From: Gemmatimonadota bacterium
Lineage (GTDB): Bacteria; Gemmatimonadota; Gemmatimonadetes; Longimicrobiales; Gaopeijiaceae
Reading direction: 5' to 3'
Length of the DNA stretch: 64,000 nucleotides
Assembly: GCA_026706635.1 (NCBI GenBank)
Contig: JAPOYJ010000020.1
Coordinates: forward strand, 1 to 64,000
The notes beneath the pieces were generated by a model. That model had not been told where the DNA came from and did not search any database. It saw only the letters and a list, made by a program, of their open reading frames with translations. The position numbers were made by a program, and so were the translations under genes. Below are positions 1 to 64,000 of this stretch, piece after piece. Positions within the stretch are counted from its first letter, which is position 1; every line of letters starts with the position of its first letter.

Positions 1-438
1 CCCTTGCCGGGCCGGCCATCGGCCGTCAACGCGACGATTCCCTGCCCCGACGGCGGCGACGCCACCTTCGAGGGAGAGGCGACCGCCGAGGTGCAGGCAG
101 GACAGGTTAGCGCGGAGGCGACTGGTTCGCTGGTCACCAGGAAGTGCGCGTTCCACGCTGACGGGTTGGGGGTCGTGGTGGACAGCGACGGTTTGGCGCA
201 GTCGATCCGAATCACACTGGTGCCCCGGCTTGCCAGCATCCTGCTCGTGGCGGAGTCCTCGGGCAGGGTGGGCTGGGTGGCCGGTCACCGCAGTGGCCGC
301 TGCGATCTGGCGAACAAGGTGACGAGCCGGATTTCCCTGGAAGCCCTGTGGGGTGGCGCTGCTCCCGTGGCGCGGGCCTCGGGGACGGTGTGCGGGCGCA
401 AGATCGACCATGAACTCCACTTGGTTACGGGGCCCTGA
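1..438 (+). CDS. Secreted cysteine-containing protein, C-terminal part (cut by window edge)
   Basis: The reading frame is open from the first base and ends at TGA 436-438, so the start lies outside the window. No known family is recognised. The sequence is a clear paralog of the minus-strand lipoprotein at 1419-2036: both share CPxGGxA, a central DGLxxxVD stretch, a SGxC segment and a C-terminal xCGxxI segment in the same order, so they have three conserved cysteines in common. By that kinship it is probably a secreted or lipid-anchored protein. The two paralogs point at each other across about 1 kb of DNA without a gene. Confidence 0.7.
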   Translation, partial: PLPGRPSAVNATIPCPDGGDATFEGEATAEVQAGQVSAEATGSLVTRKCAFHADGLGVVVDSDGLAQSIRITLVPRLASILLVAESSGRVGWVAGHRSGRCDLANKVTSRISLEALWGGAAPVARASGTVCGRKIDHELHLVTGP

Positions 439-684
439 CCCACCCGCGCCAGTCTCGACACCGCCTCCGTTCGCCACAGTGGGGGTGCACACCGGCGCAC
501 GTTGCACGGTGCCCGCGCCACGGCTTACGGCCGCACTGGAGTGTGAATACGACACGGGGGGCCAATGCACATTTCGGCGCTCCGGCGATGCACACCGGCC
601 AAGTCGCTTATCCGTTGGGGCGGCAACGTCTTGCGGCTCCGCCGCACGGCCTGCCGCGGCACGGGAGCCACCTGGGCGGTGGAG

Positions 685-773
685 GGGAGCGACCCCCCAG
701 TCCGAGGGCCTGGTACGGGTTCGGGACGAGGTGGAAATTCACACCTCGTCCCTGCCCTCCCTGGGTCGCTCCC
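685..773. other. Composite stem-loop element, copy A
   Basis: An 11-bp perfect outer inverted repeat (GGGAGCGACCC 685-695 with GGGTCGCTCCC 763-773) encloses a second perfect 11-bp hairpin (GGGACGAGGTG 723-733 with CACCTCGTCCC 742-752) whose 8-base loop is GAAATTCA. Copy B at 1103-1192 has the same plan, with the outer core AGCGACCC/GGGTCGCT and the same loop length. It is either a structured RNA or a DNA-level recombination or binding element; the strand cannot be told. Confidence 0.45.
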
Positions 774-1102
774 GCACCAACAATCCCTGGCGGGAAGGCC
801 GTCCGAACGCCGCTTCGGGACACGGCGGACCAACCCGATCCTGCTCCGGCTGCCGCCGTTGCCCAAATTGCCCGCGCCGCTCTCCTGCCAGCGTCCGCCC
901 GCGTGGTGGCTGGCTCCGGCCACCCACGGCGGTCTTGGCCCCGACACCGCGATCCGCGTCTGCCCCTACGCAGCGCTCCCCGTCCTGGTTTCACCTCCGT
1001 CCATGGAGACCGCCGGTTCGAGGCGGCGGTCCGGCTTGCCGAGAGTCGGGATGCCCCCACCGTGAGCGTCCTCCGGCCTTCCTGCAAAGGACTGCTGGAC
1101 CC

Positions 1103-1192
1103 GTAGCGACCCGCCGCGGCGGCTTGGGATGGAATTGCACATCCCAACCTCCGCAGATGCCACAACAGGCATCGAAAAAGGCGGGTCGCTAC
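1103..1192. other. Composite stem-loop element, copy B
   Basis: A 13-bp perfect outer inverted repeat (GTAGCGACCCGCC 1103-1115 with GGCGGGTCGCTAC 1180-1192) encloses an 8-bp hairpin (TTGGGATG 1124-1131 with CATCCCAA 1140-1147, loop GAATTGCA) and a small hairpin (ATGCC 1157-1161 with GGCAT 1168-1172). Compared with copy A, the inner stems differ by paired changes that keep base pairing, while the loop length and the GGAAWT start of the loop region are kept. Confidence 0.45.
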
Positions 1193-1418
1193 GACCACGT
1201 CCTCCGTTTCCGGCGCGGCACCGCCGCCCCGGAGGCCGTGGCGCAACCACAAGCCGGACAAGGACATGCGCGATCCCCGTCGTGCACGTCCGAACGGCGA
1301 TTCCGCGCACATCGACCACGATTTCACATGTGCGGCTCCATCCGGGCACGACTTCGCCGTTTCGGGACTTCGAGTAGCCTCCCGCGCCGTTCTCAAGCGT
1401 CGTCCCGGAAAGAACGGC

Positions 1419-2036
1419 TCAACCATCGCTCGCGACTCGAAGATCGGCTGCTTCTCCAGCGGTGACCGTGATGTCGAATTCGATGTCGTGGCCGCACATC
1501 TTCCCCTTGTAGCCGCCCGTCGCCTTGGGGTTCTCGGGATCCGACAAATCGACCGTCGCATCGAGCGGCAGGTCCATGGCGCATTCCCCCGACCGGTCCT
1601 CCAGTTGCCATTTGACCTTCCCTTCGATACCACCGCCCAAGACGACCGTCTCGAACGCGATGATATCGAAGGACATCCCGGTGCTCATGCTCGGGTCGCC
1701 GTCCACCGTGAACGCCAGTCCGTCGCCCGACACCTTGCAACCGGCCGGCGTGACCACCGCATTCAGCGCCAACTTGAGGGTGTCCCCGGCCTGCCTGGCG
1801 GTGGCCGTTCCGGCCACCCTTGCTTCGCCCCCGTGCGGGCAGGCGACCGTGGTATCCACGGAGCCGGAATCCACATCGTCATCGGGGAGGAGCTCCAAAC
1901 CCACCGTAATCGCCTTGAACAGGGCCAGGGCTTCGGCCTCGGTCAGCGTGTCCGGCGGGTCCACCGGATCCTCGCACCCCGCCAGCACGACGGCGAGCAC
2001 GAGTCCGGAGAGTGCGAGACGGGTTCTGCCTGACAT
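1419..2036 (-). CDS. Lipoprotein of unknown function, paralog of the protein at 1-438
   Basis: The product is 205 aa. The ATG at 2036 gives a short type II signal peptide with hydrophobic core LVLAVVLAGC; the lipobox cysteine is residue 21. A start nine codons upstream (2063) is possible but would put a charged stretch before the signal. Mature features shared with 1-438 are ACPHGGEA, DGLAFTVDGD, RSGEC and a C-terminal MCGHDI segment. A long upstream extension of the same frame has no coding character. No known domain is recognised, so the role is unknown; the anchor suggests the envelope. It is divergent from the recombinase at 2299. Confidence 0.75.
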   Translation of the reverse strand: MSGRTRLALSGLVLAVVLAGCEDPVDPPDTLTEAEALALFKAITVGLELLPDDDVDSGSVDTTVACPHGGEARVAGTATARQAGDTLKLALNAVVTPAGCKVSGDGLAFTVDGDPSMSTGMSFDIIAFETVVLGGGIEGKVKWQLEDRSGECAMDLPLDATVDLSDPENPKATGGYKGKMCGHDIEFDITVTAGEAADLRVASDG

Positions 2037-2298
2037 TCGGTTCTGCTCTTTCTGCCGGGCCATCCCCGGCGGCTTGGAGGCGTCCTTCCGTGGGGCCGGG
2101 CAGCATCCAACGGCCCAAGGGGTTTCCGCCCATGATACCGTTCGAGGCCCGGCATGTTCCCGTCGCCCGCGATCCGTGCGGGCCTCCTGGAGACGAAGGT
2201 GCGGAGAGAGAGACACGCACACTGGCGGAGAAGCCCTCCCTCCGCGATACTTCGTTCGCGCAGATCGTGCAGTCCATCGAATCGAGAGGAATCGAACG

Positions 2299-3459
2299 AT
2301 GGCACGCACGAAACGAAGTCGGCGCTCGTACGGCGCCGGCGAATGGGGCCGGAACCGGGTCAGGATCTTCCCGGACCCGAAGACCGGCATGTTCCAGATC
2401 GAGTGGCGGGAGAACGGGCGCAGGCTCACCCGGTCCCTCAAGCACCGTGACTGGCGGCGCGCGAAGCGGCAGGCGGACGAATTCGCCGCCGGGTTCGCCG
2501 GCCCGGAGATCGGGGGCGGGGCGGAAGCCAAGCCCGAGCCGCTCACTCTGGAGCGGCTCTTTGACATCTACGGTCAGGAGGTGACGCCCGCCAAGGGCGC
2601 TCACACGCGGCAGCACGACCGAACGTCGATGCGGATGTTCCTCGACCTCTTCGGACTGTCCCGCGACCCGGCGACCCTGTCTCAGAGGGACTGGGACCGA
2701 TTCATCCGGGAGCGCCGCGCGGGCAGGATCGGACCGAGTGGCAAGCCCGTGGCGGATCGGACGGTCGAATACGACCTGAAGTTCCTGATTGCCGTTTTCA
2801 ACTGGGCGGCGAAGTCCCGCGACGAGCGGGGCCGGTTGCTGCTCGACCGGAACCCGCTCAGAGGGCTCAGGACGCCCACGGAGAAGAACCCGAACCGGGT
2901 GGTGCTTGGCGAGGAGGAGTACCACGCGCTTCTGGAGGTGTCACTCCGGGTGGACTGGCGGTTCCATGTCGCCCTCGCGCTCGCGCACGAAACCGGCCAC
3001 CGGATCGGGGCCATCCGCCAGCTTCGGTGGCGCGACATCGACTTCGAGGGCGAAACCATCGTCTGGCGAGCCGAGCACGACAAGACCAGCTACCAGCACG
3101 TCACGCCGGTCACTCCAGAGGCCTTGGATGCCTTGAAGGAGGCGCGGAGTTGGAATCGCTCGACCGGGGATGCCCCGGTGCTGCCCGCGCCCCGGAATCC
3201 GTCGGCCTGCATGGGTGCCGCGTTGGCGCAGGGATGGTGGGACAGGGCCGAGCGGCTCGCGGGACTGGAGCCGAAGCCCGGACGGGGCTGGCACTCGCTG
3301 CGGCGCAAGTTCGCCTCCGACCTGATGGACCAGCCGTTGAAGGTGCTCTGCCAACTCGGCGGCTGGAAGACGGCCAAGACGGTGCTTCGGTGCTATCAGA
3401 GAGCCGACGAGGGACAGCTTCGGAAGGCTCTGGAAGACCGCCGCCGGGCTCGCGGCTGA
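2299..3459 (+). CDS. Tyrosine recombinase / phage-type integrase
   Basis: The 386-aa protein has an N-terminal DNA-binding part (about 15-75), a core-binding SAM-like domain (about 84-175) and a catalytic domain (about 205-370). The catalytic set is visible: R235 in the HRIGAIR box, K262, H332 and R335 in GWHSLRR, W356 in the place of the second histidine (LGGWKT) and the nucleophile Y366. Starting at ATG 2299 fits the GAGAGGA ribosome site at 2284-2290; the same frame is open far upstream but without coding character. Integrases catalyse site-specific strand exchange of mobile elements. No excisionase, other phage genes or tRNA target are seen nearby, so this looks solitary or like the remnant of an element. 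Confidence 0.9.
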   Translation: MARTKRSRRSYGAGEWGRNRVRIFPDPKTGMFQIEWRENGRRLTRSLKHRDWRRAKRQADEFAAGFAGPEIGGGAEAKPEPLTLERLFDIYGQEVTPAKGAHTRQHDRTSMRMFLDLFGLSRDPATLSQRDWDRFIRERRAGRIGPSGKPVADRTVEYDLKFLIAVFNWAAKSRDERGRLLLDRNPLRGLRTPTEKNPNRVVLGEEEYHALLEVSLRVDWRFHVALALAHETGHRIGAIRQLRWRDIDFEGETIVWRAEHDKTSYQHVTPVTPEALDALKEARSWNRSTGDAPVLPAPRNPSACMGAALAQGWWDRAERLAGLEPKPGRGWHSLRRKFASDLMDQPLKVLCQLGGWKTAKTVLRCYQRADEGQLRKALEDRRRARG

Positions 3460-3560
3460 GATCAAGACCGGCGGGAATCATTCAGCGGGAAATCGGGCTG
3501 TCGAACATGCAAACACATTCACCGCAACAAGATGCGAAACTACAACCACATGTCAGCCCG

Positions 3561-3609
3561 GCGCTTCGCCGCTCTCGGTGCTCGCGCGAGATTATCCACG
3601 GACTGCTAG
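3561..3609 (+). repeat. Dispersed CTAG-ended element, right end only
   Basis: This 49-bp stretch matches the right end of the element best seen at 8291-8543: the segment with CTCGGTGCTCGCGCGAG followed by ATTATCCACGGACTGCTAG. The left half is missing. A weak, AT-richer stretch just upstream (about 3506-3552) may be a decayed form of the 39-bp palindrome box. The copy lies between the recombinase and hicB. Confidence 0.75.
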
Positions 3610-3621
3610 ACGAGAACACTG

Positions 3622-3825
3622 ATGGAATACACCATCGTCATCGAAAAGGGACCCACCAGCTACGGAGCCCATGTCCTGGAGCTGCCTGGCTGTGTCGCCG
3701 CCGCGGACACCCGTGAAGAGGTCTCCACCCTCATCCGCGAAGCGATCCAGATCTACATCGACGAACTTGAGGGCGATGGACTTCCGGTTCCCGAGCCCTC
3801 TTCGACCGAATTGGTCAACGCGTAG
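3622..3825 (+). CDS. HicB-family antitoxin, orphan
   Basis: The 67-aa protein starts MEYTIVIEKG and contains the HicB signature: the LPGCVAAADTREEV segment followed by an amphipathic IREAIQIYI helix and a short acidic, proline-rich tail. HicB proteins bind and neutralise the HicA mRNA interferase and often repress their own operon. No HicA-like double-stranded-RNA-binding fold is visible on either side: upstream lies a repeat, downstream a glycosyltransferase. Stand-alone short HicB proteins occur in many genomes, so it may act alone or in trans. Confidence 0.8.
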   Translation: MEYTIVIEKGPTSYGAHVLELPGCVAAADTREEVSTLIREAIQIYIDELEGDGLPVPEPSSTELVNA

Positions 3826-3873
3826 GATCTGCCGATCGGCTGCCCCGCGCTCTCCGGTCCCCCCGGAAGAACC

Positions 3874-5115
3874 ATTGACACGACGACCCTGACCCTCGCC
3901 CTCGCGGCCCTCACCCTCGCCGCCTGGCTGACCCTCGCCATCGCCGCCCTGTTCAGCCACTACAAGGTCCCCCGCCTGCACGACGTGGCCCCGGACCGCC
4001 CCGGCGACCCCCCGCTTCCCCGCCTCTCGATCATCGCCACCGCCCACAACGAGGAGCGGTCCATGGAACGCGCCCTTCGCTCGCTCCTTGCCCTGCGCTA
4101 CCCCGACTACGAGGTCGTCTTCGTCAACGACCGCTCCACCGACCAGACCGGCGAGATCGCCGAGCGGCTGAGCGCCGGAGACGCGCGCCTGAAAGTGCTC
4201 CACATCGACGAACTTCCACCGGGCTGGTTCGGCAAGACCCACGCGGCCCGGCGCGGCGCGGAGACGGCCACCGGAGAGGTCCTCCTCTTCACCGACGCCG
4301 ACGTGGTCTTCGCCCCCGATGCCGCAGTGTGCGGCGTGCGGCACCTGCTCAGGGAACGACTCGACCACCTTGCCGCGGGGCCCCGTGTCACGGTCACCGG
4401 CACCATGCTCCGGGCCTGCACGATCGCCACGCAGTTCTTCATCGGCGCGAGGCAGAGGCTCTGGAAGGTGGGCGACCCGCGCAGCTCCGCCTTCATCGGA
4501 ATCGGCGCCTATACGATGATGCGCGCCGACTCCTACCGGGCCGTCGGAGGATACGAATGCGTCGCGCTCCGGCCGGACGAGGATCTTCGCCTGGGCCAGA
4601 TCGTAAAGCGGTCCGGGATGCGGTCGGGCTTCCTGAAGGGGGTCGAGCTGCTGGAGATCCGCTGGTACCACTCCTTCGGCGACTTCGTTCGGGGTCTCGA
4701 CAAGAACTTCTTCGCCGCCCTCGACTACAGCCTCCTCATGGTGACGGGCTCCACCGTCACCCTTGCCTGGCTCGCCGCCGGGCCGCTCGTGATGGCGCCG
4801 CTCCTTCTGGCGACCGGCCAGCCCCTCGCCGGAGCGCTCTACGCGGCCTGCCCGGTCATCTGCTGGACGGCGGCCACGACCCTCACAAGGGACAACGCCT
4901 ACCCATGGTGGTACGTCCTCCCCTTCCCGCTGGCCGTGCTTGTGATCGTTTTCGCAATCTGGCGTTCCACGGCGCTCACCATCTTACGCGGGGTGGTCTG
5001 GGGAGGGCCGCCGGTGCCGCTCTCGGAATTGAGGGCGGCCCGGCCAGGGACGGGAATCGCTCGCCATGACCCCTCGGAGCACCCCATAATGACAACCACA
5101 GATGACATAATGTAA
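3874..5115 (+). CDS. Membrane-anchored family 2 glycosyltransferase
   Basis: The GT2 core begins LSIIATAHNEE (nucleotide binding) and continues with VFVNDRSTDQTGE and the metal-binding FTDADVVF; the C-terminus has two or three membrane helices. It transfers a sugar from an NDP-sugar to an unknown lipid or glycan acceptor at the membrane. The first conventional start is GTG 3985, but the frame upstream back to 3826 is open and encodes a clear hydrophobic helix (LTLALAALTLAAW onward) typical of this family. No ATG, GTG or TTG lies there; an ATT at 3874 follows GGAAGA at good spacing, hence the start chosen. The stop codon lies inside a palindrome box (5090-5128). Confidence 0.85.
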   Translation: MDTTTLTLALAALTLAAWLTLAIAALFSHYKVPRLHDVAPDRPGDPPLPRLSIIATAHNEERSMERALRSLLALRYPDYEVVFVNDRSTDQTGEIAERLSAGDARLKVLHIDELPPGWFGKTHAARRGAETATGEVLLFTDADVVFAPDAAVCGVRHLLRERLDHLAAGPRVTVTGTMLRACTIATQFFIGARQRLWKVGDPRSSAFIGIGAYTMMRADSYRAVGGYECVALRPDEDLRLGQIVKRSGMRSGFLKGVELLEIRWYHSFGDFVRGLDKNFFAALDYSLLMVTGSTVTLAWLAAGPLVMAPLLLATGQPLAGALYAACPVICWTAATTLTRDNAYPWWYVLPFPLAVLVIVFAIWRSTALTILRGVVWGGPPVPLSELRAARPGTGIARHDPSEHPIMTTTDDIM

Positions 5116-5128
5116 TCTGTAGTTGACA
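5090..5128. repeat. 39-bp paired-palindrome box of the dispersed element
   Basis: Two 18-bp near-palindromes, TGACAACCACAGATGACA (5090-5107) and TGTAATCTGTAGTTGACA (5111-5128), are separated by TAA. Size and spacing are identical to the boxes at 7370, 8372, 13864, 26146, 58109 and 62443. It lies between the convergent glycosyltransferase and parD genes and contains the glycosyltransferase stop codon. No inverted CTAG ends are recognised here. Confidence 0.7.
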
Positions 5129-5197
5129 TCGACGGAGCGAGAGCACCTTGCTCATGTCCCGGCGGCGCTGGAGGCGCCGGGTGCGTTGGAGTTGCGG

Positions 5198-5440
5198 TCA
5201 ACTCCCGGCTGCGCGCCGCCGAATGTCGTCGCGGAGCGAATCAAAGTACGCCTCGTCCGCCACGACCGCTGGCGGCGTCTGGAAGCCTTCGAGCAACGCG
5301 GCTCGCAGCACCCTGGAGTCCTGATCGTGGCGGATCAGCGCGCGGATGTACGCGCTGCAGCTTCCGTACCCGCCGTCTGCGACCTGTTCGTCCACAAAGG
5401 CCTTCAGGCCGACGGGGAGCGAGATGTTCATGGTGGTCAT
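5198..5440 (-). CDS. ParD-like ribbon-helix-helix antitoxin, orphan
   Basis: The 80-aa protein begins with a beta strand MNISLPVGLKAF, then two helices with GYGSCSAYIRALIR, the ribbon-helix-helix DNA-binding fold, followed by a C-terminal toxin-binding tail (residues about 45-80, with AYFDSLRDDIRRR). ParD antitoxins neutralise ParE gyrase poisons and repress their operon as dimers. A parE gene would normally follow; the DNA downstream (5130-5197) is too short and holds no frame. ATG 5440 is used; an ATG three codons later is equally possible. Confidence 0.8.
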   Translation of the reverse strand: MTTMNISLPVGLKAFVDEQVADGGYGSCSAYIRALIRHDQDSRVLRAALLEGFQTPPAVVADEAYFDSLRDDIRRRAAGS

Positions 5441-5453
5441 CGGCGAAGGGTAA

Positions 5454-5930
5454 TCATTCAATCGACGGCTCCAGCACCCGCGCGCGATCGCGCGGTCCCG
5501 GATGGCGCTTATCGGCAAAGGGACGTCGTGAGGCACGCCGTTTGCCCGAGTCCGTGGGGGTCGCAACGGCGCTCGCCTCTCCCAGATTGTAGAGCGCGTC
5601 CGCAATCCCCCACGGCACGAAATCCAGCGTGCGGTCGGGATGTGTAAGCACGCCGACCCGAACCGGCGTCTCGTCCAGCGGCCGGTCATGCCCGGTGGAT
5701 TCCACGATCACGACACCGAGCGAGTCCCGGACGGTGGCTGGCGCCGTCCCATGGTCTCCAGCCGGTGAACACACGCCCAGGGGCGCGATGAGAGCCCCCG
5801 CAGCCAGAGAACGGAACGAAGCACGACGGAGCGCGCCGGAGACGGTCAGGCCAACGTCCGCCAGCACCGCGGCCGCATCTTCCTTCACGGTCTTGTCGAT
5901 TCGGGCCTGAAGGAGTTGCTTCCGAGGCAT
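5454..5930 (-). pseudogene. Fusion of RelB/DinJ antitoxin start and truncated propeller lipoprotein
   Basis: The frame starts MPRKQLLQARIDKTVKEDAA, a RelB/DinJ antitoxin N-terminus (dimerisation and DNA-binding helix), and after about 35 residues changes into a lipoprotein signal (ASFRSLAAGALIAPLGVCS). This is followed by ATVRDSLGVVIVES, the start motif of the 6-bladed propeller family whose full members lie at 58152 and 61169 (RDSAGIRIVDN in the first). It then stops after about 90 residues instead of about 400. The likely origin is deletion joining two genes in frame, with both partners incomplete. It may still be translated. Confidence 0.65.
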
Positions 5931-6090
5931 GGCGAGGTCCATCCAATTTCGGGGTACGATATCACGCACGCGAGCGGTAAGCGGGTCAACGGTGGCACCG
6001 CCCTCGGTGGGCTCGCCAGATTCATCCCCGGCCTGCCCGCAAAGGTCCGCCGACCACATCGACCCTCCGCACTCCTGGAGAATCCCAACC

Positions 6091-6600
6091 ATGACCTCCG
6101 CATCCATCGTGGCCCAGCTCGATCAGATCCTGGAGGGCACGCGCCCGCTCCTCGCCGCCCTTCCCGACGACAGCCTCGGCTGGCGACCCCACGACCGCTC
6201 CTGGACGCTGGGCGAGCTCGCAGCCCACATCGCCAACATTCCCAGCTGGACAGCGGGCACGCTGAACGCGTCCGAGCTCGACCTCGCACCCGTCGGCGGG
6301 GAGCCCATGCCTCCCGTGGCGCCCCCGAAGACCACCGCCGACCTGCTGGCGGCGCTTGACCAGAGCGCGGCCGAGGCCCGCAGCGTAGTCGAGGCCACCT
6401 CGGACGAGACCTTCCTGGAGCCGTGGAGCCTGCTGGTGGCGGGCGATGTCCGTTTCACCCTCCCCAAGGGGGCGGTCATACGCACCTTCATCCTGGACCA
6501 CCTGATTCACCACCGGGCCCAGCTGGGCGTCTACCTGCGCCTGCTCGATGTCCCGGTTCCGCAGACGATGGGGCCAACCGCCGACTTCCCGGAGATGTAG
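6091..6600 (+). CDS. DinB-family putative metal-dependent hydrolase
   Basis: The 169-aa four-helix protein has the DinB/YfiT pattern: HDRSWTLGELAAHI near residues 35-48 and the C-terminal FILDHLIHHRAQLGVYLRLLD helix, where the conserved histidines normally bind a divalent metal. Related proteins include thiol-dependent enzymes; bacillithiol transferases belong to this superfamily and bshA is present at 41808, but the substrate here is not predictable. ATG 6091 follows a TGGAG ribosome site. Length is normal for the family. The HAD hydrolase gene starts 8 bases after the stop. Confidence 0.85.
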   Translation: MTSASIVAQLDQILEGTRPLLAALPDDSLGWRPHDRSWTLGELAAHIANIPSWTAGTLNASELDLAPVGGEPMPPVAPPKTTADLLAALDQSAAEARSVVEATSDETFLEPWSLLVAGDVRFTLPKGAVIRTFILDHLIHHRAQLGVYLRLLDVPVPQTMGPTADFPEM

Positions 6601-6608
6601 GTGCCGGC

Positions 6609-7316
6609 GTGACGGCTCCGATGCACCCACTCGATCCCTCCCGCTTCGAGCTGCTGACCTTCGACTGCTACGGCACACTGGTGGACTGGGAGTCGGGGAT
6701 CGTCGGCGCGGTGCGCTCCACCACCGCTGGCTGCGAGGCTTCGGACGCCGACATTCTCGAGGCCTTCTCGCACGCCGAGCACCTGGTGCAGAGCGAGCGC
6801 TACCGCAGCTACCGCGAGGTGCTGGCGCTGACGCGCGGGCGAATGGCCACGTCGCTCGGCTGCGCGGCCACCTCCGGGGAGAGGGCCGCCTTCGCCGGCT
6901 CGGTGGGCGACTGGCCCGTCTTTGCCGATACTCGCGAGGCGCTGGAGCGGCTGTCGGGACGGTACCGGCTGGGCATCGTCTCGAATGTGGACGACGATCT
7001 ATTCGCACGGACGCTGCCGTGCCTAGGCGTGGACTTCGACTGCGTCGTGACCGCCTCCCAGGTCGGGAGCTACAAGCCCGCCCCCGGCCACTTCGTCGAG
7101 ATGGAGCGCCGCTCGGGCTTGCCGCGCGAACGCACTCTGCACGTTGCGCAGAGCCTCTTCCACGACATCGCGCCCGCCTCCGAGCTGGGTTATGCCACCG
7201 TGCATGTGGACCGCCCGACCCGGGGGCGGGGGAGCGGCGCGACTCCGGCCGCCATTGCCCGCCCCACCGCCACAGTGCCCGACATGGCGAGCGTGGCCGA
7301 GCTGCTGGCTTGCTAG
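6609..7316 (+). CDS. HAD-superfamily hydrolase, haloacid-dehalogenase type II-like
   Basis: The 235-aa protein has motif I FDCYGTLVDW with nucleophile Asp19, the SNVDDDL motif II region and the SYKPAP lysine motif III, followed by HVAQSLFHDIAPA, the order found in type II 2-haloacid dehalogenases and related phosphatases. Start GTG 6609 is preceded by AGGTG; ATG 6621 is an alternative. The stop TAG (7314-7316) lies within the CTAG of a dispersed repeat whose body follows directly. The dehalogenase substrate is a family inference. Confidence 0.85.
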   Translation: MTAPMHPLDPSRFELLTFDCYGTLVDWESGIVGAVRSTTAGCEASDADILEAFSHAEHLVQSERYRSYREVLALTRGRMATSLGCAATSGERAAFAGSVGDWPVFADTREALERLSGRYRLGIVSNVDDDLFARTLPCLGVDFDCVVTASQVGSYKPAPGHFVEMERRSGLPRERTLHVAQSLFHDIAPASELGYATVHVDRPTRGRGSGATPAAIARPTATVPDMASVAELLAC

Positions 7317-7408
7317 CCCGTGGACAAACCTCCCACGGCAGGAACAGCGCGGCATCCCCACACCTACAAAGTAAATCGTAGTTTACAAAATGTAAACCAT
7401 AGTGTACT
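7313..7408. repeat. Dispersed CTAG-ended element, left half
   Basis: Starts CTAG-CCCGTGGAC, lacking the CAG found in other copies, followed by the conserved hairpin CCGTGG/CCACGG and then the palindrome box: AGTAAATCGTAGTTTACA (7370-7387), AAA, TGTAAACCATAGTGTACT (7391-7408). The right half is absent. It sits between convergent genes and holds the stop codon of the HAD gene at its left edge and of the porin gene at its right edge. Confidence 0.75.
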
Positions 7409-8195
7409 ATGGCGAGAGGCTCAGCAGGAAGACGAGGTACGCGCGGTTCACGCTCCTCGCCGGGTTTACCACGTACGAGACGCTGACCGGGGGGGCGAAG
7501 GACTCGGTGATGCCGAGCTCGGTGCTGGCGGTGACTCCGATGTTCACCACGGCGGCGCCCCCGGCAGACTTCTCGTCATCCGGATCGCCCGTGGTCTGGT
7601 AGAAGACGCTCTTGCCGTTCACATACCCTAGGTGCCATGCCAGCTCAACCCCCTCGGCATCCATCAGCGGTCCGCCGACCTCGGCGTAGAGAGTCTGGAC
7701 GGAGCAGTCCTCCTCCTCACCGCAATCGTCACGGTCGACATCGTCGAGCAGTAGGCCCGCGTACACCGAGAGAGGCGCGGACTCCGGTCCCGAGACTGAC
7801 ACCCACACCTCCTGCGTGTGCGCCTCACCGTCCCTGAAATCCGTCGCGCCGGGGCCCGGGAAGTAGTAGTCGGTCACGCCGAGCGACAGGCTCGCGCCCG
7901 CCTCGAACTCGTGGGTGAAGCTAGCCCAGAGGTCGTTCTCGTTGGCGGCGGCTCCGGAGGCGCTGATCGAGTACGACCCCCAGGCACCGAACTCGAGCAT
8001 GCCGAGCGATATCGTCAGCGCTGGCTGGAGCGCCATCGACTCGCCGAAGTCTAGGCCTCGCCATACGTATCGGCTCACGACATCGGCCCCGAGGGAGACC
8101 GACTGCGCGGCTGCGGGAGCAGAGGCGGCTGCCACAAGCGCGACTGCCGCCAATAGGAATGTGTGACGAATGGACGACCTGGTGCGGTGTATCAT
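7407..8195 (-). CDS. TorF-family putative outer-membrane porin
   Basis: The 262-aa protein has a cleavable signal peptide ending ASAPAAAQS and then the hallmark GADVVSRYVWRGLDFGES of the putative TorF-type porin family. Alternating amphipathic strands follow to a C-terminal hydrophobic end (FLLSLSP), as expected for a beta-barrel. It is likely an outer-membrane channel of unknown specificity. Start ATG 8195 is preceded by GAGAGG. The frame stays open upstream into the repeat at 8291-8543, but that extension is not needed. A complete palindrome box lies about 180 bp upstream of the start. Confidence 0.8.
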   Translation of the reverse strand: MIHRTRSSIRHTFLLAAVALVAAASAPAAAQSVSLGADVVSRYVWRGLDFGESMALQPALTISLGMLEFGAWGSYSISASGAAANENDLWASFTHEFEAGASLSLGVTDYYFPGPGATDFRDGEAHTQEVWVSVSGPESAPLSVYAGLLLDDVDRDDCGEEEDCSVQTLYAEVGGPLMDAEGVELAWHLGYVNGKSVFYQTTGDPDDEKSAGGAAVVNIGVTASTELGITESFAPPVSVSYVVNPARSVNRAYLVFLLSLSP

Positions 8196-8290
8196 CTCCC
8201 TTGCCTCTCGTTCATGGTTGCTGGCACCCCGTGGAGAACACCCCCCACGGTAGTCTACGTGTTCGGCTCGCGCACCCCCGTCCGCCCCAC

Positions 8291-8543
8291 CTAGCAGCCC
8301 GTGGACAAACCTCCCACGGCATTCGAGGCGCGCTGCATCCCCGCTGGACCGCTTCGCTCGCCTGTCCATACTGTAATGTATACATTACAATGTGTAATCC
8401 ATGACTTACAGTTCCTGTATCCCTGGCTTCGCTCTGTGTTGCTCCTTGGCCCGGTAGCGCTGCTACCAAGCCTTCGTCGCGCCTTGCCAGCGGGGCGCTT
8501 CGCGCCTCTCGGTGCTCGCGCGAGATTATCCACGGACTGCTAG
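8291..8543. repeat. Dispersed CTAG-ended element, most complete copy (253 bp)
   Basis: The ends are inverted: CTAGCAGCCCGTGGAC at the left and ATCCACGGACTGCTAG at the right. Inside, from left, are: a hairpin CCGTGG (8299-8304)/CCACGG (8314-8319); the box TGTAATGTATACATTACA (8372-8389, a perfect palindrome), ATG, TGTAATCCATGACTTACA (8393-8410); a hairpin GGTAGC-GCT-GCTACC (8453-8467); and the palindrome CTCGCGCGAG near the right end. It encodes no evident protein, though its minus strand is open outward from the box (MDRRAKRSSGDAA onward). CTAG at both ends may be a target duplication or part of the inverted repeat. It is MITE-like or REPIN-like; no transposase is visible. Confidence 0.85.
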
Positions 8544-9397
8544 CGCACATCCTGGCGGGAGATCGTCACCGTTGGTGTCAGCGAGGAGCGGGCGCCGCCC
8601 CGGAATATGCCCCGGGTGGGGGGAACATCGGCGTAGTCGCGGCCGACCGCCACGCGGATGTGGCGCTCGCCGGGGACGGAGTTGTTGGCGGGGTCCATTC
8701 CGACCCATCCAATTCCGGGAATCCGGCACTCCACCCAGGCATGGCTCTCCGACTCGGCTGTCCCCGCCGCCGCCGGTCCCAGGTAGCCCGATACGTATCG
8801 GCACGGCACTCCCCAGCCCCTGAGAATCGTCGCCATGACGTGCGCATAGTCCTGGCAGACGCCGCGTCCGCTCTCCAGGATAGCCTCGATCGGAGAGTCC
8901 ACGGCCGTGCTCCCGACGGCGTACTCGAAGGCCCGGTGCAGCTCTTCGCGCAGCTCGATCGCGGTGGCGAGCGGGTCGTCCGACGGCCCGAGGCCCCGAG
9001 CCTCGACGAAGCGCTCGAGCACCGGCGACGGGCGGGCGAAGCGGCTGGGCTGGAGCATGATTCCGACCTCGGGGTCCGCGGCCTCCCGCTTCAGCTCGAT
9101 CCAGCCGTCGGCACCCGCGGGCGCGGGAGGCCTGGCCGTCGATTGCACCTCCACGGTGCACAAGCTCCTCACCCAGAGGCGCCGGTGCGCACCCGGGCGG
9201 TCCAGGAAGTGGCCACGATTGCCGAACGGGCCGCGAAAGCCGAAGACGGGACCGACGGGATCGGTGTCGATGCGGAAGTCCAGCAGCACCTGGGCGCGAT
9301 CCCGCAGGGGGCAGAGGAAGAGCGTCATGACCGACGCCTCGACCGGCTCGGTGTAGCGGAACTCGAGCTGGTGCTCGATCGTGTGCCGGGCGATCAC
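8540..9397 (-). CDS. Transglutaminase-like cysteine protease-fold protein
   Basis: The 285-aa protein has an N-terminal beta domain (about 1-110) typical of bacterial transglutaminase-like proteins (HQLEFRYTEPV) and the catalytic triad C181 (GRGVCQDYAH), H219 (SHAWVE) and D235 (MDPANN). Such enzymes cleave or form amide bonds. GTG 9397 overlaps the stop of the upstream alpha-E gene (GTGA), so translation is coupled. It is the last gene of the ATP-grasp / alpha-E / transglutaminase operon. Its own TAG stop is provided by the end of the repeat at 8291-8543. Confidence 0.9.
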   Translation of the reverse strand: MIARHTIEHQLEFRYTEPVEASVMTLFLCPLRDRAQVLLDFRIDTDPVGPVFGFRGPFGNRGHFLDRPGAHRRLWVRSLCTVEVQSTARPPAPAGADGWIELKREAADPEVGIMLQPSRFARPSPVLERFVEARGLGPSDDPLATAIELREELHRAFEYAVGSTAVDSPIEAILESGRGVCQDYAHVMATILRGWGVPCRYVSGYLGPAAAGTAESESHAWVECRIPGIGWVGMDPANNSVPGERHIRVAVGRDYADVPPTRGIFRGGARSSLTPTVTISRQDVR

Positions 9398-10395
9398 CTG
9401 GGGAGCCCTTTCGTGATCGGGTAGGCGACGTAGGCGTAGATGATCAGGTCGTGGAGAGCCGCGCCGTCGGCGGCCAGACGCCTCAGCAGCTCGCCCTCGG
9501 CTCGATCCGTCCCGCCCTCCGTCTCGTCCGTCTCGAGCGGGGCGCCCGCGCCGGCTGCGAGCGTCGCCGCAAGCCGCAGCACCATCCGGTGGGGCGGGGC
9601 GAGCGGGTGCCGGCTCGCGAGGGGATCGATCCCGGTCAGGAGCGCCTCGAGACTCCGAACCACGAAGCAGAGCGAGCGTGGCGCCTCGGGGTCGTGCAGC
9701 ATGAAGTGCATCGCCTCGCGCCCGCGCACGGTCATCGTGTGACGACGGCAGTAGAGCTCGTACGCCGCGCAGACGCGCAGCAGGTCGGCCCACTGCAGCT
9801 GGATCCCCTGGGTGCCCCGGCGCCCGACCCTCTCCCAGTTGGAGAGGAGTGTCGTCTGGTGCTGAAGACGCTCCACGAACCGGCCCAGCTCGAGGAAGCG
9901 CCAGGCGTCGTCGCGGGCCATCGACGACTCCACCACCCCAGCCAGGAGGCGCAGGCGGCCGATCGCCTCTGAGGCCAGCCCCGTCGGACCAGCCGACCAC
10001 GCTCGCGGAAAGTCGCACTCGGCGAGCCAGAGGTAGCCCTGGTTGAGAGTGGTCCACACATCGAGCGGCAGCTGCGGCCGGAGCTGGGTTGCGTTCTCGC
10101 GGGCCATCCTCCAGCACGAGATCAGCGAGTCCTGGTTCGTATGGTCCTCAATCAGCGTTCCGGCCAGCGTATAGGCGTCGGCGACAAGGAAGACCTCGGC
10201 CTCGTCGGCGTCCAGCGGGGCGTCGGGCGCGATCTGCCCCAGCGTCCGGTAGATGCATCGCCAGCCCAGCGCCAACTCGTCGGCGGGCGTGTCCGGGAGC
10301 CCGGAGAGCTGGTGGCGCAGCAGACGGGCAGTCTGCTCGGTGCGTTCCAGGTAGCGCCCCATCCAGTAGAGGTCGGCGGCCGTTCGGGCTAGCAT
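9394..10395 (-). CDS. Alpha-E domain protein
   Basis: The 333-aa, almost wholly alpha-helical protein begins MLARTAADLYWMGRYLERTE, the signature of the alpha-E (formerly DUF403) family. No catalytic activity is established; the family is nearly always encoded beside circularly permuted ATP-grasp and transglutaminase-like genes, as here, and is thought to act with them in making or modifying a peptide. It follows the ATP-grasp gene after 6 bases and overlaps the transglutaminase start by 4 bases. Confidence 0.9.
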   Translation of the reverse strand: MLARTAADLYWMGRYLERTEQTARLLRHQLSGLPDTPADELALGWRCIYRTLGQIAPDAPLDADEAEVFLVADAYTLAGTLIEDHTNQDSLISCWRMARENATQLRPQLPLDVWTTLNQGYLWLAECDFPRAWSAGPTGLASEAIGRLRLLAGVVESSMARDDAWRFLELGRFVERLQHQTTLLSNWERVGRRGTQGIQLQWADLLRVCAAYELYCRRHTMTVRGREAMHFMLHDPEAPRSLCFVVRSLEALLTGIDPLASRHPLAPPHRMVLRLAATLAAGAGAPLETDETEGGTDRAEGELLRRLAADGAALHDLIIYAYVAYPITKGLPR

Positions 10396-10401
10396 CTGCC
10401 G

Positions 10402-11871
10402 CTAGGCCGCCAGCACCCAGAGGTCCTTGCAGCCACCCCCCTGACTCGAATTCACGACCAGACTGCCCTTGCTGAGCGCGACGCGGCAGAGTCCCCCTGG
10501 AACCACATGCTGCCCGCGGCTTCCGTGCAGCGTGAAGGGGCGCAGGTCGACGTGGCGCGGTTGAACGCCGCCGTCCACGAAGCAGGCCGCGCGCGACAGC
10601 GGCAGGACGGGCTGCGAGATGAAGTTGCCGGGATCCGCGCGCAGGCGCTCCGCGAAGGCGCTACGCTCCTGGGCGGTGGATTCGGGCCCGACCAGCATCC
10701 CGTAGCCGCCGGATCCACCCACCTCCTTGACGACCAGATCGGGCAGGTTGTCGAGGGTGAAGGCAAGCCCATCGGGGTCCCGGCAGAGATGCGTCTCCAC
10801 ATTCGCCAGGATCGGCTCCTCGTGCAGGAAGTAGCGGATGATATCGGGCATGAAGGCGTACACCGACTTGTCGTCCGCGACCCCGGTGCCGGGCGCGTTG
10901 GCGAGCACCACGTTGCCGGCCCGGTAGGCGTGGAAGAGCCCGGCCGCCCCGAGGACCGAGTTCTCGCGAAAGGCCACCGGGTCCGTGTAGTCGTCGTCGA
11001 TGCGCCTGTAGATCACGTCGATTCGCCTGAGCCCGTCGGCCATGCGCGCGTACACGGTGGCGTCGTGCATCACCAGGTCGCGTCCCTCGACTAGGTCGAC
11101 CCCCATCTCGCCGGCCAGAAAGGCGTGCTCGTAGTACGCCGAGTTGTAGCGCCCCGGGGTCAGGATCGCCACGCGCGGACCCCCGTCTCCCGATCCCAGC
11201 GACGCGAGAGTCGAGTACAGCCGCTCGGGGTACTCCGAGACCTCCCGCACCCGATGCTCCCGGTACAGCTCCGGCAGCGCCCGCTTGGTCGCCGCCCGGC
11301 ACGCGAGCATGTACGAGACTCCCGACGGGACCCGCATGTTGTCCTCCAGCACCGCAAAGCCCCGGTCGGTCCGGACCACGTCGGTCCCCCCCACGGCCAC
11401 GTACACATCGTGCGGGACCCTCACGTCGCGCATCTCGACCCGGTACTGGGGGCACCCCAGCACCAGCTCGGCTGGCACCACGCCGTCCCTCAGCGAGCGG
11501 CCCTCGTGGTAGATGTCGCGCAGGAAGAGGTTGATCGCGCGCATCCGCTGCCTGATCCCCCCCTCCACCTCCTGCCACTCCCCAGGCGTCACGATGCGGG
11601 GTACGCAGTCGATCGGAATTATCTGCTCCGACACCTCGTCCTTGCCCAGGACGGTGAAGGTGATGCCCTCGTGCAGAAAACGACGGTGAACGCTCTCCTG
11701 GATGCGCGCGAGCTCCTCCGGCGGCACCCGGCCCAGCGCCTCGCCCAGCCGGCGACACGCGGGCCTAGGGCTGCCGTCCGCGCCGAAGAGCTCGTCGAAG
11801 AAGCGACCCTCCAGCCTGTAGTCGGCGAAGGCGCCCGAACCGGCCCGGACGCCGCCTTCGAGTGGCTCCAC
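10402..11871 (-). CDS. Circularly permuted ATP-grasp type 2 ligase-like protein
   Basis: The 489-aa protein carries the features of the permuted ATP-grasp family: an N-terminal helical part, the block FTVLGKDEVSEQIIPIDCVP, the RGVSYMLA-like segment (VPSGVSYMLACR), LTPGRYNSAYYEHAFLA and the C-terminal nucleotide-binding VVKEVGGSGGYGM loop. It probably ligates an amino acid or peptide using ATP; the substrate is unknown. GTG 11871 is chosen because the long open frame upstream is repeat sequence (11891-12244) read through. It is the first gene of the operon with the alpha-E and transglutaminase genes. Confidence 0.88.
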   Translation of the reverse strand: MEPLEGGVRAGSGAFADYRLEGRFFDELFGADGSPRPACRRLGEALGRVPPEELARIQESVHRRFLHEGITFTVLGKDEVSEQIIPIDCVPRIVTPGEWQEVEGGIRQRMRAINLFLRDIYHEGRSLRDGVVPAELVLGCPQYRVEMRDVRVPHDVYVAVGGTDVVRTDRGFAVLEDNMRVPSGVSYMLACRAATKRALPELYREHRVREVSEYPERLYSTLASLGSGDGGPRVAILTPGRYNSAYYEHAFLAGEMGVDLVEGRDLVMHDATVYARMADGLRRIDVIYRRIDDDYTDPVAFRENSVLGAAGLFHAYRAGNVVLANAPGTGVADDKSVYAFMPDIIRYFLHEEPILANVETHLCRDPDGLAFTLDNLPDLVVKEVGGSGGYGMLVGPESTAQERSAFAERLRADPGNFISQPVLPLSRAACFVDGGVQPRHVDLRPFTLHGSRGQHVVPGGLCRVALSKGSLVVNSSQGGGCKDLWVLAA

Positions 11872-11890
11872 GGACTCTTGCCGGCCGCTG

Positions 11891-12244
11891 CTAGCAGCCC
11901 GTGGAATAAACCCTGACGGCATTCGAGGCGCGCTGCATCCGCGCTGGTCCGCTGCGCTCTGCGTTGCTTCTTGCACGAATAGCGCTGCTATTCGCGCTGC
12001 GAAGCGCCTTGCCAGTGAGGCGGTCCGCGAACAGAACCCCGACGGCATTCGACCGGCGGAGCATCCCCGCTGGGCCGCTGCGCTCTGCGTTGCTCCTCGG
12101 ACCAATAGCGCTGCGGCTATTGGCCCTTCGTCGCGCCTTGCCAGCGGGGCGCTTCGCCGGTCTCGGTGCTCGTCCGGGCCTGTCCACGGACCGCCAGCGC
12201 AGCGCCCCTCTCGGTGCTCGCCTGAGTTTATCCACGGACTGCTA
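11891..12244. repeat. Dispersed CTAG-ended element, tandem double copy without palindrome box
   Basis: The left end is CTAGCAGCCCGTGGAATAAA and the right end is TTATCCACGGACTGCTA. Between them the central part occurs twice. Each copy has the central hairpin, but with different paired bases: CGAATAGC-GCT-GCTATTCG (11976-11994) and CCAATAGC-GCTGCG-GCTATTGG (12103-12124). Two right-end-like segments follow each other at about 12150-12244. The 39-bp box is missing in both. The right end supplies the amt stop codon. Confidence 0.8.
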
Positions 12245-13654
12245 CGGGTCGCGGTAGTCGCCGCCATCCTCCGGGTCCACCATGAGGGCGAACTCCGGAT
12301 AAGCGTCGATTCCAAGCTCGGCCGCATCCTGGCCGATCTCCTCGACCTTTCTCGACACGCGCACCCCCATCGTCTTCTCGAGGACGAACCAGACCCCCCA
12401 CGAAAGGGTGAAGACGAAGGCGCCGACGCTCAGGACGCCGATCAGCTGCGTCGCCAGATCTGCGCCTGCCGCGATGCTTGCGGCGAGCGTGCCCCAGACG
12501 CCGGCGAAGAGGTGCGCGGGGACAGCGCCGACGACGTCGTCGATCCGGGCGCGCTCGAGCACCTTCAGCCCGATCGTGCAGACCAGCGCCCCCACGGCGC
12601 CGATCACGATCGCCCACCTGCCGTCCGGGATGTTGGGCCCCGCGGTGATCGCTACGAGTCCCGCGATCGCGCCGTTCAGCGCCGCGAAGAGGTCGGTGCG
12701 GCCCAGAATCGGCCTCGAGACCATGATCGCCATGATGACGCCGCCCGCTGCGGCCAGGTTGGTGTTCACGATCACATTGCTCATCCCCACGGCGTCGGCG
12801 GCGCTCCCCAGGGCGAGCTGCGAGCCGCCGTTGAAGCCGAACCACCCGAGCCAGAGGATGAAGACGCCCAGGGTCACGGCCGGGATGTTGGACGGCGGTG
12901 TCGGCTTGACCGACCCGTCCTTGCGGAACTTGCCCCAGCGAGGCCCCACCACGAGCGCGCCGGCCAGGGCGGCCCATCCCCCCGTCGAGTGCACGATCGT
13001 GGAGCCGGCGAAGTCGGTGAAGCCCCGCTCGGCGAGCCAGCCGCCGCCCCACGTCCACGCACCGACGACCGGGTAGATGATCGTGGTCAGAACCGCCGTG
13101 AAGGCGAAGAAGGCCCAGAGGTTGACCCGCTCGGCGAGCGCCCCGGAGACGATCGACGCCGTCGTCGCCACGAAGACCATCTGGAAGAACCAGTCCGAGG
13201 TGACGGCGTAGCCGTTCCCGATCACGGCGTCGGTGGCCCCGTCGTTGCCTCCGAGGAGCGCCAACTCGTCGGGCGAGGGACCGTAGAACCAGTCGAGCGA
13301 CCCGATGAAGCTCCCCACATCGGTGTACATCAGCCCGTACCCGAGTACGAAGTACGAGATGCCGGCAATCGAGTAGAGACCGACGTTCTTGAGACAGATC
13401 ACCGAGGCGTTCTTGGAGCGCACCGACCCGGACTCCAGCATCGTGAAGCCGGCGCACATCCACATGACGAGCGCCCCCCAGATGAGGAAGGAGAGCGTGT
13501 TGAAGACGAAGGCGCTCTCCCCGCCGGTCGAGGCCGAGGCCGAGGAGGGGAGGGATGCGAGGAGGAGAGCGGCGAGGAAGGCGACCGATACGGGCCGGAA
13601 GACCCTGCCGGGGAGCCCTCTGCCAGCGAGCGGAGTAGCCGTCGAGTTCGTCAT
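12242..13654 (-). CDS. amt: Ammonium transporter, Amt family
   Basis: The 470-aa protein has a signal peptide (about residues 1-43, ending SSASA) followed by 11 predicted membrane helices. Family motifs seen are NTLSFLIWGALVMWMCAGF, DFAGSTIVHSTGG, GWFGFNGGS and HLFAGVWGT, matching the Amt/MEP/Rh pore that conducts ammonium. ATG 13654 is preferred to upstream in-frame starts because it gives a good signal peptide. No glnK/PII gene adjoins it, which is unusual. The TAG stop lies in the end of the repeat at 11891-12244, and a paired-palindrome box lies 210 bp upstream of the start. Confidence 0.93.
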   Translation of the reverse strand: MTNSTATPLAGRGLPGRVFRPVSVAFLAALLLASLPSSASASTGGESAFVFNTLSFLIWGALVMWMCAGFTMLESGSVRSKNASVICLKNVGLYSIAGISYFVLGYGLMYTDVGSFIGSLDWFYGPSPDELALLGGNDGATDAVIGNGYAVTSDWFFQMVFVATTASIVSGALAERVNLWAFFAFTAVLTTIIYPVVGAWTWGGGWLAERGFTDFAGSTIVHSTGGWAALAGALVVGPRWGKFRKDGSVKPTPPSNIPAVTLGVFILWLGWFGFNGGSQLALGSAADAVGMSNVIVNTNLAAAGGVIMAIMVSRPILGRTDLFAALNGAIAGLVAITAGPNIPDGRWAIVIGAVGALVCTIGLKVLERARIDDVVGAVPAHLFAGVWGTLAASIAAGADLATQLIGVLSVGAFVFTLSWGVWFVLEKTMGVRVSRKVEEIGQDAAELGIDAYPEFALMVDPEDGGDYRDP

Positions 13655-13863
13655 GGCGGTTGTCACATTGGTGATGGAGAAGACTGGGGACGGCCCGGGT
13701 TCGGGACTGCGCCAGCCAGCCGATCGTCGGCCTGGAAAAGGCCAACCCCCGCTACCGCCGGTTACGGGGAGCCAAGGTACTGTGCGGACGGCGCTGCGCA
13801 AGTAGCGGGTTAGAGGCTACCGGCCCGAATAGCCGCGCAGAGCTATGCCACGAGCAAAAAAGT

Positions 13864-13902
13864 TGTAAACCATGGATTACATATTGTAAAGTATACATTA
13901 CA
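13864..13902. repeat. 39-bp paired-palindrome box
   Basis: TGTAAACCATGGATTACA (13864-13881), TAT, TGTAAAGTATACATTACA (13885-13902). It is in the opposite orientation to the copies at 8372 and 62443, since its reverse complement aligns with them. No CTAG ends or GC-rich arms are recognised around it, so here the box stands alone, between the start of amt and the end of the rqcH-like gene. Confidence 0.75.
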
Positions 13903-13938
13903 CTGTCGACAGGCGGTGCAGGGTACAATCAAGCTGTG

Positions 13939-15543
13939 TCATCGCCGTAGCCGCGCACTCAGCTCCGGGTCCGGCGTCACGAAGATCGTCTCGACCCGCT
14001 CGGTGACCACCGCCCCCCTCGGGGCCCGCCGCGCCTTGCGCACCCACTTCCGCCTCGTCCAGTCGACGGCCACGGTGCCCGACCCCCTCGCCGAGGAGTG
14101 GTTTGCGGCCAGGACGGCGGCCTCTCGCAGCTCTGCCGCCGGGGGGCGCTCGGCGCCGGTCCAGCGGAGGATCACATGGGCGCCGGCGGTGTGGCGGGCG
14201 TGCAGCCAGATGTCGAGCGGGCGGGAGTGGTGAAAGGTGAGATCGTCGTTGTCGCTGGCCGAGCGGCCCACGCGGATCTCCAGACCGCCGGAGCTCCTGA
14301 AGGTCAGGTACGGGGTCCGCCCCCCTCCACCGGGATCGGCGCCGCGCCTCCCCCCGTCGATCGCGGCGCTCGGCGCAGGGGCTACCGCGCCGATCGCGAC
14401 CGCCTCTCCACTCGCCTGCCGCTCGCGCAGCTCCTCGACTCGCGCCAGCTCGTCTTCGGCCGCGCCGATGAGTTGCGGCAGCTCGAGGGCGCCGCGCTCC
14501 AGGCGCGCAGCCCTGCGGAATAGGGCGTTCGCTTGCTGGTGGGGCCTGCGGGCCGCCGGGAGGCGAATCGTGCGCATGGACCCGTCGAAGTCGGGTAGCG
14601 TGACGCTCGGCGCCCCAGACTCGATCAGGTGGAGCGACGACAGGATCAGCTGGGCGTCTTGGCGTACCCGGGCCGCGGCGCCGCACGCCACCAGCTCCTG
14701 GCGCAGCCGACGGAGCTTGCGCCTGAGCCGTCTGGCCTCGCGGCGCAGGCGCGCTGACGCCGGCGACGGATGGGCGGCCCGCTCGCCGCGCACGGTGGCG
14801 ATGGCGTCCAGCAGGCTGGGCGCGGGCTCGCCGATCACCCCGGGGAGGGGCCAGGGATAGGGCTGGCGGCGCGACCCGAGCTCCAGCAGGTGAGGGTCCA
14901 GATCCACGCCCTGCGCGATTCGCGACCAGAGCCGGAAGGCCTCCTCCGGGCTCTCGGCCTCCACCAGGGCGTCCACGTTGATCGAGGAGGTGTGGGCGAC
15001 CTTCCTCAGCAGCAGCGCCCGCCTCGCGCCCGGATCCGGGTCGGCCAGGAGCTCGACCCAGCCGCGGAGGTCGGGCTCTCGCCTGGGCGGTCGTCCCCCT
15101 CGAGCCCCCGGCGGGACCCATGGCTGTCCGACGGGGGGAGCACGGCCCGACGCGCCGCCCACCCGCTTCGCTTCGCGGAGGTCGGGGCCGAGCGCGAGGA
15201 CCGCGCGACGGCGATTCCCGGCTAGCTCCAGGACGAGCGTGGGGTTGGGTTGCCGCCCCCTGACCCGGCGCAGCCTCACCAGCAGGATGCGTTCGTCCGG
15301 GGTGGCCTCCACCCCCGTCACCAGGGCGGGGAGCGGCTCGGAGTCGTGGTCGGGTTCCGAGGGATCGCCAAGCACGACCGTCATCCTGCCCGGCGAGAGA
15401 TCGACCGCCAGAGTCGCATCCCTCAGGTAGACGACGACGCCAGCCGGGTCGCGCACGAGGGCGATGCGCCGGGCTCGCCGGCCCCGCAGTCGGGCGTCGA
15501 GCTCGGTCGCCACGGACCGCGTCAGGGATCCGTCCCAGATCAA
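13939..15543 (-). CDS. rqcH: NFACT-family protein, RqcH/Rqc2 homolog
   Basis: The 534-aa protein has an N-terminal NFACT-N/FbpA-like domain (WDGSLTRSVATELDARLRG, about 1-130), a helical coiled-coil middle (about 230-380) and a C-terminal NFACT-R RNA-binding domain with SASDNDDLTFHHSRPLDIW and HARHTAGAHVI. RqcH binds obstructed 50S subunits carrying peptidyl-tRNA and adds alanine tails that mark stalled chains for degradation. The chosen start is TTG 15543 after a GGCGAG stretch; no ATG is close. It is divergent from the HD hydrolase gene. Confidence 0.85.
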   Translation of the reverse strand: MIWDGSLTRSVATELDARLRGRRARRIALVRDPAGVVVYLRDATLAVDLSPGRMTVVLGDPSEPDHDSEPLPALVTGVEATPDERILLVRLRRVRGRQPNPTLVLELAGNRRRAVLALGPDLREAKRVGGASGRAPPVGQPWVPPGARGGRPPRREPDLRGWVELLADPDPGARRALLLRKVAHTSSINVDALVEAESPEEAFRLWSRIAQGVDLDPHLLELGSRRQPYPWPLPGVIGEPAPSLLDAIATVRGERAAHPSPASARLRREARRLRRKLRRLRQELVACGAAARVRQDAQLILSSLHLIESGAPSVTLPDFDGSMRTIRLPAARRPHQQANALFRRAARLERGALELPQLIGAAEDELARVEELRERQASGEAVAIGAVAPAPSAAIDGGRRGADPGGGGRTPYLTFRSSGGLEIRVGRSASDNDDLTFHHSRPLDIWLHARHTAGAHVILRWTGAERPPAAELREAAVLAANHSSARGSGTVAVDWTRRKWVRKARRAPRGAVVTERVETIFVTPDPELSARLRR

Positions 15544-15606
15544 CGCGCACTCGCCACTGCGGATCGTTTCGTTCCATTACCTTCCGCCATGGAAGGAGAC
15601 GATCGG

Positions 15607-16329
15607 GTGCCGCCGGAACCACACCCCGTGGTCGCCGCCGCCGCTGCTGGCACGCTACCCTCCTGGCATGTCGCCAGTGGGCGGCGCCGCGCCCACATGC
15701 AGCGCGTCGCAGAGCTTCTCGGCCGCTGGGCGCGGCGGATGGGCGCCGTAGAGGCAGAGGAGAGGAGGTGGCGCGCGGCGGGGCTGCTGCACGATGCGCT
15801 CCGAGGCGCCTCGCCTGCGGAGCTCCGCGAATTTCTGAAGCTGGCGGAGGGTGCGACCGACGGACGGGCGGCCGCTGCGGCCGGTCTCGCCGAGCTGAAG
15901 TCCGAGTGGTCGCGATTTCTCCCCCGGAGCCCCGGCGAGCTGCCTCCGGGGGCGTGGCACGGCCCGGCGGCTGCCGTCGCCCTCCGAGAGGACGGCGTCG
16001 AGGACTGGGAGCTCCTCCACGCGATCAGCTGGCACACGCTCGGCTCGAGGCGCTTCGGGCTCCTCGGAGGCGCCCTGTTCGCCGCCGACTTCCTCGACCC
16101 GGGACGCGACGACCCTACCGGGGTGCGCCGCGCTCTGCGGGAACGCGTGCCGCGCGATCCGACGAAGGTCATCCCGGAGGTGGTCCGCACGAAGTTAGAT
16201 TACCTTTCTCGCGTCGGGCGGTCGGTGCACCCGCAGACGGCCCGCTTTCTCGATTTTCTCGCCGACGGATGGCAGGGGGATGTAACCGTGCGCGCTGCTA
16301 GCGGTCCGTCAAGACCCGCGAACGGTTGA
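15607..16329 (+). CDS. HD-domain hydrolase, YqeK-like
   Basis: The 240-aa protein has the HD pattern RRRAHMQRVAELLG, LLHDAL, WHGPAAAVAL and ISWHTLGS, with the later FAADFLDPGR segment that is diagnostic of YqeK-type symmetrical Ap4A hydrolases. It probably degrades dinucleoside tetraphosphates. GTG 15607 is chosen because AAGGAG stands 8 bases before it; ATG 15589 is an in-frame alternative. Its stop overlaps the start of the LytR_C gene (TTGA). In many genomes yqeK neighbours a LytR protein and rsfS; only the LytR-like part is conserved here. Confidence 0.8.
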   Translation: MPPEPHPVVAAAAAGTLPSWHVASGRRRAHMQRVAELLGRWARRMGAVEAEERRWRAAGLLHDALRGASPAELREFLKLAEGATDGRAAAAAGLAELKSEWSRFLPRSPGELPPGAWHGPAAAVALREDGVEDWELLHAISWHTLGSRRFGLLGGALFAADFLDPGRDDPTGVRRALRERVPRDPTKVIPEVVRTKLDYLSRVGRSVHPQTARFLDFLADGWQGDVTVRAASGPSRPANG

Positions 16330-16841
16330 GTATCTGGCGGGCGTTCCGGAGGGCCACCGAGGTGGTGGTGCTGGCGGCGGTGCTGCTTCTTGCGGGCTCG
16401 GCGATCCACCAGTGGATCCCCGACGGCGAGGTCGGGGTGAGCCACGATTCGCCCCCGGGCCGGGTCGAGCGGATCACGGTCGAGGTCAGGAACGCCGGTG
16501 GAGTGCAGGGGATGGCCCGCTCGGCAACCGACTTCCTGCGCGGCGCTGGCTATGACGTCGTCACGCTCGGCAACGCGGAGAGCTTCGACCAGGATCGGTC
16601 GGTCGTGATCGACAGGGTGGGCGAGATGCGGATGGCGCGACTGGTAGCTGAGACGCTGGGCGTGGATAGCGTGATCAGCGAGCCCGACCCCGAGCTCTTC
16701 GTGGACGTGACGGTGCGCCTGGGCGCCGAGTGGGCCCCGCCGGAGGCGCCCCGCCCCCAGCCGGCGAGTGGCGGCGGGGGGCGCGGTTCGGCTCGCACGC
16801 TGATGTGCGGAGTTACGAGCGACGGCGACGGGGATTCGTAG
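16326..16841 (+). CDS. LytR C-terminal-domain protein, membrane-anchored
   Basis: The 171-aa protein has one N-terminal membrane helix (VVVLAAVLLLAGSAI, about 13-28) and then a LytR_C domain (ITVEVRNAGGVQGMARSAT through DPELFVDVTVRLG). This domain occurs at the end of LytR-CpsA-Psr cell-wall ligases, but here the catalytic domain is missing, so its function is unclear. The start TTG 16326 overlaps the preceding stop, and lepB starts two bases after its end; the three genes form one operon. Confidence 0.75.
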   Translation: MSIWRAFRRATEVVVLAAVLLLAGSAIHQWIPDGEVGVSHDSPPGRVERITVEVRNAGGVQGMARSATDFLRGAGYDVVTLGNAESFDQDRSVVIDRVGEMRMARLVAETLGVDSVISEPDPELFVDVTVRLGAEWAPPEAPRPQPASGGGGRGSARTLMCGVTSDGDGDS

Positions 16842-16843
16842 CG

Positions 16844-17590
16844 GTGGGTGCCAGGAAGGCCGGGGGGCGATCGCGGAGGCGCGGTGCCGGGGGGGCCGAC
16901 GGCCGGAGAGAAAGGCGGGGAGGGCCACTTCGCGAGTGGGTCAAGCTGCTGCTCCAGGTCGTCGTCATCTTCTTCGTCCTCCGCACCTTCGTCGCCCAGG
17001 GCTTCGTGATCACCTCCGGGTCGATGAAGGAGACGCTCCTGGTGGGCGACTTCGTGGTCGTCAACCGGATGGCGATAGGTTCGCGGGTACCCTTCACCGA
17101 CATGCGCATCCCCGGGTACTCCGGGCCCCGCAGGGGCGATGTCCTGGTCTTCGATCCCCACCACGAGGACACGCTGACGCTGGTCAAGCGCCTCGTCGGG
17201 ATGCCGGGCGACACCATCGAGATGCGCCAGAAGGTGCTCTACCTGAATGGCGAGCCCTACCAGGAGCCGTACGTCGTGACGACCGACGCACCCGACGAGT
17301 TCGATCCGATCATGCGCTGGCAGCGCGAATACCTGGTCGGCGAGGCGACCGACGACTATCTGCCCACCCGCGACAACTGGGGCCCCATCGCGATCCCCCC
17401 GGGGATGCACCTCATGCTCGGCGACAACCGGGACGCGAGCTACGATTCGCGCTACTGGGGGCTCCTCGAGGGGTGGCGCTTCGAGGGGCGGGCGGTCGCG
17501 ATCTACTACTCCTACGACAGCGAGTCGATGCGGCCCTTTCCGTGGGTTCGCGAGATGCGGGCGGGGCGCATCTTCGACCGGATCAGGTAG
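16844..17590 (+). CDS. lepB: Signal peptidase I
   Basis: The 248-aa protein has a basic N-terminus, one membrane helix (LLLQVVVIFFVLRTFV, about 35-50) and the catalytic Ser60 in ITSGSMKETL and Lys115 in LVKRLVGMPGD, with the later GDNRDASYDSRYWG box. It removes signal peptides from exported proteins outside the inner membrane; this fits the many signal peptides in the window. GTG 16844 sits two bases after the upstream stop; the extra frame before it overlaps the LytR_C gene. Confidence 0.93.
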   Translation: MGARKAGGRSRRRGAGGADGRRERRGGPLREWVKLLLQVVVIFFVLRTFVAQGFVITSGSMKETLLVGDFVVVNRMAIGSRVPFTDMRIPGYSGPRRGDVLVFDPHHEDTLTLVKRLVGMPGDTIEMRQKVLYLNGEPYQEPYVVTTDAPDEFDPIMRWQREYLVGEATDDYLPTRDNWGPIAIPPGMHLMLGDNRDASYDSRYWGLLEGWRFEGRAVAIYYSYDSESMRPFPWVREMRAGRIFDRIR

Positions 17591-17610
17591 CGACGGCGCT
17601 CCCTGCCGTG

Positions 17611-18681
17611 CTACAGCGCCGACGGGCGGCGCCCCACCTTTGCGGCCCGCAGCTGTCCGCAGGCGGCATCGATGTCGCGGCCCCTCGGCGCGCGCGCCTC
17701 GGCCGCCACCCCTGCCTCGCGCAGTCCGTCGCGGAAGGCCCGCACCCGCTGCGGCGCACTCGGCCGCCACTCCATGTAGGGGATCGGATTGAAGGGGATG
17801 AGGTTGACGAAGGCAGCGACGCGAAGAGCCAGCTCGGCCAGCGGGCGGATCAGCGACACTTCGTCGTTCACCCCCCGGATCATCGTGTACTCGAAGGTGA
17901 CTCGCCGTCCGCCGCTGCGACTGAACTCCTCGAGCGCGACGATGAGCTCGTCCAGCGGATAGCGCCTCTCCAGCGGAATCAGCTCGGCCCTAAGCGACGA
18001 CACCGGCGCGTGCAGCGATAGGGCGAGACGGAACTGCTCCGGCCGGGCCGCCAGTGCCGCGATCCCCGGTATCACCCCAACGGTCGATACGGTAATGCGG
18101 CGCGCGCCTACTCCGTAGCCGGAGTTCAGCACCGTCAGGGCGGGAAGGACAGCCTTGCGGTTGGCGAGTGGCTCGCCCATCCCCATGAACACGATGTTCG
18201 TGATCGTGCCGAGCTCCCGTGTCGCCGCCCATCTGGCCGAGGCGCGGTACTGGCCGACGATTTCGGCGGTGGAGAGCTGGCGACCGAAGCCCGACCAGCC
18301 GGTCGCGCAGAAGCGGCAGGCGAGGGCGCACCCCGCCTGCGAGGAGATGCAGAGCGTCAGGCGTCTGCCAGAGGGGATCAGGACGCTCTCCACAACCTCG
18401 CCGTCCCCGAGGCTCCAGAGGTGCTTGACGGTGCCGTCGACCGACTCCGAGACCGTGTGCTCCCTCGGCTCCTCGAGGCGGAAGCGCTCCTCCAGCGCGT
18501 CGCGCTCGCGCAGCGGGAGATTCCGCATCTGGGCGAAGGAGCACGTCTGGCCGCCCTGGATCCACTCCACGAGCTGCCGCGCCCGGTACCCCGGCTCTCC
18601 TCGCTCACGGAAGTGCTCGGCGGCGACGTTGTGCAGGTCGTCGGGCACAAGTCCCAGCAGATTGGGTCGGGCTCGGGTCAC
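17611..18681 (-). CDS. rlmN: Dual-specificity RNA methyltransferase RlmN
   Basis: The 356-aa radical-SAM enzyme methylates C2 of adenine 2503 in 23S rRNA and A37 of some tRNAs. The cluster motif C118-x3-C122-x2-C125 (CALACRFC) is present, as are the GMGEPLANRKAV glycine motif, RITVSTVG, LALSLHAP and the C-terminal methyl-carrying cysteine in DIDAACGQL. Length is normal. It is convergent with lepB (20 bases apart) and divergent from aspS. Confidence 0.95.
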   Translation of the reverse strand: MTRARPNLLGLVPDDLHNVAAEHFRERGEPGYRARQLVEWIQGGQTCSFAQMRNLPLRERDALEERFRLEEPREHTVSESVDGTVKHLWSLGDGEVVESVLIPSGRRLTLCISSQAGCALACRFCATGWSGFGRQLSTAEIVGQYRASARWAATRELGTITNIVFMGMGEPLANRKAVLPALTVLNSGYGVGARRITVSTVGVIPGIAALAARPEQFRLALSLHAPVSSLRAELIPLERRYPLDELIVALEEFSRSGGRRVTFEYTMIRGVNDEVSLIRPLAELALRVAAFVNLIPFNPIPYMEWRPSAPQRVRAFRDGLREAGVAAEARAPRGRDIDAACGQLRAAKVGRRPSAL

Positions 18682-18865
18682 GGGGTGCGAGGCTCCGTCA
18701 GCTCCAGTCGATGGGCGCCGATTCTTGATGGCCGCTCGAAGCGGTCGTTAAGTTAACGGCCCCGCCGTGGGCGTGCCCCGCATGGGCCTCCCCCCGCGTG
18801 CCGCCGCCCCGATCACTCCTGGAGCAAGGCAACTGTCGACCAGAGGGCCAGAAGGTGTCACCGCC

Positions 18866-20611
18866 ATGCGCTCCGCCGAGGTTGGCAGGGTGGACCCTTC
18901 GCTTGCCGGTCGCGAGGTCAGGCTGGTCGGGTGGGTGCACCGCAGACGGAAGCTGGGCGGTCTCTCCTTCGTCGATCTGCGGGACCGTTCGGGGGTGCTC
19001 CAGATATCCATCGGGCCCGAGTGGTCGTCTCCCGAGACGATCGAGGCGGCGGGCTCCCTTGGCCCCGAGGATGTGATCCGCGTCCGCGGGCTGGTGCAGG
19101 AGCGCCCGGAGGAGGCGCGCAATCCCGATATGGCCACTGGCGACATGGAGCTTCGCGCTACCGCCCTCGAGGTGCTGAACCGGGCGCGAACCCCCGAAAT
19201 CCCGGTTTACCTTCCCCCGGAGGAGGAGCTCCCCTCGGAGAAGCTCCGCCTTCGCCACCGGGTGCTGGACCTGCGCCGGGGAGAGCTGCAGGAGTGCCTC
19301 GCGCTTCGCCACCGCATACTGCTGGCCGTGCGGCGCTACTTCGACCGCCGGGGCTTTCTCGAGATCGAGACGCCGATTCTGACCAAGCCGACGCCCGAGG
19401 GCGCGCGCGACTTCCTGGTGCCCAGCCGTCTTCACCGGGGCGAGTTCTTCGCCCTCCCGCAGAGCCCCCAGCTCTACAAGCAGCTCCTGATGGTTGCCGG
19501 ACTGGACCGCTACCTGCAGATCGCCCGCTGCTTTCGCGACGAGGATCTGCGCGCCGACAGGCAGCCCGAGTTCACGCAGATCGATGTCGAGGCCTCCTTC
19601 GTGGAGCCGGGCGACATCTACCGGTGGTGCGAGGGACTGATGGCCGAGCTGGCGCCGCTCGCCGGGATCGGCGCCGAGACGCCCTTTCGGAGGATGAGCT
19701 ATCGCGATGCGATCGAGAGCTACGGGAGCGACCGGCCGGACCTGCGGCACGGCTATCCGATCGCCGACCTGACCCCGGTGCTGGGCGAGCTCGGGTCGAC
19801 CATTCTCCGTCGCGCGGTCGCCGAGGGGGGGCGCATCCGGGGTCTGCGCCTGAGTGGTGGCTCACGCCTGACGAGGCGACAGATCGGCGGGATCGAGGAT
19901 GCGGCCAAGGCCGCCGGGGCGCCGGGGCTCCTCTGGGCCAAGATCTCCGAGGGGGGCGCCACCGGTCCGCTGGGACGCTTCTTCGGCGACGACACCGGGG
20001 CCCGCCTCGGCATGGAGGCGGGCGACCTGCTCCTGGCTGCGGCTGGGGGCGACAGGGTGACTTCGCCTGCGCTCGCCGCTGCCCGCAGCGCGGCCATCTC
20101 GGCGCTCGCCCCCCCGATGGTCGTGGAGGACGCGTGGCTCTGGGTGACCGACTTCCCCCTCTTCGAGGAGGCCGACGACGGCGCCCTGGCCGCGAACCAC
20201 CACCCCTTCGTGCAGCCGCACCCCGACGACATCCACCTCCTCGACTCGGACCCGCTCTCGGTGCGGGGGATGGCCTACGACCTCGTCTACAACGGGACCG
20301 AGCTCGGGTCGGGGAGCATCAGGCCGCACGACGCCGAGCTGCAGACCAGGATCCTGGGACTCCTCGGGGTGGAACCCGACGAGATCGCCGTCAAGTTCGG
20401 CTTCCTCCTGGAGGCGCTGGGATCGGGTGCTCCCCCGCACGGCGGAATCGCGCTGGGCGCGGACCGGCTGGTGGCTCAATTCGCCGGACGGGCCAGCCTG
20501 CGCGATGTGATCGCCTTTCCGAAGACGACCACCGCGCGAGCCTCCTTCGAGGGCGCTCCCACACCTGTTGCCTCCGACGAGCTGGCAGCGCTGGGGATCG
20601 TGCCGAAGTGA
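18866..20611 (+). CDS. aspS: Aspartyl-tRNA synthetase
   Basis: The 581-aa class II synthetase has an OB-fold anticodon domain (about 1-110, [24 protein letters not shown]), motif 2 ([19 protein letters not shown]), the bacterial GAD insertion domain (about 270-400) and motif 3 ([13 protein letters not shown]). It charges tRNA-Asp. ATG 18866 is chosen because the family begins about 15 residues before the OB fold; the frame upstream is extra. It overlaps phoH (GTGA), starting an aspS-phoH-pgpH operon. Whether it also charges tRNA-Asn cannot be told. Confidence 0.95.
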
Positions 20612-21627
20612 CGGCGACGAAGGCGCCGCCAACGGTCGACCAGCTCCTGGACGCCGAGGGTGCCGACCACTTCCTCCTGGCCGGGGTGGGGGACGCCAAC
20701 CTGCGCGAGGTGGAGTCGCTCTTCGGCGTGCAAGTGGTGCTGCGCGGCGACGCCGTCCGCCTCTCGGGCGAGGAGGAACTCGTGGCGGCCTCGGCTCCCG
20801 TTGTCGAGCACATGATCGGACTCGCACGCCTGGGGCGGAGCATCGGCGTCGCCGACGTGGGGCGCTTTGCCGCCGCCGGGGCGAGCGGAGGTAGGAGAGC
20901 GGCGACCTTCGCCACGCCGGAGCGCGACCGTGCACTCCAGATCGCGGTACCGGGGGCGCGGCGCGTGATAAGGGCCCGCTCCGAGGGGCAGCGAGCGTAC
21001 CTGCGGGCACTCTCCGAGTCGGACATCGTGATCGCGATCGGCCCGGCCGGCACCGGCAAGACCTACCTCGCGGTGGCGAGCGCGGTCGACGCACTGCTGC
21101 GGAAGCGAGTGAGGCGGATCATCCTGGCCCGGCCAGCGGTCGAGGCGGGGGAGAACCTGGGCTTCCTCCCCGGGGATCTGCAGGAGAAGGTCGATCCGTA
21201 CCTGCGCCCCCTCTACGACGCCCTGGAGGACATGATGCCCCCGGCGCGGGTGCGCCGCGGCATCGCCGAGCGAGTGATCGAGATCGCGCCGCTGGCGTAC
21301 ATGCGGGGACGCACGATCTCGGACGCCTTCGCGATTCTGGACGAGGCCCAGAACGCCACCGCGGCCCAGATGAAGATGTTCCTGACGCGCATAGGGGTGA
21401 GCTCGCGTGTCGTCATCACCGGCGACAAGACCCAGATCGACCTCCCGCCCTCGCAGGTGTCGGGTCTGGTCCAGGTGGAGGAGATCCTCTCCCAGGTCGA
21501 CGGAATCGACTTCGTATACCTCGACGAAAGCGACGTGACCCGCCATCGCCTCGTCAAGCGGATAGTGCGCGCCTACGCCGCCGCCGACGAGCGCCAGCCG
21601 GAGCTGGCCAGCGATGGAGGGGAGTAG
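20608..21627 (+). CDS. phoH: PhoH-family ATPase (PhoH-like, YbeZ)
   Basis: The 339-aa protein has a KH-like N-terminal region (about 10-95) and a P-loop domain with Walker A GPAGTGKT at 145-152, [19 protein letters not shown] and Walker [11 protein letters not shown], followed by [12 protein letters not shown]. PhoH/YbeZ proteins are nucleic-acid-linked NTPases that work with the endoribonuclease YbeY in ribosome-related RNA metabolism. GTG 20608 overlaps the aspS stop, and the end overlaps pgpH by 14 bases. ybeY, normally close, lies 4.7 kb away behind an insertion. Confidence 0.92.
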
Positions 21628-23797
21628 CCGCAGTCCGCTCTCGCGGGCTCCGGAGCGGGTCTGGCCCGAGGGGATTCTGCACCACGGCGCCAGACTCTGC
21701 CTCCTCCTCCTCCTAGCCGGGGGGCTGGTGGTGCTGTACCCCACCGGTCCGGGAGTCAAGGTGGGGCGCTACGAGGCCGGGACCGTCGCCGACCGGAGCG
21801 TGATAGCCCAGGTCGACTTCCAGGTGCTCAAGGACTCGGCCCACCTGCGTCGCGAGCGGGACGAGGCGGCCGACGCGGTGACCCCCACCTTCATCTACCG
21901 GCCGAGCGCGGTCGACTCCACCCTGGCTTCGCTCGCGAGGATCTTCGGCACCATCGATTCGGCGGCCTCCCTGGAGGGTGCCGCGGGAACGACCGCGGCG
22001 CTCTCGGCCGCGGGGATAGACGCGACCGCCGAGGAGGTCGACATCCTCTCCGGCCGCGCTCGCGCGGCCCGGCTGCACGAGACCGCGAAGGCGGCGGTGC
22101 GATCGCTGGCCCCTCTCGGCGTCGTCTCCCCGGAAGCGGCCGCCGAGCTGACGGCAGACTCGGTGCGCGTGGCCGACGGGACGGACGAGGGGGTCGTGGC
22201 GGCGAGCTCGCTCCTGACCGCGAGGGACTTCTACGATCGCGCCCTCGCCACCCTCGCCGACGATGCCGAGGCGAGCCTGCTGCGACTCCTCCTGGCGAGG
22301 AGCCTGACCCCCAGCCTGGTACCGGACGTGGGGCGAAACGCCCGCGAGCGGGCGGTGGCGCGCAACGCGGTGGCGATAGTCGAGTACGGGATCCTCGAAG
22401 GCGAAGCAATCGTGCGCGCGAACGAGCGGATCGGCAGCGAGGAGCTACGCAAGGTGGAGGCGTACCGCGACCGCCTCAGGGCGATTGGGGTCGGTGTCGA
22501 CAGCTCGAACGTCGTCGGCAACGTAGGCGCCTTCGTCGTCAACGCGATGCTGCTGGCGATCTTCGGGGTGCTCCTCTACTTCTTCCGCCCCAGGATCTAC
22601 TGTTCCTTCCGCGCGGTCGCAGCGGTGGTCGGAGTACTGGCGGCCTACCATCTGGCCGGCAAGGCGATTGGGGCGCTGGAGGCACCCCCGGTGGCGATGC
22701 CGATCGCCTTCCTCTCGGTGGCGCTCTCGGTGCTCTGGGGCGGTCGGCTGGCGGTCCTGGCGACGGTGGTGGCCTGCACCCTGACGGTGGTGCAGGAGCC
22801 GTTCGAGTCGGTGCAGACATTCGTCGTGCTGATGACTGGCGGGTCGGCGGCCGCGCTCTCGGTGCGGGCCTTCCGCAGGCTGGCCCAGACGTGGGCGTTC
22901 ATCGCCATCACCGCCCTGGCGTTTGCTACCGTCCTCCTGGCCTTTCATCTGCAGGGTGCCGACATGGACTTCTGGCCAACCCTCGGCTGGGTTGCCGGGA
23001 GCACCGTTGTGGGGGCTATTCTGGCGATCGGGTTCGTGCCTGTCCTGGAGCTGGCGACCGGAGTCGTCACCGATCAGACGCTCGCTGGGTGGGCCGATGC
23101 AAACCGTCCGCTGATGCGCCGTCTGGCGGTCGAGGCGCCGGGCACCTTCGCCCACACGATACAGACGGCCAATCTCGCCGAGGCGGGCGCGGAGGCGATC
23201 GGGGGCAGTGGGCTGCTCTGCCGCGCCGGTGTCTACTACCACGATGTGGGCAAGCTGGCGCAACCACGGTACTTCATCGAGAACCAGGATGGCGAGAATC
23301 CGCACGACCAGCTCGATCCCGCCCAGTCGGCAGCGATTCTGAGGGACCATGTGGCCGAGGGTGTGAAGCTGGCCCGGCGGGAGCGCGTGCCCGAGGTGCT
23401 TGTCGACTTCATCAGGGAGCACCACGGCGACCAGAAAATCGGCTTCTTCCTGCACGGCGCCCGCGAGCTCGCCGAGGCCGAGGGGCGAGATGCCCCCGAT
23501 CCGGACGCGTTCCGCTACGATGGGCCGAGGCCACGCACCCGCGAGACCGCGATTGTCATGTTGGCCGATTCCTGCGAGTCGGCGGCGCGGGCGCTCGGCT
23601 CGCCGACCGAGGAGCGACTGACCGAGCTGGTGGACCAGATCTTCGCCACCAAGGCGGGCGACGGGCAGCTGGACGACTGTCCGCTGACCTTCCAGGATCT
23701 GGAGGTGCTCAGGCGGCGCTTCGTGAGCTTCCTGCGCGCGAGCTACCACGGCCGCATCGCCTACCCTGGGAGCCATCCGCAGCCGGGAGGGGGCTAG
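21614..23797 (+). CDS. pgpH: 7TM-HD membrane phosphodiesterase, PgpH-like
   Basis: The 727-aa protein has an N-terminal helix ([14 protein letters not shown]), a large extracytoplasmic 7TMR-HDED domain (about 45-290), seven membrane helices (about 295-490) and a cytoplasmic HD domain with [17 protein letters not shown] and YYHDVGKL. PgpH proteins hydrolyse cyclic di-AMP and so set turgor and wall signalling. The start overlaps phoH. Normal length; the HD metal residues look intact. Confidence 0.92.
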
Positions 23798-23888
23798 CAG
23801 CGGCCGCAGGCCTCCACCCGGCGACGGCGAGACGCGCCCCACCCGGGGGCCGGAAACCGCCTTGCCTATGACCCTCGGGAAACCGGGA

Positions 23889-24620
23889 CTACTGGCAGCG
23901 CCGGTACCAGTCCTCGACGTGCTCCGGCAGCCCGTCGGACATGGGATGCGGCTCGCCCGCAACCGGCCCGCCCCCGCCGTCGGGCCACGTCCGGCGCTCG
24001 GCCTCGTACACGATGTCCTTGTAGAGGATGTACCCCGCCTTGCACCATGTCGTCTCGTGGAACGTGCGGTACCCCCGCGCGCACTCCGGAGGGTCCGGGC
24101 GCTCTGTCGTGAGCTCGCCCGCATCGTCGACGTAGTAGCCCGCCTCGGGGCGGTGGTACAGGCACAGCATGGGCCGCTCGCTCCGCTCGAAGACGTCCCG
24201 CACATACGCCGGGCCACGCTCCGGATCGAGCCGGAAGATGGTGCTCAGCACGTCGTTGGCCCCGCCCTCGTACAGCCGCAGCAGAAGGTCGAAGGCGCGG
24301 GCGTAGGGCTTGCCTCTCCGCGGACTCCTTGGGTCGGTGGACGCCGCACCCATCAGGGCGCGATCCGCGTTGTCGCGGACGTGCTCGGGTAGCGTGGCGT
24401 CGGCTGCCATCGCGGCCAGCCTGTCGGCGAAGGCGTCGAGCTCGGCCGGCGTGCGCGGCCCGGACGCCTGGCGGAGGATGGCGACGGCGGGGATGTGGGG
24501 CCGTTGCCAACTCAGCTCGCCGCGCTGCCGCTCCCGCTGCAGCTCCTCGAGCGCCGCTGTCACCGCCGCATCCTGGGCGCTCGCCGTCGTCGAAGGGATC
24601 AGCCAAGCCAGCGTCACCAA
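23889..24620 (-). CDS. Secreted protein of unknown function
   Basis: No known family is recognised. The product (about 243 aa) begins with a hydrophobic signal ending STTASAQ, then a helical region rich in Glu and Arg, then a cysteine-bearing C-terminal half (LCLYHRPEAGYYVDDAG, ECARGYRTFHETTWC). The start is uncertain: TTG 24620 is the first conventional codon that keeps a signal, but it lacks positive residues. The frame runs upstream through RPTKRTLTTIAA without ATG, GTG or TTG, after an AAAGGAA ribosome site, so CTG 24638 or another rare codon may be used. It follows the HExxH lipoprotein gene in the same direction. Confidence 0.65.
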   Translation of the reverse strand: MVTLAWLIPSTTASAQDAAVTAALEELQRERQRGELSWQRPHIPAVAILRQASGPRTPAELDAFADRLAAMAADATLPEHVRDNADRALMGAASTDPRSPRRGKPYARAFDLLLRLYEGGANDVLSTIFRLDPERGPAYVRDVFERSERPMLCLYHRPEAGYYVDDAGELTTERPDPPECARGYRTFHETTWCKAGYILYKDIVYEAERRTWPDGGGGPVAGEPHPMSDGLPEHVEDWYRRCQ

Positions 24621-24682
24621 GGCGGCTATCGTCGTCAGGGTCCTCTTCGTCGGTCGGTTCCTTTCTCCGGTTCTCCGGTTTG

Positions 24683-25972
24683 TCAGCAGCCGTTTTGGCC
24701 GCCGCTGTGGCCCGTGCCCGTCAGGGGCTTGTACCGCCAGCCTCCGTAGTACCAATGGGCGTCGCCATGGCTCCCGAAGGGGTCCTGTAAGGTCACGACG
24801 GCGGCCGCGAGGTCTTCGGCCACTTGGTACCACGTGTGCTCCAGAACGTCATCCACATGATCTTGACCGCCGACGGCCTCCTCGACGTGCCCCATCCAGC
24901 GACGGTTCACGACCCGGATGCAGTCGTTGAGGCTGTCCTGGTGCTTGTACTCGTGCGCCTCGACCAGCTCCCTGAAGCCGTTCAGCACGCCTACGGTCTT
25001 GCACGTCGTGTTGAGCACGTGCACGCCGCGCAGGACGTTCGACAGCCCGCATATCGTGTCGCCGGCCGGAATCGCATACGCGGGACCGCCGCTTCTCAGG
25101 TCGTTGTGCAACTTCATGTCCGCACGGCTGAGACTCGGGGTCCCCGCCAGATAGTAGCTCCCCGCCCACGGCCCGGTTCCCCGGCTGACTGACAGCTGGT
25201 AGCGGTTGAGTTCTCCCCCCGTGTAGATGCCCCACGCATTCGGCCACTCCGAAATCGAGTTGACCCACCTCGGGCTCGCGCTCTGCGTCTGGAGCCTCCA
25301 GTTGCGCGCGCCGACCTCCGCGGTGGCGCTGCCCCTCCACACCCGCTGCCCATGCTGCGGGCCCCCCTCCCGCCTGACCTCGAGCACGACCGTGCGGGTC
25401 TCGGTGGCGATTCCGCCCCACGTCATGCCGCTCCGGCCGGTCGCGGAGTAGCTGGAGCCCACCGCGGTGCGGCCACTCTCCAGCTTCCAGTCGAACCTCA
25501 GGGAGTCCGGATCGATCGTGGTCCTGTACACGCGGCAGGAGCCGTGGGAACCGCGCGTTGCCCCACGGCACTCCAGACCTATGTCTCTCCCGCCGCCTTC
25601 GCCTCCACAGTCGCCGCCCGCTTCGCAATGGTCGCAGTTCAGCTCCCCAGCCCCCGTGTTGCAGCAGCAGTAGCCGTTTTCCCTCGGCTTGCAGAAGCAG
25701 TGCGATTCGCACTTGTCCCAGCAGTCGTCGATGTCCTCGCACTCGAACCCCCCGCCCTCACTTGCCAGGGGGTCGCCGCCGGCCTCCAGCCCCTTGTCGA
25801 TGACGATCGAGCCGCCGGGACCGGCCGACACCCCCTCTGGAAGCTCGGGGCCGATCGCCTCGAGGAGCCCGTCGACGGGATCGAGCTCCTCGTCGAAGCA
25901 TCCAGAGAGCAGCGGGAGGCCAGCCAGCACGGCCAGCGGGAGGGCAGGGGGAGGGGTTCGGGTCGGTCGCAT
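24683..25972 (-). CDS. Cysteine-rich lipoprotein with HExxH metalloprotease-like motif
   Basis: The 429-aa protein starts at ATG 25972 with a clean GGAG site. The type II signal has lipobox LLSGC with Cys25. Residues 78-122 contain 11 cysteines, resembling a small disulphide-knot region. The rest is beta-rich, and residues 340-344 read HEYKH inside VEAHEYKHQDSLND, matching the HExxH zinc-binding motif of metallopeptidases; E363 or a later acidic residue could be the third ligand. No family is recognised; a surface protease is an inference from the motif alone. It pairs with the gene at 23889 on the opposite strand to its neighbours. Confidence 0.75.
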   Translation of the reverse strand: MRPTRTPPPALPLAVLAGLPLLSGCFDEELDPVDGLLEAIGPELPEGVSAGPGGSIVIDKGLEAGGDPLASEGGGFECEDIDDCWDKCESHCFCKPRENGYCCCNTGAGELNCDHCEAGGDCGGEGGGRDIGLECRGATRGSHGSCRVYRTTIDPDSLRFDWKLESGRTAVGSSYSATGRSGMTWGGIATETRTVVLEVRREGGPQHGQRVWRGSATAEVGARNWRLQTQSASPRWVNSISEWPNAWGIYTGGELNRYQLSVSRGTGPWAGSYYLAGTPSLSRADMKLHNDLRSGGPAYAIPAGDTICGLSNVLRGVHVLNTTCKTVGVLNGFRELVEAHEYKHQDSLNDCIRVVNRRWMGHVEEAVGGQDHVDDVLEHTWYQVAEDLAAAVVTLQDPFGSHGDAHWYYGGWRYKPLTGTGHSGGQNGC

Positions 25973-26129
25973 CGCCGGGGCTCCTTTCGCGGAAGGCGTT
26001 CTGTTCCAGGGCACGCGCGGCAAGGCCGGGCCGTTGTCCATAGGAAACGCCGGAAGGGGCGAAGCCCCCGCCTGTTCGCCGGGCGAGGCGCGGGCGGAAC
26101 TGGCCGCCCGACCCGCACAGGCCCTCTTC

Positions 26130-26282
26130 GCCCGCTTGTCCACAGTGTAATCTATGCTTTACATTTTGTAATCCATGATTTACAGCGTCAATGCGCGAGG
26201 CTTCGCTCTGCGTTGCTCCTTGGGCCGGTAGCGGGGCGCTTCGCCGCTCTCGGTGCTTGCGCGAGATTATCCACGGACTGCC
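26130..26282. repeat. Dispersed CTAG-ended element, right two thirds
   Basis: Starts within the left arm (CGCCCGCTTGTCCACAG). It contains the box TGTAATCTATGCTTTACA (26146-26163), TTT, TGTAATCCATGATTTACA (26167-26184), then the right arm with GGCTTCGCTCTGCGTTGCTC and the end ATTATCCACGGACTGCC. The second half of the central hairpin is deleted. It lies between the divergent lipoprotein (25972) and ybeY (26300), 174 and 116 bp from their starts. The 327-base gap 25973-26299 otherwise shows nothing. Confidence 0.8.
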
Positions 26283-26299
26283 CTACCGGAGCCTACCCC

Positions 26300-26761
26300 A
26301 TGATCACGGTGCACATCAACGCGCGTGCCGATTGCCCGGTGCCCCGGGAGCTCGTGAGGCGGGCCGTCCTGGAGGCGCTCTACCGAGAGGGAGTGGAGGC
26401 GGGCGAGCTCTCCGTCACCTTCGTCGGCGACGGCGAGATCTCGGAGATGCACGCGAGGTACCTGGACAGCCATACGCCCACCGACGTACTCTCCTTTCGG
26501 CTGCACGGCGAGGGGGAGGACCCGCTGGGCGACGTGTACGTCGGGCATGCGCAGGCCATGCGCCAGGCCGACGAAGCTGGCGTCGAGGCTGACGAGGAGC
26601 TGGCGCGGCTCGCCGTGCACGGCGTGCTGCACGTACTGGGGTACGAGCACCCGGAGGGACCGGAGAGGACAGCGAGCGAGATGTACGCCAGGCAGGAGGG
26701 GGCGCTAGCCGCCGCGGTCGACGGGATGGCCGCTACCCGTGCAGGGACAGTCGGGCGGTGA
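26300..26761 (+). CDS. ybeY: Endoribonuclease YbeY
   Basis: The 153-aa metalloenzyme has the family motif HGVLHVLGYEH with zinc ligands H107, H111 and H117, and the TDVLSFRL segment. YbeY acts in 16S rRNA 3'-end maturation and ribosome quality control. ATG 26300 follows GGAG. Its stop overlaps the mgtE start (GTGA). Its usual partners phoH and pgpH lie upstream but are separated by a 2.4-kb insertion on the other strand. Confidence 0.93.
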   Translation: MITVHINARADCPVPRELVRRAVLEALYREGVEAGELSVTFVGDGEISEMHARYLDSHTPTDVLSFRLHGEGEDPLGDVYVGHAQAMRQADEAGVEADEELARLAVHGVLHVLGYEHPEGPERTASEMYARQEGALAAAVDGMAATRAGTVGR

Positions 26762-28125
26762 GCAGCGTGGCGCCGTCCGCCGTCGCGACTCCCGCGGCGC
26801 TAAGGGAGCTGCTCGAGCTTGCGGACTCCGGGCAGCTCGACCGTCTGCCCGGCCTCGTCGGCGATATGCACCCTTCCGACATCGCCGACCTCCTGGCGTC
26901 GGTGCCGGACGAGGAGAGACAGCTCCTCATCCTCAAGGCGCTACCGACCGACGTCGGTTCGGAGACCCTCGCCGAGATGGAGGAGGACGAGGACCGCGCC
27001 GACCTGCTGACCGCGCTGAGCGCTCGGCGCGGAGCGGCAATGCTGCACGAGCTTGCCGACGACGACGCGGCCGACCTCCTCGGCGAACTGCGCCCCGGCG
27101 ACCGGGACCGCATGCTGGCGGCGCTTCCCTCTCGGGAGGCCGGCGAGATCCGGGAACTGCTCCAGTACGCCGACGAGACCGCGGGCGGACTCATGACCAC
27201 TTCGCTCGTCTCGGTGTCGGCGCTTGCGACCGCCGCCGAGGCGATTGCAGCGATACGCGAGCAGGGGCGCGAGGTCGAGCAGCTGTACACGGTCTTCGTG
27301 GTCGACGGTCGCGGCAGGCTCGAGGGAACCGTGGCGCTGGATCGCCTCATCCTGGCCGAGCCCGAGGACAAGGTCGAGTCGCTGGTGGTTCCCGCGCTGG
27401 CCAAGGTGGGGCCGGAAACCGACCAGGAGGAGGTGGGGCGCGTGATGAGGCGCTACCACCTGGTCTGCCTTCCGGTGGTGGACGACCGGGGAGGACTTCT
27501 CGGGCGCATTACCGTGGACGACGCGATCGACGCGATCGAAGCCGAGACGACCGAGGACATCCTGCGGCTTGTCGGTGTGTCGGAAGAGGAGGAGCTGAAG
27601 GCGGAGTGGCTCGAGTCGGTGCGATCGAGGCTGCCCTGGCTGGCGCTCAACCTGGTGACGGCCGGGCTGGCGGCGTCGGTGATCCTGAGCTTCGAGGATC
27701 TCATCAGGGAGGTCACCTTTCTGGCCTTCCTCATGCCGGTGATCGCCGCGCTGGGGGGGAACACGGGAACGCAGGCGCTCGCGGTCACCATCCGCCGCAT
27801 CGCCGTGGGCGACGAGGTGCGGCTGGGGCACTTCCAGGTGGTGAGGAAGGAGGTGCTGGTGGGACTCCTGAACGGCCTCGTTCTCGGAGTGGGATTCGCC
27901 GTCTTCGCCTACCTCCGCGAGGGCGACCCCCGCATCGGCGTGGTGGTGCTGCTGGCAATGTGGATCAACATCGTCGTGGCGGGCTTCGCCGGCGCCCTGA
28001 TACCCACCATCCTGCAGCGTGTCGGAGTCGATCCGGCCGTCGCGTCGTCGGTCTTCGCCCACACCCTTACCGATCTGGTCGGCTTCGTTCTGGTCCTCAG
28101 CCTGGCTGCGGGACTGCTGCTATAG
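26758..28125 (+). CDS. mgtE: Magnesium transporter MgtE
   Basis: The 455-aa protein has the N-terminal superhelical MgtE_N domain (about 15-130, with DMHPSDIADLLASVP repeats), a CBS pair (about 135-260, TAGGLMTTSLVSV and VGRVMRRYHLVCLPVVDD) and five C-terminal helices with the pore motif PVIAALGGNTGTQ. The cytoplasmic domains sense Mg2+ and gate the channel. GTG 26758 is translationally coupled to ybeY; meaB follows after 7 bases. Confidence 0.94.
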   Translation: MSSVAPSAVATPAALRELLELADSGQLDRLPGLVGDMHPSDIADLLASVPDEERQLLILKALPTDVGSETLAEMEEDEDRADLLTALSARRGAAMLHELADDDAADLLGELRPGDRDRMLAALPSREAGEIRELLQYADETAGGLMTTSLVSVSALATAAEAIAAIREQGREVEQLYTVFVVDGRGRLEGTVALDRLILAEPEDKVESLVVPALAKVGPETDQEEVGRVMRRYHLVCLPVVDDRGGLLGRITVDDAIDAIEAETTEDILRLVGVSEEEELKAEWLESVRSRLPWLALNLVTAGLAASVILSFEDLIREVTFLAFLMPVIAALGGNTGTQALAVTIRRIAVGDEVRLGHFQVVRKEVLVGLLNGLVLGVGFAVFAYLREGDPRIGVVVLLAMWINIVVAGFAGALIPTILQRVGVDPAVASSVFAHTLTDLVGFVLVLSLAAGLLL

Positions 28126-28132
28126 GCAGCCC

Positions 28133-29224
28133 GTGAAGATACCTCCAGCCGATCGCCGGGAGAGGGCCTCCCGGCTCGTCGCGGACTTTCGCGAGGGGAG
28201 GCGGCCAGCGCTTGCGCGCGCCATCTCGATCGTCGAGCGGGGAGGGTCCGCCGCTATGGGGGTCCTGGCCGACCTCCTCCTCGCCCAGCCGCAGGCGAGG
28301 CGCTTCGGAATCACGGGTCCACCGGGGGCAGGAAAGTCCAGCCTGATCCGCGCTCTCGCAACGCTGCTCCGCGCCCGCGGCGAGGAGGTGGCGATCATCG
28401 CCGTCGATCCGACCTCGCCCTTCTCGGGGGGGGCGCTGCTTGGGGACCGCATCCGGATGAACGACATGGCGACGGACCCGGGTGTCTTCATCCGCTCGAT
28501 GGCGACGCGGGGGTCCCTCGGTGGACTGGCGGCCTCGACCCGGGAGGCGATCGATCTCCTGGATGCATTCGGCTTCCCCAACGTCCTGGTCGAGACGGTC
28601 GGGGTGGGGCAGACCGAGCTCGAGATCGCCTCCACCGCCGACTCGGTCGCGGTCGTCCTGGTCCCCGAGTCCGGCGACGGAGTGCAGGCGATGAAGGCCG
28701 GGCTGATGGAGATCGCCGACCTCTTCGTCGTCAACAAGTCGGACCGGGTCGGCGCCGACCGGATGGTGAGGGCGATCCGCCAGGCGCTGCTGCTTAGAGC
28801 CGGACACGCCGGCCGCGACCTGCCCGCGCACCACGGGGTCGATCTGAAGCGGATGTCGGGTGAATCGGAAGGGGGGAGTGCGGCGCGACGGCCCGGCGCG
28901 GCCGCTGCTCCGCCATCTCCTCCTCCCTCCGGCTGGAGCATTCCGGTGATCAAGACCTCGGCCGGCCGCGGCGAGGGGATCGATGGAATGCTGGAACAGC
29001 TCCTCGAGCACCAGCGCTACCTGGAGGTCTCGGGCGAGCTCGAGCTGCGCCGCCGGACGCGAGCGCGGCAACGGATACGGCAGGTCGTGGAGCGGCGCCT
29101 GGCCCGTCGGGCGAGGGAGCATCTGGCGACTCACCCCGAGCTGGAGCGGTGGGTCGGCGAGGTGGCGGCCGGGCGCTCTACGGCGTACGGGGTGGCCCAG
29201 GAGGTCGCCAAGACGATAGCATGA
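28133..29224 (+). CDS. meaB: MeaB/ArgK-type G3E GTPase chaperone of acyl-CoA mutase
   Basis: The 363-aa GTPase has the P-loop GPPGAGKSSL, VDPTSPFSGGALLGDRIRM, VETVGVGQTE and VVNKSD nucleotide motifs of the MeaB family. MeaB protects B12-dependent acyl-CoA mutases and loads or repairs their cofactor. The GTG at 28133 is the start. A proline/alanine-rich stretch (about 245-265) before VIKTSAGRGEGID looks longer than usual. The gene is followed 42 bases later by the mutase it should serve. Confidence 0.93.
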   Translation: MKIPPADRRERASRLVADFREGRRPALARAISIVERGGSAAMGVLADLLLAQPQARRFGITGPPGAGKSSLIRALATLLRARGEEVAIIAVDPTSPFSGGALLGDRIRMNDMATDPGVFIRSMATRGSLGGLAASTREAIDLLDAFGFPNVLVETVGVGQTELEIASTADSVAVVLVPESGDGVQAMKAGLMEIADLFVVNKSDRVGADRMVRAIRQALLLRAGHAGRDLPAHHGVDLKRMSGESEGGSAARRPGAAAAPPSPPPSGWSIPVIKTSAGRGEGIDGMLEQLLEHQRYLEVSGELELRRRTRARQRIRQVVERRLARRAREHLATHPELERWVGEVAAGRSTAYGVAQEVAKTIA

Positions 29225-29266
29225 GAGCGGGGACTTCAAGCGACGCTGGTGGAGGGTGAGAGGCAG

Positions 29267-30985
29267 ATGGCGACCACAAGAGAGAGGGTGCGGGGGCGCG
29301 GCCGGCTCCTCGACGAGATCGCGGGGCACGAACGGGAGATCGAGCGGCTGAGCGCCGAGCTCGCCGCCTGGGAGGCCACGCGCCAGGCGACGCCGGAGCG
29401 CCTGCCGTTCTTCTCCTCCATCTCCGGCAACGAGGTCGATCCGCTCTACACGCCGCGAGACGCCCAGGGCGACTACCTGGAACAGCTCGGAGTGCCGGGT
29501 AGCTTCCCCTTCACCCGGGGCCCCTACGCCACCATGTACCGGAGCCGACTCTGGACGATGCGGCAGTTCGCCGGCTTCGCCACCGCCGAGGATACGAACG
29601 AGCGCTACCGGTACCTGCTCGCCAAGGGCCAGACAGGCCTCTCGGTGGCCTTCGACTTCCCGACGCTGATGGGTTACGACGGCGACCATCCGCGCTCGCT
29701 CGGCGAGGTCGGCGTCTGCGGGGTGGCGATCTCCTCGCTCGCCGACATGGAGACGCTCTTCGACGGAATTCCGCTCGACCAGGTCTCGGTGTCGATGACG
29801 ATCAACGGCCCGGCGATCATCCTCTTCTGCTTCTACGTGGCGGCCGCCGAGCGCCAGGGGGTGGATCCCAAGGTCCTGCGCGGCACCGTCCAGAACGACA
29901 TCCTCAAGGAGTACCAGGCCCAGCACGCGTGGGTGTTCCCACCGGAGCCGGCGCTCCGGCTAATCCTGGACATGTTCGAGTGGTGCTCCGGGAACGCGCC
30001 CCGCTACAACCCGATCTCCATCTCCGGCTACCACATCCGCGAGGCCGGCGCCACGGCGGGCCAGGAGCTGGCCTTCACCCTGGCCAACGGCTTCGACTAC
30101 GTGCGCCGGGGCGTCGAGCGCGGCCTCCCGGTGGACGCCTTCGCTCCGCGCCTCTCCTTCTTCTTCGACGTCCACAACGACTTCTTCGAGGAGGTGGCCA
30201 AGTTCCGGGCCGCGCGCAGGATCTGGGCGCGTCACATGCGCGACGAATTCGGTGCCCGGAGCCCGCGGTCGTGGCGTCTACGAACCCACGCCCAGACGGC
30301 GGGGGTCGCCCTCACGGCGCAGCAGCCCGAGAACAACATCGTGCGCGTCGCCTACCAGGCGCTTGCCGCCGTCCTCGGGGGCACCCAGTCGCTGCACACC
30401 AACTCGATGGACGAGACGCTCGCGCTGCCGACCGAGAAGGCGGTCACGGTCGCGCTCCGCACCCAGCAGATCCTCGCCAGTGAGACGGGGGTGGCAAATA
30501 CGATCGACCCGCTGGCGGGCTCCTACTACCTCGAGGCGCTCACCGACCGGCTCGAGGAGGAGGCGGAGGAGATCTTCGCGAGTATCGCCGAGCAGGGAGG
30601 GGTGGTGCCCGGAATCGAGAACGGCTGGTTCCAGCGCGAGATCGCGAGCTCGGCCGCCCGGCAGCAGGCCGAGATCGAGGCGGGACTCCGGACGGTGGTC
30701 GGGGTGAACGACTTCGTCGAGGAGGAGGGAGGGATCGAGATCGACACCCTGCGGATCGACCCGACCGTGGAGAAGCGGCAGCGGGAGCGACTGGCCCGGC
30801 TGCGAGCCTCACGCGACGACGGGGAGGCGCAGGTGGCGCTGGACCGGCTCCGCGAGACCGCGGCGAGCGGGGCCAACATCGTGCCCGACATCCTCGCCTG
30901 TGCCCACGCCTACTGCACCCTCTACGAGATCCGGGCCGCCATGGAGGAGGTCTTCGGCGCCTACCGGGAGCCGGTCTTCTTCTAG
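29267..30985 (+). CDS. B12-dependent acyl-CoA mutase, large (catalytic) subunit
   Basis: The 572-aa TIM-barrel subunit has family motifs [55 protein letters not shown] and [14 protein letters not shown]. It lacks the C-terminal cobalamin-binding domain, so a separate small subunit must exist outside the window. Methylmalonyl-CoA mutase is the usual name, but the segment that carries the carboxylate-binding arginine in the classical enzyme (KEFMVRNTY) reads KEYQAQHAW here, as in isobutyryl-CoA-type mutases, so the substrate is open. ATG 29267 follows GGAGGGTGAGAGG. It is last in ybeY-mgtE-meaB-mutase. Confidence 0.88.
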
Positions 30986-31038
30986 ATTCGCTCAGGGAAG
31001 ACCGCCACGGATCGAAACTCCGTGCGCTGCGGGGCCGC

Positions 31039-31065
31039 CTAGCAGTCCGTGGATAAACCTGGACA
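31039..31065. repeat. Dispersed CTAG-ended element, end fragment
   Basis: CTAGCAGTCCGTGGATAAAC is one end of the dispersed element, followed by a weakly similar stretch containing GCGCGAGC. It matches the reverse complement of the right end better than the left end. It stands about 40 bp before the start at 31102. Confidence 0.65.
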
Positions 31066-31101
31066 CTGGCGCGAGCGTCCAGCGCTCTCGACTGTTCGTA
31101 C

Positions 31102-32814
31102 ATGCGAACCGCCCGCCTCGTCCTCCTCGTCATGGCTTTCGCCCCCCTGCGCGGCGCAGCCCAGCCCATTGTCGGGATCGTAGTCGAGGAGGGCACTGGC
31201 GCGCCGATCCACGGGGCCATGGCGATCCTCTTCGACAGCACCGGCGCCCAGGTATCAAGCGCCCTCAGCAACGCGACTGGCCGGTTCCTGTTGCGGGCTG
31301 AACAGCCCGGGCTCCACTACATCACGGTGGAGCGGATCGGATACGCCGACTGGACCACGGATCGCTTCGAGCCACAACCCGGCGGCGGGCCGCTGACCAT
31401 ACGGGTGCCGGTGCAGGCTGTCCGCCTTCAGGGGCTCGATGTGTCGGCGGGCCGTCGATGCGAGGTCAGGCCCGAGGAGGGCAAGGCGACCGCGCGCGTC
31501 TGGGAGGAGGTGCGCAAGGCTCTGGCGGCGGAGGCTTTCACGCGCGCGGCGTCGCTCTATCGCTATACCCTGATCCGCTATCAGCGGAAGCTGGACCGCC
31601 GCGGCCGGAAGACGATCGAGCATACGGCCGGAATCATGGAGAATCTGCCGGCGGCCTTTCGGTCCTTTCCGATCGAGCACCTCGTGGCCCGGGGCTTTGT
31701 CCAAGCGATCGAGGACACCGCGGAGTTCTACGCTCCGGATGCGGAAGCGCTCCTATCGGACGCCTTCCTCGACACCCACTGTTTCGAATTGCGCGAGGGC
31801 GAAGGTGGGGAAGAAGACATGATCGGGCTGGTCTTTCGGCCACTGAAGGGTCGCGAAGTTCCCGAGATCGGCGGGGTTCTTTGGCTAAACGCGGAGACTT
31901 CCGAGCTGGAGCGGCTGGAGTTCGCCTACGTAAACCTGATCCGGTCCATTCAGGTCGCGAAGCCGGGGGGGGAGGTAGCCTTCACGCGGCTACCGGACGG
32001 TGCCTGGATCGTTCGCGACTGGCTCATCCGGATGCCTAATTTCGAACCGACTCGCCGGGGAATCATGCGCACCGGCTACATCGAGGATGGCGGTTTCGTA
32101 TGGGTGATCACGGATTCGGCGGGCCGGCAGATCCTGCACGCGGAAACCGCGAGCATCTCGGGGGTGGTGACCGACTCGGCCGGAACCGGTCCGCCGACCG
32201 ATCTGGTTGTCGTGGAGCTGTTGGAGACCGGCATGCAGACGATCGCCAATTCGGACGGCTCCTTCCTGCTGACCGGCCTCGACGAGGGTCGGCACCTTCT
32301 GCGTGTACGTCGCCCCCTTTACGCCAGCTGGGGGATCGTGCCGCCGGACGAGGTGGTGGCGATCGAGGGACGGCCGGGCGAAATCGTCCATGTCCGCCTG
32401 CGTGCGCCCGGCATCGCGGACGCGCTGGCCGCCGCATGCGGCGGGGCTCCCCGTCCCGGCGGTACGGTCGCCTTCATGGGCCGTATCACCACCCCAGGCG
32501 GCACCGCGGTGGGAGATATGGCCGTCTCGGTGCGATGGCCGCACGCGTCGTTCTACTTCCCGGCACGCATCGCGGCACCCTTCGGCCCCGAAGGCACCCC
32601 CTACCGCGAGTGGACGTACGTACGCGACGGCCTCTTCGCCACCGCCACGACAACCACCGACTGGCGGGGGCTCTTCCTACTCTGCGACATCCCCGCGGGC
32701 ACGCGCCTGCGGGTGCGGGTGGCAGCGTCGCTGGCTGATGATCCCCTGCTGACGAAGACGTATCCCCTGCCGCCTGGGCCGCCCGCCGTGGTCGCAAGGC
32801 TCGTAGTTCAATGA
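31102..32814 (+). CDS. Secreted protein with two CarboxypepD_reg-like domains
   Basis: The 570-aa protein has a signal peptide ending LRGAAQ, then a carboxypeptidase-regulatory-like beta domain (about 22-105: [39 protein letters not shown]), a central region (about 110-345) without a recognised domain, a second such domain (about 350-430: [32 protein letters not shown]) and a C-terminal beta segment. Such domains are common in secreted and TonB-linked proteins of this type of bacterium; the function is unknown. ATG 31102 is the natural start. A hairpin terminator follows its stop. Confidence 0.8.
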
Positions 32815-32816
32815 GA

Positions 32817-32850
32817 AAGGCCGCCGAGGGAGACACCCCCCGGCGGCCTT
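32817..32850. terminator. Hairpin terminator between convergent genes
   Basis: A perfect 10-bp stem AAGGCCGCCG/CGGCGGCCTT with an inner GGG/CCC pairing lies 2 bases after the stop at 32814 and 40 bases from the stop of the convergent ompA-like gene. The T-run is short on both strands, so it probably works in both directions but may be imperfect. Confidence 0.7.
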
Positions 32851-32889
32851 CGGCTAGCCGTGTCGGTCGGCCCCGTCTCGCGTTCTGCC

Positions 32890-34650
32890 CTAACGCCCCC
32901 TGGGGACGATCAGATCGGCGGCTGCCTGACCGACCCGCCATGTCAACCTGACCGAGCGCCACGCGGCAACGTCCGCAGCCGCCGCCGCGCTGGCGGGCGC
33001 GACCGCCCCAACGGAGCCAGGGCCACGATCTCCCACCCCCAGATCACTCACCTCGACGGCCACGGTGTCGGTCGTCTCGCTCACCGTCTCGGTGGTGTTG
33101 CTGACCTCGCTCGTGTGCATGCTCACCGTGTCCGGAGCCCCGATGATCCTCGTGTTGAGGATGGTCTCGGTCTCGGTTATGACTGTGGTGTGGGTCACGA
33201 CCTCGGTCTCGGTAATCGTGTGCGTAACGGTGATCGTGGTGTCGACCATCTCGGTGAAGCCGGTGACGCTGAAGTCCACGCGACGGTTTCGCGACGGCTC
33301 CCTGATGGGCGACGGCAACGGATCGATCGGCTCCGAGTCGCCCTTGGACTCGGCCGTGAATCGCATGCTGTCCAGCCCGAAGTCCTCGCCGGTCAGATAG
33401 GCCAGCACCGCAGCCGCCCGCCGGGACCCTAGCGCCACGTTGTACGGGCTGGTTCCTCGCTCGTCTGCGTGCCCCTCGACCAACAGGGTGATTCCCGGGT
33501 CGGCCATCATGACCTCGGCCTTCCGCCCCAGCGCGGCCTGGGCCGAGTCCGAGAGGGCGTGCCGGTCGAAGTCGAAGAGGACCATCTCCTCCAGGATCTG
33601 CCTGGTCTCGGCCGGCAGGTCGAGAGCAGCCATGGTCGTGTCGGCGGTGACGATCGTGTCCCGGGTCACGACGGAATGGGGGGTTACGACGGTGTCGCGC
33701 GTGACGACGATCTCCCTCTTGTTGGGGAAGGCGATAGACGCCACCACTCCGAACTTCTGCGACAGGTAGGTGCTGGTTCCGTCGCCATCGGCTACGCTCC
33801 CGCTCCCCGTCAGACCATGCGCGAAGGCGCCCACCCTGAAGGCTCCGAGGTCCGCCTGCACCCCGGCGTTGATATCGAAGCCGTTATGCTCGCCCATCAG
33901 GTGCACCAGCCGACCGTTCCCCAGCGCCAGATGCAGCGCCGCGCCCCCGAAAATTCCTCCCGTCGCGTTCTCGGCGTAGAGATCCAGATCCTTGCCCTCG
34001 GCGAACATTCCTATCCCGTAGCCGGCGGTCAGCGTCAGGTTTGCCGACTCCGAGCTCAACAACTTGGCGGTCGCGACCCCATAGGGGCTCAGGTTGGTTT
34101 CCAGCTCATCCGAGAGCCGGTAGTCGGGGTATCCCAGGCGACCCGGCGCGAGGCCACCCCCCGCTCCGAATGGCGACGGCGAGGTCACGTAGCGGGCACC
34201 GCCGGCGACGCCGAACCTATCGGTCGAGAAGAGCGACAGTCGGGCGAAGGCCCCCAGCATGTTGCCGCCGTCCTCCTCCGGGGCGAAGTGCTGAATGCTT
34301 GCTCCCAGCTCGAGGCGGTTCATGATCCCGATGGCGATGGAGCCGTCCATAACCGTCTTGCTGAATTCCTCCGGGTCGGTCTTCGTCAGCGGCTCTCCTT
34401 CACTGTTCAAGACCACGGGATTTTCGCTCGAAAGCGCCATCGCAGAGAACGTGCCCGTCACGCCCATATGGGGCAGCACCCACGCGACCGGCACGTCGAT
34501 TAGACCCGATCCGTACCTGAGCGTGCTGGGCATCCTGAAGCTCTGAGCTGCCACCGGCTGGCTCAGGACCACGAGCGCCGCGACCGCGACGCCGACCCGA
34601 CTCGCGATGCCGGCTAGGTCGTAGGGCACCAAGTTGAAGTTCTGCCGCAT
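32890..34650 (-). CDS. OmpA-family protein with long Thr/Val-rich C-terminal tail
   Basis: The 586-aa protein has a signal peptide ending PVAAQS, a beta-barrel-like region (about 40-310), a stretch of repeated VVTRDTVVT units (about 313-340), a peptidoglycan-binding OmpA domain (about 350-460, with LFDFDRHALSD and VEGHADERGTSPYNVALGSRR) and then about 125 residues very rich in Thr, Val, Glu and Ala. It links outer membrane and peptidoglycan. The tail after the OmpA domain is unusual: OmpA domains normally end the protein. It is a single gene with its own hairpin terminator. Confidence 0.88.
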   Translation of the reverse strand: MRQNFNLVPYDLAGIASRVGVAVAALVVLSQPVAAQSFRMPSTLRYGSGLIDVPVAWVLPHMGVTGTFSAMALSSENPVVLNSEGEPLTKTDPEEFSKTVMDGSIAIGIMNRLELGASIQHFAPEEDGGNMLGAFARLSLFSTDRFGVAGGARYVTSPSPFGAGGGLAPGRLGYPDYRLSDELETNLSPYGVATAKLLSSESANLTLTAGYGIGMFAEGKDLDLYAENATGGIFGGAALHLALGNGRLVHLMGEHNGFDINAGVQADLGAFRVGAFAHGLTGSGSVADGDGTSTYLSQKFGVVASIAFPNKREIVVTRDTVVTPHSVVTRDTIVTADTTMAALDLPAETRQILEEMVLFDFDRHALSDSAQAALGRKAEVMMADPGITLLVEGHADERGTSPYNVALGSRRAAAVLAYLTGEDFGLDSMRFTAESKGDSEPIDPLPSPIREPSRNRRVDFSVTGFTEMVDTTITVTHTITETEVVTHTTVITETETILNTRIIGAPDTVSMHTSEVSNTTETVSETTDTVAVEVSDLGVGDRGPGSVGAVAPASAAAAADVAAWRSVRLTWRVGQAAADLIVPRGR

Positions 34651-34732
34651 TCCATGTCTCCTAGTGAGCAGTGGTTCCTAGTTGTGAAGGATAGGCTGGG
34701 GTGGGTTGGGGCGCAATAGCGAAGGGCAGCTC

Positions 34733-34831
34733 TGGCAGCCCGTGGACAACCTCCCACGGCAGGAGCAGCGCTGCATCCCCGCTGGCGCCTCGCCGGTCTC
34801 GGTGCTCGCGAGATCATACGCGGACTGCCAG
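34733..34831. repeat. Dispersed element, internally deleted mini copy (99 bp)
   Basis: Both ends are present but the middle with the palindrome box and central hairpin is deleted. The left end is CTGGCAGCCCGTGGACAAC with its CCGTGG/CCACGG hairpin; the right end is GATCATACGCGGACTGCCAG. Here the ends read CTGG and CCAG rather than CTAG and CTAG, so they remain complementary to each other after the change. It lies in the 323-base gap between the divergent genes at 34650 and 34974, which otherwise shows nothing. Confidence 0.75.
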
Positions 34832-34973
34832 GCGCTCCCCCGGAATCGGACCGGCCGGGCGGGTGTCGCCGCACGAGAGACTTGCCTGGGAGCCCACTAG
34901 GCACCCAAGTTACACTCCGGGCGTTGCGCCTGATAGCCCCCTGTTCCGGTGGCCACTGAAATCCGAGGTTCCC

Positions 34974-35501
34974 ATGAGACACACCCGTCGCTTCGCACCG
35001 CTCCTTCTGGCCGCGGCCGTGCTTGGCTGCAACGTCCCAGTGAGGCCATTGGACTACAGCTGGGAATTCCTGGACATCCCCGAGATCCAGCGCCTCGAGT
35101 CCACCATGAATGGCAGGGCCTTTCGCCAGTCCGACCCCTCCGCGGATGCCGTGCACCGCAAGACTGTCGAGATCGACTTTCGGCGTGGGGAGCTCGCGGT
35201 AAGGGCTCGGCAGCTTGAGGGGGGACAGGTCGTCGCCGAGTGGAGCGTGAGCGGACCGGTCTACTGGATCGAGAAGGCGGTTGAAGACGCGATTCACAAG
35301 CTCCACATTAGAAACGGCGTCGTCGAGCGCACCCATCCCGAGGAGTGCACCGACTGCATCGACGTCAGAGGGATGTCGGTGCTCATCCACAGGTACCACC
35401 TGGACGACGAACTGCGATTTGCCCTGTGGGACAGCATCGGCCACCTGCCCGCCCCCTTCCCGGTCTTTCAGAGCTGGACCTCCTTCGAGGAGATCGAGTA
35501 G
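34974..35501 (+). CDS. Lipoprotein of unknown function
   Basis: The 175-aa protein has a short signal with lipobox AVLGC (Cys19) after MRHTRRFAPLLLAA. The mature part has no recognised domain; it contains a CTDC pair near residues 124-127 and an aromatic, acidic C-terminus (FQSWTSFEEIE). ATG 34974 follows GAGG. It stands alone between a repeat and the secD promoter region. An envelope location is inferred from the lipobox only. Confidence 0.7.
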   Translation: MRHTRRFAPLLLAAAVLGCNVPVRPLDYSWEFLDIPEIQRLESTMNGRAFRQSDPSADAVHRKTVEIDFRRGELAVRARQLEGGQVVAEWSVSGPVYWIEKAVEDAIHKLHIRNGVVERTHPEECTDCIDVRGMSVLIHRYHLDDELRFALWDSIGHLPAPFPVFQSWTSFEEIE

Positions 35502-35555
35502 CGGCAGGCAGGCGATTGTCGGCGAGCTGTTCTCGGGAGCGACCGGGACCCCAGA

Positions 35556-35584
35556 TTGACACCCCGGCATGCTCCGGCGAAGTT
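35556..35584 (+). promoter_or_regulatory. Possible sigma70-type promoter of the secD operon
   Basis: TTGACA (35556-35561), a 17-base spacer and GAAGTT (35579-35584). The -35 box is perfect and the spacing ideal, but the -10 box is poor. It lies 45 bases before the secD ATG, after the stop of the upstream lipoprotein gene. Confidence 0.4.
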
Positions 35585-35628
35585 CCCCTGCGCTTGCCGT
35601 CGGTTCGGGATGACCCGGAAAGGAAGCA

Positions 35629-37335
35629 ATGCTGAAGTCACTTAGGGGCCGGATCATCGTTATCCTGGCGGTGGTCGGCATCTCTGCGTACTACCTCGCC
35701 ACCCGGGGCCTCAAGCTGGGTCTCGACCTGCAGGGCGGTATGCACCTGGTGCTCGAGATCGAGGATCCGGACGGCTCGATGACCGAAGATCTCAAGGCGG
35801 ACGCCCTGGACCGCGGGCTCAAGATCCTGCGCACTCGCATCGACGCCTTCGGGGTCGAGGAGCCGCTGATCCAGAAGAGCGGCGGGGACCGGATCATCGT
35901 CGAGCTGGCTGGCCTCGACGACGAGGCCCGCGCCAAGGAGATAATCAACCGCCAGGCATTCCTCGAGTGGAAGCTGGTGCTCCCGACCACCGATGTAGAA
36001 CAGGCGCTTGCGAGGGTGGATCGGGCGATCGTCGCGGCGCTCGGCGAGGACTCGGTGCGCGCACTTGGTGCCGAGGTGGAGGTGGCCGAACCGGACGAGC
36101 CCTCGATCGAGGACCTGCTCTTCCAGGAGAGCCCCGACGAGACGGCCGCTCCGGTGGAGGGCGACGAGCTGGATCCCGGCGCGGCGGCCGGGGGCGAGGA
36201 GCTGCCGAGCGGCGACGAGGCCGACGACGGGGGGGCCGAGGACGCGGAAGGGGAGGCCGAAGAGGCGAATCTTAGGCCCTTCACCCGACTGCTCAATAGG
36301 GGCTCTACCGACGACCGCCAGCAGACGGTCAGCTACTTCGTCGACTACTCCCGCGTCGAGGACGCCGACATCTTCATGTCGCTTCCGGAGTTTGGCCGGG
36401 CGCTTCCGCGCGACGTGAGCCTCCAGTGGGGGATGGACTCGCTCTCCATGGGGGGCCGCTTCTACAGGGAGCTCTGGGTGCTCGAGGAGGACCCCTTCCT
36501 GACCGGCGACCAGCTCGAGGACGCCACCGCGACGCGCGATCCCCAGTTCAACCAGCCCCAGGTCCTCTTCGAGCTCAACCGACGTGGCGGGCGCGAGTTC
36601 CAGCGGGTGACCGGCGCGCACGTCGACGAGCGCATCGCAATCGTCCTGGACGGCGAGGTCGTGAGCGCCCCGGTCGTGAGGGAGGAGATCCGGGGGCGCG
36701 GCTCCATCGACCTCGCCGGGGCCCAGATGGCCGAGGCCAACGATCTCGCCCTGGTGCTCCGCGCGGGTGCGCTGCCAGCTCCGCTCGCGATCATGGAGGA
36801 GCGCACCGTCGGCCCGTCGCTCGGCCAGGACTCGATCGACCAGGGGCGCATCGCGGGCATCGTCGGTCTGGCCTTCGTCATCGTGATCATGGCGCTCTAC
36901 TACCGGATGGCGGGGGTCCTGGCGATCGTTGCGCTCTCGATCTACCTCCTCCTCGTGCTGGGCGGTCTCGCTACCCTGAACGCCACCCTCACCCTCCCGG
37001 GGATCGCCGGGCTGATCCTCTCGATCGGGATGGCGGTCGACGCAAATGTCCTGATATTCGAGCGGGTGCGCGAGGAGCTGGCGGCGAAACGCGCCCCCCG
37101 CACGGCCGTCGAGGAGGGCTTCGGCAACGCGCTCTCCGCAATCGTCGACGCCAACATCACGACGCTGATCACCGGCATGATCCTCTTCCAGTTCGGCACC
37201 GGGCCGGTACGCGGCTTCGCGGTCACGCTCTGCATCGGGATCGTGGCCTCCTTCTTCTCCGCTCTCTACGTGACCCGCACCCTCTTCCTGATCTACCTGT
37301 CGGGCAAGCGGGGTGCCGATCCGGTGAGCGTGTAG
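35629..37335 (+). CDS. secD: Protein translocase subunit SecD
   Basis: The 568-aa protein has a first helix (residues 8-26), the GLDLQGGMHLVLEI motif, a large periplasmic P1 domain and the C-terminal five-helix RND core with AIMEERTVGPSLGQDSI and GMAVDANVLIFERVREE. SecDF uses the proton gradient to pull exported proteins across the membrane. An acidic, low-complexity insert of about 60 residues (about 148-210) in P1 is longer than usual. ATG 35629 follows AGGAAG. secF follows after 12 bases. Confidence 0.96.
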   Translation: MLKSLRGRIIVILAVVGISAYYLATRGLKLGLDLQGGMHLVLEIEDPDGSMTEDLKADALDRGLKILRTRIDAFGVEEPLIQKSGGDRIIVELAGLDDEARAKEIINRQAFLEWKLVLPTTDVEQALARVDRAIVAALGEDSVRALGAEVEVAEPDEPSIEDLLFQESPDETAAPVEGDELDPGAAAGGEELPSGDEADDGGAEDAEGEAEEANLRPFTRLLNRGSTDDRQQTVSYFVDYSRVEDADIFMSLPEFGRALPRDVSLQWGMDSLSMGGRFYRELWVLEEDPFLTGDQLEDATATRDPQFNQPQVLFELNRRGGREFQRVTGAHVDERIAIVLDGEVVSAPVVREEIRGRGSIDLAGAQMAEANDLALVLRAGALPAPLAIMEERTVGPSLGQDSIDQGRIAGIVGLAFVIVIMALYYRMAGVLAIVALSIYLLLVLGGLATLNATLTLPGIAGLILSIGMAVDANVLIFERVREELAAKRAPRTAVEEGFGNALSAIVDANITTLITGMILFQFGTGPVRGFAVTLCIGIVASFFSALYVTRTLFLIYLSGKRGADPVSV

Positions 37336-37347
37336 CGACACCTGCAA

Positions 37348-38313
37348 ATGTGGCTCTTCCACAACTCCAGGTACGAGTTCATCAAGCTCCGCCGGATCGC
37401 CTACGTCGGGTCCGGGGTCGTCCTGGCGCTCGGGGTCGGCGGGATGGCGATCAACCTGCTCCGCACCGGCAAGATGCTGAACGAGGGGGTCGACTTCACC
37501 GGGGGCGTCCTGGTGCAGCTCCGCTTCGCCGAGGCGACGAGCGACAGCGAGCTGCGGGCCGCGCTGGGGGGGGTGGACGCCCCGCCGATCACCCGCTTCG
37601 GCGGCGAGAACGAGTTCGTCGTACGCGCCCCGATCGACGAGGATGTGGAGATCGACGAGGTGGCGGCCCGGATTGGCACCCAGGTGGGGGCCGCCTTCGG
37701 GGACGACTCCTTCGAGATTGTGCGGCGCGAGGCGGTGGGCCCGAAGATCGGGGAGGAGCTCAGGGGACAGGCGGCGATGGCGGTGCTCTTCTCCTTCGCC
37801 CTGACGCTCCTCTACATCGCCGTCCGCTTCGAGCTCCGCTTCGGCGTGGCGGCGATCATCGCCACCGCGCACGACATACTCATCACGATCGGGCTACTCG
37901 CCCTCTTCCAGGTCGAGATCGCGCTCCCGACGGTGGCCGCCCTCCTCACCATCCTGGGCTACTCGCTCAACGACACGATCGTCGTCTTCGACCGCATCCG
38001 CGAGAACCTGAATGCGCGGGGCGGAAGGCGAGAGGACCCCTACCGGCTGGTCAACCGCTCCATCAACGAGACGCTCCCCCGCACGGTGCTGACCTCGGGG
38101 ACGACGCTGGCGGTGCTGCTCTCCCTCCTGGCACTTGGCGGCGCGGTGCTCCGTCCCTTCACGATGGTGCTTATCCTGGGCGTCCTGATCGGGACCTACT
38201 CGTCGATCTTCATCGCCTCGCCGGCGCTCCTCGAAATCCAGAAACGCTACGGGATCGCGGACCCCCGAGCGAAGGAGCGGAAGCGGGCCGAGCGGAGAGC
38301 CGCCGCGGTGTGA
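37348..38313 (+). CDS. secF: Protein translocase subunit SecF
   Basis: The 321-aa partner of SecD has the first helix (about 18-38), EGVDFTGGVLVQLRF, VGPKIGEELRGQAAMAV and SLNDTIVVFDRIRENL motifs and six membrane segments. It forms the SecDF complex with the upstream gene. Its stop overlaps the tatD start (GTGA). The C-terminus is short and basic. Confidence 0.96.
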   Translation: MWLFHNSRYEFIKLRRIAYVGSGVVLALGVGGMAINLLRTGKMLNEGVDFTGGVLVQLRFAEATSDSELRAALGGVDAPPITRFGGENEFVVRAPIDEDVEIDEVAARIGTQVGAAFGDDSFEIVRREAVGPKIGEELRGQAAMAVLFSFALTLLYIAVRFELRFGVAAIIATAHDILITIGLLALFQVEIALPTVAALLTILGYSLNDTIVVFDRIRENLNARGGRREDPYRLVNRSINETLPRTVLTSGTTLAVLLSLLALGGAVLRPFTMVLILGVLIGTYSSIFIASPALLEIQKRYGIADPRAKERKRAERRAAAV

Positions 38314-39083
38314 GGCTTACTGACTCGCACTGCCACCTGACCGACCGCTCCTTCCAGGACGACCTTCCGGAGGTGCTCGGAAGGGCACGCGGGGCGGGAG
38401 TTGGGCGGGTCGTCACAATCTCAACCGACGCCGCCGACGCCGAGGCGGCCCGGAGGCTCGCCGAGGAGCACGACGACATCTGGTGCACAGCGGGCATCCA
38501 TCCCCACGAGGCCGACCGGGCGGCGGCGGACTTCGCCGCCATCCGGGAGCTGGCGAGCCACCCCAGGTGCGTCGCGATAGGCGAGACCGGGCTCGACTAC
38601 CACCATGAGAACGCCTCCCGCGAGGCCCAGCGACGGAGCCTCTCCCGCCACATCGAGCTTGCCGCCCAGCTGGAGCTGCCTCTTGTCGTGCACTCGCGCT
38701 CCGCGGTCGCCGACACCGAGGCCATCGTGGGCGAGTGCGCAGGACGGGTCGTGGGGGTGCTCCACTGCTTCACCGGCCCTGCCGGGCTCCTCGAGGCCGC
38801 TCTGGAGGCAGGGTGGTTCGTCTCCTTCACTGGGATCGCCACCTTCCGGAGCTTTGACTCGGAGCTCGCTGGGGGTGTGCCGGCCGACCGCTACATGATC
38901 GAGACCGATGCCCCCTACCTCGCGCCGGTTCCCGCCCGAGGGCGCCGCAACGAGCCGTCGCTTCTGCGTCATGTGGCGGCAGCGCTTGCGCTGCATAGGG
39001 GCGAGTCGGCCGCAGATGTGGCGGCGGCCGCCTGGGCCAACACCGAGCGCTTCTACGGACTGCTAGTCGCCCCAGCTCCATGA
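38310..39083 (+). CDS. tatD: TatD-family metal-dependent deoxyribonuclease
   Basis: The 257-aa TIM-barrel hydrolase has LTDSHCHLTD (metal ligands), CTAGIHPHEAD, AIGETGLDYHHE, HSRSAVADT and YMIETDAPYLAPVP. TatD proteins are 3'-5' DNA exonucleases acting in repair and DNA turnover. GTG 38310 overlaps the secF stop, and the end overlaps mutL (ATGA). Upstream frame beyond 38310 runs over secD and secF and is not coding. Confidence 0.93.
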   Translation: MRLTDSHCHLTDRSFQDDLPEVLGRARGAGVGRVVTISTDAADAEAARRLAEEHDDIWCTAGIHPHEADRAAADFAAIRELASHPRCVAIGETGLDYHHENASREAQRRSLSRHIELAAQLELPLVVHSRSAVADTEAIVGECAGRVVGVLHCFTGPAGLLEAALEAGWFVSFTGIATFRSFDSELAGGVPADRYMIETDAPYLAPVPARGRRNEPSLLRHVAAALALHRGESAADVAAAAWANTERFYGLLVAPAP

Positions 39084-40840
39084 GCGACTCCGCCGCGGCC
39101 CGACCGCGAATCCGGATCCTGCCGGACCATGTGGCGAACCAGATCGCTGCCGGCGAGGTCGTCGAGTCCCCCGCGTCCGTGGTCAAGGAGCTCGCCGAGA
39201 ACTCCCTCGACGCCGGCGCACGGGTGGTGAGGGTCTCCATCGCGCAGGGAGGCAAGGGGCGAATCAGGGTGGCGGACGACGGGTGCGGGATGATCCGCCA
39301 GGACCTGCTGGCCTCGGTCGATCGTCACGCTACGAGCAAGATCCGTCGCGCCGAGGACCTCCGCGAGCTGCACACGCTCGGCTTTCGGGGCGAGGCGCTC
39401 CCCTCGATCGCGGCCGTGTCGCGCGTGGTCATCGAGACGGCCGCCGAGGGTGAGCCGACGGGGAGCCGCCTGCGGGTGATGGCCGGCCGGATCCAGGGGG
39501 TCGAGGACTTCGCGCGGCGCAGGGGAACCACGGTCGAGGTGCGCAACCTGTTCCTGAACACGCCGGTTCGCGCCCGCTTCCTACGGGCGGCAGGTGTCGA
39601 GACCCGGGCCGTCTCCCAGGTACTGCACGCGCTCGCGCTTGCCAACCTGAGGGTGCGCTTCGTCTTCGAGTCGAATGGCCGGGGTGTCTTCGATCTGGCG
39701 GCCGACCGGAGGCTGGAGGCTCGCATCGACGCGATCTGGCCCGACGCCCAGGCAGCGTCGTTGGTGCCGCTTGCGTCGCGTCGCGGAGGGCTGGCGTTGA
39801 CGGGGGCGGTGCAGCGACCCGACCTCGCCCGACCGGGCTTTCGGCGCACACACCTCTTCGTGGGAGGACGCCCCATCCGCGATCCTCGGATCCTCGCGGC
39901 GGCGGACCGCGGCTACCGCACCACGATCCCGCAGGACGCCCGCCCCTGGCTCTTTCTCTTCCTCTCCCTTCCACCCCACCAGGTCGACGTCAACGTTCAC
40001 CCCGGCAAGGCGGAGGTGCGCTTCCGCGACCTGGCCGACACCGAGAGGTTCGTCGAGGAGTCGGTACGCGAGGCTCTCGAGGGGATCGGGGCGGCAGCCA
40101 CCTGGGGCGACCCAGCGCCGCTGCAGGTGGTGCGGGAGGTGCCGACCGGCGAAAAGGGGGGGAAGGACGAGCCGGAGGCCGACCCGCAGATCCGCCTTCT
40201 CCACCCCGAGCGGGAGGCACCGTCCTCCAGCGGTGCCCCCGAGGACGTCTACCTGCCGCGAGCGCCCCGGCCCGCGCTCCTCCAGATCCACAACAGCTTC
40301 ATACTCGCCGAGACGCGCGATGGCCTGATCATCCTCGACCAGCACGCGGCGCACGAGCGCATCCTCTACGAGCGGATCGTCGAGAGCTTCGAGGGAGCGG
40401 GCGAGGAGGGCCAGCGCCTCCTCTTCCCCTTCACCATCCGCCTCACCGAGGCCGAGCGGGAGCTTCTCGCAACGGTGGCCCGACCGCTCGCCAAGCTGGG
40501 CTTCGACCTCTCCCCCTTCGGGCTCGACGCCGTGCTGGTGCAGGCGGTGCCTAGCCCGCACCGGCACTTCGACGCCGAGACCTGCATCCGCGAGATGATC
40601 CGGGAGCTCCTGCACGGCTCCGACCTGATGAGAGCGGCCCGCAACCAGCACGAGCGAGTCGCGATGTCCTTTGCCTGCAAGGCGGCGATCAAGGCTGGCC
40701 GCGAGCTGGCCCCCGAGGAGTTGCACGAGCTCTTCGACCAGCTCTTCGCCACCCGGTTGCCGTACCACGACATTCACGGCCGCCCGACGGTGGTGCGCCT
40801 GGGGCTCTCGGAGCTGCAGAGGAAGTTCGGACGCAGGTGA
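39080..40840 (+). CDS. mutL: DNA mismatch repair protein MutL
   Basis: The 586-aa protein has the GHKL ATPase motifs (QIAAGEVVESPASVVKELAE, DDGCGM, TLGFRGEALPSIAAV) in the first 340 residues, a charged linker (about 340-400) and a C-terminal dimerisation domain. The C-terminus carries DQHAAHERILYE, which fits the DQHA-x2-E-x4-E nicking-endonuclease motif, so this MutL probably cuts the strand itself, as in bacteria without MutH. It is coupled to tatD and miaA by stop/start overlaps. Confidence 0.95.
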   Translation: MSDSAAARPRIRILPDHVANQIAAGEVVESPASVVKELAENSLDAGARVVRVSIAQGGKGRIRVADDGCGMIRQDLLASVDRHATSKIRRAEDLRELHTLGFRGEALPSIAAVSRVVIETAAEGEPTGSRLRVMAGRIQGVEDFARRRGTTVEVRNLFLNTPVRARFLRAAGVETRAVSQVLHALALANLRVRFVFESNGRGVFDLAADRRLEARIDAIWPDAQAASLVPLASRRGGLALTGAVQRPDLARPGFRRTHLFVGGRPIRDPRILAAADRGYRTTIPQDARPWLFLFLSLPPHQVDVNVHPGKAEVRFRDLADTERFVEESVREALEGIGAAATWGDPAPLQVVREVPTGEKGGKDEPEADPQIRLLHPEREAPSSSGAPEDVYLPRAPRPALLQIHNSFILAETRDGLIILDQHAAHERILYERIVESFEGAGEEGQRLLFPFTIRLTEAERELLATVARPLAKLGFDLSPFGLDAVLVQAVPSPHRHFDAETCIREMIRELLHGSDLMRAARNQHERVAMSFACKAAIKAGRELAPEELHELFDQLFATRLPYHDIHGRPTVVRLGLSELQRKFGRR

Positions 40841-41811
40841 TTCGCAAGGTCGATGCGACCCCCGCCTTCCTCGCCGTAGTGGGGTGCACCGCCGCCGGGA
40901 AGAGTGCTTTGGCGATGCGGGTTGCCCGCGAGGTCGATGGCGAGATCGTGGCGATGGACTCGCGCCAGATCTACCTGGGCATGGACATTGGCACCGCCAA
41001 GGCCACGCCGGAGGAGCGGGTCCTCGTCCCGCACCACGGCCTCGACATCCGCAAGCCGGGCGAGCGCTACGGCGCAGGAGAGTTCGCGAGAGACGCGAGG
41101 CGCTGGATCGCGGAGATCCGGGGCAGGGAGCGAGTGGCGATCCTCGTGGGCGGCACCGGCTTCTATCTGCGCGCGCTGACCGATCCGCCCTTTGCCGAGC
41201 CGCCGCTCGAAGATGCAGGGCGAAGCGCGCTCGAGGCCGCCCTGGCGGCCATGCCGGTCGCCGAGGTCAGGCGGTGGAGCCGGGCGCTCGACCCGGGGCG
41301 GACCGGCCCCGGGAGCGACGATGGGGGGCGGCAGCGGATGACGCGGAGGATCACCGTCGCCTTCCTGACCGGCAGATCCCTCTCCTGGTGGCACGCCCAC
41401 CGGCCCAGCGACGGTCTGGGCCTCCGCGGTGCCGTCTTCCTGGTGCGGGTGCCGCGCGAGGTTCTCAGCTCGAGGATCGAGCGGCGCGTCGACGCGATGA
41501 TGCGGGCGGGGCTGCCCGGCGAGGTGGAGGGGCTCCTCGAGGCCGGATACCGCCCGGGCGACGCCGGGATGAACGCGGTGGGGTACCGGGAGTTGGCGTC
41601 CCATCTGGCGGGCGAGATCTCCCTCGACGAGGCGGTCGAGACGATCGTACGCGCCACCAGGCAGTACGCGAAGCGGCAGCGGACATGGTTTCGCCATCAG
41701 CTGGACGGCGGAGCGATCGTCGTCGACGGGACCGCCCGGCTGGAGGAGCAGGCCGAGGTGGTGGTCCGCCATTGGCGTGTGGCCGCGGGGGCGGAGGCGA
41801 CCGCGAGGTGA
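40837..41811 (+). CDS. miaA: tRNA dimethylallyltransferase
   Basis: The 324-aa enzyme has the P-loop GCTAAGKSAL, MDSRQIYLGMDIGTAK, the HHGLDIRKPGERY segment, VGGTGFYLRAL and the NAVGYRELASHL tRNA-binding region. It adds a dimethylallyl group to A37 of tRNAs reading codons that begin with U. GTG 40837 overlaps the mutL stop. The mutL-miaA order is widely conserved. Confidence 0.95.
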   Translation: MIRKVDATPAFLAVVGCTAAGKSALAMRVAREVDGEIVAMDSRQIYLGMDIGTAKATPEERVLVPHHGLDIRKPGERYGAGEFARDARRWIAEIRGRERVAILVGGTGFYLRALTDPPFAEPPLEDAGRSALEAALAAMPVAEVRRWSRALDPGRTGPGSDDGGRQRMTRRITVAFLTGRSLSWWHAHRPSDGLGLRGAVFLVRVPREVLSSRIERRVDAMMRAGLPGEVEGLLEAGYRPGDAGMNAVGYRELASHLAGEISLDEAVETIVRATRQYAKRQRTWFRHQLDGGAIVVDGTARLEEQAEVVVRHWRVAAGAEATAR

Positions 41812-42947
41812 AGATCGGGATTACCTGCTACCCCACCTACGGGGGGTCGGGCGCAGTCGCCACCGAGCTCGGGATCGGGCTGGCGGCGAGGGGGCACGAG
41901 GTGCACTTCATCTCCTACGCGCAGCCCTTTCGTCTCTCCGGCTTCCACGAGCGAGTCTACTTCCACGAGGTCGAGATGGAGCGCTATCCGCTCCTAGAGC
42001 ACCCCCACTACACGCTCGCGCTGGCGGCCGCGATCCACGACACGGCGTTGCGCGAGTCGCTCGACCTGATTCACGTCCACTACGCGATCCCGCACGCCAC
42101 CTCGGCGTGGATCGCGCGCGAGATGCTCGAGGAGAACGGCGGGCTTCCGCTCGTCACCACGCTGCACGGCACCGACGTGACGCTGGTGGGACTCTACAGC
42201 TCGCTGCACCCGATCACGCGCTTCTCGATAATGCGTTCGCAGGGGGTGACCGCAGTGTCGGAGTACCTCAAGGAAGTCACGGTCCGCGACTTCGGCGTCC
42301 CCGCCGACAGCATCCGGGTGATCCCCAACTTCGTGGACACCGGGGTGTTTCGGCGCGACCGCACGCCCCGCCACCGCGAGGCCCTGGCCCCGGGCGGCGA
42401 GAGGATCGTCATGCACGTCTCGAACTTCCGCCCCGTCAAGAGGGTGGCCGACGTGATCAAGGTCTTCGCAGGGGTTCGCAGACGCGTGCCGGCGCGGCTC
42501 GTGATGGCGGGCGACGGCCCCGATCGGCCCCGTGCGGCCGAGCTGGCGGGCCTGCTCGGCGTGGCGGACGACGTCGTCTTCCTCGGCAAGCACGCGGCGG
42601 TGGAGGAGCTGCTCTCCTGCGCCGACCTCTTCCTCCTGACGAGCGAGAGCGAGTCCTTCGGGCTGGCCGCGCTCGAGGCGATGGCGTGCGGGGTGCCGGT
42701 CGTGGGGTACCGGGCTGGCGGATTGCCCGAAGTCGTGTCGCACGGCGAGGTCGGCGTGCTGGTGCCGATCGGCGCCACCGACGAGGCGACCGCTGCCGCT
42801 ACGGAGCTGCTGGCCGACGCCGACCTCTGGGAGCGCCGGAGCGAGGCGGCCCGCGCGGTCGCCGTGGAGAGTTTCGCGGTCGAGAGGGTGCTGCCGCTCT
42901 ACGAGGCGTACTACATGGAGGTCCTGCGCGAGGTGAGTGCTGGGTGA
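41808..42947 (+). CDS. bshA: N-acetyl-alpha-D-glucosaminyl L-malate synthase BshA
   Basis: The 379-aa GT4 glycosyltransferase begins MKIGITCYPTYGGSGAVATE, the BshA signature, and continues with HVHYAIPHATSAWIA, TTLHGTDVTLVG, VSNFRPVKRV and the nucleotide-binding SESFGLAALEAMACGVPVVGY. It makes GlcNAc-malate, the first step of the low-molecular-weight thiol bacillithiol. bshB and bshC are not in the window. GTG 41808 overlaps the miaA stop. birA nearby recalls the Bacillus bshB1-bshA-cca-birA order. Confidence 0.93.
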   Translation: MKIGITCYPTYGGSGAVATELGIGLAARGHEVHFISYAQPFRLSGFHERVYFHEVEMERYPLLEHPHYTLALAAAIHDTALRESLDLIHVHYAIPHATSAWIAREMLEENGGLPLVTTLHGTDVTLVGLYSSLHPITRFSIMRSQGVTAVSEYLKEVTVRDFGVPADSIRVIPNFVDTGVFRRDRTPRHREALAPGGERIVMHVSNFRPVKRVADVIKVFAGVRRRVPARLVMAGDGPDRPRAAELAGLLGVADDVVFLGKHAAVEELLSCADLFLLTSESESFGLAALEAMACGVPVVGYRAGGLPEVVSHGEVGVLVPIGATDEATAAATELLADADLWERRSEAARAVAVESFAVERVLPLYEAYYMEVLREVSAG

Positions 42948-43720
42948 GCTGGTACGAGGGCGTCCTCCTGGGGGTGGTCCAGGGCGCGACCGAGTTCCTG
43001 CCGGTCTCCTCGTCGGGGCATCTGGTGATGGGGCAGACGCTGCTCGGCGTCGAGGCGCCCGGGGTGGAGCTCGAGGTCGCCCTGCACCTGGCCACGCTCC
43101 TCTCGGTGCTGATCGCGTATCGGGGCCGGGTCGCCGAGCTTGCCCTGGGGGCGGTGCGCGGCGATCGCGCCCAGCTCGGCTACCTGGGGCTCCTTGCGCT
43201 CGCCACCGTGCCGACGGCCGTCGTCGGGGTGGCGCTCAGGGACCTCATCTCGGCGCTCTTCGAGCTTCCGGTCGTGACCGGGGCGGCGCTCCTCTGTACG
43301 GGGGGTGTACTCTGGACGGCGCGGGCCGCGCTCCGCCGCACCCCGGAGGCCGGCGTAGGGGTCGCCGCCGCGCTCCTGGTGGGCCTTGCACAGGCGACTG
43401 CGATCGTGCCGGGCATCTCCCGGTCCGGGATGACCACCGTCGCGGCGCTCTGGAAGGGCGTCTCGCCCGGCGAGGCGGCCGCATTCTCCTTCCTCCTCTC
43501 GGTCCCGGCGGTGGCGGGTGCGGCGGCGCTCGAGCTGCCGGGGATGCTCGACGAGCCGGGCGGTGTGGTGCCGGGCGTGCTCCTAGGCGCGTCGGTGGCT
43601 GCGTGCGCCACCGGGGTGGCGGCGATCGCGGTCTTTCGAGCTATGCTCCACAGGAGGTCGCTCCACCGTTTCGCACCCTACCTCTGGGTGGTGGGCGCCG
43701 CCTTCCTCTGGTCGCTCTAG
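42944..43720 (+). CDS. uppP: Undecaprenyl-diphosphatase UppP
   Basis: The 258-aa polytopic membrane enzyme has both catalytic signatures: GATEFLPVSSSGHL near the N-terminus and PGISRSGMTT in the middle. It recycles the undecaprenyl carrier for peptidoglycan and other glycans and gives bacitracin tolerance. GTG 42944 overlaps the bshA stop; birA begins one base after the stop. Confidence 0.95.
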   Translation: MSWYEGVLLGVVQGATEFLPVSSSGHLVMGQTLLGVEAPGVELEVALHLATLLSVLIAYRGRVAELALGAVRGDRAQLGYLGLLALATVPTAVVGVALRDLISALFELPVVTGAALLCTGGVLWTARAALRRTPEAGVGVAAALLVGLAQATAIVPGISRSGMTTVAALWKGVSPGEAAAFSFLLSVPAVAGAAALELPGMLDEPGGVVPGVLLGASVAACATGVAAIAVFRAMLHRRSLHRFAPYLWVVGAAFLWSL

Positions 43721-43721
43721 G

Positions 43722-44519
43722 GTGGAGAACTGGGAGGGGCGCGGCGAGGCCGAGTGGGCAGGGCGGCTGGGGGTGCCCCAGGTGGAGCTGCACCGGAGGA
43801 TCGAGTCGACGAGCGACCGCGCGCGCGATGTGGTCGGCTGCGGTCGGGAGAGGCCCTTTGTGATCGTTGCCGAGAGGCAGAGCGCCGGGCGCGGGCGGCG
43901 CGAGCGCAGGTGGCTCTCGGACTGCCCACGAGGCCTCTGGTTCACGGTGGCCATCGAGAGCGGCGAGGCGATGGCACCGACCGCCTCGCTCCGGGCGGGA
44001 CTGGCCGCGGCCAGAGGGATCGAGGAGGCAGCGGGGCTCGGCAGTGTTCAGGTCATGTGGCCGAACGACCTGATGATCGAGGGATGCAAGATTGGGGGCG
44101 TCCTCTGCGAGAAGGTCGGCGAGGCGCTGCTGGTGGGTGTTGGCGTCAATCTCAACCACGCTCCCGGCGAGCTGGCGGCCGTGGATCAGCCCGCCACCTC
44201 GGTGCTCGCCGCAACGGGTCGGGAGACGCCCCGAGGGAATGCGCTGGTGGCGATCGTAGGCGAGCTGCTGGCCGGGTGGACAGACTCGCCATCGGCGCTG
44301 ACATCCAGCGAGATCGCGGAGCTCTCCGCTCGCTCGGAGCTCGCCGGGCGCAGGTTGCGGGTCGACGGCGTGGTGGGCGAGCCTTCGGGGAGCGCGCGGT
44401 CGGTGCGCAACCTGTCGGCCACGGCCCTGGCGATAGCGTCCGACGGCGCCCTTGAGGTCGTGGACGACCAGGGCGGGGCCTTGCGGGTAGTGGCCGGTTC
44501 GGTCCGACTGGAAGCATAA
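43722..44519 (+). CDS. birA: Biotin--[acetyl-CoA-carboxylase] ligase
   Basis: The 265-aa protein has the biotin-binding SAGRGRRERRW motif, GLWFTVAI, KWPND-like MWPNDLMIEGCKIGG and VGVGVNLNHAP, then a small C-terminal domain. It joins biotin to the carrier protein of biotin-dependent carboxylases. The N-terminal helix-turn-helix of class II BirA is missing, so it should not act as a biotin repressor. GTG 43722 is the start. Confidence 0.93.
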   Translation: MENWEGRGEAEWAGRLGVPQVELHRRIESTSDRARDVVGCGRERPFVIVAERQSAGRGRRERRWLSDCPRGLWFTVAIESGEAMAPTASLRAGLAAARGIEEAAGLGSVQVMWPNDLMIEGCKIGGVLCEKVGEALLVGVGVNLNHAPGELAAVDQPATSVLAATGRETPRGNALVAIVGELLAGWTDSPSALTSSEIAELSARSELAGRRLRVDGVVGEPSGSARSVRNLSATALAIASDGALEVVDDQGGALRVVAGSVRLEA

Positions 44520-44540
44520 GGAGGCGAGAGGAGGGGGCCG

Positions 44541-45323
44541 ATGGCCTGCCAGCTGGTAGCCGACGTGGGAAACACCGATACGGTCTTCGCCTTGGCGGAG
44601 CTGGATGGCTGGGAAGTCCACGCCCACAGGAGAATCAGGACCCTTCCGGAGCGCAGTGCGGAGGAGTGCACGGTCATGCTGCGCAGGCTGCTGGCCGCGC
44701 GCGCCAACGAGCTGGGCCCGATCCGCAGGGCGGTGATCGGGTCGGTCGTCCCCGCGTGCGACGCCGCCCTTCGCCGCGCCCTGGGCGAGGTCGCCGAGGG
44801 CCCGGTCCTCCAGCTTACCGGCGAGGCCGCGCTACCTATCCGGATCGACGTGGAGAACCCAGGGGGGGTCGGCGCCGACCGCATCGCCAACTCACTCCGT
44901 GCATGGGACCGCTTCGGGCGCGACACCATAGCCGTGGACCTGGGCACGGCGACCACCTTCGACTGCGTGACGGCCGGGGGCGTCTTCCTCGGCGGAGCAA
45001 TCGCACCTGGCCTGAGGGCTGGAGCGGAGTGGCTGGCCGAACGGACCGCGAAGCTCCCCCGGGTGGATCTGGTGCCGCCCTCCGAGGTGATCGGGCGGAG
45101 CACCGAAGCATGCATCAGGAGCGGCGTCTTCCACTCCGCCATCGGGGGTGTGGAGGCGATCCTGGAGCGGATTAGGGCGGAGTGGGTGTCGGCCGAGCCC
45201 ATCGTGGTGGCGACCGGGGGGTTCTCCTCCACCGTGGGACCGCTGCTCTCGGGAGTGGACCGGGTGGAGCCGCTCCTCACCCTTGAGGGACTCGCGATTG
45301 CGGGGCGGTATCTGTCAGAATAG
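44541..45323 (+). CDS. coaX: Type III pantothenate kinase
   Basis: The 260-aa ASKHA-fold kinase has ADVGNTDTVFAL at the N-terminus, IRRAVIGSVVP, ENPGGVGADRIAN and VDLGTATTFD, all CoaX motifs. It phosphorylates pantothenate in the first step of coenzyme A synthesis. It follows birA by 21 bases with a GGAGG site; birA-coaX is a common pair. Confidence 0.94.
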   Translation: MACQLVADVGNTDTVFALAELDGWEVHAHRRIRTLPERSAEECTVMLRRLLAARANELGPIRRAVIGSVVPACDAALRRALGEVAEGPVLQLTGEAALPIRIDVENPGGVGADRIANSLRAWDRFGRDTIAVDLGTATTFDCVTAGGVFLGGAIAPGLRAGAEWLAERTAKLPRVDLVPPSEVIGRSTEACIRSGVFHSAIGGVEAILERIRAEWVSAEPIVVATGGFSSTVGPLLSGVDRVEPLLTLEGLAIAGRYLSE

Positions 45324-45326
45324 CCC

Positions 45327-46700
45327 ATGTGCCAGGAGTCGCCGCCACGCCGCCGGAGTCAGCTAGCCAGATCGGCTACACTGGCGGTCCTCGCGACCCT
45401 ATTGCCAGCGGTGCCGCAGCCCGATTCGCCGTGCAACCGCTACGAAGAACGCATCTGGGGGCGAGTGACGGCAAACGACGGCCAATCCCACGAGGGCTTC
45501 CTTCACTTCCTTGGTTCCAGAGGCGGTGCCACCTGGGCGGACCCGCTCCTGGGGAGACGGGAGATCTCCGACGGTAGCTACCAGCTATGGCTCGAGGCCG
45601 CGAGGGGCGGCGTGCCCCACCTGGGCGTCGTAGAGGTGGGAGGCTATCGGGTGACGTGGGAGGAGCGCTACCCGGAATTCACACAGCCCTCGCGGGCCTC
45701 GATTCGCCTCGGGCACGTCGCTTCGCTCGCTCTGGACGGAGAGGGGAGCGTTGTCGTCTCCCCCTGGGGTCCTGATGGCGAGCCGATGGGTGGGGCAGAT
45801 AGCGCGGGACGAGTCGGGCCGAGGATCGAGGCACCGTTCCCGGACGACGAGGTGCGGATCGAGAACGCGGATTCGCGGGTCACGATGAGATGGAAGGAGA
45901 TTGCCAGGATCGACTTCTCTCCCGCGCCAGCTGGCGACTCGGGGCGTGTGGCGCCCCGCCCGCTCCATGGGACTGCGGTAGACACCGTTGGGAGATCCTA
46001 CACGGGGTGGGTCAGCTGGGGGGCGGTGCGCCTCGAGTCGGACTCGCTCGGCAAGATAGTCATGCGCCATGACTCGGTCTCCGCCTCGGTCCTGCACAGT
46101 ATTGCGCATTCGGAGATTGCCCGACGTGAGGGGGTGGCAACGGTCGAGCGCGACGGCGCGATCGCCCGCAGCGTAGCCCCTGGACCGGTCCGAGTGGCCG
46201 CTCCGAAGCTCGGGGTGGTGGAGATCCCCTTCGGAGCGCTTCGGTCGCTTCGGCTGGTTGCTGGCGGACCGTCGGAGGGTTCGCCACGGGCTGTTAGGTG
46301 CGAGTGGCACCGGAGCTGGCCGCTGGCGGGGACGGTGACAACCTCGGGCGGCGAGGAGATCGAGGGCAGGATTCGCTGGAACGCCCTCAAGGAGTGGTCG
46401 TGGGAGCTATTGGAGGGAAGCTCCGGCGGGGTGGACCTCCTGGTCGCCTTCGCCGAGATCGAGCTCATGGAGCGCGACCCGAAGGGGGGACTTCGGGTGT
46501 CGCTAGCCGACGGACGCACGCTCCACCTGACGGACGGGGGCGATGTGGACGAGGGGAACCGGGGCGTGCTCGTCTTCCCGACGGTCGCGGGGGCAGGCGG
46601 GAGCTGGCAGGGTCCGTCCAGCGGGTGGCGCCATGTCGCCTGGTCGGAGATCGGCGAGGTGCGCCTTCGCCACCCGCGCAGTGGCGAGCTCAGCCGTTGA
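45327..46700 (+). CDS. Exported protein with repeated small beta units, unknown function
   Basis: The 457-aa protein follows coaX by 3 bases. It has an N-terminal hydrophobic segment (ATLAVLATLLPAVPQP), probably a signal peptide. Three similar units occur near residues 44-60 (GRVTANDGQSHEGFLHF), 215-235 (GTAVDTVGRSYTGWVSW) and 337-352 (GTVTTSGGEEIEGRIRW), each of the form G-x-V-x4-G-x3-G-x-hydrophobic, suggesting repeated small beta barrels. No family is recognised. Its stop overlaps the start of the outer-membrane protein gene, so the two probably act together in the envelope. Confidence 0.7.
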   Translation: MCQESPPRRRSQLARSATLAVLATLLPAVPQPDSPCNRYEERIWGRVTANDGQSHEGFLHFLGSRGGATWADPLLGRREISDGSYQLWLEAARGGVPHLGVVEVGGYRVTWEERYPEFTQPSRASIRLGHVASLALDGEGSVVVSPWGPDGEPMGGADSAGRVGPRIEAPFPDDEVRIENADSRVTMRWKEIARIDFSPAPAGDSGRVAPRPLHGTAVDTVGRSYTGWVSWGAVRLESDSLGKIVMRHDSVSASVLHSIAHSEIARREGVATVERDGAIARSVAPGPVRVAAPKLGVVEIPFGALRSLRLVAGGPSEGSPRAVRCEWHRSWPLAGTVTTSGGEEIEGRIRWNALKEWSWELLEGSSGGVDLLVAFAEIELMERDPKGGLRVSLADGRTLHLTDGGDVDEGNRGVLVFPTVAGAGGSWQGPSSGWRHVAWSEIGEVRLRHPRSGELSR

Positions 46701-48967
46701 GGCACGCGGCGCGGTTGGCCGGTGCGGTAGCATGGGTTGCGCTGGCCGGCGCCTCAGCCGCCCCTCAGCTCGAGGCTCAGGTGGCGACCTCCGGGGGCGC
46801 CTACGCCGGAGAGACGGCCCGGGAACTTCACGCGGCGGCTCAGCGGAGCTGGCAGGAGCTCGACGAATCGGTCGCCCGCTACTCGGCGCTGATTCGCCAG
46901 CGCGGGGCGGTGCGTCTGCGGGTGCCGCTTCGGGATCGAGTCATCTACCGGAACGAGACCGCCGTGCGCGCCTTCTGGCAGCGTGGGCAAGACGCCGTCA
47001 CGCAGGTGCTCGGGGCCCGCTCGTACTACCCGGGGCGCGAGACGGCTGTTCGCGAGGGCGACCTGGACTGGCTGGACGATCTGAACCTCGAGGAGCCCTT
47101 CGAGCCCGGATCCGACCACCTCTTCTTCGGGATGATGGGCCCGACGTCGGAGTATCCGGTCGCGCACCCGCTTGCTCCAGGTGCCGACTCGCTCTACCGC
47201 TTCGCCTCGGGCGACACGCTGACGCTGTCGCTCCCCGGCGGCGAGCGCTTCCGGGCGATTCGCCTCGACGTGAGTGCGCGCCGGGCCGACCAGAGCCGAA
47301 TTAGCGGAGCGCTCTGGATCGAGCCCGAGTCGGGGGCCCTGGTGAGGGCCGTCTACCGTCTTTCCGGCACCCTCGAGCTCGATCGGTTCGAAATCGAATG
47401 GGGGGAGACTCGGCCGGGGCGCGTTGTGCCATGGCTCCTCTCGCCAGCGACCTTCGACCTGTCGACGGTGGCGGTCGAGTACTCCCTCTGGGAGCGCCGC
47501 GCATGGCTGCCCAGGAGGATGTCGATCGACGCGCACCTGCGAGCCGGAATTCTCAACTTCCCCGTCTCGATGGAGACCTCGTACGAGATCGAGTCGGTTA
47601 CGCTTAAGGACGAGGAGAGCGCCGCCCAGGTCGCGGCCGATCTCGGTGCCTACGCCTCCGCGCTCGAGCACGTGCACTTCGAGAGCCGCGAGGAGGCGCT
47701 CTCCTTCATCGCCCGGATCCTGGGAGAGGGGGAGGGGGTCGCCTACGAGTCGACGTCCTCCCGGCGGGATGGAATACGGCTGATCGCGCCGGTGGAGCGT
47801 GAGCTGTTGGCGGAGAGCCCCGCGCTGCCGCCGCCGATCTGGCAGGAGACCCCGGGCTTCCTCTCGGAAGACGAGCTCGAGAGGTTCCGCCGCATGCTGA
47901 ATGCCATCACCGTCGGTGCCGAAGTGGCGACCGCTGCCGTTACGTGGGGGTGGCGTGGGCACGACCTCCTGCGCTACAACCGGGTCGAGGGTCCCGCCGT
48001 GGGTGTGCGCGCCGAGTTCGCGCTGCCCAGGGGCTTCCGGGCACGGGCGTCCGGCTTCCTTGGCATCGCCGACTTCCGACCGAAGGCACGCCTCGACCTG
48101 GTGCGGAGCTCGCTGCTCCGGTCGGTCCAGCTGAGTGCATTTCACGAGCTGCGCTCCACCGATAGCCGCGCAGGGCACCTCGGACTGGGCAATTCTCTGA
48201 ATGCGCTGCTCTGGGGACGAGACGGCGGTCAGTACTACCGTGCAACGGGGGCAAGCCTCGCCTGGAGGCCGCCTCGGCTGGCGCGCGCGTCCTACTCCCT
48301 CTCCGTCTACGCCGAGCGCCAGAGCGCGGTGGCGAACGCCGCTTCCTTCTCGGTGCTGCACGCCTTCGACAGCGATTGGGACTTCCCCGCCAACCTGGTG
48401 GCCGACACCGCCGACGAGTGGGGCGCGGAGCTCTGGCTGGCACCGCTCTGGGGAGACGACCCCAGCGGTGCGCGGCTCGACGCCGAGCTCTTGGGGCGGG
48501 CTGCGCTCTGGCGCACTCCGGGTGGCGGTGGCGATCCGGTGTTCTACCAGCAGGCGAGCGCCAGGATCACTGCGGTGCTGCCCGTCGCCGGCGACAGCTG
48601 GCGGGGGTGGAGCATGGCCCTCGAGGGGGCAGTCGGCACCACCTTGGGCGACGCTCCCGCGCAGAGGTCATGGTTTCTGGGAGGGAGGCGCACGCTCCGG
48701 GGCTACCCACCCTCGGTGCGGGAGGGGCTCTCGTACCTGCGGGGAAGGATCGAGGTGGCTCGCACCTACGAGCTGGCCTCGCTGATCGTCTTCGGCGACG
48801 CAGGATGGGCGGGCGACGTAAACGCCTTCGAGGTGGACGGGCTGCTCTACGGCGCAGGGGTCGGCGCCAGCTTCCTGGATGGTCTGTTCCGCCTGGACCT
48901 ATCGCGCGGACTGACCGGAAGCGAGGGTCAGTTCAGAGTCGAGGCGTACCTGGACGCGCCGCTCTAG
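46697..48967 (+). CDS. Omp85-like / surface-antigen outer-membrane barrel protein
   Basis: The 756-aa protein has a signal peptide (ending about SAAPQLEAQ), a long N-terminal extracytoplasmic part of beta-rich character (about 40-430) and a C-terminal barrel (about 440-756) with the FLGGRRTLRGYPP motif, resembling the conserved (F/Y)xGGxxxxRGY signature of Omp85-type barrels. Function in lipid or protein insertion is possible but unproven. TTG 46697 overlaps the stop of the preceding gene (TTGA). It is the last gene of the secD operon. Confidence 0.75.
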   Translation: MRHAARLAGAVAWVALAGASAAPQLEAQVATSGGAYAGETARELHAAAQRSWQELDESVARYSALIRQRGAVRLRVPLRDRVIYRNETAVRAFWQRGQDAVTQVLGARSYYPGRETAVREGDLDWLDDLNLEEPFEPGSDHLFFGMMGPTSEYPVAHPLAPGADSLYRFASGDTLTLSLPGGERFRAIRLDVSARRADQSRISGALWIEPESGALVRAVYRLSGTLELDRFEIEWGETRPGRVVPWLLSPATFDLSTVAVEYSLWERRAWLPRRMSIDAHLRAGILNFPVSMETSYEIESVTLKDEESAAQVAADLGAYASALEHVHFESREEALSFIARILGEGEGVAYESTSSRRDGIRLIAPVERELLAESPALPPPIWQETPGFLSEDELERFRRMLNAITVGAEVATAAVTWGWRGHDLLRYNRVEGPAVGVRAEFALPRGFRARASGFLGIADFRPKARLDLVRSSLLRSVQLSAFHELRSTDSRAGHLGLGNSLNALLWGRDGGQYYRATGASLAWRPPRLARASYSLSVYAERQSAVANAASFSVLHAFDSDWDFPANLVADTADEWGAELWLAPLWGDDPSGARLDAELLGRAALWRTPGGGGDPVFYQQASARITAVLPVAGDSWRGWSMALEGAVGTTLGDAPAQRSWFLGGRRTLRGYPPSVREGLSYLRGRIEVARTYELASLIVFGDAGWAGDVNAFEVDGLLYGAGVGASFLDGLFRLDLSRGLTGSEGQFRVEAYLDAPL

Positions 48968-49018
48968 GGAGGTGTCGCCCCTTGTCCGGGCGGCCGTCGG
49001 CATTAGCTATAGCGTACG

Positions 49019-50182
49019 ATGACGGCCAGACGCGAGGGGCTGACGAGGCGGGAAGCGACCCGCTACGCTCGCCACCTTGTCCTCCCCGAGGTGGGAAGGG
49101 ATGGACAGGAGCGGCTGAAGGAGGCCCGCGTCCTGATCGTGGGCCTGGGCGGGCTGGGGTCTCCGGCCGCACTCTACCTCGCGGCTGCCGGAGTCGGCAC
49201 TCTCGGCATAGTGGACGCGGACTCGGTGGAGCTGAGCAATCTCCAGCGCCAGATTCTGTACGGAACCGGCGACCTGGGCTCACCCAAGGTCGATGCGGCT
49301 CTGGCGCGGCTCCGGGACGCCAACCCGCACGTCGCGCTCCAGACAGAGGGGGTGCGGATGACCTCCGAGAATGCGCTTCGGATCGTGGAGGAATACGATG
49401 TCGTGGTCGACGGGAGCGACAACTTCCCGACCCGCTACCTCGTGAACGACGCCTGCGTGCTCACGGGCAGGGCCGACGTCTACGGGGCGGTGCACCGCTG
49501 GGAAGGGCAGCTGGCGGTCTTCGCGGCCGAGGGCGGGCCCTGCTACCGGTGCCTCTTTCGCGAGCCGCCTCCACCGGGCATGGTCCCGAGCTGCGCCGAA
49601 GCCGGGGTCTTCGGGGCGCTCCCAGGGGTGATCGGCGCCGCGCAGGCGATGGAGGCGATAAAGCTGCTCCTAGGTGTGGGCCGACCACTTGTGGGGCGCC
49701 TCCAGATCTTCGACGCGCTCCGGTCTCGCTGGCGTGAGATCGAGGTGCGCCGCGACCCCGGCTGCGCGGTCTGCGGCGACCGGCCGACTCAGACCGGGCT
49801 GATCGACTACGAGCTCTTCTGCGGATCCTCGGCCGGGGGACACCGTCAGGGCGAAGGGACGATCGGGATCGTGGAGCCGGAGGAGCTGGCGGCCGTGCTC
49901 GCCACCGAGCCGCGTCCCCTTCTGCTCGATGTGCGCGAGCCAGCGGAGTGGGACGCACTCAACCTGGCCGACCTCGGCGCCGTGCTGATGCCGCTCGGCG
50001 AGCTCCCGGGGCGACTGGATGAGATTCCGCCCGCACGACCGATCGTCATCTACTGCCATAGCGGGGCGCGGAGCCTGCAGGCGGCCGAGGCGCTGGTGGA
50101 GTGGGGCTGTGCGGATGTGCGTACCCTGGAGGGGGGAATCGCGGCCCAGCACGGGATGCATGCGCGCTCTCGGACCCGCTGA
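49019..50182 (+). CDS. MoeB/ThiF-type adenylyltransferase with C-terminal rhodanese domain
   Basis: The 387-aa protein has an E1-like domain (about 1-250: YARHLVLPEVGRDGQERL, GLGGLGSPAALYLAAAGVG, NLQRQILY), two CxxC zinc pairs (CYRC, CAVC) and a rhodanese domain (about 285-380) with the active cysteine in YCHSGARS. Such proteins adenylate the C-terminus of a ubiquitin-like sulfur carrier (MoaD or ThiS type) and transfer sulfur to it. No carrier gene is adjacent. A molybdopterin enzyme at 63005 fits a cofactor role. ATG 49019. Confidence 0.9.
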   Translation: MTARREGLTRREATRYARHLVLPEVGRDGQERLKEARVLIVGLGGLGSPAALYLAAAGVGTLGIVDADSVELSNLQRQILYGTGDLGSPKVDAALARLRDANPHVALQTEGVRMTSENALRIVEEYDVVVDGSDNFPTRYLVNDACVLTGRADVYGAVHRWEGQLAVFAAEGGPCYRCLFREPPPPGMVPSCAEAGVFGALPGVIGAAQAMEAIKLLLGVGRPLVGRLQIFDALRSRWREIEVRRDPGCAVCGDRPTQTGLIDYELFCGSSAGGHRQGEGTIGIVEPEELAAVLATEPRPLLLDVREPAEWDALNLADLGAVLMPLGELPGRLDEIPPARPIVIYCHSGARSLQAAEALVEWGCADVRTLEGGIAAQHGMHARSRTR

Positions 50183-50189
50183 TCACTGC

Positions 50190-50253
50190 GGTGCCCTGCC
50201 AGCGGGACGCTTCGCCGCTCTCGGTGCACGCGGGAGGCTTTTCGCGGACTGCC
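50190..50253. repeat. Dispersed element, degenerate right half
   Basis: From GCCCTGCCAGCGGGACGCTTC through TTTTCGCGGACTGCC this matches the right arm of the element at 8291-8543 with several changes. The box and left half are missing. It lies directly after the MoeB-like gene, in the 349-base gap before groES that also contains the promoter and CIRCE. Confidence 0.6.
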
Positions 50254-50338
50254 GCGAGATGGGGCGCCTCGCAACCGACCCGCTTCCCGATTCGGCTTGC
50301 CCATCAGGGGGTGTCCGCGGGGTAGCCGACGCTGGGTA

Positions 50339-50367
50339 TTGACACGCCTGCCCCACCCTGCGATACT
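50339..50367 (+). promoter_or_regulatory. Sigma70-type promoter of groES-groEL
   Basis: A perfect TTGACA (50339-50344), a 17-base spacer and GATACT (50362-50367) predict transcription starting near 50374, a few bases before the CIRCE element. This is the clearest promoter in the window. Confidence 0.8.
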
Positions 50368-50380
50368 CACCGCTGGCTTG

Positions 50381-50407
50381 TTAGCACTCGCACTCGAAGA
50401 GTGCTAA
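50381..50407 (+). promoter_or_regulatory. CIRCE operator (HrcA binding site)
   Basis: TTAGCACTC (50381-50389), 9 bases, GAGTGCTAA (50399-50407): both arms match the CIRCE consensus exactly. HrcA binds it and blocks groESL transcription until heat or misfolded protein titrates GroEL. It overlaps the start of the transcript, so it can also act in the mRNA leader. hrcA is not in the window. Confidence 0.95.
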
Positions 50408-50531
50408 CAAACCTCGACTGACGGCACCGACAGTCGCCGAAGTCAGGGCGCGTCGGCCGCGTTCCAGGAGACCGGCGTGCGATCCGGCTCGGATCCGCGC
50501 CCAACACGCACAGCACCTCAAGGAGAAGCGT

Positions 50532-50831
50532 ATGTCTGCCGCGAAGAAGATCCAGCCTTTGGCGGATCGGGTTGTGGTCAGGGCCTTGGAAGAGGCCGAG
50601 CAGATGCGGGGTGGGCTCTACATCCCCGACACCGCCAAGGAGAAGCCGCAGGAGGGCGAAGTGATCGCCGTCGGGCCTGGCAAGCTGAACGAGGACGGCA
50701 ACCGGATCCCGATGGAGGTGAAGCCCGAGGATCGGGTGCTCTACGGCAAGTACAGTGGGACCGAGGTCAAGGTGGAGGGCGACGACTACCTGATCCTCCG
50801 CGAGTCCGACATCCTCGCCATCGTCCAATAA
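50532..50831 (+). CDS. groES: Co-chaperonin GroES
   Basis: The 99-aa protein has the mobile loop ([19 protein letters not shown]), [31 protein letters not shown] split over the usual strands, and the standard C-terminus ESDILAIV. It caps GroEL. ATG 50532 follows AAGGAG. groEL follows after 27 bases; both are under CIRCE control. Confidence 0.97.
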
Positions 50832-50858
50832 CGCGAGAACCACCAGGAGACAAGAGAA

Positions 50859-52493
<1,635 letters not shown>

Positions 52494-52583
52494 CAGCCAC
52501 TCCCGCTTGGCGGATATCCCCGACGGGGGGTCGGGCGCGGATGGTGACGCGCTCGGCTCCCCGTTTGTCTAGGGCTAAGGATA

Positions 52584-52997
52584 CTACCCCCTCGGCAGCA
52601 CCTGTGCGCCGGTGAGCCCGATGTGGTGGTCGGTCGCCCAGACCGTGGAGATGTCGAGCTCCTCCATCAGGACGAGACTGCTGGCGTCCACATAGGTGAG
52701 CTTGGTTCCGCGGAGGCGGTCGAGCATCCGGCAGGTGCTCTGGTGAAGGGCGGTGGTTGCCTCCATGACGACTAGGCCGTCCAGATTCTCGAGGAATCTG
52801 CGACAGGTGCGAGCCGACTCCTCGCCGTGCCGGTGCAGACACCACGAGTAGGCCTCGGACCACACGAGGACGGACGTGTGCCAGTCCGGTAGCCGGCCGG
52901 AGCCGAAGAGGGATCGAGCCTGCGCGTGGTACTGGTCGCGACGGTTCAGGGCGGCAATCACGATGCCGGTGTCCAGGAACACCCTGGCCTGGCTCAA
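52584..52997 (-). CDS. PIN-domain ribonuclease toxin, VapC-like
   Basis: The 137-aa PIN protein has the acidic residues in FLDTGIVIAAL, SEAYS, TYVDASSLVLMEE and VWATDHH, the pattern of a Mg-dependent ribonuclease. It is paired with the ribbon-helix-helix gene just upstream (TTGA overlap), giving a VapBC-type toxin-antitoxin operon. VapC toxins cut tRNA or rRNA; the target here is unknown. The start is TTG. Confidence 0.85.
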   Translation of the reverse strand: MSQARVFLDTGIVIAALNRRDQYHAQARSLFGSGRLPDWHTSVLVWSEAYSWCLHRHGEESARTCRRFLENLDGLVVMEATTALHQSTCRMLDRLRGTKLTYVDASSLVLMEELDISTVWATDHHIGLTGAQVLPRG

Positions 52998-53218
52998 GGG
53001 TCGCGCCCGTAGAGGACATCATCCACCGTGCAGCTGTCTTCCGGCTGGCCGCCCATTGTCCCCACATAGGCCATCCACGGGCGTCCCGCGTCCTCCCTGG
53101 ACAAGGTTTCCGCCAAGCTCCTGCGCACCAGCTCCGCGAGCGAGATGCCCCTCCTGTAGGCCACGTCCTTCGCCCGCTTGTAGACATGCTCGTCAACCGA
53201 GATCTGGGTTCGAATCAT
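52994..53218 (-). CDS. Ribbon-helix-helix antitoxin, VapB-like partner of the PIN toxin
   Basis: The 74-aa protein begins MIRTQISVDEHVYKRAKDVA, a CopG/ribbon-helix-helix fold with ISLAELVRRSLAETL as second helix, and a tail that should bind the toxin. ATG 53218 is chosen; the frame is open upstream but the extension is not needed. It probably represses its own operon. The spacer to the divergent frame at 53287 holds a short inverted repeat TGATG/CATCA. Confidence 0.8.
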   Translation of the reverse strand: MIRTQISVDEHVYKRAKDVAYRRGISLAELVRRSLAETLSREDAGRPWMAYVGTMGGQPEDSCTVDDVLYGRDP

Positions 53219-53286
53219 GGAGTGCCTCCAGAAGCCAATGAGGGCGAGAGTTGCCGCGTGCGCTGATGCACCGGCCATCAGATGGA

Positions 53287-53631
53287 ATGATAACACAGTT
53301 AGCGGTCGTGATAACGCGCCATCGTGCAGAGGTCAAACCGACGCGGTTGCGAGAGTGGGAGAGGGCGGAGGCGCTCGCGTATTCCTCCGTATGGATGGCC
53401 TCCCAGCCCGATGACGGCACCGGTATGGCCGCGATTGTCGCGGCAGACGCCTGCCGGGTCGCGTTGGAGCAGGATCCAGTCAGCAACACAGCGTCCAACG
53501 TCGAGCTCGCAGCCGCGAAGGCCGCAGCCCAGCGCGACGGGAACTGGAACTACGAAAGAAGCGAAGAGGTGTACGAGGCCACCCGCAACCTGATGGCCAA
53601 CAAGCTGGCTGAGCTGATCGCCGCGAAATAG
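53287..53631 (+). CDS. Small protein of unknown function
   Basis: The 114-aa frame has no recognised family. The second half is helical and rich in Ala and Glu (NVELAAAKAAAQRDGNWNYE, EATRNLMANKLAELI) and looks coding; the first 30 residues are less convincing, so the start may be later, for example ATG 53392. It is divergent from the VapBC operon. Possible cargo of the defence island. Confidence 0.45.
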   Translation: MITQLAVVITRHRAEVKPTRLREWERAEALAYSSVWMASQPDDGTGMAAIVAADACRVALEQDPVSNTASNVELAAAKAAAQRDGNWNYERSEEVYEATRNLMANKLAELIAAK

Positions 53632-53733
53632 GGGCCTCGAGACTAGAGCCGTCAGATGTAGCGGTCCAGCGGCTCGGTGGCGACGTGCGTCGCGGGGTCC
53701 GTCGGGATGAGTGAGAACTCCACTTGCCCGCCC

Positions 53734-53771
53734 AAAGGCAACTCATGCAAATTCCGCACAGGTTGCGCACG
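53734..53771. repeat. Small dispersed repeat, copy 1
   Basis: The stretch with AAGGCAACTCATGCAA and CCGCACAGGTTGCGCAC matches 59484-59520 at about 32 of 36 positions, and more weakly for a further 40 bases. A shorter match lies at 62671-62697. It is upstream of the RhuM-Fic gene. Role unknown. Confidence 0.55.
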
Positions 53772-53812
53772 GGACGCCACCTCCCGAGACCGGCAGGGAT
53801 AAGGAACGACCA

Positions 53813-54724
53813 ATGACCGAACCCAAGGGCAGCCAGCCGCACTCCCCAGACGGCGAGATCGTGGTCTACGACGTGCCCCCGCCCGAGGGTGCCCCGCTGG
53901 AGGTGCGGCTCTATGGGGACACCCTCTGGCTGACCCAGAAACGGATGGCCCGCCTCTTCCGCACGAGCGCCAGCAACGTCAGTCGGCACCTGGGGAACGT
54001 CTTCGACGAGGGCGAGCTGGATCCCTCGGAAAGCAGCAGGGAATTCTCGCTGGTTCGAACCGAGGGGCGTCGGCGAGTGCGACGCGCCGTGACCCACTAC
54101 AACCTCGACGCGATCATCTCGGTGGGATACCGTGTGGACTCGATACGCACGGTCCCGTTCCGCCGGTGGGCCGACCGGGTGCTGCGCAACCGGTGGCGGG
54201 CCGCTGCCATAGCGGAGACCCTCCGGCCCCTCGTCGCGCGCTACGCCGAGACGTGGCGGCTACTCCTCGAGTACGACGAGGACCGCCTGGAGGCCCCGCC
54301 GAGCCTCCGGCCCGCCTCCGCGATCCTCCACCACGATCTCGCCGTCGCGGCGATCACCGCCTTCAAGACGGCCCTGGTCGCGCGCGGGGAGGCCTCGCCC
54401 CTCTTCGGGAACACCCGGGACGGCGCGCTCGAACGGATCCTGGACGACATCAACCGGACCGGCTCCGACGACTCCACACACCCAACCTGCGAAGAGACGG
54501 CGGCCAACCTGCTCTACTCCGTGGTCCGGGAGCGCCCCTTCGCCGAAGGCAACAACCGCATCGGCGCTTTCCTGTTTCTCCTCTACCTTCGCCAGGAGGG
54601 GCTGAATCACGACCTCGACCCTCGCGCCCTCGCCGCGCTCCCTCTCCTCGCCCAGAGCGCTCCCGCCGACAGGGATCTCGTGGTCCGCCTCATCGCCAAC
54701 CTGCTGGCGGCTCCAACCGCATGA
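53813..54724 (+). CDS. RhuM-Fic/Doc fusion protein
   Basis: The 303-aa protein has an N-terminal RhuM/virulence-type helix-turn-helix region (about 15-125: LWLTQKRMARLFRTSASNVS, HYNLDAIISVGYRV) and a C-terminal Fic/Doc domain (about 170-300) with RPFAEGNNRIG at 241-251. The Fic motif normally starts with a catalytic histidine; here it is Arg241, so AMP or phosphate transfer may be lost. RhuM genes usually sit inside type I restriction operons, and a fragment of hsdR follows directly. ATG 53813 follows AAGGAA. Confidence 0.85.
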   Translation: MTEPKGSQPHSPDGEIVVYDVPPPEGAPLEVRLYGDTLWLTQKRMARLFRTSASNVSRHLGNVFDEGELDPSESSREFSLVRTEGRRRVRRAVTHYNLDAIISVGYRVDSIRTVPFRRWADRVLRNRWRAAAIAETLRPLVARYAETWRLLLEYDEDRLEAPPSLRPASAILHHDLAVAAITAFKTALVARGEASPLFGNTRDGALERILDDINRTGSDDSTHPTCEETAANLLYSVVRERPFAEGNNRIGAFLFLLYLRQEGLNHDLDPRALAALPLLAQSAPADRDLVVRLIANLLAAPTA

Positions 54725-54876
54725 CCCGCCTCACCGAGTCCCGAACCACCGGCGGTACCGTGCGTGGCGCCCAAGTCTCCGTCCTCGACCACGACAACCT
54801 CGCGAACAACGACTGGCTCGCGGTCAACCGGTTCAACGTCGTCGAGGTGGACCATGCCCGCGGCCTGAATGGGTAG
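54721..54876 (+). pseudogene. Remnant of type I restriction enzyme HsdR (N-terminal fragment)
   Basis: A 51-codon frame starts ATGA-overlapping the RhuM-Fic stop: MTRLTESRTTGG, then LANNDWLAVNRFNVVEVDHA. The NDxLxVNQFxV pattern followed by an acidic position is characteristic of the N-terminal part of HsdR, but it then ends at GLNG and a methyltransferase gene begins inside the last codons. The bulk of hsdR (about 900 or more codons) is missing. Best read as the edge of a replaced type I system. Confidence 0.55.
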
Positions 54877-56212
54877 AGTCTCTGTCACGAAGGCGGTCGA
54901 TCCCAACCGGATGCGTCCCGACGACCGTCCGGTCCACGATTGGTACCGCTTCGTCCTCTCCTACCCGCCTCATCTGGTTCGGGACTACCTGGAGCGTCTC
55001 GGCATCGGCACTTCCGACACGGTCCTCGATCCGTTCTGCGGCACCGGGACGACCCTCGTCGAGTGCAAGAAGCGTGGCGTCGCGAGCGTGGGACTGGAGC
55101 GGAACCCCATGGCCCACTTCGCGAGCTCGGTCAAGGTCGACTGGTCGGTCGATCCGGGACGGCTGGCCGAGTATTCGGACGCGGTAGCGCAGAGCGCGAA
55201 GGCGACGCTGACCGACGAGGGAGTGGACGACTGGACCGATCTGCCCCTGCTGACCGGGAATGGTCCCGGCCCGGCCTCGATCCGCACCCTGGAGCCGAGT
55301 CGCTCCAAGCTCTTGCTGAAGAACTCCATTAGTCCCGTTCCGCTGCACAAGACTCTGGTCACTCTGGATGCGGTCGATCGGCTCGGTGATCCTCAGATGC
55401 GCGCCTACGGTCGTCTCGCTCTGGCCACCGGCCTCGTGAGAACCATCGGCAACCTGAGATTCGGACCCGAGGTCGGTGTCGGGCGCATCAAGTCCGATGC
55501 GTCGGTGGTGGACATCTGGCATGCCAACATGAAGACCATCATCACGGACATCCGCGCAGTCTCCAACGGACCGGCCGCGACAGCCGGAGTCCTGCGGGCC
55601 GACGCCAGGGACGCCGGGGGAGTCCTGCCGCCGCAGTCGATCGATGCCGTCGTCACGTCTCCGCCCTATCCGAACGAAAAGGACTACACCCGAACCACCC
55701 GCCTCGAATCCGTCATCCTGGGCTTCATCAGGCACCCCAAGGACCTGCGAGCCCTCAAGCGCGGCATGGTTCGGTCGAATACCAGAGGCGTGTACAGGCT
55801 CGACGACGACGACATCGCGGTCGAGGCGTACCCTGAGATCGGAACCATCGCGGACGAAATCGAGCGACGCCGGGTCGCCCTCGGGAAGACATCGGGATTC
55901 GAGCGGATGTACGCTCGTGTGGTCAAACTCTATTTCGGCGGCATGGCGCGGCACCTCGCGTCGCTGCGAACCGTACTGCGGCCCGGCGCGAAGCTCGCCT
56001 ATGTGGTGGGAGACCAGGCTTCCTATCTGAGGGTCATGATCCGAACCGGTCAGCTGCTCGCTGGCATCGCACAGTCGCTGGGGTACGAGGTCATCGACAT
56101 CGACTTGTTCCGCACCCGGCTGGCTACGGCCACCCGCGCGCAACTGCGGGAGGAGGTGCTTCTTTTGCGCTGGCCGGGTGATTCGTCAAGTGAAGCGAAC
56201 CATGGCAACTAA
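54869..56212 (+). CDS. DNA methyltransferase, probably N4-cytosine type
   Basis: The 447-aa protein has motif I LDPFCGTGTTLVE (residues 54-66; S-adenosylmethionine binding) and the catalytic motif TSPPYP at 263-268, with about 200 residues between, where the target-recognition part may lie. SPPY is more typical of N4-cytosine than N6-adenine enzymes. The start overlaps the HsdR remnant, and the downstream endonuclease gene overlaps its end by 11 bases, so this is a type II restriction-modification pair. Recognition site unknown. Confidence 0.85.
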   Translation: MGRVSVTKAVDPNRMRPDDRPVHDWYRFVLSYPPHLVRDYLERLGIGTSDTVLDPFCGTGTTLVECKKRGVASVGLERNPMAHFASSVKVDWSVDPGRLAEYSDAVAQSAKATLTDEGVDDWTDLPLLTGNGPGPASIRTLEPSRSKLLLKNSISPVPLHKTLVTLDAVDRLGDPQMRAYGRLALATGLVRTIGNLRFGPEVGVGRIKSDASVVDIWHANMKTIITDIRAVSNGPAATAGVLRADARDAGGVLPPQSIDAVVTSPPYPNEKDYTRTTRLESVILGFIRHPKDLRALKRGMVRSNTRGVYRLDDDDIAVEAYPEIGTIADEIERRRVALGKTSGFERMYARVVKLYFGGMARHLASLRTVLRPGAKLAYVVGDQASYLRVMIRTGQLLAGIAQSLGYEVIDIDLFRTRLATATRAQLREEVLLLRWPGDSSSEANHGN

Positions 56213-57008
56213 GAACCGCTACGCTGCCATCGTCGAGGCAATTTTTCACGGCCGGTACGAAGCGGGGGACAAGTCGGTCGAATTCCGGCGCGATCAGATT
56301 ACATCGGTCGCCGTCAGTTTGGGACTGGCTCCACCAAGCAACCTCGGGGACGTCGTCTACGCCTTCAGATACCGACGCCCTCTGCCGGACAGCATTCGGG
56401 CCACGGCACCTGCAGGGAAAACCTGGATCATCCGGGCCGCTGGACCGGCGCGGTACAGATTCGATCTGGTGACCGACATTCCCCTGATGCCCAACCCGAA
56501 TCTCGCAGTCACGAAGATTCCAGACGCGACACCCGGTATGGTTGCCAAGTACGCATTCAGTGACGAGCAGGCGGTCCTGGCGCGTGTCCGGTATAACAGG
56601 TTGATTGACGTGTTTCTCGGAATCGCCTGCTACTCGCTCCAGAATCACCTGCGAACCTCGGTGGGCGGGATGGGGCAGGTGGAAACGGATGAACTGTACG
56701 TGGGAGTGGACAAGCAGGGTGTCCACTACGTGATTCCCGTTCAGGCTAAGAGTGGTACGAACCAGATCGGCAGGGTGCAGATTGAGCAGGACATCGCGGT
56801 TTGCGCCGACAAGCTCCCGTCGTTGGTATGCCGACCGGTCGGGGCCTACGCCGTTGACAGCGACGTGGTCGCACTGCTGGAATTCGAGGAAGACGACTCG
56901 GAGATCCGGGTAGCCAACGAGAGACGCTACCGGCTCGTACCGCCGGAGGCTGTTACAGCCGACGATTTGGCGCGGTATCGGCGCCGAATCCCGGCCAGAA
57001 CAGGTTGA
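56202..57008 (+). CDS. Type II restriction endonuclease partner, PD-(D/E)xK-like
   Basis: The 268-aa protein overlaps the methyltransferase gene. The segment ETDELYVG (161-168) followed by VIPVQAKSG (178-186) gives D163 ... Q181-x-K183, a variant of the PD-(D/E)xK nuclease core. The surrounding sequence resembles other endonucleases encoded next to methyltransferases. It likely cuts unmethylated DNA at the site its partner protects. ATG 56202 is used; GTG 56178 would extend it by eight residues. Codon use is less GC-rich than neighbours, suggesting transfer. Confidence 0.75.
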   Translation: MATKNRYAAIVEAIFHGRYEAGDKSVEFRRDQITSVAVSLGLAPPSNLGDVVYAFRYRRPLPDSIRATAPAGKTWIIRAAGPARYRFDLVTDIPLMPNPNLAVTKIPDATPGMVAKYAFSDEQAVLARVRYNRLIDVFLGIACYSLQNHLRTSVGGMGQVETDELYVGVDKQGVHYVIPVQAKSGTNQIGRVQIEQDIAVCADKLPSLVCRPVGAYAVDSDVVALLEFEEDDSEIRVANERRYRLVPPEAVTADDLARYRRRIPARTG

Positions 57009-57051
57009 CACCGAGCAATTGCCTTGAGGCTTCACGACTAATGTTGCGCGT

Positions 57052-57963
57052 ATGGACGACGCTGAGACCCATTCGAGGGAGCTGCGGGCCAGCGGTGGAG
57101 ACACCATGACAGCGCCCTACTCCGACCGGGCCCTCGAAGCTCTCATGGCCGAGCGCATCCTCAACGAGCGCCGCCGCCACCGCGACACGCCCTTCGACCT
57201 CCGCCCTCTCTACCGCGCCACCCTCGCCGATCTCCACATCCGCCGCTTCGAGGAGGACTACCTGCCGGGCGCCCTCGACCCGGAGGCGCTCGCCGCGAAC
57301 GACCGCACCACGGAGGAGCGCCTGGCCGCCGCGCGGATGATCCTCTCCGTCGAAGACCCCGTTCCCACCGTGGTTGGAGTGCTGGCGCTCGGCCGCACTC
57401 CCCAGGACTTCCTTCCGGGCGCGTACATCCAGTTCCTGAGGATCGAGGGTGCCGAGCTGGCCAGCCCGATCCGCGACGAGGCGCGCTGCACCGGCGACGT
57501 CAGGAAGCAGCTCGAGAGGCTCATCCTCAAGCTCGACGCGCACAACCGCACCTCGGTGGACATCACGTCGGGTCCCCGGGAGATCCGACGCCACTTCCAT
57601 GCCCCGGACGCGCTCCGGCAGATCGCCTACAACGCGGTCATGCACCGGACCTACGAGGGAACCAACGCGCCGGTCCGCGTCACCTGGTTCGACGATCGAG
57701 TGGAGATCATCAGCCCGGGCGGGGCCTACGGCGCGGTCACGGCGGAGGAGTTCGGGCGGCCGGGGCTGGCCGACTACCGCAACCCCAGTCTGGCCGAGGC
57801 GATGCGCGTTCTGGGGATCGTCCAGCGATTCGGGGTGGGGATCGGCATCGCCCGCGACGCGTTGCGCCGAAACGACCAGCCCGACCCTGTCTTCGAGGTG
57901 CAGTCCCACTGTGTGCGGTGCGTCCTGAGAGCCAGGCCGGATGGTGCGGAGGGGGGCACATAA
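57052..57963 (+). CDS. AlbA_2/HATPase_c_4-type regulator, N-terminally truncated
   Basis: The 303-aa protein resembles the middle and C-terminal parts of the schlafen AlbA_2-domain regulators: PFDLRPLYRATLADLHIRRF, then REIRRHFHAPDALRQIAYNAVMHRTYEG and the ATP-binding-like end FGVGIGIARDALRRN. The N-terminal AlbA_2 DNA-binding domain of about 120 residues is absent; the endonuclease gene ends 44 bases upstream. Either the gene was cut when the restriction pair arrived, or a short form exists. ATG 57052 is the first start; ATG 57106 is also possible. Confidence 0.65.
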   Translation: MDDAETHSRELRASGGDTMTAPYSDRALEALMAERILNERRRHRDTPFDLRPLYRATLADLHIRRFEEDYLPGALDPEALAANDRTTEERLAAARMILSVEDPVPTVVGVLALGRTPQDFLPGAYIQFLRIEGAELASPIRDEARCTGDVRKQLERLILKLDAHNRTSVDITSGPREIRRHFHAPDALRQIAYNAVMHRTYEGTNAPVRVTWFDDRVEIISPGGAYGAVTAEEFGRPGLADYRNPSLAEAMRVLGIVQRFGVGIGIARDALRRNDQPDPVFEVQSHCVRCVLRARPDGAEGGT

Positions 57964-58108
57964 GCGAAGGGCAGCGCCTCGAATGGACGCCCCCGCCGCG
58001 CGACCACAACCGCCATGCGGGAGGCCCCTCCAACTCCTGGTCCTTGCCGTGTCGGAGTACGTTCCGATCGCGGGGGCCAAGCTGGGGTTGCGCCGGGGGA
58101 CCTCCCTG

Positions 58109-58147
58109 TGTCAACTCCGGTTTACATCATGCAAACCACATTTGACA
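58109..58147. repeat. 39-bp paired-palindrome box
   Basis: TGTCAACTCCGGTTTACA (58109-58126), TCA, TGCAAACCACATTTGACA (58130-58147): degenerate but with the same 18-3-18 layout. It lies between the convergent genes ending at 57963 and 58152, five bases before the stop of the second. No CTAG ends are seen. The rest of the 188-base gap shows nothing. Confidence 0.6.
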
Positions 58148-58151
58148 ACAA

Positions 58152-59447
58152 TCACCGCTCCAACTCCCAGAGCTGCACCGACTCCACCCCCATCTCATCC
58201 GTCGCAAGGCCCAGCAGGTAGTCGGCGCCGATCTCGTAGACCGTCACTCCGTCGGGCGTTTCGATGAACCCCAGCGCCCGCCCCTCGGGGTCAAAGACCG
58301 TCCACAGCGGCGCGGGCCGGTCGATGCCGGGGAGCGTGGCCTCGCGCACCCAGAGGTGGTCCAGGGGATCGGTCAGCAGGTTGTTGAAGGCCGGGTATTG
58401 CTCCACGATGGGCATGCTGCCGTAGCCCCGGCGGGTCATTTTCAGGCTCGGTCCGGTCAATCCGGCCCGCTCCAGAGCTGCCTCGAGCGCCTCGTCGACC
58501 TCCTCGCGGGTCGGCGCGCGGTTCTCGTATTCGCGGCGCACGATGCGGGCGAGGGCCCCGGTCGAGGGGTCGTATGCGCGGACTTCGTAGTTGTCGTCGG
58601 TGGTGAGGATGACGAGCTCGCCCCACTCCGCCTCCCAGAGCGAGCGCCCAAAGGGAAGCAGGCCCATGAGGGCGATGCCGCCCTCGTACCCAATGTGGGA
58701 TTCCTGGCCGGGATGGGTGCCGAACCCGACCGGTGAGCCCCCGTAGCTGGGGCGCAGTTCGTACGTCTCCTGCGAGCGCCGGTATCCATCGCCGGTCACT
58801 TCCCCGGTCCGCCCCAGGATGCTCCCGTCGTGCAGCACCGCCCGGGGCTCGAGCGCCCCGGCTTCCGAATCGCGACGCTGCCGAGGGTAATGCCCCCGTA
58901 TGGCTTGAACGGCCCGGGGCTCGAGCGCCCCGGCTTCCGAATCGAGGGTAAAGGACCGTCCCAATGCGCCTTCAGCATCGAAGACCGAAATCACCCACGT
59001 CCGGTTGTTCCACGCGACGACCGAATCGCCCGGCCAGGGTTCGACACCCGCGAGGCTTGTAAACTCGCCCGGCCCTTCCCCTTCCCGTCCCCACGTGGCC
59101 AGATGCACACCTGCCGCGTCGAAGACGCGAAGCTCGCTGGAGCCGGTGTTCGCGATCACGATCCGTCCATCGGGCAGAATCGTCGCGTCGTTGGCCCGAT
59201 GTAGCAGGTACGCCTCCTCGCCGACAACCTCGCCGATCGATACCGCCGGCCCCGCACCGACCCGCCATGGCAGCCGCGAACCATCCGCAGGGCGTGCATT
59301 GTCGACGATGCGGATGCCGGCGCTGTCGCGGGTCGCCTGCGCCGACGCTTCGGCACGGCAAGCCACCTGGCAGACGGCGGCCACGAAGATCGCGATCGCC
59401 AGCGCGACTGCGGTCCCTGGAGCGATCATTCCCCTCTGCCTGGTCAT
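58152..59447 (-). CDS. 6-bladed beta-propeller exported protein
   Basis: The 431-aa protein has an N-terminal hydrophobic segment (AVALAIAIFVAAVCQVAC), then ATRDSAGIRIVDNARP, the start motif of this family in the window, and repeated propeller blades (VIANTGSSELRVFDAAG, WGREGEGPGEFTSLAGVE). C-terminal segments FDPEGRALGFIETPDG and LGLATDEMGVESVQLWEL close the fold. It probably binds a ligand or partner in the periplasm. A direct 33-base repeat (see 58840-58944) inserts in frame. A paralog lies at 61169 and a fragment at 5454. Confidence 0.8.
   Translation of the reverse strand: MTRQRGMIAPGTAVALAIAIFVAAVCQVACRAEASAQATRDSAGIRIVDNARPADGSRLPWRVGAGPAVSIGEVVGEEAYLLHRANDATILPDGRIVIANTGSSELRVFDAAGVHLATWGREGEGPGEFTSLAGVEPWPGDSVVAWNNRTWVISVFDAEGALGRSFTLDSEAGALEPRAVQAIRGHYPRQRRDSEAGALEPRAVLHDGSILGRTGEVTGDGYRRSQETYELRPSYGGSPVGFGTHPGQESHIGYEGGIALMGLLPFGRSLWEAEWGELVILTTDDNYEVRAYDPSTGALARIVRREYENRAPTREEVDEALEAALERAGLTGPSLKMTRRGYGSMPIVEQYPAFNNLLTDPLDHLWVREATLPGIDRPAPLWTVFDPEGRALGFIETPDGVTVYEIGADYLLGLATDEMGVESVQLWELER
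58840..58944 (-). repeat. In-frame direct duplication inside the propeller gene
   Basis: A 33-base unit (58840-58872) is repeated identically at 58912-58944, offset 72 bases, so the protein reads DSEAGALEPRAV twice, 24 residues apart. Because 72 is a multiple of three the frame is kept. It looks like a recent slippage or recombination event in a loop of the propeller. Confidence 0.85.
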
Positions 59448-59483
59448 CTATCCACTCCTCTCAGGTGCCAGCCAAGCTACAGC

Positions 59484-59520
59484 CCCAAGGCAACCCATGC
59501 AATTTCCGCACAGGTTCCGT
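59484..59520. repeat. Small dispersed repeat, copy 2
   Basis: CCCCAAGGCAACCCATGCAA followed by CCGCACAGGTTCCG matches 53734-53771. It lies in the 169-base gap between the propeller gene start (59447) and the P450 stop (59617). Confidence 0.55.
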
Positions 59521-59616
59521 AGCGATAGCCATGTCCCGCCACCGGTAGGGGCACCAACCCGGTCCTTCCCGCCGAGGCGCTGAACGGAGCCTTCCGCAAG
59601 CTGATCCGGCCCGACT

Positions 59617-60882
59617 TCACGCCGCAACCTGCAAGGGGAGTGCGGCCAGCCCGCGGATCACCGTCGAGATCCGGTAGCGCGGAGCGCCCGCCGCGAGCTT
59701 GATTGTGCCGAGCCTGCGTAGCGCCTCGGTGAAGATCGCGGATGCCTCCATGCGCGCGAGTTCGGCGCCGATGCACTGGTGGACCCCGTGTCCGAACGAT
59801 GTGTGCCTGGGGCCCGTGCGCGCAATGTCGAAGGTGTCGGGATTCTGGAACGCGGCCCCGTCCCGGTTGGCCGATCCCGTGAGCAGGATCACCCCGTCTC
59901 CACTCCGGATCGTCCGCCCCCGTAGCACGACGTCCGCCTTCGCGATGCGAAAGTCGGTCTGCACCGGGCTGTCGAACCGCAGCATCTCGTCGGTCGCGGC
60001 GCGCACCCGCTCCGGCTCCTCGCGCAGGCGCTCCATCTGCTCTGGATTGCGCACCAGGGCGAGCATGCCATTCCCGATGAGGTGGGTCGTGGTTTCGTTG
60101 CCGGCGATCATCAGCACGCTCAGCATGTCGGCGGCCTCAGGGATGCTGATCCCCTCGCCCGCGGCGGCCAGCCTTGCCAGTGTGCTGATCGCGTCGTCCT
60201 CGTCGGACTGCGTCCGCCGGCGCAGCAGGGCCGTGAAGTAGCGTCGGATCTCGGAGCCCGCGACGTGTGCGGCTCTGCGCTCGCGGCGCGTCGCGATCAT
60301 CTCGAGGAGGCGGGCGCGCCTCCGCGACCATGCCTCCCACCGGCGGTGCTCGCTCTCGGGGAGGCCCATCATCGCCAGCATCACCCGCATGGCAAGCGGC
60401 TCCGCCACCTCGGCGATCCAGTCGATCGTCCGCCGTCGGGCCGCCCGCCCGATGAGTTCGACCGCAGTGTGTGCGATGGTCTCGTTCAGTGCCTGCAGGC
60501 GCTCTCTCGTGAAGGCCCTGGCAGCGCATCTCCTGAGGCGCCTGTGTTCGGGCGGGTCCACGAGCAGGATGCTGTAGTCGTCCGGGGCCGGCGGGAGCAC
60601 GCTCCGGGTCGCTCCGCGCCACCTCGGGTCGTTGGAGAAGCGTTCGTGGTCCCTCGCGGCGGCGAACACGTCCTCGTAGCGCGTGAGCACCCAGCTGCCC
60701 AGAATCGCGCTTCGATGCACAGGGCTGCGCCTGCGCAGCCTGGAATAGGTCTCGTAGGGACTCTGGATCACGCTCGGGGACAGGGGATTGTACGTCGCTC
60801 CGCTCCTTGCCCTCTCCCCGATGCTGACGGCGCGCGCGCCCAGGCTACGCCATCGTCGCCCCTTCATCGGCGAGACGGCCAC
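59617..60882 (-). CDS. Cytochrome P450 (bacterial, class I-like)
   Basis: The 421-aa protein has the oxygen-binding helix motif AGNET at 260-264, ExxR at 299-302 (EMLR) and the heme loop FGHGVHQCIG with ligand Cys370. Class I bacterial P450s receive electrons from ferredoxin and a reductase; neither gene is adjacent. The substrate is unknown. Start GTG 60882 is used; ATG 60867 is an alternative. The 286-base gap upstream to 61168 holds no recognisable gene. Confidence 0.9.
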   Translation of the reverse strand: MAVSPMKGRRWRSLGARAVSIGERARSGATYNPLSPSVIQSPYETYSRLRRRSPVHRSAILGSWVLTRYEDVFAAARDHERFSNDPRWRGATRSVLPPAPDDYSILLVDPPEHRRLRRCAARAFTRERLQALNETIAHTAVELIGRAARRRTIDWIAEVAEPLAMRVMLAMMGLPESEHRRWEAWSRRRARLLEMIATRRERRAAHVAGSEIRRYFTALLRRRTQSDEDDAISTLARLAAAGEGISIPEAADMLSVLMIAGNETTTHLIGNGMLALVRNPEQMERLREEPERVRAATDEMLRFDSPVQTDFRIAKADVVLRGRTIRSGDGVILLTGSANRDGAAFQNPDTFDIARTGPRHTSFGHGVHQCIGAELARMEASAIFTEALRRLGTIKLAAGAPRYRISTVIRGLAALPLQVAA

Positions 60883-61168
60883 TCCCGAACGGATCGCTGG
60901 GGCAGGTGGCCCCTACCGATTCTCTCCACGTTGATCACGTCTCGTCGCAGTCTCCCCACTCGGGCGCAGGCATTGCGCGGTCGGTCCCGAGAAGCGCAAA
61001 AACCGTACCAAGAGCGTCGGCCAATTCGCAAGTCCGTGCGACGAGAAGACCCCCTCCGCCGCTAGCCAGCTGCGGGTGACGCCGCCAGCGGGCGCGCCTC
61101 TGGTCTCATGATGGCGCGGTCGGCCCACACGCGCCCGTCGTAAAGGCCGGGGTCCTGTGGAGAGCGCT

Positions 61169-62473
61169 CTACCTGCGGCTGGGACCAAGGCTGTAGAGTC
61201 TGACTTCCTCTTCGTCGTTGGCATCACGCAGGAGGGTGGCGAATCGGTCGGCATCCACTGCCAGTACACTCGCCGTGGCTGGAAGAGCCAGCCATCCCCG
61301 GAGCTGTCCGTCGGCACCGATGACGAGCCAGCGCCTTGTTTCCTCCCCCAGGCGGGCGGCCAACCCGATCCAGACCATCTCGTCGGGCCCGAGGAGCGCA
61401 GAGTGAAAGGCGGGGTGGGTATCGCGGTGGGGAGCATTCTCAACCGACTGCCGGTACCACTCCGGTGCGTCCGACCCCAGGCGGGCGAGCCGTTCCGCCC
61501 TCGACGCCTCGATCTCTTCGGCCGTGACCGCCCACCCGCCGCCGGTGCCGCGGATCCGTCGCGTGAGGCGACCGTCGGCCCCGTAGACGGATAGGCTCAA
61601 CACGTCCGTGTCGCCGATCAGCGCCCGGTCCCCGAATCCCTTGGCGACGATATCGCGTCCGAACGCGGGTTCGCTCCGAGTGGCCCCTCCTCCGGGAATG
61701 CTGCCGTAGCTCCATTCCTTGGCTGGAAGAAGCCCCAACGTCTCTGGCTCGGCCCCGAGATTCGTGAACGAGAGCAGAGGCGTCGTATCCCTCTTCATGC
61801 CTTCGGGAAGAAAGAACCGCTGCTCCCCCAGGATCGCGAGGACGTGACCGGCGGTGTCCGTCGCGAGAGGTCTCAGACTCACGATGGCGCTCTCCGGGTC
61901 GAGTCGCGTCGACGTGAGGAACCGCCCAGTCTCCGCGAACTCGCTGAGACGGGCCAGCCGCGAGTCGTAGACCAGGAACCCAGCTTCCGTGGCGAGGAGC
62001 GTTGTGATCTCGCTGAACTCCCCGGGGCCTTCGCCCTCTCCGCCCACGCGCGTTGCAAGGGAACCATCGGCGGAGAAGATCAGCACTTCGCTCTCGCCCG
62101 TGTTGGCCACTGCCAAGCGACCGTTGCCGAGGAGGAGGGCGTCCCCAACCCAGAACAACTCGATCCCGAGTCCCCGCGTGGAGAAAACAAGCTCCGCCGC
62201 CAACTCGGGTGCCGCCAGTTCCTCCACCCGGCCCAAGGAGATGTCTGTGATCCCGGCCGAGTCGGAGATCTGAACCACATTGCGGGCCTGAACGTCCCTC
62301 TCGGACTTGGCATCGTTGCACGCGGCAACGGCGCTGCAGAGGAATCCGACAGAGAGGAGGACTAGCAGCCCGTGGACAAACCTCCCACGGCATTCGAGCA
62401 GCGCTGCATCCCCGCTGGACCGCTTCGCCCGTCTCCCCACACTGTAATGTATGGTATACATTGTGTAATCCAT
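61169..62473 (-). CDS. 6-bladed beta-propeller lipoprotein with repeat-derived N-terminus
   Basis: Residues from about 50 onward form a propeller lipoprotein: lipobox region LCSAVAAC, ISDSAGITDISLG, blades VANTGESEVLIFSADG, and FLVYDSRLARLSEF, ending VRLYSLGPSRR. The first 36 residues (MDYTMYTIHY, GRRAKRSSGDAA, RGRFVHGL) are encoded by the dispersed element at 62363-62530, which joins exactly where the hydrophobic core starts. Start ATG 62473 follows GGGAA; GTG 62440 is possible. It seems an insertion removed the original start, and the element now supplies one with a positively charged N-terminus. Paralog of 58152. Confidence 0.75.
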   Translation of the reverse strand: MDYTMYTIHYSVGRRAKRSSGDAALLECRGRFVHGLLVLLSVGFLCSAVAACNDAKSERDVQARNVVQISDSAGITDISLGRVEELAAPELAAELVFSTRGLGIELFWVGDALLLGNGRLAVANTGESEVLIFSADGSLATRVGGEGEGPGEFSEITTLLATEAGFLVYDSRLARLSEFAETGRFLTSTRLDPESAIVSLRPLATDTAGHVLAILGEQRFFLPEGMKRDTTPLLSFTNLGAEPETLGLLPAKEWSYGSIPGGGATRSEPAFGRDIVAKGFGDRALIGDTDVLSLSVYGADGRLTRRIRGTGGGWAVTAEEIEASRAERLARLGSDAPEWYRQSVENAPHRDTHPAFHSALLGPDEMVWIGLAARLGEETRRWLVIGADGQLRGWLALPATASVLAVDADRFATLLRDANDEEEVRLYSLGPSRR

Positions 62474-62530
62474 GGTTTACAATTTCCCATGCCCGTGGCT
62501 TCGCTCTGCGTTGCTCCTCGGGCCGTCAAT
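62363..62530. repeat. Dispersed CTAG-ended element, left two thirds
   Basis: Left end CTAGCAGCCCGTGGAC with the CCGTGG/CCACGG hairpin, then the box TGTAATGTATGGTATACA (62443-62460), TTG, TGTAATCCATGGTTTACA (62464-62481) and part of the right arm (GGCTTCGCTCTGCGTTGCTC). The central hairpin and right end are missing. It overlaps the 5' end of the propeller lipoprotein gene. The following stretch to about 62670 shows nothing clear. Confidence 0.8.
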
Positions 62531-62670
62531 CTACAACTGCTGGACGCCGTCCACCTGGATCCCATTGCTTCCCCTTCACCAAGGGCCACTGCCCCCAAAG
62601 AGATAGCTCTGGCTAATTGTGGGGCTGGCCAGACCCGAGTCCGGCACCAACTGCCGTGATGCTCGAAGGT

Positions 62671-62697
62671 ATGCGTAATCCGCACAGGTTGCGAGGG
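62671..62697. repeat. Small dispersed repeat, short copy 3
   Basis: ATGCGTAATCCGCACAGG plus TTGCGAGG matches the core of the repeats at 53734-53771 and 59484-59520 (CCGCACAGGTT). Short, hence less certain. Confidence 0.4.
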
Positions 62698-62717
62698 CCT
62701 CCACTCCGCCCGATGAT

Positions 62718-62930
62718 TCAGCTTCCGATCCTCCCCACAGTGTACAGACGGTCCCGGAGCACGGACGCCCCCACCTCGTCCAGCGGCCCGATCCGGGTGA
62801 TCCCGTCGTCGGACACGACGGCCAGGACAGACACGCCACCGACTCCCTCCTCGTCCAGCAGGTCGGCGCTGTGGCCGGCGAGGTGAAGAGTAGCGTTCCT
62901 ACCTTCCCAGCCGTTTCGCCCCGTCGCCTC
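62718..62930 (-). pseudogene. Fragment of a larger gene, beta-blade-like, without start
   Basis: A 70-codon open stretch with strongly GC-rich third positions reads LHLAGHSADLLDEEG, VSVLAVVSDDGITRIG, VLRDRLYTVGRIGS and stops at 62718. It has no start codon of its own and opens just after a stop. The pattern D-G-I-x-x-I-G-x-L ... D-R-L-Y-T-V resembles the last blade of a secreted beta-propeller. Likely the end of a gene whose front part has been lost. Confidence 0.35.
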
Positions 62931-63004
62931 TCACTTGTGCGGCGATGCTCTTGCAGTTGCGGAGCACTACTCTCCGTATGAGCCGCCGGTCCTCGGCCAT
63001 CGAC

Positions 63005-64000
63005 CTACAGCTGCCCCAGCGCTGGGGCTCCAGACCCCCCGTCCCCCGCCAGCGCCGCTGGCGACGCCACCGGCTTCAGCGCCACCGGACACGCCTTGAG
63101 CGCCGCCGTCTGCGTGACCGGATCGTAGCCGCCTCCCGTGAGCACATTCACCGGGACGTCCTCGAAGGCGAACGACGCGAAGACAGTCCCCCTGGGCGAC
63201 TTGTTGGTAGCGTGCACCTTCACCTGCACGCGCCCGCGCGGGTTGCTCATCTCGGCCCAGCCCCCGTCCTCGAGGCCAAGCCGCGCGACGTCGTCGGGAT
63301 GCACCTCCAGCGTCTCCTCGGGCAGCAGGTAGTCGATCCCGCCGGCCCTCCCCGTCTGGGTGCGTGTGTGGTACTGCGCGAGCCGCCGCCCCGTGGTGAG
63401 CCAGATCGGGTACTCGTCCGAGATGACCTCTTCGGGGTCCCGGTAGGCGAGCATCTTGAAGATCCCGCGGCCGTTCTCGAAGCGCTCCTCATGCAGGCGC
63501 GGCGTCCCCGGATGCCCCTCGTGCGGCACCGGCCACTGGTACTCGCCGTCCTCGATCCGGTCCCAGTCGAGCCCCGCGTAGGTCGGCGAGAGGGAGCAGA
63601 GCTCGTTGAAGACCTCCTTGGCCGATCCGAACTCGAAGCCCTCCCATCCCATCCGCTGCGCCAGCTGCGAGACGATCCACCAGTCGGGCCTGGCGTCGCC
63701 CGGGGGCGGCACCGCAGCCCGCAGACGCTGCACGCGCCTCTCCGTGTTCGTGCACACTCCGTCGGTCTCGGCCCACGCGGTCGCCGGCAGCACCACATCG
63801 GCCACCTTCGCCGTCTCGGTCATGAAGAGGTCGATGACGACGAGGCACTCCAGGCTCTTCAGCGCATGCTCGCAGTGGTGGCGGTCCGGGTCGGTGACGA
63901 GGGTGTTCTCGCCGTCGATGATCATGGCGTGGATGCCGTCGCCGCAGAGGTCGAGCGCGGTGACCTTGGTCATCCCCGTCTCCAGGTCAATCCGGCGCCC
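63005..64000 (-). CDS. Molybdopterin oxidoreductase, formate dehydrogenase alpha-like, C-terminal part
   Basis: The frame is open to the window edge, so the N-terminus lies outside. The 331 visible residues include DLFMTETAKVADVVLPATAWAE split as the usual cofactor-domain motif, EFGSAKEVFNEL, YPIWLTTGRRLAQYHTRTQTGR and the C-terminal dinucleotide-binding domain HPDDVARLGLEDGGWAEM with VNVLTGGGYDP. This fits the catalytic subunit of formate dehydrogenase-type enzymes (Mo/W-bisMGD). The iron-sulfur and cysteine/selenocysteine parts are not in view. A frame starting at ATG 63973 exists but codons continue upstream. Confidence 0.88.
   Translation of the reverse strand, partial: GRRIDLETGMTKVTALDLCGDGIHAMIIDGENTLVTDPDRHHCEHALKSLECLVVIDLFMTETAKVADVVLPATAWAETDGVCTNTERRVQRLRAAVPPPGDARPDWWIVSQLAQRMGWEGFEFGSAKEVFNELCSLSPTYAGLDWDRIEDGEYQWPVPHEGHPGTPRLHEERFENGRGIFKMLAYRDPEEVISDEYPIWLTTGRRLAQYHTRTQTGRAGGIDYLLPEETLEVHPDDVARLGLEDGGWAEMSNPRGRVQVKVHATNKSPRGTVFASFAFEDVPVNVLTGGGYDPVTQTAALKACPVALKPVASPAALAGDGGSGAPALGQL

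Follow-up and report, generated by a model that had tools for sequence, protein, structure and literature searches.

The two related stem-loops that face each other near the start of the window, by which we mean the whole 64,000-nucleotide stretch of DNA analyzed here, are probably two heterotypic mimics of a transfer origin (oriT) carried by an integrative mobilizable ("hitcher") element. On our best reading, the window holds most of this element, namely its recombinase, its lipoprotein cargo, and the two candidate oriT mimics; the window covers the right end of the element, and the left end lies outside, beyond the contig start. Each stem-loop (X) is the inner part of a non-coding unit of approximately 270 bp, here named U. 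The features are as follows.

4..438, + strand: lipA, a secreted-protein fragment, cargo; ~28% identical to lipB, with its start cut by the contig end
525..798, + strand: unit U, type A, candidate oriT arm 1; in clade A of the U tree, with a repeat/hairpin flank, stem-loop X, and a small hairpin
685..798, + strand: stem-loop X, type A; a three-way junction, then a TCCC-nnnn-GGGA hairpin and GGAAGG (R1, 57.5 bits)
799..1076, no strand: spacer between the arms, holding the 1008-1031 hairpin, which folds at chance level
1077..1335, - strand: unit U', type B, candidate oriT arm 2; 125.3 bits, typed in the U tree
1077..1193, - strand: stem-loop X, type B; from folding, family search, and covariation
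1195..1241, - strand: hairpin Y, with arms CCACGTCCTCCG and CGGAGGCCGTGG, outside X in U'; read from the sequence and conserved in the 78-unit alignment
1282..1335, - strand: outer GTGCAC/TGTGAAA-type repeats, putative protein-binding sites; conserved in 78 units
1419..2033, - strand: lipB, a predicted lipoprotein, cargo; lipobox LAGC in the sequence
2299..3459, + strand: tyrosine recombinase (integrase); PF00589, E 2e-15, and PHROG integrase
3548..3612, + strand: right part of a ~171-bp dispersed repeat, the integration target; from repeat comparison and junctions
3551..3562, + strand: right attachment core TGTCAGCCCGGC, the right end of the element; matching the core at both ends of loci L045, L047, and L063
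8290..8544, + strand: target repeat present again, carrying an insertion some tens of bp long; from repeat comparison

The lipA and lipB genes lie on either side of the U pair and point towards it; lipB has no Pfam family match.

A sequence-only reading had placed two composite stem-loops here, and both are present and far more stable than dinucleotide shuffles. Copy 1, at 685-773, has the perfect 11-bp outer stem that was claimed for it (GGGAGCGACCC/GGGTCGCTCCC), with an inner part formed by an 11-bp perfect stem and an 8-nt loop (GAAATTCA), and folds with an MFE of -59.2 kcal/mol (z -6.1). In copy 2 the perfect outer stem measures 14 bp (1102-1115/1180-1193) rather than the 13 bp first counted, the interior comprises a hairpin with the loop GAATTGCA and a second hairpin, GATGCC/GGCATC, and the MFE is -63.2 kcal/mol (z -10.1). 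Each copy is predicted to fold as a three-way junction. The two are inverted and convergent: read on the minus strand, copy 2 repeats the order of parts of plus-strand copy 1 (outer stem, two inner hairpins, outer stem), after which both carry a small hairpin, TCCY-nnnn-RGGA, ending in GGAAGG. The further hairpin reported at 1008-1031 exists, at a stability expected by chance (z -0.67; 41 of 200 shuffles at least equal it), and was dropped as a third copy.

Homologs outside this locus are abundant. The block recurs on two further contigs of the same genome at 88-89% identity, with partial copies elsewhere, and is present in 32 of the 98 genomes searched, mostly of the same genus; within the genus, a covariance model of 115 positions detects X in 20 of 23 genomes, at most 30 times in any one. 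In an alignment of 78 units, U also includes another hairpin (Y) and, further out, GTGCAC/TGTGAAA repeats. Across 84 copies of X, two-sided changes occur at 19 of its 26 base pairs, and the cells with such a change number 202, whereas shuffles give 53 +/- 7 and slid controls 9-40. Fitting of this alignment to the model biases the counts in its favor, but the margin is large. This covariation indicates selection on the inverted repeats and hairpins, as in an oriT. An Rfam search returned no family at the gathering score, and the sub-threshold matches at a relaxed threshold, mainly to microRNA models, were taken as chance; a tRNA/tmRNA search found none.

The position of U in conjugative elements (ICEs) suggests its function. 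In 17 fetched loci, within which VirD4 was traced by tblastn, a single U lies between a gene for a winged-helix protein of ~310 aa and the gene for the VirD4/TraG coupling protein. In 15 of the 17, the winged-helix gene ends 175-194 bp from U and U ends 10-15 bp from VirD4, while the divergent loci L173 and L172 have winged-helix gaps of 228 and 271 bp and VirD4 gaps of 156 and 116 bp, respectively; these sizes come from tblastn alignments extrapolated to the VirD4 start and may err by some bases. The ICE module reads VirB4-like (PF19044), VirB9 (PF03524), VirB10 (PF03743), VirB6 (PF04610), VirB8 (PF04335), winged-helix protein, and U, followed by VirD4 (PF12696, PF10412), VirB11 (PF00437), ArdC (PF08401), a 300-aa protein, and a tyrosine recombinase of the same family as that at 2299-3459 of the window. 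A site beside the coupling-protein gene is a usual location for an oriT, and U, being non-coding and beside that gene in a conjugative relative, occupies the oriT position. The window unit at 525..798 is itself ~75% identical to the single U of an ICE fragment (L011, 4663-4935), which lies between the winged-helix and VirD4 genes.

The element in the window also has its own integrase and attachment sites, as in an integrative mobilizable element. A core, TGCC(A/G)GCCCGGC, occurs at both element ends inside a ~171-bp dispersed repeat in L045, L047, and L063, where both junctions were read (only the right junction lies in the window), and intact ~171-bp repeats adjoin the element in L045. Integration by the recombinase is supported by these junctions. 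Both L045 and the visible part of the window element encode only cargo and recombinase, with no secretion channel of their own. The links to mobility and to the recombinase drawn in the sequence-only reading are correct: homologous recombinase genes in many genomes have this block upstream of them. The stem-loops do not serve as crossover sites, however, because the element end and its 12-bp core lie ~90 bp downstream of the recombinase gene.

The ~171-bp repeat is rich in palindromes and occurs singly or in tandem arrays (window 8290-8544; L045 2992-3461 and 8598-8997). In a different branch of the recombinase (L105, L107, L109, L111), right ends run into CGTCCGCCGGACGG-like sequence, which contains codons for PPDGR. 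These targets look like beta-propeller genes, and some elements carry beta-propeller cargo; integration into beta-propeller genes might swap gene parts.

The arrangement seen in the window, a convergent U pair followed by a recombinase gene without transfer genes, is shared by many relatives, often with secreted or lipoprotein cargo; the place and strand of U' upstream of the recombinase gene are likewise repeated in many of them. The distance from arm to arm ranges from 103 to 1579 bp in the relatives. Among the best 150 hits in the genus, 15 of 19 neighboring copies less than 2.5 kb apart are convergent, a count that is alone in being free of the choice of loci, many of which were retrieved for the pairs that they contain. 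The U tree, built from 94 units, divides into two groups (support 1.0), each of which includes ICE units, as does subclade b2 of group B. Of 27 convergent pairs, the tree includes both arms of 25, every one of them heterotypic, mostly A with B, with types assigned from a single midpoint-rooted FastTree tree of ~280-nt sequences. No same-type pair was observed, compared to a mean of 10.1 after shuffling of arms, and zero never arose in 200,000 tries; this result is not a probability and overstates independence, because the pairs share ancestry. ICE units and pair arms are mixed in seven disjoint clades with support of at least 0.87, and therefore arms were exchanged with ICE lineages several times. 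A winged-helix gene lies behind one or both arms in some pairs (L056, L061, L068, L113), and behind each arm in L061 and L113.

Other genes also adjoin U copies. IS110-like transposase genes do so repeatedly (L067, L070, L080), and a BrnT/BrnA-like toxin-antitoxin pair directly adjoins the U pair of L064 (3366-4026); both were named from sequence.

We propose the following mechanism, in which recognition, nicking, and export are steps that we infer. The recombinase would excise the element as a circle, and the transfer proteins of a co-resident ICE would recognize and nick whichever U matches their own type. One strand would then be exported through the VirD4 protein and type IV secretion channel of the ICE, and in the recipient the recombinase would insert the circle into a copy of the ~171-bp repeat. 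Possession of two U types would widen the range of helpers, while their placement on opposite strands would prevent the DNA deletion that would result if a relaxase took the second site for an end point on the same strand.

Four other explanations of U were considered. It is unlikely that U is a cis-regulatory RNA, serving as the VirD4 5' leader with its last hairpin hiding the ribosome-binding site, and that small elements carry it as a decoy or relic. In 15 of 17 ICE loci, X does end 10-15 bp short of the VirD4 start, and this spacing, like the GGAAGG at the end of X, would also suit a translation leader, yet the pairing and GGAAGG are kept even in pair arms and solo copies. Of 17 ICE copies of X, 16 have the start of an open frame of at least 100 aa no more than 30 nt away; such a frame occurs at only 12 of 55 pair arms, 2 of 25 solo copies, and neither of the two window arms. 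In the inner hairpins, wobble pairs are more frequent than A-C mismatches (67 versus 20), whereas the outer stem, unlike that of an RNA, has 15 A-C mismatches against 7 wobble pairs. A leader also leaves the convergent heterotypic pairing unexplained. Because frames are rare behind pair arms and A-C mismatches outnumber wobble pairs in the outer stem, a DNA-level role of X fits better, although X could have an additional RNA role in the ICEs. The structured non-coding RNA offered by the sequence-only reading could act as a VirD4 leader in ICEs but cannot account for the window arms, as no gene lies directly behind either of them.

The remaining explanations act at the DNA level and appear more improbable. 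That U and U' serve as the inverted terminal repeats of a small transposable unit, ~0.8-2 kb long including cargo and located within or next to the recombinase element, is very doubtful: several loci have convergent inverted arms with cargo between them, but transposon ends evolve together, whereas the arms differ in type in all 25 typed pairs and have separate histories, single U copies sit at one fixed ICE position, and no transposase regularly lies between the arms. The same evidence disposes of the earlier suggestion that the stem-loops are the paired ends of a small mobile unit, in the sense of simple terminal repeats, since the two arms differ in sequence type and each main type is also present as a single copy in ICEs. 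Slightly less probable again is an integron-like recombination or cassette site through which the tyrosine recombinase captures cargo between or beside the arms. Its appeal lies in the inner hairpins with ~8-nt loops between inverted arms, the adjacent recombinase, and the cargo that varies between copies; however, the crossover core is at the element ends and not at U, and the recombinase scores 17.7 bits against an integron-integrase model with a cut-off of 265. With the IntI-type score failing and the crossover core elsewhere, we rejected an integron identity. Least probable is that an extrachromosomal form of the element uses U as its replication origin or as a T-shaped terminal structure; both arms are T-shaped and inverted, with outer repeat motifs, but U in the ICEs adjoins the coupling-protein gene, where we recognized no replication protein.

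If the units are oriT mimics, a relaxase would be expected to act on them. The ICE contigs G006:C13, G008:C288, G016:C44, and G010:C35 have no match to the PF03432 relaxase, and PF13814 gave nothing above the cut-off on ICE contigs. The winged-helix and 300-aa ICE proteins have no family match, and a plasmid collection contained no match for either protein or for the block. The AlphaFold model of the winged-helix protein is fairly confident (pLDDT 82) and shows a winged helix followed by a domain ordered alpha-beta-beta-beta-alpha-beta, while that of the 300-aa protein is poor (pLDDT 59). In this predicted model, the C-terminal order could be taken to resemble PD-(D/E)XK folds, as in MobC-type relaxases; this relaxase-like reading stays a guess, because fold searches matched only the winged helix of the protein. 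For the two proteins together, fold searches returned mostly winged-helix regulators and no relaxase, which is not evidence of absence. We tentatively suggest, as a possibility somewhat short of even, a new Gemmatimonadota system of ICEs and hitchers with an undescribed class of relaxase, in which the winged-helix protein would be a type-specific relaxase or specificity factor and small elements would swap one of two opposite-strand oriTs, tracking the ICE types of the host population. A recombinase of the same family also occurs without U beside a relaxase gene matching PF03432 (L161, 1774-3363), in a mobilizable element with its own relaxase.

The named relatives are metagenome-assembled Gemmatimonadota (Longimicrobiales, BD2-11) and a few bins labeled Gammaproteobacteria or Acidobacteria; many of the host samples are taken to be sponge-derived, and the host genus may be Candidatus Palauibacter. 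The bins labeled Gammaproteobacteria and Acidobacteria contain the same recombinase, mostly with U or a winged-helix gene (L085, L106, L107, L113, L117), reflecting either cross-phylum transfer or misbinning. The sequence-and-structure model of U picks out likely oriTs and mobilizable elements in genomes in which searches for relaxases fail to find them; the analysis also yields a set of ICEs without a recognized relaxase.

The principle of oriT mimicry is already known, and we found no published description of this lineage, candidate oriT, or ICE. Like the mobilizable genomic islands MGIVflInd1 and SGI1, the elements described here combine an integrase and cargo with a candidate helper-like oriT and show no transfer machinery of their own. 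Islands of that kind are not known to carry the oriT of more than a single helper type, whereas the elements here carry two U types. Mimicry of oriT by mobilizable genomic islands is cited in PMC11389934. Streptococcal IMEs (PMC5357655) share a small size, a tyrosine integrase (in most IMEs), and dependence on the secretion channel of a helper, which is presumed here; they differ in encoding a relaxase, often with a coupling protein, neither of which is encoded by the visible window element.

The closest pattern is that of staphylococcal plasmids with two oriTs, which always lie on opposite strands and usually differ in subfamily (O'Brien et al. 2015, PMC4652767); the explanation proposed there is that a relaxase would cause deletions between copies on the same strand. 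Because the small elements match this pattern, we read their arms as two oriT mimics for two helper types. If this is correct, chromosomal elements in a phylum with few cultured members have independently arrived at the rule of two oriTs, on opposite strands and of different types; such an independent origin would indicate that selection generally favors access to more helpers without self-deletion. As with the oriT mimics of the pWBG749 family on these staphylococcal plasmids (PMC4652767; follow-up study, PMC8136818), structured candidate transfer origins are found on elements without transfer genes, in several subtypes matching distinct conjugative relatives. The pWBG749 system, however, involves plasmids of Gram-positive hosts and known specificity proteins (SmpO), while the elements here are chromosomal integrative elements of uncultured Gemmatimonadota, with a different structure and with convergent arms 0.1-1.6 kb apart.

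Follow-up and report, generated by a model that had tools for sequence, protein, structure and literature searches.

The window analysed here, a stretch of 64,000 nucleotides of Gemmatimonadota DNA, contains a dispersed repeat bounded by CTAG, and the question it raises is what this sequence is and what has moved it. An initial annotation had described about twelve copies with inverted ends and had suggested a miniature inverted-repeat transposable element (MITE), while also recalling REP/REPIN elements. We consider it highly probable that the repeat is a CTAG-inserting MITE with an IS1182-like mover, that it carries a conserved folded cassette, and that its stem has been reused by one clade of integrases.

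Inspection of the sequence bore out the inverted ends described for the copy at 8291-8543. This copy measures 245 bp (CAG..CTG) without the duplicated CTAG and 253 bp with both CTAG flanks. Alignment of 65 unique copies demonstrated that full-length copies run from CAG to CTG, are usually 245 bp long and carry CAGYCCGTGGA terminal inverted repeats throughout. A search with a profile built from 37 full copies recovered the matches listed in Table 1, and there were no matches to this profile in the reversed window used as a control. About nine of the twelve places proposed at the outset are substantial pieces of the element, whereas that at 5090 is a weak match, that at 31039 consists of an end motif alone, and that at 58109 was unconfirmed, as neither the profile nor a closer look revealed a recognizable element part there. 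The element exists in two forms: short units of ~171 bp, frequently arranged as tandems, and the 245-bp form, which adds an AT-rich double palindrome. In the window and in other copies, this palindrome sits between two GCTTCGCTC-like repeats. From its sequence, the palindrome looks either like a protein-binding site or like a segment inserted into the short form.

Table 1. Coordinates of the element, its parts and the integrase island in the window
Feature	Position	Strand	Remarks
Visible part of integrase island	1-3551	.	left end missing (contig begins at 1)
Tyrosine recombinase gene, 386 aa	2299-3459	+	PF00589, E 2e-15; element-associated clade
Right part of island-interrupted element	3552-3609	+	attR-like junction TCAGCCCGGCGC...CTGCTAG; profile match 3549-3609
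AT-rich inner part only	5085-5131	-	weak profile match, E 0.001
Partial copy, left half and AT-rich part	7313-7414	+	profile match
Best full-length copy	8291-8543	+	profile match; element proper 8295-8539, CTAG duplicated both sides
AT-rich double palindrome TGTAA-N8-TTACA in long form	8369-8414	+	short forms lack the palindrome
Tandem of short-form units	11891-12244	+	profile match; units 11891-12022, 12020-12196, 12195-12244
Partial copy, middle	13745-13920	-	profile match
Partial copy	26113-26281	+	profile match
Isolated right-end motif without body	31039-31056	-	+ strand reads CTAGCAGTCCGTGGATAA
Shrunken copy, both ends kept	34732-34830	+	profile match
Right-end fragment	50191-50252	+	profile match
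Partial copy, left two thirds	62362-62525	+	profile match

The wider search of the genome and of related assemblies that had been recommended with the initial annotation revealed copies throughout the host metagenome-assembled genome (MAG) and in each of the 22 other genomes searched from the host genus (Gemmatimonadota). Within the host MAG (2.8 Mb, 86 contigs), BLAST matches mark at least 72 element places, and CCACGGACTGCTAG, a 14-mer of one end, occurs exactly 51 times against 0 for the reversed pattern; in G021, a closed genome, allowing one mismatch yields 184 occurrences of the end pattern (8 for the control). The named matches are Gemmatimonadota MAGs, including two closed chromosomes labelled Longimicrobiales, and isolate names suggest that members of the genus are probably mostly sponge symbionts. 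G021 also contains head-to-tail arrays of 171- or 249-bp units (L192, L207 and L217), in which linkers of GG or CCCG take the place of CTAG.

Flanking sequences and empty sites show that the element inserts into CTAG with a 4-bp duplication, as had been surmised from the CTAG at both ends. Flanking 4-mers are identical on both sides of 19/65 copies (9.8 expected) and, among copies with CTAG on neither side, agree in 6/29 (1.1 expected), one of these six pairs, CGGG, belonging to a tandem array. A 2-bp TA duplication was rejected, since flank pairs of CTGG, CTAT, CTAA and TTAG favour 4 bp. A search with joined flanks detected an exact empty site in the form of a same-genome paralogue with a single CTAG (94% over 151 bp, ungapped) and a near-precise one in an orthologue with GTAG (83% over 156 bp); the remaining candidates were less clear than those two. 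For the window's own copy at 8291 no exact empty site was found: the copies at 8291 and 11891 are both missing from the nearest species, whose orthologous flanks are too diverged to define those sites. CTAG is a rare tetramer here and often bears a gene's TAG stop. On rough gene calls, the duplicated CTAG apparently supplies the stop of the neighbouring gene in ~15/50 copies; CTAG sites in general lie at a stop in 13/107, a sample that includes element flanks.

The element itself is without a transposase, in agreement with the initial annotation, and a search for an autonomous relative identified a ~1.5-kb IS1182-like insertion sequence (IS). Seven copies of this IS measure 1496-1506 bp and one 928 bp; CTAG is present on both sides in 7/8 listed copies, the eighth having CTAG/TTAG. 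Its ends read CAG[GTC]CCGTGGA, with a single variant base in one end, and these ends alone (~15 bp) are common to the IS and the element. The transposase has DUF772 and DDE_Tnp_1 domains and NF033551 (IS1182) as its top model (E 1.7e-51); its 175.7 bits are under the curated IS1182 cut-off of 270, yet this is its best match. IS5 models are among the weaker matches of the same protein, although the likely mover is IS1182-like and not IS5 proper. Searching with PF13546 gave weak matches only, yet these pointed to the IS1182-like IS. Intact copies of the IS occur in a few species; the host genome shows a decayed fragment only, and the transposase had no match in 11/23 genus genomes, MAGs often losing repeats. 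With terminal inverted repeats, target duplications with empty sites, and an autonomous relative sharing its ends, the element is best interpreted as a MITE, because the IS1182-like IS has both the same ends and the same CTAG flanks. The common ends suggest mobilization in trans, in which the IS1182-like transposase would recognize the shared CAGYCCGTGGAYAAA ends and place the element into CTAG, duplicating 4 bp. IS630 (PF13358) was rejected as the parent, as its copies have other ends and sit at CTAG beside elements. At L221 (host contig C13, ~89.6-90.8 kb), L226 and L229, such IS630 copies directly adjoin element ends, in or close to CTAG, and by their positions indicate that the element attracts other insertion sequences.

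Folding predictions suggest that the interior of the element is one structured cassette, which would fold end to end and better on the minus strand (-136.2 kcal/mol, z -10.6) than on the plus strand (-108.5 kcal/mol, z -6.3). Among 23 genus copies, pairing is retained in 97.8% of pair cells, and double changes occur in 16 pairs versus a shuffled mean of 7.0 (0/500) and 2-5 for slid controls, the shuffles being weakened as controls by the non-independence of related copies. Across phyla there are 11 covarying pairs versus 6.3 in a control weakened in the same way, and purine-rich loop strands mostly retain their sequence across taxa while the pairing covaries. Such compensation indicates that the pairing is preserved in a single strand of RNA or DNA; a structured transcript and a folded DNA that aids transposition are both possible roles for the core. 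No Rfam family scored above its gathering score within the window, and the sole Rfam match at the element in related loci was far under its own.

With a covariance model, 54 of 249 Gemmatimonadota genomes proved to carry the core, representing 24 of the 112 genera sampled. Further copies are present in MAGs labelled in their records as Aquimonas (28), Xanthomonas (13), Gemmatimonadales (31) and Deltaproteobacteria (DP_23, 2; RHO3_bin_65, 94); the core was not found in the plasmids, phages and viral contigs searched. Outside the genus, the element usually has a total size of 157 bp, with ends of TGTnnTGTCnC or similar (end type TGTnnTGTCnCAGAAGT) and flanks that are mostly CTAG or near-CTAG. 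The constant part is consequently the core and not the ends, the same cassette standing behind other terminal repeats elsewhere. Two side observations concern Deltaproteobacteria. In RHO3_bin_65 (L306, L311, L315) the 94 core copies have their own ends, TGTCCTGTCTCACAAATAGCG, and a contig end of this bin (L084, JAPPNF010000186.1) bears a genus-type copy, which may reflect either transfer or bin mixing. A Deltaproteobacteria MAG has a match to the Rfam ASdes sRNA at L080 1738-1805 (54.2 bits, cut-off 40).

The element also serves as the site of integrase islands, whose junctions lie inside it. In G021 and G001 a ~5-kb integrase unit splits one element into a left and a right part, and both island junctions carry CCAGCCCGGC in G021 and CCGGCCCGGC in G001; a unit with its integrase on the opposite side shows TTGCCAGCCCGGC. 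The integrase of the window lies ~90 nt before the right element part, and integrase-element junctions lie 96-97 nt past the last aligned codon. When 31 integrases were compared, the element was abutted by 12 of the 14 at ~79% identity or more and by none of the 17 below this level, four of which lie beside tRNA genes. All 12 element-abutting integrases fall within one supported clade of 15; the direction of a target switch, from tRNA gene to element, would follow from this tree, which is rooted at its midpoint only. We infer that the attachment site at which this tyrosine recombinase clade inserts its islands is GCGCCTTG-CCAGCCCGGC-GCC, in the element stem. One MAG of 4.2 Mb (G003) has 42 matches to the window integrase. 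The integrase unit, which ends exactly at the right end of the element, was considered as the autonomous parent and rejected, as the left junctions place it inside the element at a 10-bp repeat.

Other explanations of the repeat account for parts of this evidence. A REP/REPIN-like element moved by a Y1 (RAYT) transposase via single-stranded DNA would have the high copy number, palindromic fold and terminal tetranucleotide seen here, and the covariation agrees with a folded single strand. To our knowledge, however, Y1 transposition leaves no target duplication, so that the 4-bp duplication and clean empty sites are unexpected, and an IS with a DDE transposase has identical ends; we regard this idea, raised by the initial annotation, as disfavoured and very improbable. 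A similarly slim chance attaches to the element being the tyrosine recombinase's own attachment or cassette site, spread integron-like by the integrase with no transposase. Precise positioning of islands inside the element and the head-to-tail arrays would fit such a system, but the island junction is internal to the element, CTAG duplications flank the element ends and less similar integrases adjoin tRNA genes. The integrase scores 33.7 bits against the XerA/integron integrase model, far under its cut-off of 220, and the element does not behave as an integron attC site, the integrase lying inside the inserted island.

The fold could instead reflect a conserved structured RNA gene or regulatory RNA, secondarily dispersed and kept by host selection rather than by transposition alone. 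Stability biased towards the minus strand, wobble pairs on that strand, and covariation with sequence-conserved internal loops across phyla are in keeping with an RNA, but dozens of copies per genome occupy unrelated loci with target duplications, no Rfam family is matched and, on heuristic gene calls, the right-hand gene reads through the minus strand in 13/50 copies only. We judge this alternative unlikely, though less so than the previous two. A further proposal is compatible with a MITE moved by an IS1182-like transposase: that IS630-type transposases move the same core outside the genus, giving two families for one cassette. The outside-genus ends TGTnnTGTCnC resemble those of genus IS630 copies (CTAG|TGTTGTGTCCCAGAG..), and L282 is such a copy within the genus; against this, PF13358 was found in just 1/11 carriers of such elements, in a copy without such ends, and we hold the proposal to be possible but on balance not favoured. 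Somewhat more doubtful is the broader idea that the 157-bp cassette is a separate mobile entity, a folded RNA or single-stranded DNA core that swaps ends and transposases between phyla and was adopted by the integrase clade.

Among known systems, the IS1182 family includes ISPse1, with 1653 bp, 16-bp ends and a 4-bp duplication, and IS1272 has been described together with it (PMC3281130); IS1272 reportedly takes the place of inverted repeats and generates no duplication (PMC5678879). The partner transposase is like this family in its best-fitting model and in a 4-bp duplication as in ISPse1, and unlike it in scoring under the family cut-off; in the literature searched, no CTAG preference was documented for IS1182. 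REP/REPIN sequences of TnpA-REP (PMC3733652, PMC8266576) are likewise dispersed palindromes with a tetranucleotide at the end, but the element is longer, has a 4-bp duplication and has a DDE-type partner. Literature searches returned no description of the element.

MITEs of bacterial insertion sequences, such as Correia/NEMIS and RUP, are usually defined through the match of their ends to a transposase, and their interiors can drift freely. The element is like them in being short and non-coding, with inverted ends, a target duplication and an IS with the same ends. It differs in having an interior, rather than ends, that stays conserved between genera and between phyla, with compensatory base changes, and in doubling as a landing site for islands. 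A conserved folded core beneath changing ends and use as an island target are its unusual aspects, and an interior conserved over phyla raises the question of which property of a non-coding passenger is under selection. Integrase islands at tRNA genes typically have a tyrosine recombinase beside one junction, a short direct repeat and a target in a stem, all of which recur here. Unlike a tRNA gene, however, the element is a multi-copy mobile repeat and many islands can therefore fit into one genome, an opportunity that the integrase clade may have gained by switching its target.

Follow-up and report, generated by a model that had tools for sequence, protein, structure and literature searches.

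A paired 39-bp palindromic box of one Gemmatimonadota genus, clustered at stop codons and carried in part by a CTAG-ended MITE

We find that the paired palindromes of the window (the whole 64,000-nucleotide stretch of a Gemmatimonadota contig analysed here) belong to a genome-wide set of 39-bp units, each made of two 18-bp palindromes exactly 3 bp apart. Outside MITEs, the units cluster at stop codons. The unit may be the site of one genus-specific, sequence-specific protein, of which two dimers or one tetramer would bind cooperatively and, as a roadblock or insulator, mark transcription-unit ends or block them, with a MITE spreading the copies; to this composite reading we give somewhat less than an even chance. 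That there is one binder, in what oligomeric state it binds and that it acts as a roadblock or boundary are what we infer, the function from position and selection; of the readings considered, a use at gene ends has the best support, and we put it forward with moderate confidence.

Layout and distribution of the paired box

The seven loci at which an earlier note on this DNA had described paired palindromes (5090, 7370, 8372, 13864, 26146, 58109 and 62443) are all present where it placed them, and the constant 18-3-18 layout that it claimed holds throughout, with a 3-bp gap between the 18-bp boxes at 7/7 loci (Table 1). Of the 14 window boxes, 13 fit the pattern TGTMAW-N6-WTKACA perfectly or with a single mismatch, where shuffled sequence would give 0.12; the weakest pair is that at 7370 (AGT..ACA / TGT..ACT). 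An Rfam search of the window gave no match. The source genome (G000; 2.81 Mb in 86 contigs) contains 109 perfect pairs and 277 allowing up to 3 mismatches, against 0 for a control pattern read backwards over the whole genome. In 769 kb of this genome, 128/132 perfect boxes have a partner (at most 2 mismatches) at exactly 21 bp from start to start, and eight other offsets tested over the same 769 kb yielded one chance partner only. Among the four exceptions, two are pairs of which one box carries an indel, and a third belongs to a truncated MITE copy. The genome-wide pair search proposed in the earlier note thus returned fixed 21-bp pairing, and not the single sites or random spacing that it had named as counting against its operator idea. 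Given this strict register, the unit is therefore the pair.

Each pair consists of four half-sites, (A)TGTMAW, that alternate in orientation, beginning with a forward one, at start-to-start distances of 13, 8 and 13 bp; from box to box this makes exactly two helical turns, which puts both boxes on the same face. The pair matrix is symmetric: G at positions 2 and 23 and C at positions 17 and 38 are nearly invariant, and the half-sites read TGTMA. In genomes other than the source genome, the 3-bp spacer is mostly T.A.

The closest known layout, which the earlier note did not name, is the ARG box pair, in which two imperfect 18-bp palindromes, 3 bp apart and thus 18-3-18, span two helical turns and bind a cooperative oligomer (PMC6640053). 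The paired box shares with this site of ArgR (AhrC) the two 18-bp palindromes 3 bp apart, but it does not belong to the class: it is hundreds strong, lies at gene ends and at none of the argR loci, and occurs in a source genome without a detected ArgR. Moreover, ARG box half-sites are TGAAT-type and spaced about 9/12/9, whereas those of the paired box are TGTMAW at 13/8/13.

The paired box is restricted to one Gemmatimonadota genus, which we take from the isolate names to be sponge-associated. In a scan of 59 relatives at up to 2 mismatches, 22/23 genomes of the source genus (G000 included) carry 26 to 254 pairs, and genera other than the source genus 0 to 2; in round figures, the per-genome number in the genus is about 25 to 280. 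One genus member, G009, has 0 pairs and not even single perfect boxes. Similarly, in 395 genomes of the phylum scanned at up to 1 mismatch, the counts run from 13 to 197 pairs in 22 genus members, and outside the genus 6/372 genomes match, with one pair each. Matches in named genomes include many Gemmatimonadota / Longimicrobiales MAGs, and scattered pattern matches in other phyla may be due to chance in AT-rich genomes. We note that one pair in another genus (G252:C63:23135-23173) is identical to a pair of G002 at C124:50680, by transfer or contamination. A literature search for reports of MITEs or motifs in the phylum Gemmatimonadota returned nothing relevant. The site set is large and sharply bounded, since almost all relatives and one genus member are without sites; a search for the binder through gene-content comparison is therefore feasible, and function is testable at orthologous junctions with and without a site.

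Table 1. Paired boxes, MITE segments and a candidate gene in the window
Feature	Coordinates	Strand	Remark
Paired box, 5090-5107 + 5111-5128	5090..5128	.	Outside any MITE
ParD-type RHH protein (PF03693)	5198..5440	-	Candidate binder of the earlier note
MITE left-arm remnant	7314..7359	+	E=1.2e-4
Degenerate paired box (3 mismatches)	7370..7408	.	Between convergent gene ends
Complete 253-bp MITE, CTAG ends (CTAGCAGCCCGTGGA ... TCCACGGACTGCTAG)	8291..8543	+	Paired box inside
Paired box, 8372-8389 + 8393-8410	8372..8410	.	Within MITE 8291..8543
Decayed MITE right arm	13805..13853	-	Adjoins 13864 box; E=0.003
Paired box, perfect pattern match	13864..13902	.	In MITE copy with decayed flanks
Paired box, perfect pattern match	26146..26184	.	
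MITE right arm	26195..26281	+	Beside 26146 box; left arm mostly replaced; E=7e-13
Paired box	58109..58147	.	Outside MITE; 5 bp from 3' end (58152) of ORF 58152-59447(-)
MITE left arm with CTAG end	62362..62442	+	E=1.7e-16
Paired box	62443..62481	.	Within MITE
Partial MITE right arm	62487..62530	+	E=2e-4

The CTAG-ended MITE and the conservation of half-sites

The "CTAG ends" of the earlier note are the ends of a MITE, of which the window holds one complete copy. This element carries terminal inverted repeats (CTAGCAGYCCGTGGA), has CTAG at both ends, contains no gene and occurs as many dispersed copies; an unsystematic look turned up no parent transposase. In 1.9 Mb of the source genome, its left arm has 126 matches, 60 with a box pair and 66 without; 59/60 of these box pairs have 0 to 4 mismatches, and the boxless form is continuous across the position of the box module. 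Related box-bearing copies are present in other species of the genus. In the window, boxless or partial copies also occur at 3549-3609, 11891-12244 (a tandem cluster), 34733-34830 and 50188-50252. The absence of CTAG ends that had been claimed for the boxes at 5090, 13864 and 58109 holds for the first and the last, which lie outside the MITE, but not for the box at 13864, which keeps a decayed arm. The accompanying suggestion that the box is a functional core separate from these ends agrees with what we observe, namely that the half-sites are kept while their surroundings decay.

For the constraint test, MITE copies were picked by their left 60 bp alone, so that the box and its near flanks were unselected. 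Across the 59 distinct copies so obtained, conservation is 95.6% at the specified half-site positions (TGTMA/TKACA positions individually 95-100%, with one position at 88%), against 74% for the N positions of the box, 71% for the left flank and 64% for the right flank. A neutral box would decay like its interior; the half-sites are thus under purifying selection, and the paired box, judged from its conservation, is functional. At the junction between an S9-peptidase gene and blaI, an orthologous pair is retained in six species (G001, G002, G013, G015, G016 and G019) with differing interiors, a remnant is found in G004, and G006, G009 and G010 have no pair at this junction.

Mirror positions (4/15, 6/13, 8/11 and 9/10) co-vary no more than expected by chance among 141 distinct boxes of three other genomes. 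In the boxes of the source genome, pairs 4/15 (z = 3.2) and 6/13 (z = -4.5) deviate, both skewed by repeated MITE copies, and are near chance in the MITE-unlike subset. The half-sites therefore vary independently and are read one by one as double-stranded DNA, not as a hairpin, which makes the paired box most probably a double-stranded protein-binding site. An RNA hairpin or intrinsic terminator was rejected on the same lack of stem covariation and because a hairpin with a T tract is not enriched: in the source genome, hairpin-plus-T terminators occur at 6% of gene ends (gaps of at least 60 bp) and at 4% of random positions.

These data also bear on the notion that the boxes are selfish REP/MITE-type palindromes, kept solely by their own mobility or as ssDNA/RNA hairpins, which we consider quite improbable. 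Many copies do sit inside the CTAG-ended MITE, and like REP/BIME and Correia-type elements the paired boxes are extragenic, palindromic, numerous and partly carried by small mobile elements. However, they differ from these elements in lacking stem covariation and a conserved hairpin, the constraint falling on four short half-sites, which are maintained while the surrounding MITE decays; about half of the MITE copies are boxless, and many sites have no repeat flanks at all.

Position at gene ends and a possible role there

Nearly all sites lie outside genes. Genes were called with a simple codon-usage finder made for the purpose, so that single distances may be off, although the bias described here is independent of any one distance. 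Of the 133 non-MITE sites, 73 fall in the range of -25 to +40 bp around a stop codon; placing sites at random in these gaps puts 47.4 +/- 4.0 there, and never more than 62 in 5000 trials. Near start codons there are 29 sites, against 38.6 +/- 4.3. In tandem gaps, 47/58 sites are closer to the upstream stop (p = 2e-6). The 3' bias could in part be promoter avoidance.

The recurrent offsets of -4, -9 and -25 correspond to stop codons furnished by the box itself, which happens at roughly one in four of the sites close to a gene end, and TAA accounts for 17/55 stops adjoining boxes, against 80/1407 overall. The window offers an example in the glycosyltransferase ORF 3985-5115(+), whose TAA stop (5113-5115) is furnished by the second TGTAA of the 5090 pair. 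The 7370 box is flanked by a HAD ORF ending at 7316, by the ORF 7407-8369 on the minus strand and by an adjoining MITE left-arm remnant. The majority of gene ends have no box, and divergent gene gaps hold 28/133 non-MITE sites, which a terminator role leaves unexplained. MITE copies are without a gene-end bias like that of the non-MITE sites, and box-bearing and boxless MITEs are alike in their position relative to genes.

Two side observations concern the sites and their neighbourhood. A paired-box match in G001 (L094) lies within smc, in the part coding for the coiled coil, where a heptad is encoded by a 21-bp direct repeat; this match is possibly due to chance. In addition, a second palindrome of fixed spacing, TGACAGAT-N10-ATCTGTCA (26 bp), has ~17 copies in 769 kb of the source genome, six of which adjoin a paired box, four with a 2-bp gap (e.g., C5:83498, C14:10185 and C25:8953).

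Position and selection together point to a possible function at transcription-unit ends. The 21-bp register, the four half-sites and their independent variation suggest, in turn, cooperative binding: two dimers or one tetramer of a single putative protein would occupy the four half-sites on one face of the helix. The bound complex would then act on transcription-unit ends and, the site being symmetric, would affect polymerases from both sides. Individual copies would be retained by selection one by one, the MITE having picked up the site and then spread new copies. Bacterial RNA polymerase can indeed be blocked by DNA-bound proteins (PMC10310618). The earlier note had envisaged two dimers on adjacent sites of an operator; half-site conservation and the lack of compensatory change support the cooperative dimers or tetramer, but an ordinary operator is unsupported because it is stop codons, not promoters, at which the non-MITE sites are found.

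A bolder version of the gene-end reading, which we regard as unlikely though far from negligible, is that the genus, having few intrinsic terminators in its genome, has evolved a genome-wide set of symmetric gene-end sites that depend on a protein and serve as roadblock terminators or insulators, with the MITE distributing ready-made gene ends. If true, a gene-end role would be a bacterial counterpart of yeast roadblock termination, and the MITE a mobile element that spreads functional gene ends.

According to the main rival, a chromosome-organising or nucleoid protein, like MatP (with matS), Noc or SlmA, uses the boxes as dispersed anchors, and gene ends are merely the least harmful spots for them. 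This we consider rather unlikely. As with the MatP, Noc and SlmA site sets, the paired boxes are scattered over the chromosome as one genome-wide set for one putative protein; they occur across contigs, are indifferent to the function of neighbouring genes and nearly all extragenic, and the occupied divergent gaps and the like distribution of box-bearing and boxless MITEs also fit. Unlike those sets, however, the boxes are strictly paired, cluster strongly at stop codons, some of them furnishing the codon, and vary about ten-fold in number among close relatives of one genus (26 to 254), one member having none.

Candidate binding proteins

A putative binder was sought by pattern and by eye among the proteins predicted from 1.9 Mb of the 2.81-Mb source genome, with no clear candidate emerging. 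In the comparisons that follow, gene/site associations across genomes ignore relatedness, and absence of a gene from an incomplete MAG is weak evidence.

A classical operator, with the boxes defining the regulon of a factor from one of the known families (ArgR-, TyrR-, BlaI-, LysR- or Xre-like), appears improbable, since the sites lie at the 3' ends of genes and in convergent gaps. Its appeal lies in the ARG box layout, in the resemblance to the TyrR box and in some boxes upstream of blaI, each of which we followed to the corresponding protein. For ArgR, the layout fits, but PF01316 was not found in the source genome (96% complete), is present in site-free genera, and a paired box (up to 3 mismatches) occurs at 0/30 argR loci. 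We note that the source genome is without a detected ArgR although nearly all its relatives have one. The TyrR box, TGTAAA-N6-TTTACA, is often paired, and the likeness in shape pointed out in the earlier note is real; the protein does not follow, since the TyrR-type HTH (PF18024) is not genus-specific, being found in all 15 genera sampled and about equally in those without sites, and the paired boxes sit mainly at stop codons, with no connection to aromatic genes noticed. The boxes near blaI belong to the end of the preceding peptidase gene and not to the blaI promoter, and blaI is also present in the site-free G009. An Xre protein (C36) was set aside, being present in only about half of the site-bearing genomes.

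Sites of a toxin-antitoxin RHH antitoxin (RelB- or ParD-like), with the scattered copies acting as decoys, are a very improbable alternative. The RelB operator relO consists of four contiguous [A/T]TGT[A/C]A hexads, with no spacing tolerated, on which two RelB dimers bind one face (PMC2812701). This hexad core, four times repeated, is common to the paired box, and RelB (PF04221) is found in 21/22 genomes with sites, is missing from G009 and occurs in 3/36 others (p ~8e-12, ignoring relatedness). Hexad and distribution therefore fit, but spacing and loci do not: relO (TTGTAATGACATTTGTAATTACAA) has contiguous 12-bp half-sites, whereas the paired box is spaced 13/8/13 with 8 bp inside each palindrome, and the boxes are not upstream of relB genes, which have other upstream sequences and a pair within 300 bp upstream at 1/30 loci. 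In G013, moreover, there are 90 sites and no RelB was detected.

The earlier note had mentioned RHH proteins, three of them encoded nearby, as binders of such sites and had proposed a comparison with the sites of the ParD-like protein encoded at 5198. The gene is present in 17/22 site-bearing genomes and not in G009. This protein is not favoured here: the 5090 box lies on the 3' side of the gene and not upstream, its best-scoring relative (G007) has no nearby box, and the gene is undetected in 5/22 site-bearing genomes. The ParD-like protein is genus-restricted among 40 genomes searched, bar two marginal matches. RelB-type antitoxins, for their part, are common in the source genus and nearly absent from related genera, and the source genome and its relatives have two or more distinct relBE types whose upstream palindromes differ.
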